36,643 nt of DNA. Source: Thermoproteota archaeon (GTDB taxonomy: Archaea > Thermoproteota > Thermoprotei_A > Sulfolobales > Acidilobaceae). The notes beneath the pieces are model-generated. The model worked only from the letters and a program-made list of their open reading frames with translations, was not told the DNA's origin and made no database searches. Location of the stretch: assembly GCA_030549835.1 (NCBI GenBank), contig JAUQQR010000013.1:1-36643 (forward strand). Reading direction: 5' to 3'. The stretch's first letter is position 1, and every line of letters begins with the position of its first letter. Positions 1-36,643 of the stretch are shown piece after piece. The translations under genes were made by a program, and so were the position numbers.

Positions 1-411
1 TGCTTTACCCCTATCTAGATTTTTATCTAAGTGTAGTAACTCGTGAATAACACCTATAGAGGTTATCATAGATGTTTTTATCATAACCATACTTGGAGTT
101 TTGGTTAGTATACAGTTATCACAGTTACATCTATTATGATATCTAACCCATAATACAACACTATTTTTTCCTCTATAAGCAATTTTAAACTCTATTTTTC
201 TCTTCTTAAGAGCTCTTATAAATTTCCTAAAAGTATCTGGTTTATCATAGCTAACTCTAAGCCATTCTTCTATATGTGAGCCTACAATGTTATGCCTGAG
301 AATTCTAGCAGCTATATCAATAGATAAGCCACAACATTCCCTGAAAACACTCGCAAGTTCACAATAACCCTTCCATAGAACATAACTTATGTAAGCTTTA
401 CTACTACTCAT
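1..411 (-). CDS. Unknown protein with HELLH motif (5' part, runs off the window)
   Basis: Open minus-strand frame from an ATG at 411 to the window edge, 137 codons with no stop, so the C-terminus is missing. Seen: a helical N-terminal part rich in aromatics and Cys (residues 1-60), a basic stretch (about 60-75), a Cys cluster C-N-C-D-N-C (95-100), and H-E-L-L-H at 123-127 followed by LDKN. HExxH is the zinc-binding signature of many metallopeptidases (zincins), so a small metallopeptidase-like protein is possible; a third metal ligand would lie beyond the edge. I do not recognise the family. An AT-rich stretch at 460-482 could hold its promoter, and a copy of the repeated element lies upstream. 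No neighbour suggests a function. Confidence that it is a real gene is good because the frame stays open and the codon use looks like the neighbours; the functional reading is weak. Confidence 0.6.
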   Translation of the reverse strand, partial: MSSSKAYISYVLWKGYCELASVFRECCGLSIDIAARILRHNIVGSHIEEWLRVSYDKPDTFRKFIRALKKRKIEFKIAYRGKNSVVLWVRYHNRCNCDNCILTKTPSMVMIKTSMITSIGVIHELLHLDKNLDRGKA

Positions 412-527
412 GAAATCTGCTACCCCAGCTATGAATACTAATAGAAAGTTTATGTAATCATATTATATATTTATATATATTATTTACTTGGAGATGCAAT
501 GATTAAATCTTATTCTTAAATCTGTAG

Positions 528-796
528 GAGTTCAGTCCGGTTCTGGTATAGGTTCGTTGCTTCATCTCTTTCCCCTTTTGGTCTCGGGTTTACATCACTC
601 TCTGGGTGGGTGTTTATGGCGATCTCCCAAGCATTATACATCTTGAGTACTGCTACTCTTTGGGGAGAGTTCTCATTTATGAGCTCTCTACCTCCTCACC
701 AGGTAGCTCCTAGCATTAAGGATTGCAGAGGTAGTTTACGGGATTTACCCCTACAGCTATAGATTAATATAAGCTGATATTAACAGTATAAAAAGT
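528..796 (+). repeat. Structured repeat element, copy A
   Basis: First of three related intergenic segments. It shares with copy B (1468-1684), in the same orientation: GAGTTCAG near the left end, TATAGGTTC, a CATC-rich pyrimidine stretch, GGTCTCGGG followed by CATCAC, ACATCTTGAG, a CTACCT...AGGTAG hairpin followed by AGCATTAAG, and a right end with TTAATATAA and TATAAAA. Spacing between blocks differs by lengths not divisible by three, so it is not coding. In this copy the core hairpin seen in B and C has decayed, while the right-hand hairpin (CTACCT / AGGTAG, about 688-706) is kept. Read on the minus strand, the right end gives a T5 tract just past the ndk stop, which could end ndk transcription. 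The stretch 412-527 outside the element is AT-rich and shows nothing else. Confidence 0.7.
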
Positions 797-808
797 TGCA
801 TTAGGCTA

Positions 809-1237
809 TTAGTATGATGGTACTATATCTGTATCTGTAAATATTACTTTTACTTCTTTCATGTATGATTCTTCTGAGTCTGAAGCGTGTATTACATTCT
901 CTAGTATTGAGAGTGAGTAGTCGCCTCTTATTGTTCCTGGCTGTGCCTTCCGCCCGTCTGTTACTCCTATCATTTGTCTTGCTACATTTATTGCTGAGTC
1001 TCCTTCTATTATTAATGCTACTATTGGGCCGCTTGATGCGAATTTTACTAGCTCCTCGTAGAAGTCTTTACCTCTATGTACGCTATAGAATTCTTCTGCT
1101 TGCTCTCTAGTCATCCATAACATTTTTAGTGCTCTTATCTTGAATCCTTTCTTCTCAAACCTAGATATTATCTCTCCTACTAAGCCTCTCCTAACAGCAT
1201 CTGGTTTTATGACTATTAATGTTCTCTCTATACTCAT
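809..1237 (-). CDS. ndk: Nucleoside diphosphate kinase
   Basis: Transfers the gamma-phosphate between nucleoside triphosphates and diphosphates through a phospho-histidine, keeping cytosolic NTP and dNTP pools balanced. The 142-residue product is full length for the family. It carries the N-terminal [12 protein letters not shown] block with Lys11, the GSD-like loop region, and the active-site block NVIHASDS with the catalytic His117 followed by the conserved Ser-Asp. It lies 17 bp downstream of rpl24e on the same strand, an arrangement common in archaea (S28e-L24e-Ndk), so the two are probably co-transcribed. A T-tract on the minus strand just after the stop (about 790-795) is a plausible terminator. 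Family call is certain. Confidence 0.97.
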
Positions 1238-1254
1238 CTCTATTTACACCTATA

Positions 1255-1434
1255 CTAGTGTTTAACTGGTTTTCTAGTCCACGCTAGCTTCGCCGGGTTT
1301 CTACCAATTAAGTAGCTCTTCCTACATTTACTACTACAGAACCAGAATATCTCTCCTCTCACCGTTACATACATCATACCTGTTCCTGGCTCGATACTCC
1401 TACCACAAAAGCTACATACTCTCTCTTTAGGCAT
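1255..1434 (-). CDS. rpl24e: Ribosomal protein L24e
   Basis: A 59-residue zinc-ribbon protein of the archaeal and eukaryotic large ribosomal subunit. Translation from the ATG at 1434 gives the L24e pattern: CSFCG (Cys7, Cys10), then GTGMMYV, the FWFCSSKC block (Cys33, Cys37) and the C-terminal RNPAKLAWT signature, ending at TAG 1255-1257. The four cysteines form the expected C2-C2 zinc site. GGGGAG about 6 bases before the ATG is a good Shine-Dalgarno sequence, and CTATATAAG (1479-1487, minus strand) is a good TATA box about 45 bases upstream. ndk follows at once. In most archaea rps28e precedes it on the same strand; here rps28e points the other way and a repeat element separates them. Confidence 0.95.
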
Positions 1435-1467
1435 AGATTTCTCCCCAAGAGCTCCCTAATAATTAGA

Positions 1468-1684
1468 GAGTTCAGCTCTTATATAGGTTCATCGCCTCAT
1501 CCCTTGTTTTTCCGCATTGGTCTCGGGCTTGCATCACCCTCTGAGGGCGTTCAGGGCGACCCCAGGCACTCCACATCTTGAGTATTTATAGAGAGCTACC
1601 TGTAGGTAGCTCTCAGCATTAAGTATAGGTAAATATGGTTTATAAGCTTTAATGATATAAACTAATATAAACAGCTATAAAACT
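1468..1684 (+). repeat. Structured repeat element, copy B
   Basis: Best preserved copy of the element, lying in the divergent gap between rpl24e and rps28e. The core (about 1519-1583) matches inverted copy C at 6917-6977 almost base for base: CATCACCCTCT, GCGTTCAGGG, GACCCC, GGCACT and CACATCTT are shared. It ends in a perfect inverted repeat, GAGAGCTACC (1591-1600) and GGTAGCTCTC (1605-1614), around a TGTA loop. Copy A keeps this hairpin with a different loop. GC-rich paired segments in an AT-rich genome suggest an RNA. Its two ends overlap TATA-like sequences: CTATATAAG facing rpl24e and CTATAAAA facing rps28e. The remaining gap (1685-1747) holds TTTAATATTTAG, a closer TATA candidate for rps28e. 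Confidence 0.75.
1479..1487 (-). promoter_or_regulatory. TATA box for rpl24e-ndk
   Basis: CTATATAAG on the minus strand, 45 bases before the rpl24e ATG. This predicts a start site near 1457 and a leader of about 20 bases that includes the GGGGAG ribosome-binding site. It lies inside the left part of repeat copy B; copy A has CTATACCAG at the equivalent place. Inferred from sequence only. Confidence 0.5.
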
Positions 1685-1747
1685 CAAAACAGCTACATTA
1701 CACTTAATAGGTTTAATATTTAGACTTATCATTTAGGGTTTAGAGAG

Positions 1748-1987
1748 TTGAGTTCTAGTAGTGAGTCTAGTATTATAGAGGAGATAGGATACCCAGCCGA
1801 AGTAATACAGATAATAGGTAGAACCGGAGTTACAGGAGAGGTAACTCAGGTTAGAGTTAGGATACTGGAAGGTAAGGATAAGGGTAGAATACTAACAAGG
1901 AATGTTCTTGGAGCTGTAAGAATAGGAGATATAATAATATTAAGAGAAACAGAGAGAGAAGCTAGGAAGCTAACTGGAAAGAGGTAA
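1748..1987 (+). CDS. rps28e: Ribosomal protein S28e
   Basis: Small-subunit ribosomal protein with an OB-like fold, found only in archaea and eukaryotes. The 79-residue product has the diagnostic [28 protein letters not shown] and the acidic-to-basic C-terminus around LRETEREAR, full length for the family. It starts with TTG at 1748; no better start exists, and TTTAATATTTAG about 30 bases upstream fits a leaderless transcript. nfeD begins 4 bp after its stop with a GAGGT ribosome-binding site inside the S28e end, so the two form an operon. Odd points: L7Ae, normally its neighbour in archaea, is not here, and rpl24e is divergent rather than downstream. Confidence 0.95.
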
Positions 1988-1991
1988 AATA

Positions 1992-2375
1992 ATGGATAAA
2001 ATAACAGTATTAATAGGGCTAATTGATGAACTACTAATAGCATTAGCATTAGTTGGAGTACTATCAGTAATAGCATATCATTTAAACATAATTGGGTTAG
2101 GGGAAGCCATAGTATTAACAATAATATTAGCGGCTATATTAGCATTTATAGCATATAAGGTACTAGAGGTGCATAGGCAAAAAGTTAGGGTAGGAATAGA
2201 AGCGTATATAGGGAAGAAAGCTAAGGTAGTAGAGGTGCGTGGAAGTAAAATACTGATAATGGTTGAAGGAGAGCTTTGGCAGGCAGAGAGTGAAGATAAG
2301 CTAGAACAGGGAGAAACAGTTATAATCGTCGGCTTTATAAATGGGAAGTTTAAAGTAAAATTGCTAAAAGCATAA
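1992..2375 (+). CDS. nfeD: NfeD-like membrane protein
   Basis: 127 residues: a short N-terminus, two hydrophobic helices (about 11-31 and 37-59), then a soluble C-terminal domain (about 65-125) with the NfeD OB-fold pattern YIGKKAKVVE ... KILIMVEGELWQAES ... GETVIIVGFINGKFKVKLL. NfeD proteins are membrane partners of stomatin-like proteins and membrane serine proteases and are thought to act in membrane quality control. This is the short form without the ClpP-like protease domain. No stomatin gene is in the window. ATG at 1992 has GAGGT about 8 bases upstream, inside rps28e, so translation is probably coupled. The family assignment is good; the exact role is unknown. Confidence 0.82.
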   Translation: MDKITVLIGLIDELLIALALVGVLSVIAYHLNIIGLGEAIVLTIILAAILAFIAYKVLEVHRQKVRVGIEAYIGKKAKVVEVRGSKILIMVEGELWQAESEDKLEQGETVIIVGFINGKFKVKLLKA

Positions 2376-2882
2376 CTAGCTATCTTCTCTTAAGAACTCA
2401 ACTACTACATCTCTTATTTTAACCTGCTCAGCTAGCTGTAGGGCCTTCTCTAAGCTTCCTTTTGCTATATCATCTACTCTATAACCTAGCTTAATGTACT
2501 GGTTTGCTTTGATATATGTTGCTATACTATCTCCAATTCTTGCTATTATACTCTCTAATGTTCTACCCTCTCTATACTCTAAGTATAGGTTTTTTAGTTC
2601 TGGCTCTATATTTAGCATATCATATGCTCTCATTTCAGCCTCCTCTTTAGCCATATCTATCCCAGCCTTCCTACTAATATCACCTATAATAGCCTCTGCT
2701 AGGTCGTGAACAATAGCTATAGCTAGTGTTTTTTCAGGATTCGCGTTGAGTCCTCTCTTCTTGGCTTTTATAGCAATCTCATATGATACTAGTGCTGATG
2801 CAAAGAGGTGCTCGGCTACAGTCTCTGATATAATATGTGGTACACCTCTAAGCATCCACCCTGTTCTTGCTAAGCTACTCAA
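2376..2882 (-). CDS. HD-domain phosphohydrolase, YfbR/HDDC2 type
   Basis: HD-superfamily metal-dependent phosphohydrolase resembling 5'-deoxynucleotidases of the YfbR/HDDC2 group, which remove phosphate from deoxynucleoside monophosphates. Seen: RTGWMLRGV near the start, SETVAEHLF with the first metal His, the IVHDLAEAIIGD block with the HD doublet, and RIGDSIATYIKA with a later conserved Asp. The first usable standard start is TTG at 2882 (168 residues), but the frame stays open upstream and encodes LDIRDIIVALSSLARTGW, the helix homologs normally have before RTGW. The only start-like codon there is CTG at 2909, after GGTG. The true protein is therefore probably 9 residues longer. Substrate is not determined by the sequence. 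It follows the JAMM-motif gene on the same strand. Confidence 0.82.
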   Translation of the reverse strand: MSSLARTGWMLRGVPHIISETVAEHLFASALVSYEIAIKAKKRGLNANPEKTLAIAIVHDLAEAIIGDISRKAGIDMAKEEAEMRAYDMLNIEPELKNLYLEYREGRTLESIIARIGDSIATYIKANQYIKLGYRVDDIAKGSLEKALQLAEQVKIRDVVVEFLREDS

Positions 2883-2956
2883 AGCTACTATAATATCCCT
2901 AATATCCAGGGCTAGACACCATTTAACAGCTAATACTCTAAGCTTATAGGTAAATC

Positions 2957-3682
2957 TTAATAGTTAACTACATCAAGAATTATACTCTTAAGCTTTAATG
3001 GCTTACTTATCTCGCCATAATTTAATAGCTTAATATAGTCTTCAACATCCATAAAGCCGACCCTGGCCATGTAGAAGTAGCATGACTTGGTAGCTATAGC
3101 CTCAAAGAATGAGAGATCAGCTAGAGAGTAGACAGAGCTCTCAACATCACTCTTCGAGAAGCCGCATCCGCCATCAGGGTGTGTATGGATTTTCCCTACA
3201 GCATTAACACTAGGTATAACTACTCGAAATCTCTCACCTTCAAAAACATATAGTGAACCTTGTAGACTATATATGATAATGTACTCTATGCCTGAGATAG
3301 AAGTCTTATATGCAAGTGATCTGAGAAGAGTAGAGTCGAATATTAATGGTACTAGCGGAATTCTCTCATATAGATTCTTAAGCTTAATGCTAGAGTTAGG
3401 CAACCTCTTATTCTCGATAACTATATCTAGATTTAAATCTTCAATTCTAGTCTTAGACTCTGAGATCCAGCTAGCTCCATCTACGTAAACTCTTAGTAAT
3501 CCTTCCACTACCGCTTTCCCCACAATATCATAATCTAATATATTAGGGTATACTCTAATAAACCCTGTATCTAAATCTTCAGCATCAAGCTCTATAAGCT
3601 TAATAATAGAGGATGCTATAGATAAGAGTGTTGAAGCCTGAGTTATAGCTGAGGTCTGCCACTTCCTCAAGATCACCACCAC
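2957..3682 (-). CDS. JAMM/MPN-motif metalloprotease-like protein
   Basis: 241 residues. The C-terminal half contains G-K-I-H-T-H-P (His166, His168) followed by six residues and S-x-x-D (Ser176, Asp179), which is the JAMM zinc motif HxHPx6SxxD of the MPN/JAB superfamily. The upstream catalytic Glu could be Glu133 in GIEYIII. JAMM proteins include deubiquitinase-like isopeptidases that act on small archaeal modifiers. The N-terminal 120 residues match nothing I recognise and are longer than in simple archaeal JAMM proteins. The start is GTG at 3682; a TTG a few codons downstream is also possible. No SAMP/Urm1-like or E1-like gene is nearby, so a role in protein modification is only an inference. 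Confidence 0.7.
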   Translation of the reverse strand: MVVILRKWQTSAITQASTLLSIASSIIKLIELDAEDLDTGFIRVYPNILDYDIVGKAVVEGLLRVYVDGASWISESKTRIEDLNLDIVIENKRLPNSSIKLKNLYERIPLVPLIFDSTLLRSLAYKTSISGIEYIIIYSLQGSLYVFEGERFRVVIPSVNAVGKIHTHPDGGCGFSKSDVESSVYSLADLSFFEAIATKSCYFYMARVGFMDVEDYIKLLNYGEISKPLKLKSIILDVVNY

Positions 3683-3779
3683 ACAATTACACTATTCCCA
3701 ATACTACTACACTATATATCCTATCCTCTATGAAAGTTTTATAAGTTATCATACACAGTTAACAATCCGGTGTTTTAGT

Positions 3780-5003
3780 TTGGATTTCTCATTCTCTAGG
3801 GATGAGGAGCTCTTTAGAGAGTCGATTAGGAGTTTCCTAAGTAAGAGGCTATCGCCTATATGGGAGTCTATTGATGAGAATCAGCTAATACCCATAGATA
3901 TAATTAGAGATTTGGGGTCTCAGGGATTCTTCGGTATACCTATACCTGAGGATTATGGTGGTCAGGGTGGAACATTTACTCTTGCAGCTATAGCTGCTGA
4001 AGAGGTCGCATACCATGATCCATCTATGGCTACGGCTGTTTATACATTACTAAATAATGCTTGGCCCTACATTCTATACCTCTATGGGAAGGAGAGTATT
4101 AGAAGCAGTATTCTACCTAAAGTATCCTCTGGTGTAGGATTCTTCGGGATTGCATCTACAGAACCTCAAGGTGGTAGTGATATTGCAAGTCTTAAAACAT
4201 CAGCATTAAGAGATGGAGATTACTATAGGGTGTATGGTGAAAAGATATATGTTAGCGGTGTTAGAGAAGCCTTAGAGCAGCTTGAGCTAGGAGGATGGCT
4301 TTTAATAGCTAGGACTGGTAGAATAGAGGATAAGCATAAAGGATTAACATGCTTTGCATTAATAGGTAAGAGAGATGGTAGAATAATAAGTAATCTAAGC
4401 TATACTAAACTAAACACTATTGGTAGGCATGGTATATCTACTGGGATACTAACACTAGATGGTGTAGAGATACATAAAGATTACGTTATAGGAGAGGAGA
4501 ATAGAGGATTTTATATAGCAATGGAAGGGTTTAACCTAGCTAGGCCACTAGTAGCAGCAGCTAATATAGGAGCAGCTCGATGGGCCCTAGAAGAGGTAGT
4601 TAAGTGGAGTAGAGAGAGGGTATTATTCGATAAGCCTATAGCGAGCTTCCAAGGAGTAAGCTTCCCCCTAGCAGAGCTAGCAGTAGAATTAGAAGCTGCA
4701 AGACTACTAGTATATAAGACTGTATGGTTAGCAGATAGGATATATATAAGGAGAGAGCCTGGATTAAAGCCAGTAGATCTAGCATTCTACGCTGCAGCAT
4801 CAAAAATGAAAGCTGTCGAAACAGCCTATAAAATATTTGAAACAGCATTGAAGACACTAGGAGCACTATCATACACTAAAGAATCTAAGATACATAGAGG
4901 ATTCTTAGGAATACTATCATATCTAGTTGGAGCTGAGGGGGCACAAAACATCATGAGATACATAGTTGCGAGAGAATTAATAGGTAAAGAGTATGTAAAG
5001 TAG
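3780..5003 (+). CDS. Acyl-CoA dehydrogenase
   Basis: 407-residue flavoprotein of the acyl-CoA dehydrogenase family, which makes a trans-2,3 double bond in acyl-CoA and passes electrons to an ETF-type acceptor. All domains are present: the N-terminal helical domain, the middle beta domain with FGIASTEPQGGSD (flavin and substrate binding), and the C-terminal helical domain with FDKPIASFQGVSFPLAE and the AEGAQNIMRYIVARELIG block near the end. The Glu of that block aligns with the catalytic base of short- and medium-chain enzymes. It starts at TTG 3780. No other beta-oxidation gene, thiolase or ETF gene is in the window, so it is an orphan here. The chain length or branched substrate cannot be told. 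It converges with apgM. Confidence 0.92.
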   Translation: MDFSFSRDEELFRESIRSFLSKRLSPIWESIDENQLIPIDIIRDLGSQGFFGIPIPEDYGGQGGTFTLAAIAAEEVAYHDPSMATAVYTLLNNAWPYILYLYGKESIRSSILPKVSSGVGFFGIASTEPQGGSDIASLKTSALRDGDYYRVYGEKIYVSGVREALEQLELGGWLLIARTGRIEDKHKGLTCFALIGKRDGRIISNLSYTKLNTIGRHGISTGILTLDGVEIHKDYVIGEENRGFYIAMEGFNLARPLVAAANIGAARWALEEVVKWSRERVLFDKPIASFQGVSFPLAELAVELEAARLLVYKTVWLADRIYIRREPGLKPVDLAFYAAASKMKAVETAYKIFETALKTLGALSYTKESKIHRGFLGILSYLVGAEGAQNIMRYIVARELIGKEYVK

Positions 5004-5120
5004 TAATTAAAACATTAAACTACTAAAAACTCTTAATCCTTTACCTCTAATCTACTATTGTAAATTATGTAATTTTTAAGCATAGCTACTATCTAAGGAA
5101 AATCCTGATAGTTACTAGAT

Positions 5121-6419
5121 CTAGTGGTGATAGCCTAGCTTTAATTCTAGATCTCTCTTAATCTCTACAATTCTAGGTAATAGTTTGTATCCTCTATCTA
5201 TTACTCCTAGTAGGCCGTCCTTAAAGTCTATCTCTGAGTATCTCCTCTTCTTCTCTGGTAAATTAGAGTGTGATATCATTACTGGTACTGGGCTATCGCT
5301 ATGAGCCCTTATATCCCATGGCGTTGAGTGATCAGATGTTACTACTATCATAGTCTTCACTCTATCTATATGGTCTAGTAGTAATTTAAAGAAGTATTTA
5401 TCTATATCTTCAATTGCTTTTAATTTTCTCTCATAGTCTCCGTCATGTCCCGGCTCGTCTGGCCCTTTAAGATGTACGTATACTGCATCGGTTTGACTTA
5501 GTGCTTCTAATGCTAGTTTAGCTTCTTTTTCTAAAAGCTCTTCTCTAGTGTAATCCTCGATATTTATACTAATGATATTCATTCCTAGAGCTCTCCCTAT
5601 ACCTATCTCCACGGGCATTTCAGCTATACATGTAAAGCTCATATTAAACTTTGACTTTATAGGTTCTACTTGAGGTATTTTATCTCCAGGATCTCTTAGT
5701 AGTACTGCGTTTGCTTTAGGTAGTCTTCTAGACTCTCTCTCTTTGTTTATCGGGTGACTTTCTAGTATCTCAATAGCTTTAAGTGTAAACTCGTTTACTA
5801 GCTCTGCTGTGATCTTAGCCTCTAATGTATCATCTAATGGTTTAGCCTCAGCTATTTTATCACTATAACTTTTAACAGCTATACTAATAAGCCCCCTCCT
5901 CTCATATGCTGGATCAGTGTTTGATATATTAGCTGATAGCTTTACATTAGAATGCCTAAGTATTAAGACACCCCTATGACCTATAGTAGCTTTAAAAGAT
6001 ACTGTAGCCTTACCTCCTGATAGTTTCAAGCCATCAATAGCCTTAGCCAACTCCCTAGCTTCATAGCTACTAAGACTCCTACCAACTCTCCTATCAATAA
6101 TTTTAAAAGTCTTAGAATCTATTGTAGCAAAATTAGCTCTAAGAGCTATACCTCCAGAAATATCAAGCCCAACGCCTAGAGCCTCTAGAGGACCCCTCCC
6201 AGTATAGTATACGCTTGGGTCATAGCCTAAAATAGATAAAACAGCAGCATCACTCTCAGGGGAGATACCTGGAGCAATAGTATACATAAGCCCAGTTAAG
6301 CTACCATAAGCTAGAGAGTCTAAGTTAGGCTTAAAAGCTTCCTCGAGAACCCTCCTAGGAGAATTAAAACTATCTGAGGCGCCATCAATCACAACATATA
6401 GAACCTTCAACCACAACAC
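5121..6419 (-). CDS. apgM: 2,3-bisphosphoglycerate-independent phosphoglycerate mutase, archaeal type
   Basis: Interconverts 3- and 2-phosphoglycerate in glycolysis and gluconeogenesis without a bisphosphoglycerate cofactor. At 432 residues it is full length for the archaeal family (alkaline phosphatase superfamily). Seen: the N-terminal metal Asp (VIDGASD, Asp12), the phospho-serine in GISPESDAAVLSILGYDP (Ser56), the YYTGRGPLEALG signature, and the C-terminal metal sites DEPGHDGD and TSDHSTPW. The start is GTG at 6419; a TTG three codons further in would also work. It lies between the orphan acyl-CoA dehydrogenase (convergent) and the initiator tRNA, apparently as a single gene. Confidence 0.95.
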   Translation of the reverse strand: MLWLKVLYVVIDGASDSFNSPRRVLEEAFKPNLDSLAYGSLTGLMYTIAPGISPESDAAVLSILGYDPSVYYTGRGPLEALGVGLDISGGIALRANFATIDSKTFKIIDRRVGRSLSSYEARELAKAIDGLKLSGGKATVSFKATIGHRGVLILRHSNVKLSANISNTDPAYERRGLISIAVKSYSDKIAEAKPLDDTLEAKITAELVNEFTLKAIEILESHPINKERESRRLPKANAVLLRDPGDKIPQVEPIKSKFNMSFTCIAEMPVEIGIGRALGMNIISINIEDYTREELLEKEAKLALEALSQTDAVYVHLKGPDEPGHDGDYERKLKAIEDIDKYFFKLLLDHIDRVKTMIVVTSDHSTPWDIRAHSDSPVPVMISHSNLPEKKRRYSEIDFKDGLLGVIDRGYKLLPRIVEIKRDLELKLGYHH

Positions 6420-6477
6420 CTATTATGCAGGGGAATTAGGGAATACTTAAAAATAAGATGATGGCGGAGGCCTGGCA

Positions 6478-6554
6478 TGGTAGCGGGGGGTGGATTTGAA
6501 CCACCGACCTCGGGGTTATGAGCCCCGCGGGCTGCCAGGCTGCCCTACCCCGCT
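6478..6554 (-). tRNA. Initiator tRNA-Met (CAT), CCA encoded
   Basis: The minus strand folds as a complete cloverleaf: acceptor AGCGGGG/CCCCGCT, GGTTCAAATCC T-arm, anticodon CAT in the loop CTCATAA, and discriminator A followed by an encoded CCA (6478-6480). The first acceptor pair is A1-U72 and the anticodon stem carries three consecutive G-C pairs (GGG/CCC), both hallmarks of the archaeal initiator tRNA rather than the elongator. No intron is present. A reading frame over this region on the plus strand is a translation artefact of the tRNA. Confidence 0.96.
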
Positions 6555-6634
6555 GTTTCACTCCGCCACTATACTATTATTTACTCCTAACCTCTTATAT
6601 TTTAAAATAATCTTTACAACTGCCCTAATATACT

Positions 6635-6793
6635 CTACTTACATTCTATCTCCTTTCCATCCTCTGCTACTAGTATTAGGTTAAGTTTCCTAGCAAAATC
6701 ACATAAAGCATCTAATGGTATAACTGCTCTTTGTCCTATCTCTGTCTCTATTATTGCTAGCTGCTGTCTCCTCTTAACTTTAGCCTTTACCAT
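6635..6793 (-). CDS. Small basic protein, 52 residues, unknown
   Basis: Translates from ATG 6793 to TAG 6635-6637 as a 52-residue protein: a basic N-terminus (MVKAKVKRRQQ), then IETEIGQRAVIPLDALCDFARKLNLILVAE and a short charged tail with one Cys. No family is recognised. Support for a real gene comes from its promoter: CTATAAAA on the minus strand (6815-6822) lies about 25 bases before the ATG, ideal for a leaderless archaeal transcript, and little space is left between it and the tRNA. The promoter lies in the right end of repeat copy C. The basic N-terminus would suit nucleic acid binding, but this is only a guess. Confidence 0.6.
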   Translation of the reverse strand: MVKAKVKRRQQLAIIETEIGQRAVIPLDALCDFARKLNLILVAEDGKEIECK

Positions 6794-6814
6794 GGCTCCA
6801 CGCAACTGTTTCAG

Positions 6815-6822
6815 TTTTATAG
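6815..6822 (-). promoter_or_regulatory. TATA box of the 52-residue gene
   Basis: CTATAAAA on the minus strand, centred about 25 bases before the ATG at 6793, predicting a leaderless mRNA. It is part of AATATAAACAGCTATAAAA, a sequence also found at the right end of repeat copy B (1664-1682), where it lies upstream of rps28e. Confidence 0.55.
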
Positions 6823-6982
6823 CTGTTTATATTAGTTAATGTCGTTCTCTAGTTGTGTCCCGTGTATAGAAAAAATTCTATAAACTACTTCTACTATTTC
6901 AAATATAGTACAAATAAGATGTGAAGTGCCCGGGGTCACCCTGAACGCCTCTAGAGGGTGATGCAAAGCTGGACCCCTTAAT
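6815..6982 (-). repeat. Structured repeat element, copy C (inverted, left end shortened)
   Basis: Inverted relative to copies A and B. The core at 6917-6977 is nearly identical to copy B after reverse complementing. Read on the plus strand it folds well: GGGGT (6932-6936) pairs with ACCCC (6973-6977), and CACCCT (6937-6942) pairs with AGGGTG (6955-6960). The apical segment contains CCTCTAGAGG, and CTGA and GTGATG lie on opposite sides of that stem. The right end shares AATATAAACAGCTATAAAA with copy B. The left part of the element is cut at the end of the adjacent 136-residue gene, and the CTACCT/AGGTAG hairpin is missing. Together with the small gene's promoter it fills the gap 6794-6982. Confidence 0.7.
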
Positions 6983-7393
6983 TTACTGGACCTCTTCTTT
7001 CTTTTTCTCTAATATCTTACTTATTATGCCTGGGTTCTTAACTCTACTAATCTCATTTAATGGTACATACTCTGGTAGAGCGAATCTCGTATGGGTTAGC
7101 TCTGCTACCTCATTCTTAGCTTTTAGACTTGCTAGTATTCTACGCAATCTATCTTCTCCTACTATTCCACTGAATATTACTTTTAAATCTCTCCATGATA
7201 ATGGTTGTTCTGCTTCTCTTAAAGCTATAAGCACTAGCTTCTCTATATCATCATCTACTAGTGCTGTTGCTACACTAACACCCCCAATCTCTGTTATATT
7301 CTGCATCTCATTATACTTATCTAGGACTAGTTTTCTTAGCTTTTCACTCAACTCCTTACTCGCTATCTTCTGCTTATTAGGAATATAGCTCAT
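6983..7393 (-). CDS. Conserved-looking protein, possible winged-helix, 136 residues
   Basis: 136 residues, soluble and charged. Residues about 48-105 (IEKLVLIALREAEQPLSWRDL ... GEDRLRRILASLKAKNEVAEL) have the alternation of a winged helix-turn-helix: helix, turn at QPLSW, second helix, recognition-like helix RLRRILASLKAK, then strands ELTHTRFALPEY. This suggests a DNA-binding or transcription-related protein, but the family is not recognised. The N-terminal 45 residues are helical and the C-terminus ends in a Lys/Glu-rich tail. It is the last of a minus-strand run of small unknown genes and abuts repeat copy C. Confidence 0.6.
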   Translation of the reverse strand: MSYIPNKQKIASKELSEKLRKLVLDKYNEMQNITEIGGVSVATALVDDDIEKLVLIALREAEQPLSWRDLKVIFSGIVGEDRLRRILASLKAKNEVAELTHTRFALPEYVPLNEISRVKNPGIISKILEKKKEEVQ

Positions 7394-7489
7394 AATTCTA
7401 CACCCCTAAAATATTTTAGGTTTCTAGATTTAAAAGCTAATATATAATCCTATGATACTTCGAGTATGTTAGAGGTTAGTCCAATAAGG

Positions 7490-7729
7490 TTAAACCTGAG
7501 CTTCTTTAATCTCTTCTTTAGATGCTAAACTAGTTTTATATGATATTAGTAGTTCTAAGTCTTTAACTATGCTATTTTTCAGAACATTTAATAGTTTACG
7601 CTCAACCTCGTCTTCATCATTATTACTAAGAAGAGCTAGCTTATAGTTAACCCAACTGAGATCTGAGAGAAGCTTCTTAACTTGACCATCTATAATCCTA
7701 TCTAGAGACTCACTAAAACTATTACCCAA
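7490..7729 (-). CDS. Small helical protein, 79 residues, unknown
   Basis: 79 residues, predicted almost entirely helical with regular heptad-like Leu/Val spacing (SLDRIIDGQVKKLLSDLSWV ... ERKLLNVLKNSIVKDLELLI) and an acidic turn NNDEDEVE in the middle: a possible two-helix hairpin or coiled coil. It lies between two unknown genes on the same strand, about 100 bp from the next, so a common transcript is likely. No family is recognised and no cysteine, signal or membrane segment is seen. Confidence 0.5.
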   Translation of the reverse strand: MGNSFSESLDRIIDGQVKKLLSDLSWVNYKLALLSNNDEDEVERKLLNVLKNSIVKDLELLISYKTSLASKEEIKEAQV

Positions 7730-7805
7730 AGTTTATACCCCAACACCCTATTCTCAGTACACTCTTTTAAGTATTAGAGGCTAGTGTAAGCTGGTTAATA
7801 CTCTT

Positions 7806-8354
7806 TCAGGGGCAAGTTTTAGCATGCGCCTTAGCACATTGTGATAAGTTCTTAATCATATTATTTAGTTCACCTTCAAATCTCCCAAGAACATCTTTAA
7901 TGTAATCTATACTCTCGTAAAAGCTATCTATATCACTTATGTCTAGTATTTTCTCAACTAATTCACCTGTAGGTTTAGGTATATGGAGTGATAGTTTTGA
8001 GCCATGAACTTGAATCTTATACTGTTTAGATGCTACCTCTAAGCTATCAGATAATACTCTAACAACAATGGGGTTCTCTGAGATCTTCCATATACTAGTA
8101 TAGTCTGGACTCTCTGCTAACATTATATTAGCACATTGAGTATCACATAACTTGACTTTATCCTTACTCATACACGTGTCTCTAGTGCCTACTAAACAGT
8201 TTGCTCTTAGTACTAGGGTTTTACACTGTTTTATAATCCAGTCTATTCTTGAAATTTGACTAAGTACTATTGTGGGCTTATAACCTTTCTTAGGTGTCTT
8301 CTTAGCTATAGAGGTTAAAGTCGCATGTATAGAGTCGAAGACTCTAATACTCAA
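7806..8354 (-). CDS. Cysteine-containing protein, 182 residues, unknown
   Basis: 182 residues. The first half carries six spaced cysteines (QCKTLVLRANCLVGTRDTC ... KLCDTQCANI) and the C-terminus two more (SQCAKAHAKTCP), a number that suggests metal binding or disulfides. The middle (about 90-130) looks like beta strands (NPIVVRVLSDSLEVASKQYKIQVHG ... LSLHIPKP) and the rest is helical. No family is recognised. It lies 25 bp downstream of the multi-CxxC zinc protein gene on the same strand and is probably in its operon, so the two Cys-rich products may work together. Confidence 0.6.
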   Translation of the reverse strand: MSIRVFDSIHATLTSIAKKTPKKGYKPTIVLSQISRIDWIIKQCKTLVLRANCLVGTRDTCMSKDKVKLCDTQCANIMLAESPDYTSIWKISENPIVVRVLSDSLEVASKQYKIQVHGSKLSLHIPKPTGELVEKILDISDIDSFYESIDYIKDVLGRFEGELNNMIKNLSQCAKAHAKTCP

Positions 8355-8379
8355 ATCCTAGACACCACAAGTCAATATT

Positions 8380-8709
8380 TTAAGTAAATCTTTTTAATCT
8401 TAAAATCTCAACTTTAGATTTTAATCTTCTAAGCTCACTCCAGACATTATAATCCCATATCTCTTTATTAGCTAAGCAGTTCTTACACGCTCTCCTAACA
8501 TTATCTATCTGTATAAGGCAATTTTCACATCCAAGTTTACCGCAATATATACACCTAGCTATAGAGAGTTTAGAGTTACAGAAGTTACAGAACGCATCAC
8601 TACATATAATACAAATACCCCTATCTATATCATAGTGCTTTAAGCATACAAGCCTACCGCATACCCTACATTTAAACTCAGCTATCTCCCCGCATAGCTC
8701 ACAAGACAG
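8380..8709 (-). CDS. Multi-CxxC zinc-ribbon protein with CTG start
   Basis: 109 residues with seven CxxC pairs (Cys 3/6, 13/16, 32/35, 40/43, 52/55, 60/63, 74/77) plus Cys21 and His24: a chain of small zinc knuckles resembling B-box or double zinc-ribbon modules, with a helical basic tail (WSELRRLKSKVEILRLKRF). The frame has no ATG, GTG or TTG: an in-frame TAA lies just before the CTG at 8707-8709, and the first CxxC begins two codons later. GGGGGA lies about 5 bases before the CTG, a good Shine-Dalgarno sequence, and a TATA box (GGTATATATGC, minus strand) is properly placed upstream. A CTG start is the simplest reading. Partner or target is unknown; zinc-ribbon chains often bind nucleic acids or proteins. 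Confidence 0.75.
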   Translation of the reverse strand: MSCELCGEIAEFKCRVCGRLVCLKHYDIDRGICIICSDAFCNFCNSKLSIARCIYCGKLGCENCLIQIDNVRRACKNCLANKEIWDYNVWSELRRLKSKVEILRLKRFT

Positions 8710-8743
8710 TTAAATCCCCCACGATTATGCTAGGCTAGTTCAA

Positions 8744-8796
8744 GCATATATACCTCGACTTTCACCTCGATACTAGAGGTTAAAGGCATATATGTT
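8744..8796. promoter_or_regulatory. Divergent promoter pair with repeated GCATATAT
   Basis: GCATATAT occurs at 8744-8751 and again at 8786-8793. The first, read on the minus strand, is the TATA box for the zinc-ribbon gene. The second is a TATA box for the plus-strand gene at 8841. Between them ACCTC and GAGGT form a short inverted repeat that could bind a regulator controlling both genes. Inferred from spacing and symmetry. Confidence 0.45.
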
Positions 8797-8840
8797 AACT
8801 ATTTTAGCCTTTACAGTAATTACTATCTTGGAGTAGAATT

Positions 8841-9365
8841 ATGAATGAGATGCTTAAATCCAGACAGTATATAATGGTTATCGTAGAGAATAATAAGGTT
8901 AATGTCGCCGGTAGAGTATATGAAACTAGCCATACGCTCCTAATAGGGGCCAGTGAGCTTACAGCTACTATAAGCTATGGGTCTGTAAGAGTTGAAGCAT
9001 CCTTCATGCTACCGCCAAATGTTGAATCTCAGGTAGATGATGTAGTTAAGGTTAGCGACCCAGAAGCTAAGTATGAGGTTGACACTACTGGGAGTAGAAT
9101 TGCTGAAATACATCATAATGAGGGCTATATTATAAGAGGTGAAGTTGTATCTATTAGGTTTGAAAGCGAAGATGAGACAGGCAACATTATAGTTAAAGTG
9201 CCTAAACTCAAGAGGCTTAAGGCTAAGAAAGTAGAATTTAAGTCTAGTAAAAAGACAACATTAAATATAATGACTATGCCATTCATAATAGGAGTAATAT
9301 CGGTACATGACTCTACATGCATAGTTAAACACATAGATGATACTATTGTGATTAGGGCTCAATAG
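8841..9365 (+). CDS. Unknown beta-rich protein, 174 residues
   Basis: 174 residues, mostly alternating beta-strand patterns (QYIMVIVENNKVNVAGRVYE ... TATISYGSVRVEASFML ... YIIRGEVVSIRFES ... IIVKVPKL ... IGVISVHDSTCIVKHIDDTIVIRA) with a Lys-rich stretch at about 125-145. No signal peptide or membrane helix. It does not match a family I know; a beta-barrel or OB-like fold is conceivable. ATG at 8841 is preceded by GGAG. It is divergent from the zinc-ribbon gene with a shared control region, and the MFS gene follows 41 bp later. Confidence 0.6.
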   Translation: MNEMLKSRQYIMVIVENNKVNVAGRVYETSHTLLIGASELTATISYGSVRVEASFMLPPNVESQVDDVVKVSDPEAKYEVDTTGSRIAEIHHNEGYIIRGEVVSIRFESEDETGNIIVKVPKLKRLKAKKVEFKSSKKTTLNIMTMPFIIGVISVHDSTCIVKHIDDTIVIRAQ

Positions 9366-9406
9366 TTGAAGATTACTCTTATAGGCTTAAATCTATGGAT
9401 TAATCC

Positions 9407-10555
9407 TTGGTACCTAGATTGGCTAGTAGAGAGGATAATCTGACAGTAAACGACTGGATTCTCAATATTGCTACTCTACTATACGTTGCCTCTCTCCTTG
9501 GCGTAGCCCCATACTTATCACGGTATGCTGTAGCCTTAGGGGCTAGCGAAAGTGAAGTATCCCTCCTAGCTACTAGCTATGCATTAACAGCTATAATGTT
9601 AAGGTTAATTGTTGGATATCTTAACGATAAGGGTTATGCTAAGCATCTCATGGTCCTAGGCGGGCTACTTAATAGTATAGCAGTTTTAGTATATATTGAG
9701 GCTTCAAGTGTAAGCACGATTTACATTGGGAGGCTAATCCAGGGAGTTTCTGTTGCTTTCTTCATACCAGCATCGCTATACTCAGCTAGCTTAGGTGATC
9801 CTAGGAGGGCCTCAAGAACAATACTCTGGAGGAGTACCATGTGGGGGTTAGGATCTGCTCTAGGCCCCGCATTACTAGGTTTTATATTAGATAGATTATC
9901 GTGGACTGCCATGTTCTCTGTAAGTGCTATACTATCTATTTCCTCAGCAATCTTAAGTCAAAGCTATAAGCAGTCTAAAATAGAGAGTAAGAAGTCGTAT
10001 GCCCTAGACTCTATATTAACATTACCCTTCATAGTAGCTTCACTAACGCTATTCATCTACGTAGTAAGCTACCAGTCACTATCACTATTCCTACCAGCAC
10101 TTCATGAGGTCTCAGGGTATCCAGCTTATGAAACAACTGTATTCTTCACAATATTAGCTACAGCAAACTTATTGGCTAGGCTAACGTTATCTATATCTAG
10201 GTCATTTACCCCCATAGCGACCGCTATTATTGGATTAATATTAAGCATTATAGGTTACATATCAGTAGCCATTGATCCCCTAAGCAACACCACTATACTA
10301 TATGCTATACTAATAGGAGGAGGACTAGGAATCTTATTCCCATCACTTCAAGTAATATCACTGCTAGGAGTACCAGAAGCTCGTAGAGGCCTAGCATCAA
10401 GTATATACACTGCTATGTGGGATTTAGCTTCTCTAATAGGGCCACCACTAGTTATGACAATATCAGCGGGATATAAAGACTCACTAATGACATCAGCAGT
10501 AATAGTATGCTTAGCCATAATACCAATAGCTACATTTACTATACTTAGAAAGTAA
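9407..10555 (+). CDS. MFS transporter
   Basis: 382-residue membrane protein with about 12 hydrophobic helices in two halves. The loop between helices 2 and 3 reads RLIVGYLNDKGYAKHLMVLGG, a variant of the MFS motif G-x-L-a-D-r-x-G. A similar half-repeat occurs after helix 8 (LLARLTLSISRSF). GRLIQGVSVAFFIPAS resembles the helix 4-5 signature. MFS proteins drive uptake or export of small solutes using ion gradients; the substrate cannot be read from the sequence. TTG at 9407 starts the frame. It may share a transcript with the preceding unknown gene. Confidence 0.85.
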   Translation: MVPRLASREDNLTVNDWILNIATLLYVASLLGVAPYLSRYAVALGASESEVSLLATSYALTAIMLRLIVGYLNDKGYAKHLMVLGGLLNSIAVLVYIEASSVSTIYIGRLIQGVSVAFFIPASLYSASLGDPRRASRTILWRSTMWGLGSALGPALLGFILDRLSWTAMFSVSAILSISSAILSQSYKQSKIESKKSYALDSILTLPFIVASLTLFIYVVSYQSLSLFLPALHEVSGYPAYETTVFFTILATANLLARLTLSISRSFTPIATAIIGLILSIIGYISVAIDPLSNTTILYAILIGGGLGILFPSLQVISLLGVPEARRGLASSIYTAMWDLASLIGPPLVMTISAGYKDSLMTSAVIVCLAIIPIATFTILRK

Positions 10556-10603
10556 AGATTAAAAATAAAATTGGTTTAAAAGAAAAAGAACGCTTCTAAG
10601 CTA

Positions 10604-11068
10604 TTATCCCGTCTGTCTTCCAGGTCTTCCTCTAAACTGAGATCTTCTAGGGCCAGGCCCTCTCGGAGCCCTACTCTCTGGCGCCTCTCTCGGTTTAGGT
10701 GTATCTCTCGGAATTTCATCTTCGCTAGGTACATCTTTGTCATCAATCTTAATTATACTCCCTTTAGCTCCAACATTAAGCTGTACTTGCCCCCTATATA
10801 CTGTAGTCCATCCACCTCTAATCTCTATAACATCTCCCTTCCTTAGAGATCCAGCCATCTTACCCCATAATGTTAGCTTTACCCTACCACTCTCATCTCC
10901 TACTAGAGCCTCACTTATAGTTCTAGGGCCGCTCCTCGTCTCTATTACTTTAGACTCTCCTGCCTCTAATACTCTAACTTTTACACTCACATTATCCATA
11001 TTCTCTCTCAAATCTAATACTCTCACTATACCCACTACGTCCACACTCGCTTCTACGACAGCCAACAA
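10604..11068 (-). CDS. ssb: Single-stranded DNA-binding protein, crenarchaeal type
   Basis: 154 residues: one OB fold (about 10-112) and a flexible tail. It aligns closely with Sulfolobus SSB: NVSVKVRVLEAGESKVIET, RTISEALVGDESGRVKLTLWGK, and GGWTTVYRGQVQLNVG. The base-stacking aromatics are kept as Trp68, Trp87 and Tyr91. The tail after about 120 is Pro/Arg/Gly-rich (PRGPGPRRSQFRGR) and ends without the acidic tip known from Sulfolobus, so its protein-interaction tail is different. It protects ssDNA in replication and repair. Presence of this SSB is typical of Sulfolobales and Desulfurococcales and not of Thermoproteales. It is convergent with the MFS gene. Confidence 0.93.
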   Translation of the reverse strand: MLAVVEASVDVVGIVRVLDLRENMDNVSVKVRVLEAGESKVIETRSGPRTISEALVGDESGRVKLTLWGKMAGSLRKGDVIEIRGGWTTVYRGQVQLNVGAKGSIIKIDDKDVPSEDEIPRDTPKPREAPESRAPRGPGPRRSQFRGRPGRQTG

Positions 11069-11189
11069 GGATGAGGATTAACCCCTATCCCCGCTGGCTA
11101 ATACTAAGCTAGTAAACTAGGGTTTAAAAGCATATAATCTAGTCGTTAGAGTGAGCTTAACATTAATCCAATCCTTACGTAATATAAAC

Positions 11190-11201
11190 TAGTTTATAAA
11201 G
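11190..11201 (+). promoter_or_regulatory. TATA box of sod
   Basis: GTTTATAAAGGG lies about 45 bases before the sod ATG. It predicts a start near 11222 and a short leader containing AGGTGA (11228-11233), a strong ribosome-binding site 7 bases before ATG 11241. Confidence 0.5.
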
Positions 11202-11240
11202 GGTTTAAATTGAAATTTAGTCTAAGTAGGTGAATAGTTG

Positions 11241-11888
11241 ATGGTTGGATTCGGGAAGTATGAGTTACCTCCACTACCATACTCATATAATGCGTTAGAA
11301 CCATATATTATAGAGGAGATTATGAGATTACATCATACTAAGCATCATAACTCCTACGTGATGGGAGCAAATACTGCTCTAGAGAAGCTTGAGAAGCATC
11401 TTAGAGGAGAAGCTCAAGTTGATGTAAGAGCTGTATTAAGAGACTTCTCATTTAACTATGGAGGCCACATTATGCATAGCATATTCTGGCCTAACATGGC
11501 ACCTCCAGGTAAAGGTGGTGGGAAACCTGGCGGTAGGCTGGAGGACTTTATAAATAAGAATTTTGGTAGCTTTGATAACTTTAAGAACTTATTTAGCCAA
11601 GCAGCTAAGACCGTAGAAGGTGTTGGCTGGGCTGTACTAGCCTATGATCCAATAACTGGAGATTTAAAGTTGCTACAAGTTGAGAAACACAACCTCTTAA
11701 TGACTGCAGGTATGGTACCACTACTAGTTATAGATGTCTGGGAGCATGCCTACTACCTACAATATAAGAATGACAGGGCAAGCTATGTAGATAACTGGTG
11801 GAATGTTGTAAACTGGAGTGATGTTGAAGCGAGATTAGAGAAAGCTTTAAACCTAGCTAAACCCCTAATATTTCCGTTAGCTCCATAA
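11241..11888 (+). CDS. sod: Superoxide dismutase, Fe/Mn type
   Basis: Disproportionates superoxide to oxygen and peroxide in the cytosol. 215 residues from the ATG at 11241, chosen because AGGTGA sits 7 bases before it; a TTG directly upstream is an alternative. Metal ligands by alignment with the family: His31 (in LHHTKHHNSYV), His79 (MHSIFW), Asp165 and His169 (DVWEHAYYLQYKNDR). The GGHIMHSIFWPNM and N-terminal LPPLPYSYNALEP blocks are intact. The choice of iron or manganese cannot be read with certainty. Its presence suggests at least occasional exposure to oxygen. Single gene with its own promoter. Confidence 0.96.
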   Translation: MVGFGKYELPPLPYSYNALEPYIIEEIMRLHHTKHHNSYVMGANTALEKLEKHLRGEAQVDVRAVLRDFSFNYGGHIMHSIFWPNMAPPGKGGGKPGGRLEDFINKNFGSFDNFKNLFSQAAKTVEGVGWAVLAYDPITGDLKLLQVEKHNLLMTAGMVPLLVIDVWEHAYYLQYKNDRASYVDNWWNVVNWSDVEARLEKALNLAKPLIFPLAP

Positions 11889-11967
11889 TTGAGACCATTA
11901 GAAGTTTAGAATTCACGAATCTCACTATATAACTCTCGATTAATATTTCTTATATCGGTGATATTTC

Positions 11968-12276
11968 TTGTCTAATATTAAAAGTGAAATACTAAAACTT
12001 ATAGATGAGAATAGAAGCCCATGGGTTAAAGCCGCATTCTACTCTAATCCTAGAGTCTCTAGTATTTTAGAGAAACTTATAGACTTATGGGAGGCTAATA
12101 ATAGAGTAGGTATACCCCTAGACTATGCTACTAAAGAAGAGCTAGAAGAGCTCTACAATATAGCCTTAAGCTATGCTTATATGAGTGATGAGGAGGCTAG
12201 AAGCCACTTATGGTCTATAAGCAGGAAATCTGAGGGTAGCTTTTTAAGTTTTATTAGGAGACTTCTTAAGAGGTAA
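11968..12276 (+). CDS. Small helical protein, 102 residues, unknown
   Basis: 102 residues starting at TTG 11968. Almost all helical and charged (SEILKLIDENRSPWVKAAFY, EKLIDLWEANNRVG, KEELEELYNIALSYAYMSDEEARSHLW) with a basic end FIRRLLKR. No known family, membrane segment or metal site. It follows sod by 79 bp on the same strand and its last 33 bases overlap the end of the convergent small membrane gene. Confidence 0.55.
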   Translation: MSNIKSEILKLIDENRSPWVKAAFYSNPRVSSILEKLIDLWEANNRVGIPLDYATKEELEELYNIALSYAYMSDEEARSHLWSISRKSEGSFLSFIRRLLKR

Positions 12277-12447
12277 TCTCCTCACATAATAATATATTAT
12301 GATAAATGATATTATTGGAGATAATGCTACAATTATAAGCCCTACTATTGATAGAGGACTCATAATACTGCCACCGTAGAGTGCTACTATTGAGCCTACT
12401 ATAGCTATCAAAGCTGTTAATAGTACTTTCTTAAACACAATATTCAC
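12244..12447 (-). CDS. Small membrane protein with two helices
   Basis: 67 residues with two hydrophobic segments (about 8-26 and 30-53) and a basic C-terminus (RRLPLKKSPNKT), so both ends are probably cytosolic. Its start overlaps the 3' end of the CinA-domain gene by 17 bases, which indicates translational coupling and supports a real gene. It also overlaps the 3' end of the convergent 102-residue gene by 33 bases. No function can be assigned. Confidence 0.5.
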   Translation of the reverse strand: MNIVFKKVLLTALIAIVGSIVALYGGSIMSPLSIVGLIIVALSPIISFIIIYYYVRRLPLKKSPNKT

Positions 12448-13246
12448 TACTAGTACTACCTCCTAGTTTTAAAACTTCTCTTATAATATCTTCCATGATA
12501 CTCCTAGCTATGCCCTTAGCTGTATCCTCGCTAGTTGCTGAGACTAGTACTCTTAACTCTAGTATAGGCTTATCTAGCTCAAATCCTAGGGGGTGGCTTT
12601 TTACATATACGTTGCTATGACTCTTAGCTATGTGCTCGAGAAATGGAGCAATACTAGACTCTGGGATGCCTCTAGTCTTCAATGAGCACTCTACTATTGA
12701 TATCTTGGGAGCTATAATCTCTAGTATGCTCTTAACCTCCTCCTCAAATATAGCCTCCATCTCTCTAGGGACTCCTGGGAGGGATACTATTATAGTACTA
12801 TCTACTTCAATAATACACCCAGGAGCCGAGCCTATAGGATTACGGAGAGCTCTAGCCCCCTCAGGCATGTAGGCCATCTTAATCCTCTCTCTAGTTAGAG
12901 GCATATTTCTACGATTGTAGAACTCCTTGATCATCTCGTAAGCTTCACTATTTAGTATAAGGTTCTTATTTAAGGCTTTAGCTATACCCTCAAGAGTAAC
13001 ATCATCATGTGTAGGTCCTAGGCCGCCAGTAGTTATTATTACTCTAACTTTACCTAATCCTCTCCTAACTTCCAATACTATATCATCTATCGAATCCGGG
13101 ATGGTGATAATTCTTGAGACGTTGAAGCCCATAAATGTAAGTCTTCTAGCAAGCCATGAAGCATTAGTATTAACAATTCTACCAACTAGGAGCTCATTAC
13201 CAATAGATAGTATCCAAGCCTCCGGCCTAGCATGCATGTCTTGCAT
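12431..13246 (-). CDS. cinA: CinA N-terminal-domain protein (COG1058, molybdopterin-binding-like fold)
   Basis: 271 residues. The N-terminal 170 form the MoaB/MogA-like domain: ILSIGNELLVGRIVNTNASWLARRL and the TTGGLGPTHDD loop (72-82), followed by ALRNPIGSAPGCIIEVD and VSLPGVPREMEAIFE, all diagnostic for CinA-type proteins. The C-terminal NMN-deamidase (PncC) domain is absent, as usual in archaea. In several studied members the COG1058 domain has ADP-ribose pyrophosphatase activity, so a role in ADP-ribose or NAD-derivative clean-up is more likely than molybdenum cofactor synthesis; no moa genes are nearby. A Nudix gene of the ADP-ribose class starts divergently 69 bp away. Confidence 0.88.
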   Translation of the reverse strand: MQDMHARPEAWILSIGNELLVGRIVNTNASWLARRLTFMGFNVSRIITIPDSIDDIVLEVRRGLGKVRVIITTGGLGPTHDDVTLEGIAKALNKNLILNSEAYEMIKEFYNRRNMPLTRERIKMAYMPEGARALRNPIGSAPGCIIEVDSTIIVSLPGVPREMEAIFEEEVKSILEIIAPKISIVECSLKTRGIPESSIAPFLEHIAKSHSNVYVKSHPLGFELDKPILELRVLVSATSEDTAKGIARSIMEDIIREVLKLGGSTSSEYCV

Positions 13247-13315
13247 ACCACCACCTCCTAGTTTAAATAAACAGCTTATAAATCCTAATCTAAACCGAAG
13301 GCTTGGGGTTAAGAG

Positions 13316-13831
13316 ATGACTATATGTAGAGGTAGAAGAGTTTACTTTGAAAGTAGCTATGAGACTCTACCTAACGGTGTTAGTATCCTCATAGATAGAG
13401 TTATATTCCCAAATAGTGTAGCCATTCTACCGGTCTTTAGAAGAGAGGAGAGGATAGTGCTAATTAGACAGTATAGACCTACTATTAAGAAGTGGATTTT
13501 AGAAGCTCCAGCTGGAACATTAAGAGAAGGCGAAGACCCTATAGAAGCTGCTAAGAGAGAGTTAGAAGAAGAAGCAGGACTAAGAGCTGTTAATATAGAG
13601 GAAGTTGGTGGAGGCTACGTATCACCTGGCTACTCTACAGAGTATTTAAAGCTATACATAGCCTGGGATCCGCTAGAGGGGAGGATTTCGAGAGAGCAAC
13701 ATGAGGTTATTGATAAAGTTGTAAGCTTAGACATGAGGGAAGCTTATAGGATGATCTCTAGAGGTGAAATAGAGGATATCAAGACTATACTATTGATCCA
13801 TACAGTAATATTAAGACTTAATAAACAGTAA
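13316..13831 (+). CDS. Nudix hydrolase, ADP-ribose pyrophosphatase type
   Basis: 171 residues. The Nudix box is perfect: Gly67, five residues, Glu73, seven residues, Arg81-Glu82-Leu83-x-Glu85-Glu86-x-Gly88-Leu89, with the metal-binding RELEEE helix. LIRQYRPTIKKWILEAPAGTL before it and GGGYVSPGYSTEYLKLYIA after it are typical of ADP-ribose pyrophosphatases, which split ADP-ribose to AMP and ribose 5-phosphate. The N-terminal strand segment (VYFESSYETLPNGVSILIDRV) fits the dimerising domain of that subgroup. dtdA follows 21 bp later with its own AGGTGA, so the two form an operon. Confidence 0.92.
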   Translation: MTICRGRRVYFESSYETLPNGVSILIDRVIFPNSVAILPVFRREERIVLIRQYRPTIKKWILEAPAGTLREGEDPIEAAKRELEEEAGLRAVNIEEVGGGYVSPGYSTEYLKLYIAWDPLEGRISREQHEVIDKVVSLDMREAYRMISRGEIEDIKTILLIHTVILRLNKQ

Positions 13832-13852
13832 CTCTGGATAGGTGACGCGTAG

Positions 13853-14680
13853 TTGGCTAAATTCGCTATAGTATACTCTCTACGAGACCCTGCAGGTCTA
13901 GGCTCTGCTAAGATACTAGTAGATATACTCAAAGCTAGGAGTATAGACCGTCCTGGTACTATAGAGTGTTTTACCTCAGAGCACGCTATTATCGCTGGGT
14001 TTGACCTAGATGTTATAGACTTTGAATTCCTGGATGAACGCCCAGACCCTAGTGCTGAGGCTGTAATAGTACTCTCTAGGCATAGTTCTGAGAGTAAACG
14101 TAAAACATTAAGTGTCCACCATGTAGGCAACCCTACCATGTCATCCTGGGGAGGAGAGCCTTATACACTTAGCTTCTCATATCCAGCCCTAAGTAAGTCT
14201 CTCCTACTTAACTATAGGAGAATAGCATTAGAGGAGAATCTTTACGACTTCGATATCACATTAGAAGCCACACACCACGGCCCCACCAGGCCAGTAAAAC
14301 CAATAGTATTTATTGAAATAGGTAGTACTGAGGCTGAGTGGAGAGATGAGAGAGCACAGAGAGTCTTAGCATTAACAGTAGCAGAGACTATAAGTAAACC
14401 ACTCAGAGAATGTAAACCAGCTATAGGCTTAGGAGGCACACATTATCCAGAGAGATTTACAAGAATGCACCTAGAAAGCGATATATGCTTTGGACACATA
14501 ATAGCAAGGTACCAGTTAAATCAAGGAGTACCAGGTAATGTAATAAAACTAGCAATAACCAAGAGCTATCCTAGAAAAGCAGAAGTAATAGTAGCAGAGA
14601 AGAAATCATTAAAAAGAGAACAGAGAGAACTAATAGAAAATATAGTGGCAGAACTAAGCATAACCGTAGACTACCATTAA
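13853..14680 (+). CDS. dtdA: D-aminoacyl-tRNA deacylase, archaeal/GEK1 type
   Basis: Removes D-amino acids wrongly attached to tRNA, a proofreading step of translation. 275 residues, full length. Recognised by HHVGNPTMSSWGGEPYTLS, DFDITLEATHHGPTRP with a conserved His pair, VFIEIGSTEAEWRDERA, and the metal-site block GLGGTHYPERFTRMHL. This family is unrelated in sequence to bacterial Dtd. The start is TTG 13853 with AGGTGA 8 bases upstream, in the gap after the Nudix gene. Cotranscription with a Nudix hydrolase groups two clean-up enzymes; tRNA-Gln lies just beyond on the opposite strand. Confidence 0.94.
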   Translation: MAKFAIVYSLRDPAGLGSAKILVDILKARSIDRPGTIECFTSEHAIIAGFDLDVIDFEFLDERPDPSAEAVIVLSRHSSESKRKTLSVHHVGNPTMSSWGGEPYTLSFSYPALSKSLLLNYRRIALEENLYDFDITLEATHHGPTRPVKPIVFIEIGSTEAEWRDERAQRVLALTVAETISKPLRECKPAIGLGGTHYPERFTRMHLESDICFGHIIARYQLNQGVPGNVIKLAITKSYPRKAEVIVAEKKSLKREQRELIENIVAELSITVDYH

Positions 14681-14745
14681 GAAACACTTCTTCCCAGCAA
14701 CCTACTCAAATACCAAGATTAAGGAGAAAGTGAGTAGTTTAGTAG

Positions 14746-14818
14746 TAGCCGGGCGGGGATTCGAACCCCGGTCACGGGGGCCAAAGCCCCGCATCCTTGG
14801 CCGCTAGACGACCCGGCT
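14746..14818 (-). tRNA. tRNA-Gln (TTG), CCA not encoded
   Basis: The minus strand gives a full cloverleaf: acceptor AGCCGGG/CCCGGCT, D-arm with G-U pairs, anticodon stem CGGGG/CCCCG around loop CTTTGGC with anticodon TTG, T-arm GGGGTTCGAATCCCC, and discriminator A. The three bases after it are CTA, so CCA must be added by CCA-adding enzyme, unlike the initiator tRNA in this window. No intron. It is convergent with dtdA. Confidence 0.95.
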
Positions 14819-14930
14819 ACCCCTAAATCTACTATAACTTTAAAGGTTATAAAGCTAGTTACATTAAGATTCATATCTGTTTTTAGTTAAGATACTGGAG
14901 GCTGTTTTCTTCTCGATGATTGAATGAGTC

Positions 14931-14938
14931 TTTATATG
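14931..14938 (+). promoter_or_regulatory. TATA box of the structured RNA
   Basis: TTTATATG on the plus strand, about 25 bases before the first base of the terminal helix of the structured RNA at 14958. This is the normal archaeal TATA-to-start spacing and sets the RNA's strand and 5' end. Confidence 0.55.
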
Positions 14939-14957
14939 CTATGATTTATGATTCTAT

Positions 14958-15154
14958 CCTAGGACGAGCTCTATGAGCCTGGCGAGAGGGGTCTGAGTAA
15001 GCCCTACTTTGCCGTAGGGAGCTGGGGGTGAGCCGCCGGGTAACCGCTGGAGATGCGCTCCTGTAAACAGAGCTGAGGGAGAAAAAGCCGTTGAGAGGTG
15101 GATAGCTGGGAGGAAATCCTATGAGCAGCCGTTCGCCGAGAAACGGTACCTAGG
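14958..15154 (+). ncRNA. GC-rich structured RNA of unknown class
   Basis: A sharply bounded GC-rich segment in AT-rich surroundings, with stops in all frames. The ends pair (CCTAGG 14958-14963 with CCTAGG 15149-15154). A second long-range helix is GGCGA (from about 14981) with TCGCC (about 15132-15136). Internal hairpins: CCCTAC/GTAGGG (15002-15018), CGG/CCG closed by a GTAA tetraloop (about 15037-15046), GCT..CTG/CAG..AGC around TAAA (about 15057-15073), and GCTG/CAGC with AGG/CCT inside (about 15105-15129). A TATA box lies 25 bases upstream. I could not align it with 5S rRNA, SRP RNA or canonical RNase P RNA. The rest of the gap (14819-14930, 15155-15327) is AT-rich, with TATATAAT near 15273 before the next gene. 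Confidence 0.65.
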
Positions 15155-15327
15155 TTATACTTGATAATGTCTTACATGATTTAAATCTAAGATTAATAAA
15201 GCGGATCATATTGAAGAGGCACTTATGATAGTTAAATCAGAATTTTAAGGCTACGAGAGTATTAGGATTCTCTATATAATGTTTTATTTTTACTTCTAAC
15301 TACTCCTTATTATGGTGTCTTTTAGAG

Positions 15328-16641
15328 TTGGTTAATTTCCTTTTTAGGGTTATTGAGATCTTCGAGTCTTGGGCTAATGGTAAGGATCTTAGCGAGATTG
15401 AGATCTTTGAGGCTAGCAGTTTACTTGGTGGTCCAACTAGGAAGCTTGAAGTATTTCTATCTAGGTATAGAAGTGTTATTGGCGATATTATAGAGGAGAG
15501 GTGTAGCGATACAGGCCAGGGTAGGATGTGTATATATTCTTGGAGTAGGAGGGCTTTTAAGAGATATTTCCCTGTTGCTATAGATAGTGGAGGTACTATA
15601 ATATGGTTTAGGACTGATGGCTCTCTAAGCTTAGTAGCTTACCCTCTCCATAGGGCCTTAGATTTAGGAGTTAGAGGTGTTGAGATTCCAGGAGAGCCTC
15701 CAAGTATTGTGACACCTAGAATTGATGGGTGGCAGGTTAACTTATACTGGGATCCAGTACTGAGTAAGTGGATGTTTGCCACTAGGTATGTACTACATAA
15801 CATGGTCTTCGTTAGAGGGGAGCTAAAAATTGAGGATTATGGCCTAACTATTAATCCAGTAGTCTTAGTAGCTGAGAGTATAGCTTCTAAAATAAACCTC
15901 TATAGTAGGCTAGAAGGATTGAGTGGCTGGACATTCACACTAATGATTGAGGGTAGTGAGGGAGCTTCAGTTATCAAGGGGCCCCCACCATTAGATAATA
16001 TAGAGTCTTATAGGTTAGTACTCATAGCTGCGAGGAAGCCTGATGGAGAGCTCTTAGATCCTATAAGTTCTACTAATATTGCTAAAATAATAGGAGTCGA
16101 TTGTATAGCTGATAGAATTATCCAGTTAAGAGCTGATATAATAGACTATGCTAAGTTTAATATAAGTCACCCATCACTATTCCTCTGGTACCTAGGTAGG
16201 GGGGATAAAGAGCATCCAGAAATATTTGAAGTTAAATCAGATGTTTATAATGATTACATAAATGCTACTAAGAGCTTAGATGGTAAGTCATATATATTAC
16301 TATTAACTCTTAGCCACCAAGAAATAATAAGTAAACTTAGAGAAAGACTCGGAGACAAGATAATAGATGAAACATTAAGTGTAGTTAGTGATCTAAGAGA
16401 AGTACTAAGCTTAACTCTAGAAGATAAGGAGAAGAGAGATATTCTAAGAAGAATACTGAGAATGAAGAGGTTTAAAGAAGACGCGTTAACTTCAATCTCT
16501 AAAGCCTTAGAAGAAGGTAAAGTTGATAGAGCATTAAGGATAATAGCATTAACTGTATCTGAAGGTTGGAGAGTTGATGATATCCCATTAGTATTTGAGA
16601 ATCTCGTTAGAGATATAAAGGATTACATTATGAGGACTTAG
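15328..16641 (+). CDS. T4 Rnl1-like RNA ligase fold with degenerate active site
   Basis: 437 residues. Several blocks line up in order with T4 RNA ligase 1: AYPLHRALDLG (about 104-114) with the segment before motif I; TPRIDGWQVNLYW (129-141) with motif I KxDG, but the nucleotidyl-acceptor Lys is Arg131; KWMFATRY (147-154); WTFTLMIEG (201-209) with motif III, Glu208 kept; YRLVLIAARKPDGE (228-241) with the IIIa region; and EVKSDVYNDYINATKSLD (301-318) with motif V KIKSDWYVSLHSTKSSLD, first Lys changed to Glu301 and second kept as Lys303. The motif IV EG pair is not seen. By these changes it should not form the ligase-AMP intermediate. The frame is long and intact, so it is probably selected for another role such as RNA binding. 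Start TTG 15328. The alignment is by eye. Confidence 0.6.
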   Translation: MVNFLFRVIEIFESWANGKDLSEIEIFEASSLLGGPTRKLEVFLSRYRSVIGDIIEERCSDTGQGRMCIYSWSRRAFKRYFPVAIDSGGTIIWFRTDGSLSLVAYPLHRALDLGVRGVEIPGEPPSIVTPRIDGWQVNLYWDPVLSKWMFATRYVLHNMVFVRGELKIEDYGLTINPVVLVAESIASKINLYSRLEGLSGWTFTLMIEGSEGASVIKGPPPLDNIESYRLVLIAARKPDGELLDPISSTNIAKIIGVDCIADRIIQLRADIIDYAKFNISHPSLFLWYLGRGDKEHPEIFEVKSDVYNDYINATKSLDGKSYILLLTLSHQEIISKLRERLGDKIIDETLSVVSDLREVLSLTLEDKEKRDILRRILRMKRFKEDALTSISKALEEGKVDRALRIIALTVSEGWRVDDIPLVFENLVRDIKDYIMRT

Positions 16642-17651
16642 TAAGCACTATATATAGTCTCAGATACCCCTCTAATACTCACTATATCAAATGTAGTTTC
16701 AGCTAGATCTATAGTATAGTCTAGGATTCTACTTAAACTCATAATAATGTCGTGGTACTCTATATCAGTATAGATTCTACCTAGCTCTCTAATCTTTAAT
16801 CTAAACTGCTCTATATCTAAGGCTACTCTCCTAGACGTATCTATATCAATTTTTATAAGGCTTTTAGCTATATCAGAGAAGTAGTTCATTGATTCTTCTA
16901 AGACTTCTACTAAATCGTCGCGTATAATAGTATTAGATTCTAAGAGTTTAGAGACTCTACTAGCTATAAGTGCTATATGATCACCTATCCTCTCAATAGT
17001 TTTAAAGGCACGATAGTAGTGTAAAGCTTCTGCTTGTGATTTTAAGCCTAGAGAGTCTATAGTACCAGCCCCCACCATGGTTGATGATAGATTTCTAACT
17101 ACTACTAAGAATGCTTTATCAACAACATTATCTCTCTCTATGACAGAACTTAAAACCTCTAAGTTTCTTGACCTAATACCCTTTATTACCTCAGCAAACA
17201 TCATATTAACTAGTCTATATAACCAAGATAGGGCATCTACAACGCTCATAGGTCTCGGGGCCCCCACAATCTTATATGTTAAGCTTGAACTAGCCTCCTC
17301 AGATACTATAATATTAGCTACTCTAGACTCAATAAATTTCCTAAAATCTCTTAATGCTCCTATACTACTCTCATCATAGTATATCTTAAATGTATCATAA
17401 CCCGCTATATATGCTGCAATAAATTCTCTAATAGCTGTAGCTATACTCTGATCTCTCCTTAGATCGATTATCTTTATAAGCTTAATATCAGCTAGTTTAG
17501 GCTCAGCCCTAATTCTAAGACTATTATCAGGCAATAAGTCTACGAAAACCTTTGATCCTCTAGTTATGCCTAAACTCCTAGCCCACTCTTTAGGTATAGA
17601 TATTATATATGTAGATCTCCCTGTTAACTGAACTCTCCTAACAATACTCAA
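16638..17651 (-). CDS. PhoU-domain regulator with N-terminal AbrB domain
   Basis: 337 residues. The N-terminus (1-48: VRRVQLTGRSTYIISIPKEWARSLGITRGSKVFVDLL) is a SpoVT/AbrB swapped-hairpin DNA-binding domain. The rest is helical with two PhoU repeats, including the YYRAFKTIERIGDHIALIASRV segment with the conserved E-R-x-x-D-H. AbrB-PhoU fusions are common in archaeal phosphate operons and are thought to link phosphate status to transcription. It is the last gene of the pst operon on the minus strand, 66 bp after phoU. Its stop codon overlaps that of the convergent RNA-ligase-like gene by 4 bases. Confidence 0.88.
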   Translation of the reverse strand: MSIVRRVQLTGRSTYIISIPKEWARSLGITRGSKVFVDLLPDNSLRIRAEPKLADIKLIKIIDLRRDQSIATAIREFIAAYIAGYDTFKIYYDESSIGALRDFRKFIESRVANIIVSEEASSSLTYKIVGAPRPMSVVDALSWLYRLVNMMFAEVIKGIRSRNLEVLSSVIERDNVVDKAFLVVVRNLSSTMVGAGTIDSLGLKSQAEALHYYRAFKTIERIGDHIALIASRVSKLLESNTIIRDDLVEVLEESMNYFSDIAKSLIKIDIDTSRRVALDIEQFRLKIRELGRIYTDIEYHDIIMSLSRILDYTIDLAETTFDIVSIRGVSETIYSAY

Positions 17652-17717
17652 TTCTAGCCAGCCTATATCCTATGTTAGAGTCTAGGGGAAATATATTATA
17701 CCTATAACATCGCGAAG

Positions 17718-18320
17718 CTAAGTCCAGGTCTTCTCTGCTGCTCTAGCTATATATGTTGCATGATCAGCTATCCGCTCGATATGTCTAGCTAGTAGAAGTG
17801 TTGCAACAGTCTTAGAGTCTATCTTATCCATTCTCGCTATAATATTTAGGTATTTATGGTATACTTCATCTATGAGATCGTCATCTTCATATACCATTTT
17901 TATCTTTCTAGTGTCTCCTGTAGTAAATGCGTTAGCAGCTTCTCTCACCATGTTTCTAGCTAGTTTTAGTGCGTCTATAGCATCGTCTTCTACAATACCT
18001 TTTAACCCCTTAATTATTAGTGCTAATATTGCTATCTCTCTAGCATACCTAGCTATCCTATATAGATCGTATGCTATACTTATTAAGTTCTCAGCTACTA
18101 GTAGGTCTCTAGCCAAGGGCTGGAATCTAGCTATAAATACTATGGCCTGGCTTGTTATGGAATTTTTATATTCCTCAGCTATTTTAGCTAAATCTCCTAT
18201 TCTCTTATACTCTTCTTCTGTAGTATTACTCTCTAGTATTTCTAGCATCTCATCTACTAGTTTGTATAGCTTAATTACCATCTCTATTAGCCTAGCTCTC
18301 TCCTCATGTAATGTTACCAT
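17718..18320 (-). CDS. phoU: PhoU family phosphate-transport regulator
   Basis: 200 residues, all helical, with two PhoU three-helix repeats: YDLYRIARYAREIAILALI in the first and LLARHIERIADHATYIARA in the second, where E-R-x-A-D-H is the metal-binding signature. PhoU proteins bind the Pst transporter and report phosphate sufficiency. The start codon overlaps the last base of pstB, so translation is coupled. With the AbrB-PhoU protein next door the operon carries two different PhoU-type proteins, one without and one with a DNA-binding domain. Confidence 0.92.
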   Translation of the reverse strand: MVTLHEERARLIEMVIKLYKLVDEMLEILESNTTEEEYKRIGDLAKIAEEYKNSITSQAIVFIARFQPLARDLLVAENLISIAYDLYRIARYAREIAILALIIKGLKGIVEDDAIDALKLARNMVREAANAFTTGDTRKIKMVYEDDDLIDEVYHKYLNIIARMDKIDSKTVATLLLARHIERIADHATYIARAAEKTWT

Positions 18321-19084
18321 TACATTTCACCTCTTAGAAACCTCGATGTTAATTCATGCTTAGGGTTTATAGCTATTTCCTCTGTTGGCCCCACCTCAAC
18401 AACTACTCCCTCATATAGCATTATTATATAATCTGATATTCTAATAGCTTGATGTGGCATATGAGTTACCAGTATTATAGTCATATCCTCCTCTTTTTTA
18501 AGGTTTCTAAGAGCTTCTTCTATTTTTAATGTGTTAACTGGGTCGATATTAGCTGTAGGTTCATCTAATAGTAGGAGTCTAGGTTTTAAAGCTAGAGCTC
18601 TAGCTAAGCATAGTCTCTGCTGCTGTCCTCCACTAAGCTTCCATGGAGGATCTCTAAGCCTATCCTTAACTTCATCCCATAGCATAGCCTTCTCTAGAGC
18701 CCATTTAACTAGCTCATCTAACTCTCTCTTACTCTTAGCTATACCGTTAATTTTTGCTCCTAAAGCTACATTATCATATATACTTAGATGAGGGAATGGA
18801 TTCGGTATTTGGAAAACCATTCCACTCATACGTCTAACCTCGTATGGGTCCGTCTCTAAAATATTCCTCCCAAATATCTTGACTGAGCCTTTAACCTCGA
18901 CCCCCTCTATTAAATCTATTAGTCTATTGAGTACTCTAAGTAGTGTCGTTTTACCACTACCACTAGGTCCCATAATTGCTGTTATAGTAGACTCTGGTAT
19001 CTTAACATTAACATCTTTGAGTATAGGTTTACCAGCTATGCTAACATTTAAATTCTTAACCTCTACAGCAATCCCATAGCTCAT
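18320..19084 (-). CDS. pstB: Phosphate ABC transporter ATP-binding protein PstB
   Basis: ATPase subunit of the high-affinity phosphate importer. 254 residues with Walker A GPSGSGKTT (39-47), Q-loop VFQIPNPFP, ABC signature LSGGQQQR (150-157), Walker B LLLLDEP (170-176) and switch His in LVTHMPHQ. The VFQIPNPFPHLSIYDN segment and the C-terminal MLYEGVVVEVGPTEEI are typical of PstB rather than other ABC ATPases. It abuts pstA with no spacer and overlaps phoU by one base. Confidence 0.96.
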   Translation of the reverse strand: MSYGIAVEVKNLNVSIAGKPILKDVNVKIPESTITAIMGPSGSGKTTLLRVLNRLIDLIEGVEVKGSVKIFGRNILETDPYEVRRMSGMVFQIPNPFPHLSIYDNVALGAKINGIAKSKRELDELVKWALEKAMLWDEVKDRLRDPPWKLSGGQQQRLCLARALALKPRLLLLDEPTANIDPVNTLKIEEALRNLKKEEDMTIILVTHMPHQAIRISDYIIMLYEGVVVEVGPTEEIAINPKHELTSRFLRGEM

Positions 19085-19930
19085 CTAGACTCTAACCTCT
19101 CTAACTATCCTCCTAGATATTATAAAGAGTGTGAGGTATAATACTAGGAGTACGAATGCTCCACCCCAGGCTAGCTTATTCCAGTTCTCAAACCCAGTTT
19201 GTATAAACTGGAATATCATTAGAGGTATGGCATCCATAGGTTCAAGTGGCCCTCCAAATATGACATTTCTAGCTCCAAATGCTGTGAAGAGTAGTGGTGC
19301 AGTCTCACCCATAGCTTTAGCAACTCCAATAGTTACACCTCGCATTACGCCTCTCCTAGCAATTCTAAGAGTAACTAAGTATATAACTTGAGCCTTTTTT
19401 AACCCAATACTATACCCAGCCTCAATATATGTTTTAGGAACTGAGAGTAGAGCTAACTCTGTATAGGTGTAGACGTAGGGTATCATAACTATAGCTAACG
19501 CTATTGCTCCAGCTAATCCAGTAAACCTCCCCAGTGGGAGTACTATTAGAGCAAATACAAGCATACCAACTAGTATAGTAGCAACCTCTAATAATGATCT
19601 TGAAGTAGCTCTAACAGCCTTAGTTATTATGTGGTTTGGGTATTCTGCCGAGAATGTAGCAGCTAAGACTGCTATAGGTACAGCGATTATAGTCGCCATT
19701 GTAGTCATGAATAGTGTCCCAACTATAGCCGGAGCTATGCCTCCAGGTTTCTCAGCTATTACTGCTGCTGGCGTTGATATAAAGAATTCTATACCAGCCT
19801 CTAAGATAACAGGTAGTCCTCTAAGAGTTATGTATATTATTATGTGGAAGACTGGAGCTATAGCTATTAGAGCTAGTATTACTACTAGAACTATGAAGAC
19901 GTTACTCTTCAAACTCCTCCAATTAGGCAT
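19085..19930 (-). CDS. pstA: Phosphate ABC transporter permease PstA
   Basis: 281 residues with about six membrane helices. The permease EAA loop region reads PKTYIEAGYSIGLKKAQVIYLVTLRIARRGVMRGVTIGVAKAMGETAPLLFTAFGA, where GETAPLL is the PstA signature. It pairs with PstC to form the phosphate channel. It lies between pstC (13 bp away) and pstB (adjacent) in the operon. Confidence 0.95.
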   Translation of the reverse strand: MPNWRSLKSNVFIVLVVILALIAIAPVFHIIIYITLRGLPVILEAGIEFFISTPAAVIAEKPGGIAPAIVGTLFMTTMATIIAVPIAVLAATFSAEYPNHIITKAVRATSRSLLEVATILVGMLVFALIVLPLGRFTGLAGAIALAIVMIPYVYTYTELALLSVPKTYIEAGYSIGLKKAQVIYLVTLRIARRGVMRGVTIGVAKAMGETAPLLFTAFGARNVIFGGPLEPMDAIPLMIFQFIQTGFENWNKLAWGGAFVLLVLYLTLFIISRRIVREVRV

Positions 19931-19943
19931 TAGTATTCCACCT

Positions 19944-20879
19944 CTAGAATCTAAGCCTTCTAAGTATTATTATCCCTATTGTATTAACTATGAGGCCTAT
20001 GATTAGTAGTATAAGGCCTCCAGCAAATAGAGCGTTCTGCATGTATGGGAAATCTCCTGACTCGGTAAATTGATTGGCTATAAGTGAAGATATTGTATAT
20101 GCAGGGCTTAGGATACAAAAGCCTATATTATAAGCATTACCAACAACTAGTGTTACAGCTGCTGTCTCGCTAGACGCTCTCCCAAAGCCTAGTAGTATGG
20201 CTGATACTATAGCCGGAGATATCATTGACATATTTAGCTTAACATACTCGTACATAGTTAACCCTAGACTCCAGCCTGCCTCCTTATACGTTATAGGTAT
20301 TGCTCTATAAGTCTCCTGTATAACTACTACCATGAAGGGGAAAATCATTAGAGATAGGAGAACACCCGCTGTTAGAACAGTTGCTGGTGCTAATGGCTTA
20401 CATGAAAATACAGGTATGAAGCCTAAGTATTCATGTAGGGGGGTCATCACATAGGCTTGGAGGATAGGGCCGAGAAAGCTTAGACCCCATATGCCGAATA
20501 GTATGGTAGGCATACCAGCCATTAAATCTATTATAGCCGATATATACTCTCTAAATCTTCTAGGTAGAATCTCCTCTACAAATATAACAACTGATAATGA
20601 TAATGGGAGAGCTAAGAGTACAGCTATTATTGCTGAGGTTAGAGTGCCCCATATTGCGGGGAGTAAGCCATACCATGCCCCTGTGGGAGGCGGCTCATAG
20701 GATGGTCTCCACGTAGTAGATATGTATGTACTAGTTACTCCCTGAACATTAAATATGGGGATACTAAGACTAGTCTGAGTTAAGAGTAGGAGTAGGAGTA
20801 TAAGCGCTATTATTATTGCTGGGATGGCTAGAGAGTAAAAAACAATCTTATCATGAAGAGATTTCCTACCATATTTCAA
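19944..20879 (-). CDS. pstC: Phosphate ABC transporter permease PstC
   Basis: 311 residues with about six membrane helices and a large external loop after helix 1. Diagnostic segments: VVIFVEEILPRRFREYISAIIDLMAGMPTILFGIWGL and the EAA loop AIPITYKEAGWSLGLTMYEYVKL with GFGRASSETAAVTLVVGN, where the S-E-T-A replaces the PstA GETA. It is four bases from pstS and is the partner of PstA in the phosphate importer. Confidence 0.95.
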   Translation of the reverse strand: MKYGRKSLHDKIVFYSLAIPAIIIALILLLLLLTQTSLSIPIFNVQGVTSTYISTTWRPSYEPPPTGAWYGLLPAIWGTLTSAIIAVLLALPLSLSVVIFVEEILPRRFREYISAIIDLMAGMPTILFGIWGLSFLGPILQAYVMTPLHEYLGFIPVFSCKPLAPATVLTAGVLLSLMIFPFMVVVIQETYRAIPITYKEAGWSLGLTMYEYVKLNMSMISPAIVSAILLGFGRASSETAAVTLVVGNAYNIGFCILSPAYTISSLIANQFTESGDFPYMQNALFAGGLILLIIGLIVNTIGIIILRRLRF

Positions 20880-20882
20880 CCT

Positions 20883-22046
20883 CTAGCCCTCTGATATAAT
20901 ATTTATAGCTCTAAGGTTATACTCTCTTACTATCTCAGGTATTGGTATATAGCCTTGAACAATATAGTTTTGCCCTTCAGTATTAATCCACTCTATGAAT
21001 TTCCTTATAGCCTCAGCTTTATCCCTTGGATAAACCTTATAGAATATTAGGAATGAGAATGATGTGATAGGATAAGAGTCCTCCCCAGGCGGATACACCA
21101 TATTCTCCCATGCCTCATTAAAGTCGTCCTCTAGGCTTTGAGGTAGTAGTGGATATGCTGCTTCAGCAGCTTTAGCTAAGGTTTCTGGTGTAGCATCAAC
21201 AAATCTCCCTGCAGCATTCTCTACTAGAGCCCAAGGTAGACCGGCTAGTATGGCGTAGGAGTACTCAACATAGCCGATAGAGTATGCTGTCCTCCTAACT
21301 ATATCTGTTACACCTTGATTACCTTTACCTCCAAGCCCTCTGCCAGTCTTATCAACAGGCCACTCTATAGCTTTCTCTACTAGCTCTTTAGGCCACTTAC
21401 CTTTAGATGCTTTATAGAGGAATAGTGTGAAGACATGTGTAGTACCGCTAGAATCCGATCTATGAACTGCTATTATACGCTCATGTGGTAGTTTTAACTC
21501 TGGGTTTAATGCTTTAATCCTAGGATCATCCCAGTACTCGATTTCACCTAAGTATATTAAGGCTATTACTTCGCCATTAAGCTTAAGCCTCCCCTCTAAG
21601 CCTGGAATATTATATACCATAACAACAGCTCCAATAACCACAGGTAACTGTATCACCCCCCTGGGATCGCCTCTAGCCTGCTCCCAGTTCTTCTTAGATA
21701 GTGGTGGATCGCTTCCAGCAAAGTCTACAACCTTCTCTATAAACTGTCTCTGTCCAGTCCCGCTACCGGTAGGGTTATACTCAATCCTAACATTAGAGTA
21801 TCTCTTAGAAAACTCTTTAGCCCATGCATCAAGCTGTGGGTATATGAATGTAGCTCCAGATCCTAGTAGGACAATCTGCCTACCACCAGCTATTATAGTA
21901 GGAGTCTGAGCTACCTCTCCTACTTTACCACTCTCTCTACCAGCAAGGTACCATACAAAGACACCCATCACTACGAGTAGTACTAATATGCCTCCAACCA
22001 ATAACCTAGTACTCACTATTCTTACACCCCCCATTTCCTGATCCAT
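20883..22046 (-). CDS. pstS: Phosphate-binding protein PstS, membrane-anchored
   Basis: 387 residues: a short N-terminus, one membrane anchor (about 14-32), a short linker, then the phosphate-binding domain. Ligand segments are clear: LLGSGATFIYPQ, YNPTGSGTGQRQFI, DFAGSDPPLS and VHRSDSSGTTHVF. The C-terminal half has FEATURES typical of PstS such as KGNQGVTDIVRRTAYSIGYVEYSYA. No lipobox Cys is seen, so it is held by the uncleaved helix or cleaved by an archaeal signal peptidase. It is the first gene of the operon. An imperfect palindrome covers the start codon and AT-rich TATA-like sequence (CCTATATAATG) lies about 50 bases upstream. Confidence 0.95.
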   Translation of the reverse strand: MDQEMGGVRIVSTRLLVGGILVLLVVMGVFVWYLAGRESGKVGEVAQTPTIIAGGRQIVLLGSGATFIYPQLDAWAKEFSKRYSNVRIEYNPTGSGTGQRQFIEKVVDFAGSDPPLSKKNWEQARGDPRGVIQLPVVIGAVVMVYNIPGLEGRLKLNGEVIALIYLGEIEYWDDPRIKALNPELKLPHERIIAVHRSDSSGTTHVFTLFLYKASKGKWPKELVEKAIEWPVDKTGRGLGGKGNQGVTDIVRRTAYSIGYVEYSYAILAGLPWALVENAAGRFVDATPETLAKAAEAAYPLLPQSLEDDFNEAWENMVYPPGEDSYPITSFSFLIFYKVYPRDKAEAIRKFIEWINTEGQNYIVQGYIPIPEIVREYNLRAINIISEG

Positions 22047-22064
22047 ACGTATACTGTATGTATG
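22044..22064. promoter_or_regulatory. Imperfect palindrome over the pstS start, possible operator
   Basis: CATACGTATA and TGTATGTATG form a 10+1+10 inverted repeat with 8 of 10 matching positions, beginning at the pstS ATG. A repressor bound here would block transcription or translation of the operon. The AbrB-PhoU protein encoded at the operon's end is an obvious candidate binder. Symmetry is seen; the function is inferred. Confidence 0.35.
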
Positions 22065-22214
22065 AGAAGCTTTAGCTGTAAAGTATAATCATTATATAGG
22101 CTATATAGATATTCATTAACGTAGCATACTGTGACCTCTTACTTCTAAATGGTTTATGATAGAAGAGCTGTCAGAGCTTAAGACCTATCTCATCTAATCG
22201 TTTTACCCGCTTCA

Positions 22215-23336
22215 TCATCCATAATTTAGTAGTTCCTCGTAGACTCTTATAATTTTATCTACTACTACATCCCAGGAGTATTTTTCTTCTATAATTTTTC
22301 TAGCATTATTTCCTAGTTTTAACCTAAGGTTTTTATCTTCGAGTAGTTTTTCTATAGCTTCTCCTATAGAGTCTTCATCTCCAGGTTCTACTAGTAATCC
22401 TGTCTCTCCATTTATTATGAGCTCGCTTAACCCCCCGACATTACTCGCTATTACTGGCCTACCACTAGCCATAGCTTCTAAGGCTACTATTCCTAGGCTC
22501 TCGTTAAATATGCTTGGTACTACGACTATTTTAGCTTTCCTGTAAATGTTTGGTTTAATATGCTCTGGTATGACGCCTAAAAAGTGTATCTTATTATCTA
22601 CTCCATAAGTCTTAGCGAGTATCCTAGCAGGTATCTCCATATAGCCTTTACCTATAACGTATAGCTTAATATCCCTCTTTGAGGCTATCCTAGAAAATGC
22701 CTTAATTAATACGTGTAACCCCTTCCTGTAGACGAGTCTACCAATAAAGAGTACTATATCATCTTCAGGTTCCTTCTCTGGAGGAGTGAATTTATTAGAG
22801 TCAACACCTCCAGGGATTACATACCTCTTAGCTTTAAAATCAGAACCCATAATACTCTCCACAAATAAGTCTGCAGCTTTACTAATAGATATGACTGCTT
22901 GAGAATACTGGAGATAATACCTTGTAGGTAGTATTAGAGAAATAGTATTCCACAAAAACCTAAAATCGTAAGCTAAGAATATTGAATGATTAGTAGCCAA
23001 ACGGGCTATATTAAGATCACTAGCAGCCTTCAATGCAAAAAGTGGAGTCAAAGTAAATATATGATGAGAATGTACAATATCTGGCTTAAGCTTAAATAAT
23101 GCATCAACTAAACTATTAGGATCTGGAGGGACGAATAGGGTTTCAATTGGGAGTATAGAGTCAATTAAATAGTGGCCTTCACTATACTCAATATCAATAT
23201 CCCCTTCACCAATCCTCCTTGAAACTATACAAACATCAAACCCCCTAGATGATAGTAGCCTAGCTAGATCCCTAACATGAGATTGAACACCACCTATACT
23301 ACCCGGGTGCCAATCTAGTACTAGACAGACTCTCAA
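22215..23336 (-). CDS. Glycosyltransferase family 4
   Basis: 373 residues with the GT-B two-domain fold. N-terminal domain: VLDWHPGSIGGVQSHVRDLARLLSSRGFDV with the Gly-rich acceptor loop, and PDIVHSHHIFTLTPLFAL. C-terminal donor domain: VLFIGRLVYRKGLHVLIKAF, VIPEHIKPNIYRKAKIVVVPSIFNESLGIVALEAMASGRPVIASNVGG with the E-x7-E motif of retaining GT4 enzymes, and GETGLLVEPGD. It transfers a sugar from a nucleotide sugar to a lipid, protein or sugar acceptor at the membrane's cytosolic face. No other surface-glycan gene is nearby, so the acceptor is unknown. Single gene between the pst operon and the thermosome. Confidence 0.92.
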   Translation of the reverse strand: MRVCLVLDWHPGSIGGVQSHVRDLARLLSSRGFDVCIVSRRIGEGDIDIEYSEGHYLIDSILPIETLFVPPDPNSLVDALFKLKPDIVHSHHIFTLTPLFALKAASDLNIARLATNHSIFLAYDFRFLWNTISLILPTRYYLQYSQAVISISKAADLFVESIMGSDFKAKRYVIPGGVDSNKFTPPEKEPEDDIVLFIGRLVYRKGLHVLIKAFSRIASKRDIKLYVIGKGYMEIPARILAKTYGVDNKIHFLGVIPEHIKPNIYRKAKIVVVPSIFNESLGIVALEAMASGRPVIASNVGGLSELIINGETGLLVEPGDEDSIGEAIEKLLEDKNLRLKLGNNARKIIEEKYSWDVVVDKIIRVYEELLNYG

Positions 23337-23408
23337 CTACTAAACCCAGATAATAAGAGAACTCTAGCGTAACTTAAAAAAAGATTAAAGCCTTAATCTA
23401 TTAAAGCG

Positions 23409-25076
23409 TTAGCTGAGATCCTCTAAGCCACTAGGACGGCTTTCAGATTCTTCTTCTGTTTCTCCTTTCTTAGCTTTTTCCTCTTTCTTTGGTGGAGCTG
23501 CTGCTATTACATCATCTATTTTAATTAATGTTATAGCAGCTTCTGTAGCACTCTTCACAACCTGTTTCTTGACTAGTAGTGGCTCGAATACTCCTAGATC
23601 ATACATGTTATCTGCTATCTTACCTCCTAGTACGTTAACTCCAGCATTCTTTAATCCTTTTGCATGTAGGCTTCTTAGCTGTAGTAGTGAGTCTAGCGGA
23701 TCTAGGCCTGCACTTTCTGCTAGAATTAATGGTATAGTTTCTAGGGCTTCACTATAAGCTTCAATAGCTAGTTGCTCTTTACCACCTACTGTTCTAGCAT
23801 ATACCCTTAATTGTTCTGCTAGCTCTATCTCTGAAGCTCCCCCACCTGATACTATCTTAGGCTCTCTAAGTATATTCCTTAAGGCGTGGAGAGCATCCTT
23901 TATATTTCTCTCAGCTTCATCTAGTATCATGTCGTTAGCTCCTCTTAATAGTATAGTTACACTCCTCGGGTTCTTAGCCCCCTCTACGAAGACCATTTTC
24001 TCTTCTCCTACTTTCCTCTCCTCTACTAGCTCGGCATAGCCTAGGTACTCTTCTTTAAGCTCTCTAAGGCTTGTAACTATTTTTGCTCCAGTTGCTCTAG
24101 CAAGCTTCTCAATATCACTCCTCTTAACTCTCCTAACAGCTAGTATACCCTTCTTTGCTAGGAAGTGTTGAGCAACCTCATCTATACCTTTCTGTGTTAT
24201 AACGACATTAGCTCCTGTAGATGCTATTTTCTCAACCATTTCTCTCAATAATTTAGTCTCTTCTTCCAAGAATTTATCTAACTGCTCTACATCAGTAACT
24301 CTAATCTTTGTTGTTAAATCAGGCTTCTGTATTTCGAGAGGAGCATCTAATACTAGTATCTTAGCTTTCTCTACTCTCCTAGGCATTCCTGGATGAACAA
24401 CTTCCTTATCTAATACTATGCCTCTAATTATCTTAGAGTCAAATAAGCTGCCTCCCTTCTTCTTCTCAATCTTAACATTATCTAAGTCTACATAGTAAGT
24501 CCCATCGGGCCTCTTCTCAGATATTATCCTTATAGCTTCTAATACTATCTCAGCTAGCTTTATCCTCTCAGGGCCATGTCCTACATACTTGCTAGCTAAT
24601 GTAGTCTCAACAATCTTCTTTAGACTCTCATCATTTTCTACATTAACTGGATCAGCAATTTTATCTAGGATCTCTAATGATCTCTTGAGAGCTTTAGTAA
24701 AACCATTAATTATTATAGATGGGTGTATATTCTCATCTAAAAGTTTCTCAGCTTTTTCAAGTAATGTGCCTGCTAAAACTACAACAGATGTAGTACCATC
24801 TCCAACCTCAGCATCTTGAGCTTTAGCAACCTCTACGAGGAGTTTAGCTGCTGGATGCTGAACCTCCATTTCTTTCACAATAGTTGCTCCATCATTAGTA
24901 ACCACTATGTCCCCAAAAGAGTCTACAAGCATCTTATCTAATCCTCTAGGCCCTAGACTAGTCTTTAATATCTCAGCCATTACCTTAGCAGCTAAGATAT
25001 TAGCTCTTAGAGCCTCCCTACCATGAGTTCTCTGAGCTCCCTCCTTTAACACTAATATTGGAACCCCACTTGCCAT
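23409..25076 (-). CDS. Thermosome subunit (group II chaperonin)
   Basis: 555 residues forming one subunit of the double-ring ATP-driven folding chamber of archaea. ATP site: [14 protein letters not shown] (39-52), NDGATI (61-66), [12 protein letters not shown] (92-103). [10 protein letters not shown] carries the later catalytic region, and the apical domain with the helical lid is present ([23 protein letters not shown]). The C-terminal tail is acidic/basic ([21 protein letters not shown]) and lacks a Gly-Gly-Met run. Whether it is the alpha, beta or gamma type cannot be settled without alignment; other subunit genes are outside the window. TATA box at 25121-25130 and GGGGGT about 9 bases before the ATG. 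Confidence 0.96.
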
Positions 25077-25120
25077 ATCCTATACCCCCTTTACATACCC
25101 CAATATCTAACTCCGAAAAT

Positions 25121-25130
25121 TTAATATAAA
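25121..25130 (-). promoter_or_regulatory. TATA box of the thermosome gene
   Basis: TTTATATTAA on the minus strand about 47 bases before the ATG at 25076. It predicts a start near 25098 and a leader of about 20 bases with a GGGGGT ribosome-binding site. Confidence 0.5.
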
Positions 25131-25311
25131 GCCGCTTCTATATAAGCTTTACTATAAATCATCGTGTATATTCAGATCATAATTTATCTAAATGATCTTT
25201 ACTATAACATTGATTAGTATAAAGTGTGTATATAGTAGGATATAGAAATTAAACTCAACTATATTAATGTTTATAATTTCTTTTACGAGTGACAAACTAC
25301 GGGTATGTAAC

Positions 25312-26016
25312 TTGAGCTTTACAAAGATAAGAATTCTTTTTGTTGAGTCATCTCTAGAGCTTATCCCTGAGGAGCTCTATAATCATCCAGACGTTATTAA
25401 AACGTGTAAGAGGTATGGGATTCCAGCTAGCAGAGTTATTCTTGATAAGAGCCTTCACTATAATGCTATGAGCAGTCTTAGTTTAAAGTGGAAGAGGGGG
25501 AGGCCTGATATACTACACATATGCCTACTCATAGCAAGTGATACCCCCCTAGTATATGAGGGATCTATAGAGTTATTTTTCCATATCTTAGATGGTAGAG
25601 TATTTAAGATTAGAGGAGGTACTAGGATACCTAAGCATTTTGAGAGATTTAAGGGTGTTATGGCTGATTTATTGAGGAATAATAAGGTACCTCCTATATC
25701 TTTAGAACCTTTAATTTTTAAAGTTGCTGATAACCTAGAAGAATTTATTGGTAGAGAGGGTAAGCTAATATTGTTATGGGAGAAAGGTGAGCCAGCAACT
25801 ATGGATAATATAGTTAGAGAAGCTTTAAGAGAAAATGCTATCATAGGGATTGGAGCTTTCCCACACGGCGATTTTGAAGAATCTACTATAAAATATGCTT
25901 ATAGAAAATATTCCGTAATGAGTGGGAGACAGCTAACTGCATGGGGTGTTACTTCTAGATTAATATGTGCTATAGAAGATATTATTAGTAAAGCTACTAT
26001 AACTAGTAATGCTTAA
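25312..26016 (+). CDS. nep1: rRNA pseudouridine N1-methyltransferase Nep1
   Basis: SPOUT-class enzyme that methylates N1 of a pseudouridine in helix 35 of 16S rRNA and helps build the small subunit (Emg1 in eukaryotes). Seen: ESSLELIPEELYNHP at the N-terminus, LDKSLHYNAMSSL, KRGRPDILHICLLIASDTPL, RIPKHFERFKGVMADLL, and the knotted cofactor site IIGIGAFPHGDFEES with SVMSGRQLTAWGVTSRLI near the end. The frame is open from an ATG at 25267, but homologs begin right before the first strand, so the TTG at 25312 (MSFTKIRILF, 234 residues) is preferred; the ATG would add 15 unusual residues. It is divergent from the thermosome gene. Confidence 0.92.
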   Translation: MSFTKIRILFVESSLELIPEELYNHPDVIKTCKRYGIPASRVILDKSLHYNAMSSLSLKWKRGRPDILHICLLIASDTPLVYEGSIELFFHILDGRVFKIRGGTRIPKHFERFKGVMADLLRNNKVPPISLEPLIFKVADNLEEFIGREGKLILLWEKGEPATMDNIVREALRENAIIGIGAFPHGDFEESTIKYAYRKYSVMSGRQLTAWGVTSRLICAIEDIISKATITSNA

Positions 26017-26110
26017 AGACTCAATAATACCTACCATTATTTAAACCTTATCACAAAACTATATTAAGGTCGACGATAGATTAGAAAGAGAGGTAACATG
26101 GTGTATCTAT

Positions 26111-26581
26111 TTGATAAGCGATGATACCCTAATAAAAGTTAGAGATGTATATGTAAGCCATAGACTTGTAAGAGATATGTATACTGGGCTAAGTGGATAC
26201 CTTATAGAGTTAAACCTAGCCTTAGAGGATGGTAGAGTATTCACAATGGTAAATATTCCATCTGATGTAGCGGAAGCAATTAAAGTATTTAATGGAACAG
26301 CAACAGCACCAAGAAGACAGAGTCTCTTCACATTCCTATTATCAAATGAGGTCTTTAAAGAAGCTATAAGCAGAGGACTCAAACATGTAACGATAGATGA
26401 GTTAGATCCAGTAACAGGGTTATACACAGCATCAGTTAAGTTTGAGGAAGGAGGAGTAAATATAACAATTAAAATGATTCCAAGCCATGCTGTTTACCTA
26501 GCAATAGTATCTGGTAAAGCTATATACGTAAAGAAAACATTTGTAGACCAACAAGAGAAATTTGAAGAAGAGAATAGGTAG
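26111..26581 (+). CDS. DUF151 (bifunctional nuclease-like) protein
   Basis: 156 residues with the pattern of the DUF151/BFN family: VRDVYVSHRLVRDMYTGLSGYLIELNLALEDGRVFTMVNIPSDVAEAI, RRQSLFTFLLSNEVFKEAI, KHVTIDELDPVTGLYTASVKF, and near the end IPSHAVYLAIVSGKAIYVKKTFVDQ, which corresponds to the family's RPSDAIALA block but with His in place of Asp. Members studied in plants and bacteria have DNase and RNase activity; whether this variant does is open. Start TTG at 26111; the upstream ATG at 26098 is in a different frame and stops. It follows nep1 on the same strand by 94 bp. Confidence 0.7.
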   Translation: MISDDTLIKVRDVYVSHRLVRDMYTGLSGYLIELNLALEDGRVFTMVNIPSDVAEAIKVFNGTATAPRRQSLFTFLLSNEVFKEAISRGLKHVTIDELDPVTGLYTASVKFEEGGVNITIKMIPSHAVYLAIVSGKAIYVKKTFVDQQEKFEEENR

Positions 26582-27212
26582 AGTAAAGTCTATTACAACC
26601 TGAAAGCCCCGCTTCTCTAGGGTGAAGATGATATAGTAGAGTTTATAATCTATGGAGGGTAGCTCTTAAACATAGCTTAAGTCTAAGAGTAGTAGAAGTG
26701 CTAGGTATTAGATTTGTTCATGTATTATGCTCTTCATAATAGTAGAAATTATAGCTCCAAGTCTTGTATTATATGAGAACTAGTTAATATAATAAAAACT
26801 AGGCGTAGAGCTGAAATCAGTAAAACTAAGAATATAGCCTTAAACCTCCTCTAGAGGTTTTTTAGGGTAGGAAGGAGGTCAGATAAACTTCTCCTAACTC
26901 TTAAATTATCCAATTAATCAATGAGGAAACTCTTCGATAGCTTATCAAATTAATATCATACTTCATAATATGTAATTAACTGAGAAATAGGCACGTAGAG
27001 GGAGCTAACATAGTATTGTTGGGTAATATTATTAGCTTAAGATAAAAGTTTTAACCGAGGCATATAGTTAATCCTGGATCAAATATTATAAGTATCTCTA
27101 CTGTTTACAGAGCTCATTAGAATAAAATTAGTATTAATTGCTAAACTATTTGAGTAATCTAAGCATCTTTATCTAGTAGAAGAGATTTGTGAAACTCATT
27201 AGATTTTAATTA
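26582..27212. other. 631-bp gene-free AT-rich region downstream of rps12
   Basis: No reading frame of useful length on either strand. Contents: a short GC-rich motif CTGAAAGCCCCGC with CTCTAGGGTGAAG near 26600-26627 that resembles the right ends of IS200/IS605-type elements; a 7-bp hairpin followed by T at 26842-26863; and AT-rich sequence. In many crenarchaea rps7 and translation elongation factor genes follow rps12 here, so the block has been broken or remodelled. Confidence 0.55.
26842..26863 (+). terminator. Hairpin with T-tract
   Basis: AAACCTC (26842-26848) and GAGGTTT (26854-26860) form a 7-bp stem around CTCTA, followed by more T (six in all). It could end plus-strand transcription from the DUF151 gene, though that gene stops 260 bases earlier. 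Archaeal termination usually needs only U-tracts, so the stem may have another purpose. Confidence 0.4.
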
Positions 27213-27656
27213 TTATCTTCTCGGCTTCTGCTTTTTCCCCTCCCATAGAGCTTTTAGAGATACTCCATTAACCATTACAACCTTATATCTCACTCCAGGT
27301 ATGTCGCCTAGAGATTTGCTCATAGGGCCTCCTATACCTTCTATGATTACCTCGTCGTGCTCATCGATGTATAGTATGCCTCCATCATATGGTACGAATG
27401 CTGTAACTACTTTCTTATTTTTCACGAGTTGTACTCTAACGCATTTTCTTAGAGCTGAGTTAGGCTGTCTAGACTCTACACCAACTTTTTCTAGGACTAT
27501 ACCTCTAGCCATAGGAGCTCCTTCTAGGGGATCGTATTTCTCCTTTAATCTTAAGGCTCTTCTCCTAAACTCTTTCTGACTCCACTTAAACTTTAACCTC
27601 TTCTTCCTTAATAGCCTAGCCGCGTATAGTCCCATTGGGGATTTCTTACCTGGCAT
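27213..27656 (-). CDS. rps12: Ribosomal protein S12 (uS12)
   Basis: Decoding-centre protein of the small subunit. 147 residues, full length for the archaeal form. Seen: the basic N-terminus with [39 protein letters not shown], the decoding loop [15 protein letters not shown] with the universal [14 protein letters not shown], and [18 protein letters not shown]. Last gene of the RNA polymerase-ribosomal protein cluster, 42 bp after nusA; the cluster ends here with a gene-free region. Confidence 0.97.
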
Positions 27657-27698
27657 TAATTACTCCCTAAATTCCATCATATGCTTAAGCCTTATATT

Positions 27699-28139
27699 TT
27701 ATCTTATTATAACTCTTGATACACCGAATAGTTTACCTAGAATAATGTTAGCTCTCCTAACATTCCTACCATTCTTGCCTATAGCTTTACCTTTATCTTC
27801 CTCCTTAACCCTAATACTTACTATTTTCTCTTCATTTCTAACTGTTACATTAATCTCTAAAATATTAACTCCTACAAATAGGTTTTTAATCATTTCATGT
27901 AAGTCTTCTGAGAACTCGTAGACTTCTACAGGTTTTCTGAATAGATCACTAAGTATCTTAATATTCCTCCCTCCTCTACCAACTGCTTTTCCTAGCTCTC
28001 CTTTCCCAACTAGGAATAATAGTCTACTATTCTCATTATCAATAACACATCTAACAGGTGTAGCACCTGTTATTTCACTAAAGACTGACATATACTTAAA
28101 TTCATCGACTGTTATTCTATCACTACTCATAGTATACAC
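27699..28139 (-). CDS. nusA: NusA-like transcription factor (two KH domains)
   Basis: 146 residues with two KH RNA-binding domains: GKGELGKAVGRGGRNIKILSDLF (GxxG in the first, about 50-72) and KEEDKGKAIGKNGRNVRRANIIL (second, about 115-137). The archaeal protein corresponds to the KH part of bacterial NusA and lacks its RNA polymerase-binding and S1 domains. It acts in transcription termination/antitermination or rRNA synthesis. It lies between rpl30e (one base apart) and rps12, the usual archaeal position. GTG 28139 and ATG 28130 are both possible starts. Confidence 0.94.
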   Translation of the reverse strand: MYTMSSDRITVDEFKYMSVFSEITGATPVRCVIDNENSRLLFLVGKGELGKAVGRGGRNIKILSDLFRKPVEVYEFSEDLHEMIKNLFVGVNILEINVTVRNEEKIVSIRVKEEDKGKAIGKNGRNVRRANIILGKLFGVSRVIIR

Positions 28140-28140
28140 C

Positions 28141-28467
28141 CTACTGTGTCATGCTTAGGTTAGCCACTTCTAGTATCCTAGATGATCCTTGATCTAGGAC
28201 GGCTATCATTGATACTGGGAATGGCTTACCAGCTACTAGTCCTAGATCTACACTTCTACCATTATATGTTAAGACTGGTATCCCGGATAGTTTTGCGTAA
28301 TATAAGGCTTTCTCTTTTAAGTCTGATGGTATATTTGAAGCTATTATGAGTAGCTTGGCTTCGCCTCTTGCTATAGCCTTTAGTGATTTCTTAGAGCCTA
28401 GGTAGTATTTACCAGTCTTTACTAGATTCTTTATCTCTCTATCTAACGGTATGTGAGCTGTAGACAT
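28141..28467 (-). CDS. rpl30e: Ribosomal protein L30e
   Basis: L7Ae-superfamily RNA-binding protein of the large subunit. From ATG 28467, 108 residues: REIKNLVKTGKYYLGSKKSLKAIARGEAKLLIIASN, LKEKALYYAKLSGIPVLTYNGRSVDLGLVAGKPFPVSMIAVLD, all typical. AGGTGA lies 5 bases before this ATG, which is why it is preferred to the GTG at 28476 that overlaps the rpoA2 stop (GTGA). Encoded in the usual rpoA2-rpl30e-nusA-rps12 order. It is not the K-turn ribosomal protein L7Ae, although its fold is related. Confidence 0.95.
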   Translation of the reverse strand: MSTAHIPLDREIKNLVKTGKYYLGSKKSLKAIARGEAKLLIIASNIPSDLKEKALYYAKLSGIPVLTYNGRSVDLGLVAGKPFPVSMIAVLDQGSSRILEVANLSMTQ

Positions 28468-28472
28468 AATTA

Positions 28473-29699
28473 TCACCTCTCCCTAATCTGGTTTGTGGGC
28501 TGTATACCAATACTCATTATAACCAACCCTGTTCCAACTCTAGGCGGTAGTCCTACTATTATACTCTCGGTAACTCCTCTTAAGCTTTCTTCTTCACCAG
28601 CAACAGCTGCATCATATAATTGCTTAACTGTAACTTCGAATGCCGCCCTAGCTAGGGCACTAGGCTTCTCTCCTGCAACACCTAACCTGCCAATCTGCCT
28701 TACTGCACCACTCCATGTCATAACATCTGCAACGAGGATAACATGTCTTATGTCAACATCTAAGCCTGAATCTTCTAGTACTTTCATAATCTCCTCTATG
28801 ATAGCATTCCTAGCAGCTTCTATACCTAAGACTTCAGCTATCTCAAATATATTATTTGTTTTTGTTCTAGTATAATCTACTCCTTCAACCTTGAGGACTT
28901 CAGCTAGATTACTACCCTCTGTTATTATAGCGTATTCTCTCACAACTTTACCTTCAATAATCTTCTCGTCGATAACTTTAATACTAGTCCTATTAATACC
29001 CTTAATACCTTTAATGTAGAGTTTTCTTAACTTAAATTCTAGCTCCTTATACGTCTTATAATCAAATAATTTCTCGTCTGGGATAACCTTCTCTGAAACA
29101 TCTAAGATTATAGCATATGGATCCTCTGGACTAAGTATAGCTTCTCCTATATTAGTATTATTTAAAACTGTGAGAATCATATTCGAAGTAACACCTTTAT
29201 CTTCTAGCATTTCAGGATCTAGCTTAATTAATACTCTCCTATCGCCTAGAGTATACTCTAAACTATACATTACCTTCTCTAGGGTAGTATACTCTATCTT
29301 CCTAGCTACTTCTCTAGCCTTCTCCTCACTATATCTGTGATCTTCATCTAGGTATATCTCCATTATTGGGGTAGAGGGCTCTCTCTTAGCATCAACAACT
29401 TCTATAAGTCTAGGTAGACCTAGCGTAACATCAAACTCCATGAGGCCCGCGTAGTGGAATGTTCTTAAAGTCATCTGGGTCCCAGGCTCTCCAATAGATT
29501 GAGCTGCTACAGTCCCTACAGGCTCTCCTGGTTCAACCATAGATACGATATATCTCCTTATAACCTCTTCTACGACCTCATACTTATCCTTACTAGTTAA
29601 GTCTTTAGCTTCTTCAAGCTTCTTAACAAGCTCTTCATATAAATTCTCTGGTAGGATCTCTTTTGCAGATTTTAAGATAGATTTAAGACTTCTCCTCAA
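28473..29699 (-). CDS. rpoA2: RNA polymerase subunit A'' (Rpo1C)
   Basis: C-terminal part of the split largest subunit of archaeal RNA polymerase. 408 residues. [51 protein letters not shown] holds the trigger-loop region, and the end has [46 protein letters not shown] followed by [16 protein letters not shown]. It starts with TTG overlapping the rpoA1 stop (TTGA, four bases), and its own stop overlaps an alternative rpl30e start, so the operon is translationally coupled. Confidence 0.97.
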
Positions 29700-32377
29700 C
29701 TCTCACCCTCCGAGCTTCTAGCTCTAATAATGTCAATGACCCTATTTATATCGACTGGTTTACCATGATAAGTTCTTGAAGGATCTACACCATCTTCGCC
29801 ATACTTAAACTGTACTATATTATTCCACGAGTCTCTCACTGTCCCATCATATGATACAACTAGGTCTTGGAGTGCATTTATTAGCCTACGCTGCATATAC
29901 CCGCTTTGAGAAGTTTTAACTGCAGTATCTACTAGCCCTTCCCTCCCTGCTACTGCATGGAAGAAAAGCTCTGTAGGTCTTAGCCCATTTCTAAAGTTAC
30001 CTTTAATGAATCCTCTAGCTTCTGGGCTTAAATCACCCTCTCTGAAGTGGGGTAGGGTTCTTGTCCTAAATCCTCTCGTAATCCTCTTACCTCTTATAGT
30101 CTGCTGGCCTAGCATAGATGCCATCTGGGTTATATTAACATCACTACCTCTAGCTCCAGTCTTAGACATTATGAAGATGTCATTAAATGGATTTAGGTAT
30201 TTAATGGCTACTTCTCCAGCGTTACTCCTAAGCTTTTGGAGTCTCTCTATTATCATTAGCTCTAGACTCTCCTCTAATGTTCTACCAGGTATCGGCTCTA
30301 GGGATCCCTCATTATACCTCCTAATTAATTCCTCAATTTCCCTCTTAGCCTCGGCTATAAGCTCTTCAATCTCTCTCATAGCATCAACTGGCACCTCTAT
30401 ATCATTTAAAGCTATTGTTAAACCCTTAACCTCTAAAGTTCGAATAAAAACTCTAAATAGAGAGTCTAGAAGTTCTCTAGCCTTACTCTCTCCATACTCT
30501 AAGGCTATTATGTGCAGTAAGTTGTTAGGTTGCTCTGCTCCAATAGCATTTTTATCTAGGACGCCCATAAGTAGTTTACCGCTTCTAACAACAATATATG
30601 AGTCGTTGAGGCAATCCTCATTATCACATTTCAATAGCCCACTATTCACCTTAGACTTACCTATAAAGTTTAAATCCTCTGGGAGGAATAGTGATGCGAT
30701 CTGTTTACCAGTCCATAGTGGTTTAGGCTTAAGTATAGCGGGCTCTGGCAAATGCACGGGTTTCTCAGACCTAGATACTAGCTTAGATACCTCATCTAGA
30801 TTATAGAACTCTGTCTTCATAGTTAATAAGTATGCTCCACTAATATAGTCTTGTCTACCGCCAATTATTGGTCCTCCATATCTAGGTGTTAGTATATGCT
30901 TCTCTACTAGTAGGAGCTCTCTCGCCTCACTCTGAGCTTCTTCTAGTCTAAGAACATGTAAGTTCATTTCATCACCATCAAAATCAGCGTTATAAGGCGG
31001 GCATACTAGGAGATTTATCCTAAAAGTTTTACCTGGCATAACTCTAACTATATGACCCATAATAGACATTCTATGTAGTGTAGGCTGCCTATTAAATAGT
31101 ACTATGTCACCATTTATTAGATGCCTCTCAACTATATCACCTGGCTCTAGCTCCTCAGCTAACTGCCTATAATTTTTCTGGTATCTTAAGTCTATTTTCC
31201 TATCCTGTCTAATCTTATAAACAAACGTGGCTCCAGGCCATTTGTGGGGGCCGTTTAATATATATTTCTTAATCTCTTCAATATTATGTGGTGTTACAGT
31301 AACTTGTACTGTTAAAATCTTAGCTATCTCTACTGGTACTCCAACTTCATTTATACTAATATACGGGTCAGGGCTTATCACAGTCCTCGCGGAGAAGTTA
31401 ACTCTCTTCCCTGATAGATTACCCCTAAGCCTACCCTCTTTCCCTTTAAGTCTTTGAGCTAGAGTCTTTAGAGGCCTCCTCCTCCTATGAGTAAGCTGGT
31501 ATATGTTTGGTAACTCGTTATCTATATAAGCTGCTATTACATGTTGTAGTGTAAGCCAAGCATCTTCAATCATACCCTCAGGAGCATTTGTTGTTAGGAA
31601 ACTCTTAAGCTTTTCATTTTGCCTTATAATCTCTGCTAGAGCATGAGTCAGGTCATCCTCAGCTCTTAATCCGGTCTCTAACGTAATAGATGGTCTAACA
31701 GCAAGTGGAGGTACGGGTAATACTGTTAATACCATCCATTCAGGCCTAGCTCTCTTAGGATTTATACCTAGTAGTAGTACGTGATCGTCAGGTATTTTCT
31801 CGAGTCTATCCCTTATATCAATTGGAGTTAGTCTAACTTCTCCTTCAGGCTTCCTCTCATAGAATATTATTGGTCTTATATACCTTATATCGAACTGCTT
31901 CTCTCTACAGTGAGGACACTCTTTATTATCTGAAGCCTCCTTAACTATATTATTAACCATAACCTCAGCTAGTCTAGGCCACTTCTCTTTAAGCCTACGA
32001 TATATTCTTAGGAGATAGTCTATCCTCTCAGAAGAGAGTAGAAGCTTACCACATCTCCTACACGTAGCTTGCAGTAGAGAATATATGGTATCCCCTAGAT
32101 GCGGTAATAGTACTGGTCTAGCTAGCTCTATCTTCCCATAGTGTCCTGGACACTCCTCCCTGGTATTACCACATATAGGGCATCTCTCTCCAGGCTCTAT
32201 TGCTCCAAAATGCGGGTCTCTAAGGCCTCCTACTACCGGGGAGCCGTCAGCCTCATATATATCTGATCTAAGTACTGTTACCTTAGCCATCTTCCTAATC
32301 TCTTGAGGCGATAATAACCCGAAAATAATTTTTTCAATAACGAATGGCTCGCTAAATCTCTCAACTCTAAACGACAT
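29696..32377 (-). CDS. rpoA1: RNA polymerase subunit A' (Rpo1N)
   Basis: N-terminal part of the largest subunit, containing the catalytic magnesium site. 893 residues. The clamp zinc sites are Cys66/Cys69/Cys76/His79 and a second set around Cys106/Cys109 and Cys154/Cys157. [10 protein letters not shown] (463-472) holds the three catalytic aspartates. [27 protein letters not shown] is the lid/rudder region, and [22 protein letters not shown] is the bridge helix near the C-terminus. AGGTGA lies before the ATG. It lies between rpoB (10 bp) and rpoA2 (4-bp overlap). Confidence 0.98.
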
Positions 32378-32387
32378 ATTATATCAC

Positions 32388-35300
32388 CTACCCGCTAGCC
32401 TCCTTATCCTGATTCTCTCTTAATCCAAGCTTCTGGCTACCTTCGCTTCCTAATATCTTGGCCAGTACTGAGATTTTATCTGAAACCTTTATCTCAGGCT
32501 TTATAGCCATAGCTACTAGCTCTTGGAGTAAGAGTTTGAAGGCATATGGTACCTTCACAGGCTTAATATCACCTTCAACTCCATGAATTGGACACTCATA
32601 GAAGCCTTTCCTCCTATTATACCATCCAATATTGCCGCATAGGTTACAGACATAGATTATATATGAATCGCTTGCATCTAATAGTCTATCTCTAACTACC
32701 ATGGCAACACCATGACCTACCAGGCTATCTCTCTCCATTTCTCCAAATCTTAACCCACCCTGCTTAGCCTTACCCTCAGTAGGTTGTCTAGTGAGTAGCT
32801 GTACCTTCCCTGTAGCCCTAGCATGCATCTTATCTGAAACCATATGATATAGTCTCTGGTAGAATACTACGCCGATTACTATAGGCCTCTCTATAATCTC
32901 TCCAGTCCTACCATCATATAATACCTCTCTAGCACTTGGATCATACCCTAACTTTAAAAGCTCAAAACGTATATTATCAATATCGTCTCTATAGAATGAT
33001 GTAGCATCCACGAATGCTCCCTTTATAGCCCCAAGTTTCCCCGCAATCTCCTCTAAAAGCTGCCCTACAGTCATACGTGATGGTATAGCGTGAGGATTTA
33101 ATATAACGTCTGGAGTTATCCCCTCCTCTGTATAGGGCATATCATAAGCGGGTATTACCATCCCTATAACTCCCTTCTGCCCATGCCTACTAGCAAATTT
33201 ATCTCCAATCTCTGGTATCCTTAAATCTCTTACTCTAACTTTAACAAGCTTATTCCTCTCTATAGTCCTAGTTAAAAGTACAGTGTCTACAACACCCGAC
33301 TCTCCATACCTTAGTTGTATGCTAGTATCCCTATTAGATATTAGAACTGTTGATACTACCCTCTCCTCCCCCATGAACCTTGGCGGACTCTCTCTCCCTA
33401 TAAGGACGTCTCCGCCTTCAACTTCAACTTCAGGATAGATTATTCCGTCTGGTGCTAATTTTCTATAGTACTGGTCTCCTTTATGGTCGTAGAGTCTTGG
33501 TGATGGAATAGTTATTCTATCGCTAAGACCTCCAGGATAATCCTGCTCTTGAGCCGAGTATACTCTGAAGAAGTATGCTCTAGCTAATCCATAGTCTATA
33601 GATGTTTTATTGAATATTATAGCATCCTCTATGTTATAACCCGTATAGGCCATAATAGCTACAATCATATTCTGACCTGAGGGCCTATCGTTATAACCTA
33701 TTACATCAAGGTTTCTAACTTGAACTAGTGGTTTTTGAGGATATTGTAGTATATAGGAGTGACTATCCATCCTATACTTATAATTTAAAGCATATAATCC
33801 TAAAGCTTGCTTTGTCATAGCTGACTGGTAAGTATTCCTAGGGCTTTGGTTATGGTCTGCATATGGTATAGTACTAGCAGATACACCCATTATGCCACTT
33901 GGCCATAACTCTAAGTGTGTATGCTCACTAGTAAGATCAGATATAAGCTCTGCTATATAAGTGTTCTCCTCCTCGTCGGGATCTAGGAACTCTATTATCC
34001 CCCTCTCTACAAGATCCCAAAATCTTAGCTTCCCGGTCTCTAGTAGCTTTATATGCTCAGATGTCAATTTGGGTTTACCATTCTCAACTACTATAACCGG
34101 CCTCATTAGCCTACCCTCATCTGTATTAATGTAAACCTCACTTATGGATCCTATCTTAATATGGGCTACACTAACCTCAAAGCATCTATGATCCTCAACT
34201 CTACCATAACATAGTCTATTGCTCCTCCTCCTTTCTCTAATAGTTTTTACAAGACTCTCACCATCTGGATGATATCCTATAGGTCTACCGTTTAAGAATA
34301 CTTTAGAAGCTGTGATCATAATCTTTGGTGGCGCTCCAGTCTTAATAGCTTCATTTAATAGATCGTCTATAGGTATTACTCCAAGTTCTTCATATAATAT
34401 CTTCTCTATTGCCTCCTCACTAACACCTACAGATATATATGCTGTTAGGGCTAGGTTCTTCACTAAGCCTACATTAATACCCTCAGGGGTCTCGAATGGG
34501 CATAGCCTACCCCAATGTGTTCCATGTAAGTCTCTAGCCTCGAAGTGTGCTTGACCCCTACTTAGAGGTGATATAACCCTCCTTAAGTGGCTTAGAAGGC
34601 TTATCCAGTTGGTTCTATCGAGAGCTTGGCTAATACCAGTCCTATCTTGGCTCCAGTTACCTGTAGCAATAGCTGTTTTTAATCTCTCACTTATAATATC
34701 ACTTCTAATTAACGATGTTAACCTAATCTTCCTCCTCTGCACAATATACTCTTCGAGTTGTGCTTGTAATGTCCTAGCAAAGATTTCTACAGCATCTCTA
34801 AAAATCTCTGCTATTAAATCTCCAGCTAACCTAACCCTCTTATTAGAGTAGTGGTCCTTATCATCTTCAGGTCTTAGGCCCAGATATAACTGAAGTACTC
34901 TATTGGCCATCTCAGCTAGGTAATAGCCTTTCTTCCTCCTATCTTCAGGCCTAGTTCCTATGTGTGGTAGAAGTTGATTATCTATGAATTCTTCAGCCCT
35001 AGCTATCCTGAGCTCTATAGGCTGCCCTGGGGCAAGCCTATTGCCTAGGAACTTGAGTGCATCTTCTTTAGTTTTAGCTAACTCTGTAGCTTTCTCAAAG
35101 CTTGGCAAGAGTTCTCTATGAATCTGTGGGTCAGGAGATACTGCGAATGCTATCTCAGACTCCTTCTCAAAGCCTAGAGCTTTCATTAAGACTACGAATG
35201 GTATCCTATAGTTTAACTTAGATACTGTCACCTCAAGACTGCCATCTTGCATTCTATCAACTATGACTTGCCTTCTAACACCAAGCCTTGTAGACACTAC

Positions 35301-35936
35301 TTTAGCAGAATGAGTTATCTTAGCTGTGCCTGTTGCAGCTTTACCAACAATTATCCTATTAACTGCTAGGTCTTCTTGAGCAACTATAACCTTCTCATTC
35401 CCATTTATTATAAAGTATCCTCCAGGATCTCTAGGATCCTCACCTACAGCAATAAGCTCCTCTTCACTCATCCTACTCAATGGATCTATTATTGATTTAA
35501 CCATAACTGGAATATCTGCAATTTTCAACCTTTTCCTCTCAGCCTCAACACCGTCCTGTACTAGTTTTACATCTGCATAAAGTGATACAGCATATGTTAT
35601 GTCTCTAACTCTACACTCATAAGGTGTTATAGGGTGTATGTAGCCTTCAGCCTCCTTAACTTGCGGTTTGCTATAAGCCTGATCTATACTCTCTGGAACA
35701 CTAATCACAATCTTAACACTAGGTCCTTCTAATGGAAGAATATCTTGCCTCCTTCTTATTCTCCAAGCTGGCTTTATCTCACCCATAGAGTTAATAATCT
35801 CCATTAACTTCTTTGAAATAAAAACATTATATGAGTCCAAGTGCTGCCTAGCTAAGCCTAACGTGTTAATATAAGACTTAAAGGCTACCCATAAATCACT
35901 AGCACTTAGACTATCAAATCTACCACTACCTGCCAC
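32388..35936 (-). CDS. rpoB: RNA polymerase subunit B (Rpo2), unsplit
   Basis: Second-largest RNA polymerase subunit in one piece (some euryarchaea split it). About 1180 residues. Landmarks: GYFIINGNEKVIVAQEDLA, GTHWGRLCPFETPEGINVGLVKNLAL, YTGYNIEDAIIFNKTS, KFASRHGQKGVIG, KMHARATGKVQLLTRQPTEGKAKQGGLRFGEMERD, and the C-terminal zinc site CNLCG...ECPIHG. GTG 35936 is preferred as start because AGGAG lies 8 bases upstream and it does not overlap rpoH. The TTG at 35954 is the longer alternative and would overlap the rpoH end by 17 bases. Confidence 0.97.
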   Translation of the reverse strand: MAGSGRFDSLSASDLWVAFKSYINTLGLARQHLDSYNVFISKKLMEIINSMGEIKPAWRIRRRQDILPLEGPSVKIVISVPESIDQAYSKPQVKEAEGYIHPITPYECRVRDITYAVSLYADVKLVQDGVEAERKRLKIADIPVMVKSIIDPLSRMSEEELIAVGEDPRDPGGYFIINGNEKVIVAQEDLAVNRIIVGKAATGTAKITHSAKVVSTRLGVRRQVIVDRMQDGSLEVTVSKLNYRIPFVVLMKALGFEKESEIAFAVSPDPQIHRELLPSFEKATELAKTKEDALKFLGNRLAPGQPIELRIARAEEFIDNQLLPHIGTRPEDRRKKGYYLAEMANRVLQLYLGLRPEDDKDHYSNKRVRLAGDLIAEIFRDAVEIFARTLQAQLEEYIVQRRKIRLTSLIRSDIISERLKTAIATGNWSQDRTGISQALDRTNWISLLSHLRRVISPLSRGQAHFEARDLHGTHWGRLCPFETPEGINVGLVKNLALTAYISVGVSEEAIEKILYEELGVIPIDDLLNEAIKTGAPPKIMITASKVFLNGRPIGYHPDGESLVKTIRERRRSNRLCYGRVEDHRCFEVSVAHIKIGSISEVYINTDEGRLMRPVIVVENGKPKLTSEHIKLLETGKLRFWDLVERGIIEFLDPDEEENTYIAELISDLTSEHTHLELWPSGIMGVSASTIPYADHNQSPRNTYQSAMTKQALGLYALNYKYRMDSHSYILQYPQKPLVQVRNLDVIGYNDRPSGQNMIVAIMAYTGYNIEDAIIFNKTSIDYGLARAYFFRVYSAQEQDYPGGLSDRITIPSPRLYDHKGDQYYRKLAPDGIIYPEVEVEGGDVLIGRESPPRFMGEERVVSTVLISNRDTSIQLRYGESGVVDTVLLTRTIERNKLVKVRVRDLRIPEIGDKFASRHGQKGVIGMVIPAYDMPYTEEGITPDVILNPHAIPSRMTVGQLLEEIAGKLGAIKGAFVDATSFYRDDIDNIRFELLKLGYDPSAREVLYDGRTGEIIERPIVIGVVFYQRLYHMVSDKMHARATGKVQLLTRQPTEGKAKQGGLRFGEMERDSLVGHGVAMVVRDRLLDASDSYIIYVCNLCGNIGWYNRRKGFYECPIHGVEGDIKPVKVPYAFKLLLQELVAMAIKPEIKVSDKISVLAKILGSEGSQKLGLRENQDKEASG

Positions 35937-35937
35937 T

Positions 35938-36216
35938 TTAAGCTCTCCTCTCAAAAGCTACTACAAGCCTGTAAGCTATAGATACTCCCCCTGTTGGAGA
36001 TCTCCTCTTAATCTCAATAATATCACCGGGCTTAGCACCTAAAAGCCTAACTACTGGATCATTCACACTAATCTGAGGTAGCTGCCAAGGCTTAACACCG
36101 AGACTCTTCAAAATACCCACAGCCTCCTCAAAACTTAAAACCCTATGCTCTGGTACAAGCCTATGCTTAAGTATTCTTCTATCAGGTTCTTTAATAGACA
36201 ATATACTGTATCCCAT
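35938..36216 (-). CDS. rpoH: RNA polymerase subunit H (Rpo5)
   Basis: Small subunit corresponding to the C-terminal domain of eukaryotic Rpb5. 92 residues: [68 protein letters not shown], the full family pattern. It is the first gene of the rpo operon and directly precedes rpoB. CTTAAATA (plus strand 36237-36244; TATTTAAG on the minus strand) about 24 bases before the ATG predicts a leaderless mRNA. Confidence 0.97.
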
Positions 36217-36236
36217 AGAATCTTATAATCCCTAGC

Positions 36237-36244
36237 CTTAAATA
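36237..36244 (-). promoter_or_regulatory. TATA box of the rpoH-rpoB-rpoA operon
   Basis: TATTTAAG on the minus strand, about 24 bases before the rpoH ATG at 36216, the spacing of a leaderless archaeal promoter. A second AT run, TTTAAATG, lies just upstream. Confidence 0.55.
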
Positions 36245-36643
36245 CATTTAAACACATTCCTACCCACTCTAATTCTATCCCAATCCAAATCTCAAGCTTT
36301 CCTAGAGTGAATGTTGCCTCGACTAGTGTCTACTATGGTAGCAGACTGCTCTCTATAGGGTCTAGACTAGAGTTCTAATATGAATATGATAATATATGAA
36401 TATAACTTATAATCAATGACAAAGACAGCATAGACGTAGCAATTTGAGCTTTCAAAGATTTATGATTATAGGGTTCGGCGGCTGTCCCTTTTCTTTAGGT
36501 TTGTAGATGCTTAGAACTCTTAACGCAATCAGATATGTGCTAACAGTAGTGCTTTCCATGCTATCCTCTCTATGATTGAAATCCTCGTTACATAATCTAA
36601 ATCCATAGGGGTATAACTCATAAGATTTATAAATCCTGAGTAC
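36245..36643. other. Intergenic region upstream of rpoH
   Basis: About 400 bases to the window edge without a convincing gene on either strand. 36300-36375 is somewhat richer in GC, with short inverted repeats (TCTAGA, ACTAGAG), and 36473-36492 reads GGGTTCGGCGGCTGTCCC, which superficially recalls an archaeal SRP RNA segment but is not continued. Nothing can be assigned with confidence. Confidence 0.4.

What the first reader, a model, noticed from the sequence alone, without database searches (positions are those of the whole stretch)
14958..15154. Unclassified structured RNA with its own TATA box
About 200 nt of GC-rich sequence with closed ends, a GNRA-type (GTAA) tetraloop and several clear hairpins, preceded at the right spacing by TTTATATG. 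It lacks the ordered conserved blocks of RNase P RNA and the helix-8 and Alu features of SRP RNA as I know them. It could be a strongly diverged RNase P RNA or a new RNA class.
Basis: partly seen in the sequence, partly recalled or inferred. Interest (0 to 1): 0.7.

Follow-up and report, generated by a model that had tools for sequence, protein, structure and literature searches.

The report
Transposon guide-RNA candidate beside TnpB-like genes
This ~190-nucleotide RNA is one copy of a family carried by small archaeal mobile elements, and it looks like the guide RNA of a little-known TnpB-like DNA-cutting enzyme (a relative of Cas12), but it is encoded at the other end of the element and on the other strand from all TnpB guide RNAs I could find described.

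Summary
In detail: window 14956-15147 is a structured RNA with a TATA box, GNRA tetraloop and covarying helices. It is neither RNase P nor SRP RNA; both lie elsewhere in the genome. It belongs to a multicopy family in 58 of 294 related archaeal genomes. Complete copies lie in mobile elements beside a gene for a 350-aa TnpB/Cas12f-fold RuvC nuclease without a zinc ribbon. The RNA is transcribed divergently from tnpB, 190-300 nt upstream, in 31 of 41 testable loci. The independent Rfam model Sso133, an orphan Sulfolobus sRNA, lands on the same RNA and is divergent from tnpB in 19 of 19 pairs. The RNA's 3' end coincides with the element end, shown by an empty site, and 35 copies then run into unrelated flanking DNA, as a guide would. 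No second RNA signal was found at the tnpB 3' end, where known reRNAs lie. Many copies carry kink-turns. The window copy is a 248-bp RNA-only mini-element; its genome has six RNA copies but only relics of tnpB, so this copy is probably an orphan. Guide function is inferred, not shown. Novelty: a divergent, opposite-end variant of the TnpB-reRNA system, explaining Rfam Sso133.

The parts
14900..15147 (+). RNA-only mini-element (248 bp). Left terminus GGCTGTTTTC corresponds to the end just after the tnpB stop in complete elements; right terminus is GAGAAACGG(T).
   Evidence: Same termini in 35 elements; empty sites for homologous elements
14931..14938 (+). TATA box TTTATATG of the RNA
   Evidence: Sequence; matches TTATAAG about 25-30 nt upstream of the RNA in most relatives
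14956..15147 (+). Structured RNA, candidate guide-RNA scaffold
   Evidence: R1 covariance model match 144.9 bits (the copy is in the training set); covariation
15007..15072 (+). Central stem (arms about 15007-15022 and 15057-15072), the region that corresponds to Rfam Sso133 in Sulfolobales
   Evidence: Consensus structure; Sso133 lies inside the R1 hit in L144, L148 and L154
15033..15050 (+). Apical hairpin with GNRA tetraloop (GTAA 15040-15043)
   Evidence: GNRA in all 12 copies
15087..15147 (+). 3' terminal hairpin: GCCGTT-GAGA-GGTGGATAGCTG ... CAGCCGTTCGCC-GAGA-AACGGT
15110..15124 (+). Kink-turn-like motif: GA (15110-15111) against TAT-GA (15120-15124)
   Evidence: Pattern counts against shuffles; read off the sequence in this copy; the inner stem here is short
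15148..15167 (+). Flanking DNA directly after the RNA end: the predicted guide segment if transcription reads through
   Evidence: Flanks unrelated among 35 copies; inference from TnpB reRNA biology
14896..14901 (+). TGGAGG at the opposite junction: predicted target-adjacent motif side (G-rich)
   Evidence: G at -2 in 32 of 35, at -1 in 35 of 35 and at -3 in 26 of 35 elements; inference

Best explanation
The RNA is the guide RNA (reRNA/omega-RNA analogue) of a family of archaeal TnpB-like RuvC nucleases, encoded not downstream of tnpB but divergently, from its own TATA promoter at the other end of the element. The transcript folds into a scaffold (central stem with GNRA hairpin, then a 3' hairpin) that ends exactly at the element boundary, and the next ~16-20 nt of flanking DNA would be the guide. 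The nuclease would then cut the empty site (G-rich motif followed by the flank), favouring re-copying of the element. Kink-turns suggest that L7Ae helps assemble the particle. The window copy is an RNA-only mini-element in a genome with only tnpB relics, so it is probably an orphan, usable only by a TnpB acting in trans. Shown: element, boundary, co-localisation, predicted fold, conserved catalytic triad, RNA covariation. Inferred: transcription through the boundary, TnpB binding, guided cleavage, L7Ae binding.
For: R1 hits lie upstream and divergent in 31 of 41 testable tnpB loci; 35 of 37 hits in 283 kb are on the strand opposite tnpB. Independent Rfam model Sso133: 19 of 19 hits with a TnpB within 1.2 kb are divergent, most with a 287-295 nt gap. 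The nuclease keeps D/E/D in all 29 aligned members; its model (pLDDT 86.5) matches Cas12f (E 4.6e-9), Cas12k and ISDra2 TnpB. An empty site shows precise insertion with the RNA's 3' end at the junction (lower-identity support). 35 copies share the end and then diverge. RNA-only mini-elements keep promoter and RNA but lose tnpB. No raised synonymous conservation at the tnpB 3' end, so no sign of an overlapping canonical reRNA. Covariation, including helix positions that are almost always G-U.
Against: No binding or cleavage data. No zinc ribbon, no Pfam hit, and NCBIfam guided_TnpB only 34 bits against a cut-off of 100. The target-adjacent motif is weak beyond GG, which may reflect transposase site choice. 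Ten tnpB loci gave no R1 hit. The synonymous test lacked a positive control. The window genome has no intact tnpB of this kind.
Confidence: 0.78

Rival explanations
1. The RNA is a regulator of the element (for example an antisense or trans-acting repressor of tnpB or transposition), not a guide.
For: It is transcribed opposite to tnpB. From memory, Sulfolobus work of 2005 reported small RNAs transcribed opposite to transposase genes; that paper is not held.
Against: It does not overlap tnpB: it lies 190-300 nt upstream and points away. It is kept with its promoter in elements that have lost tnpB. Its 3' end is fixed at the element boundary, which a repressor would not need.
Confidence: 0.12
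2. The sequence is only a DNA structure at the transposon end (recombinase binding or hairpin end), transcribed by accident.
For: It sits at the end of the element; IS200/IS605 ends carry DNA hairpins (established knowledge).
Against: Several helix positions are almost always G-U (38 and 39 of 40), which helps RNA but not a DNA cruciform; own TATA box; GNRA loop and kink-turns; Sulfolobales members are listed by Rfam as an sRNA.
Confidence: 0.05
3. A diverged RNase P RNA or SRP RNA.
For: Size and GC content only.
Against: Both canonical RNAs are present elsewhere in the genome; no Rfam hit here; the RNA is multicopy and mobile.
Confidence: 0.005
4. A C/D- or H/ACA-type modification guide RNA that happens to be carried by an element.
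For: Kink-turn motifs (UGAUGA against GA) in part of the family.
Against: No gathering-level hit to any snoRNA family; strict linkage to a TnpB-like nuclease.
Confidence: 0.03

Closest known systems
TnpB with reRNA/omega-RNA of IS200/IS605 and IS607 elements (ISDra2, ISXfa1, ISFba1)
   Same: RuvC nuclease of the Cas12f/TnpB fold in a small element; structured RNA of 150-200 nt whose 3' end abuts the element boundary so that flanking DNA would be the guide; GG at both junctions and no target duplication visible, as in IS607; G-rich adjacent motif.
   Different: RNA is upstream of tnpB, on the opposite strand, at the other end, with its own promoter, instead of downstream on the same strand (PMC8612924, PMC11061315, PMC10711439); protein lacks the zinc ribbon; no serine recombinase in the element.
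Rfam RF02814 Sso133 (Sulfolobus sRNA133)
   Same: Sulfolobales members of this RNA family exceed the Sso133 cut-off; Sso133 covers their central stem.
   Different: Rfam covers 73 nt and gives no function in the record seen here; the window copy does not match it. The link to a TnpB-like gene and to the element end is new as far as I could search.
RAGATH-18 RNA (scaffold of bacterial IS607 TnpB reRNAs)
   Different: Lies downstream of tnpB; no RAGATH-18 match in the window or in three relatives scanned with relaxed cut-offs.
Cas12f
   Same: Best structural matches of the nuclease.
   Different: No CRISPR array was looked for; guide is inferred from flanking DNA; about 12% identity.

Membership tests
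TnpB (RNA-guided nuclease family) | RuvC catalytic D/E/D | tested here: met
   D208, E272, D339 invariant in 29 members
TnpB (RNA-guided nuclease family) | TnpB/Cas12f fold | tested here: met
   AlphaFold2 model, Foldseek: Cas12f 4.6e-9, Cas12k, ISDra2 TnpB 1.5e-4
TnpB (RNA-guided nuclease family) | Curated family score (NCBIfam NF040570, cut-off 100 bits) | tested here: not met
   34.2 bits, E 1.6e-8; no Pfam hit
TnpB (RNA-guided nuclease family) | C-terminal zinc ribbon | tested here: not met
   No CxxC pair between RuvC-II and RuvC-III in the alignment
TnpB (RNA-guided nuclease family) | RNA-guided DNA cleavage | not testable with these tools
   Needs biochemistry
reRNA / omega-RNA | 3' end at the element boundary, followed by variable flanking DNA | tested here: met
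   Empty site and 35 junctions
reRNA / omega-RNA | Lies downstream of or overlapping the 3' end of tnpB, same strand | tested here: not met
   Upstream and divergent; no constraint signal at the tnpB 3' end
reRNA / omega-RNA | Conserved secondary structure | tested here: met
reRNA / omega-RNA | Target-adjacent motif at the opposite element end | tested here: inconclusive
   G-rich (G at -3 in 26 of 35, then GG), but may be transposase preference
IS607 elements | Serine recombinase TnpA in the element | tested here: not met
   Not found within the tnpB elements; near few loci; one intact IS607 TnpA in the window genome lies beside, not in, copy C58
IS607 elements | GG at both junctions, no target duplication | tested here: inconclusive
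   GG at both ends in nearly all; the relatives' empty sites have GGG where strict GG crossover predicts GG
Rfam Sso133 (RF02814) | Gathering score 44 bits | tested here: not met
   Window: no hit. Metallosphaera relatives: 72.7-93.6 bits
RNase P RNA (RF00373) | Covariance model match | tested here: not met
   No match here; 178.7 bits at G000:C16
Archaeal SRP RNA (RF01857) | Covariance model match | tested here: not met
   No match here; 154.2 bits at G000:C7
Kink-turn / L7Ae substrates | 3-nt bulge followed by tandem G-A pairs between two stems | tested here: met
   12 of 25 distant copies (shuffled 0.05) and 24 of 52 close copies (shuffled 1.3), so in about half; binding not testable

The most novel reading that the evidence does not exclude
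A zinc-ribbon-less archaeal TnpB lineage has uncoupled its guide RNA from its mRNA: the RNA has its own promoter at the opposite element end, is assembled with the host kink-turn protein L7Ae, and allows RNA-only mini-elements to be maintained in trans by a nuclease encoded elsewhere.
Probability: 0.35. Interest if true: 0.9.

Novelty: new variant of a known kind. Interest (0 to 1): 0.78.

Why it matters
All TnpB guide RNAs I found described come from the 3' side of tnpB, often from its own mRNA. A widespread archaeal group with a separately promoted, divergent RNA at the other end would show a second way to build such systems, one step closer to the separate guide genes of CRISPR. It would explain the orphan Rfam family Sso133, offers compact (~350 aa) nucleases from hyperthermophiles, and gives a natural test of whether RNA-only elements can exploit a nuclease in trans.

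Tried and rejected
RNase P, SRP and any Rfam family for the window copy. The CCTAGG/CCTAGG closing stem: not conserved and partly outside the element. An IS607 element with tnpA inside: own copy C58 first seemed to carry tnpA, but its own left terminus lies between the RNA and tnpA, so tnpA is a neighbour. BLASTN hits L004 and L005 and pattern hits L024, L025, L028, L035 and L036 are chance matches without the RNA's 3' hairpin. No relatives of the nuclease in IMG/VR, phage or plasmid collections. The amidase insertion of L042 could not give a clean empty site because about 45 bp of the expected gene seem missing. Literature searches found no description of a divergent TnpB guide RNA, but subscription papers and preprints are not held, so prior description cannot be excluded. 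The 2005 Sulfolobus RNA papers are not held.

Full report
What is in the window. The window is a whole 36.6-kb contig (G000:C31) of a 1.42-Mb archaeal genome bin, 96% complete. The RNA lies between tRNA-Gln (14745-14818, minus) and an ORF at 15328. No Rfam family is hit there. RNase P and SRP RNAs are found elsewhere in the genome.

It is a family. BLASTN found a second copy in the genome and one in another family of the order. A short conserved core gave about 14 copies in seven or eight genomes, each alike in design up to GAGAAACGG(T) and then different. A covariance model from 12 copies finds the RNA in 58 of 294 relatives and 34 genera. RNAalifold and pair counting support the structure in the training set and in 40 other copies (that alignment was fitted to the model, so it leans toward it). 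The sliding and shuffling controls are far below the observed values. Some helix positions are almost always G-U, which points to RNA.

It belongs to a TnpB-type element. In G166 (L042/L113) the RNA lies beside an intact 362-aa ORF inside an interrupted amidase gene. The ORF has no Pfam hit and a weak NCBIfam guided_TnpB hit, but its relatives keep the RuvC D/E/D triad, and its predicted structure (pLDDT 86.5, pTM 0.78) matches Cas12f, Cas12k and ISDra2 TnpB. The usual zinc ribbon is absent. Relatives occur in Desulfurococcales, Metallosphaera, Vulcanisaeta, Thermococcus, Bathy-, Nezha-, Geo- and Baldrarchaeota, not in the viral, phage or plasmid collections.

Position. Of 37 R1 matches in 51 tnpB loci, 35 are on the strand opposite tnpB, nearly all just upstream of its start; by my count 31 of 41 loci with enough upstream sequence have one. 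As an independent check, the Rfam model Sso133 reaches 72.7-93.6 bits inside the RNA of Metallosphaera loci; in the genome scan, all 19 Sso133 matches that have a TnpB within 1.2 kb are divergent from it, most at 287-295 nt. Known TnpB guide RNAs come from the 3' end of tnpB and the right end (PMC8612924, PMC11061315, PMC10711439). Synonymous conservation is not raised at the 3' end of tnpB in three clades, so there is no sign of a canonical overlapping RNA; the test had no positive control.

Ends. Genome G197 has a contiguous 96%-identical version of the locus that holds a mini-element in G130: empty ...AACAAGGGTAGTT..., occupied ...AACAAGG-CTGCTTCG...GAGAAACG-GTAGTT. A second, more diverged site agrees. 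In 35 elements the left flank ends in (G)GG and the right flank begins directly after the RNA, with no similarity among copies. This is the arrangement expected if the flank serves as the guide. The G-rich side fits the G-rich motifs reported for bacterial IS607 TnpBs (PMC11061315), but could also be transposase preference.

Mini-elements and the window copy. Many copies are 250-320 bp: one terminus, promoter, RNA, other terminus, no tnpB. The window copy is one (14900-15147). Its genome has six RNA copies, several decayed, two tnpB C-terminal relics and one intact IS607 TnpA. So this copy is most likely an orphan; whether it is expressed or used is unknown.

Kink-turns. Distant members carry stem-NNU-GA-stem against GA (for example GCCGT-GAT-GA-ACC...GGT-GA-ACGGC): 12 of 25, shuffled 0.05. 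Close members carry the mirror arrangement near the tip of the 3' hairpin: 24 of 52, shuffled 1.3; a few of these pattern matches use a non-consensus pairing. L7Ae recognises such motifs in archaea (PMC5539422), so L7Ae binding is a reasonable, untested prediction.

Verdict. Real, widespread, and not described in the literature I could search. Best reading: guide RNA of a divergent TnpB lineage, encoded at the opposite end. Membership in 'TnpB reRNA' strictly fails on position, and the protein fails the curated TnpB score and the zinc ribbon; 'works like a TnpB guide RNA' stands at about 0.78.

Noticed in passing
L052 4821-5483 (G000:C58), minus: Intact IS607-family TnpA (225 bits) beside, and divergent from, a partly deleted copy of the RNA; the only intact one in the window genome and a candidate mobiliser in trans.
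   Followed up: partly
L042 about 1600-3700 (G166:C22): The element splits an amidase gene, and about 45 bp of the expected gene at the junction seem missing, as if insertion or cleavage removed target DNA.
   Followed up: no
L113 1918-2125 and 2607-2815: Two RNA copies in opposite orientation within 700 bp, one with tnpB, one without.
   Followed up: no
L145 622-741: A 5S rRNA gene lies directly beside a tnpB/RNA element in a Desulfurococcales contig.
   Followed up: no
G017:C1 (same family as the window genome): Eight Sso133-like hits below the cut-off, two of them divergent from 386-420-aa TnpB relatives, suggesting the divergent RNA extends to a further TnpB subgroup.
   Followed up: partly
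L135, L137, L133 upstream of tnpB: Thermococcus and Zestosphaera members of the nuclease family have no R1 match upstream; either the RNA has diverged or the arrangement differs there.
   Followed up: no
window 15328-16641: 437-aa ORF downstream of the RNA with no convincing Pfam family (weak FliG_M, below cut-off).
   Followed up: no
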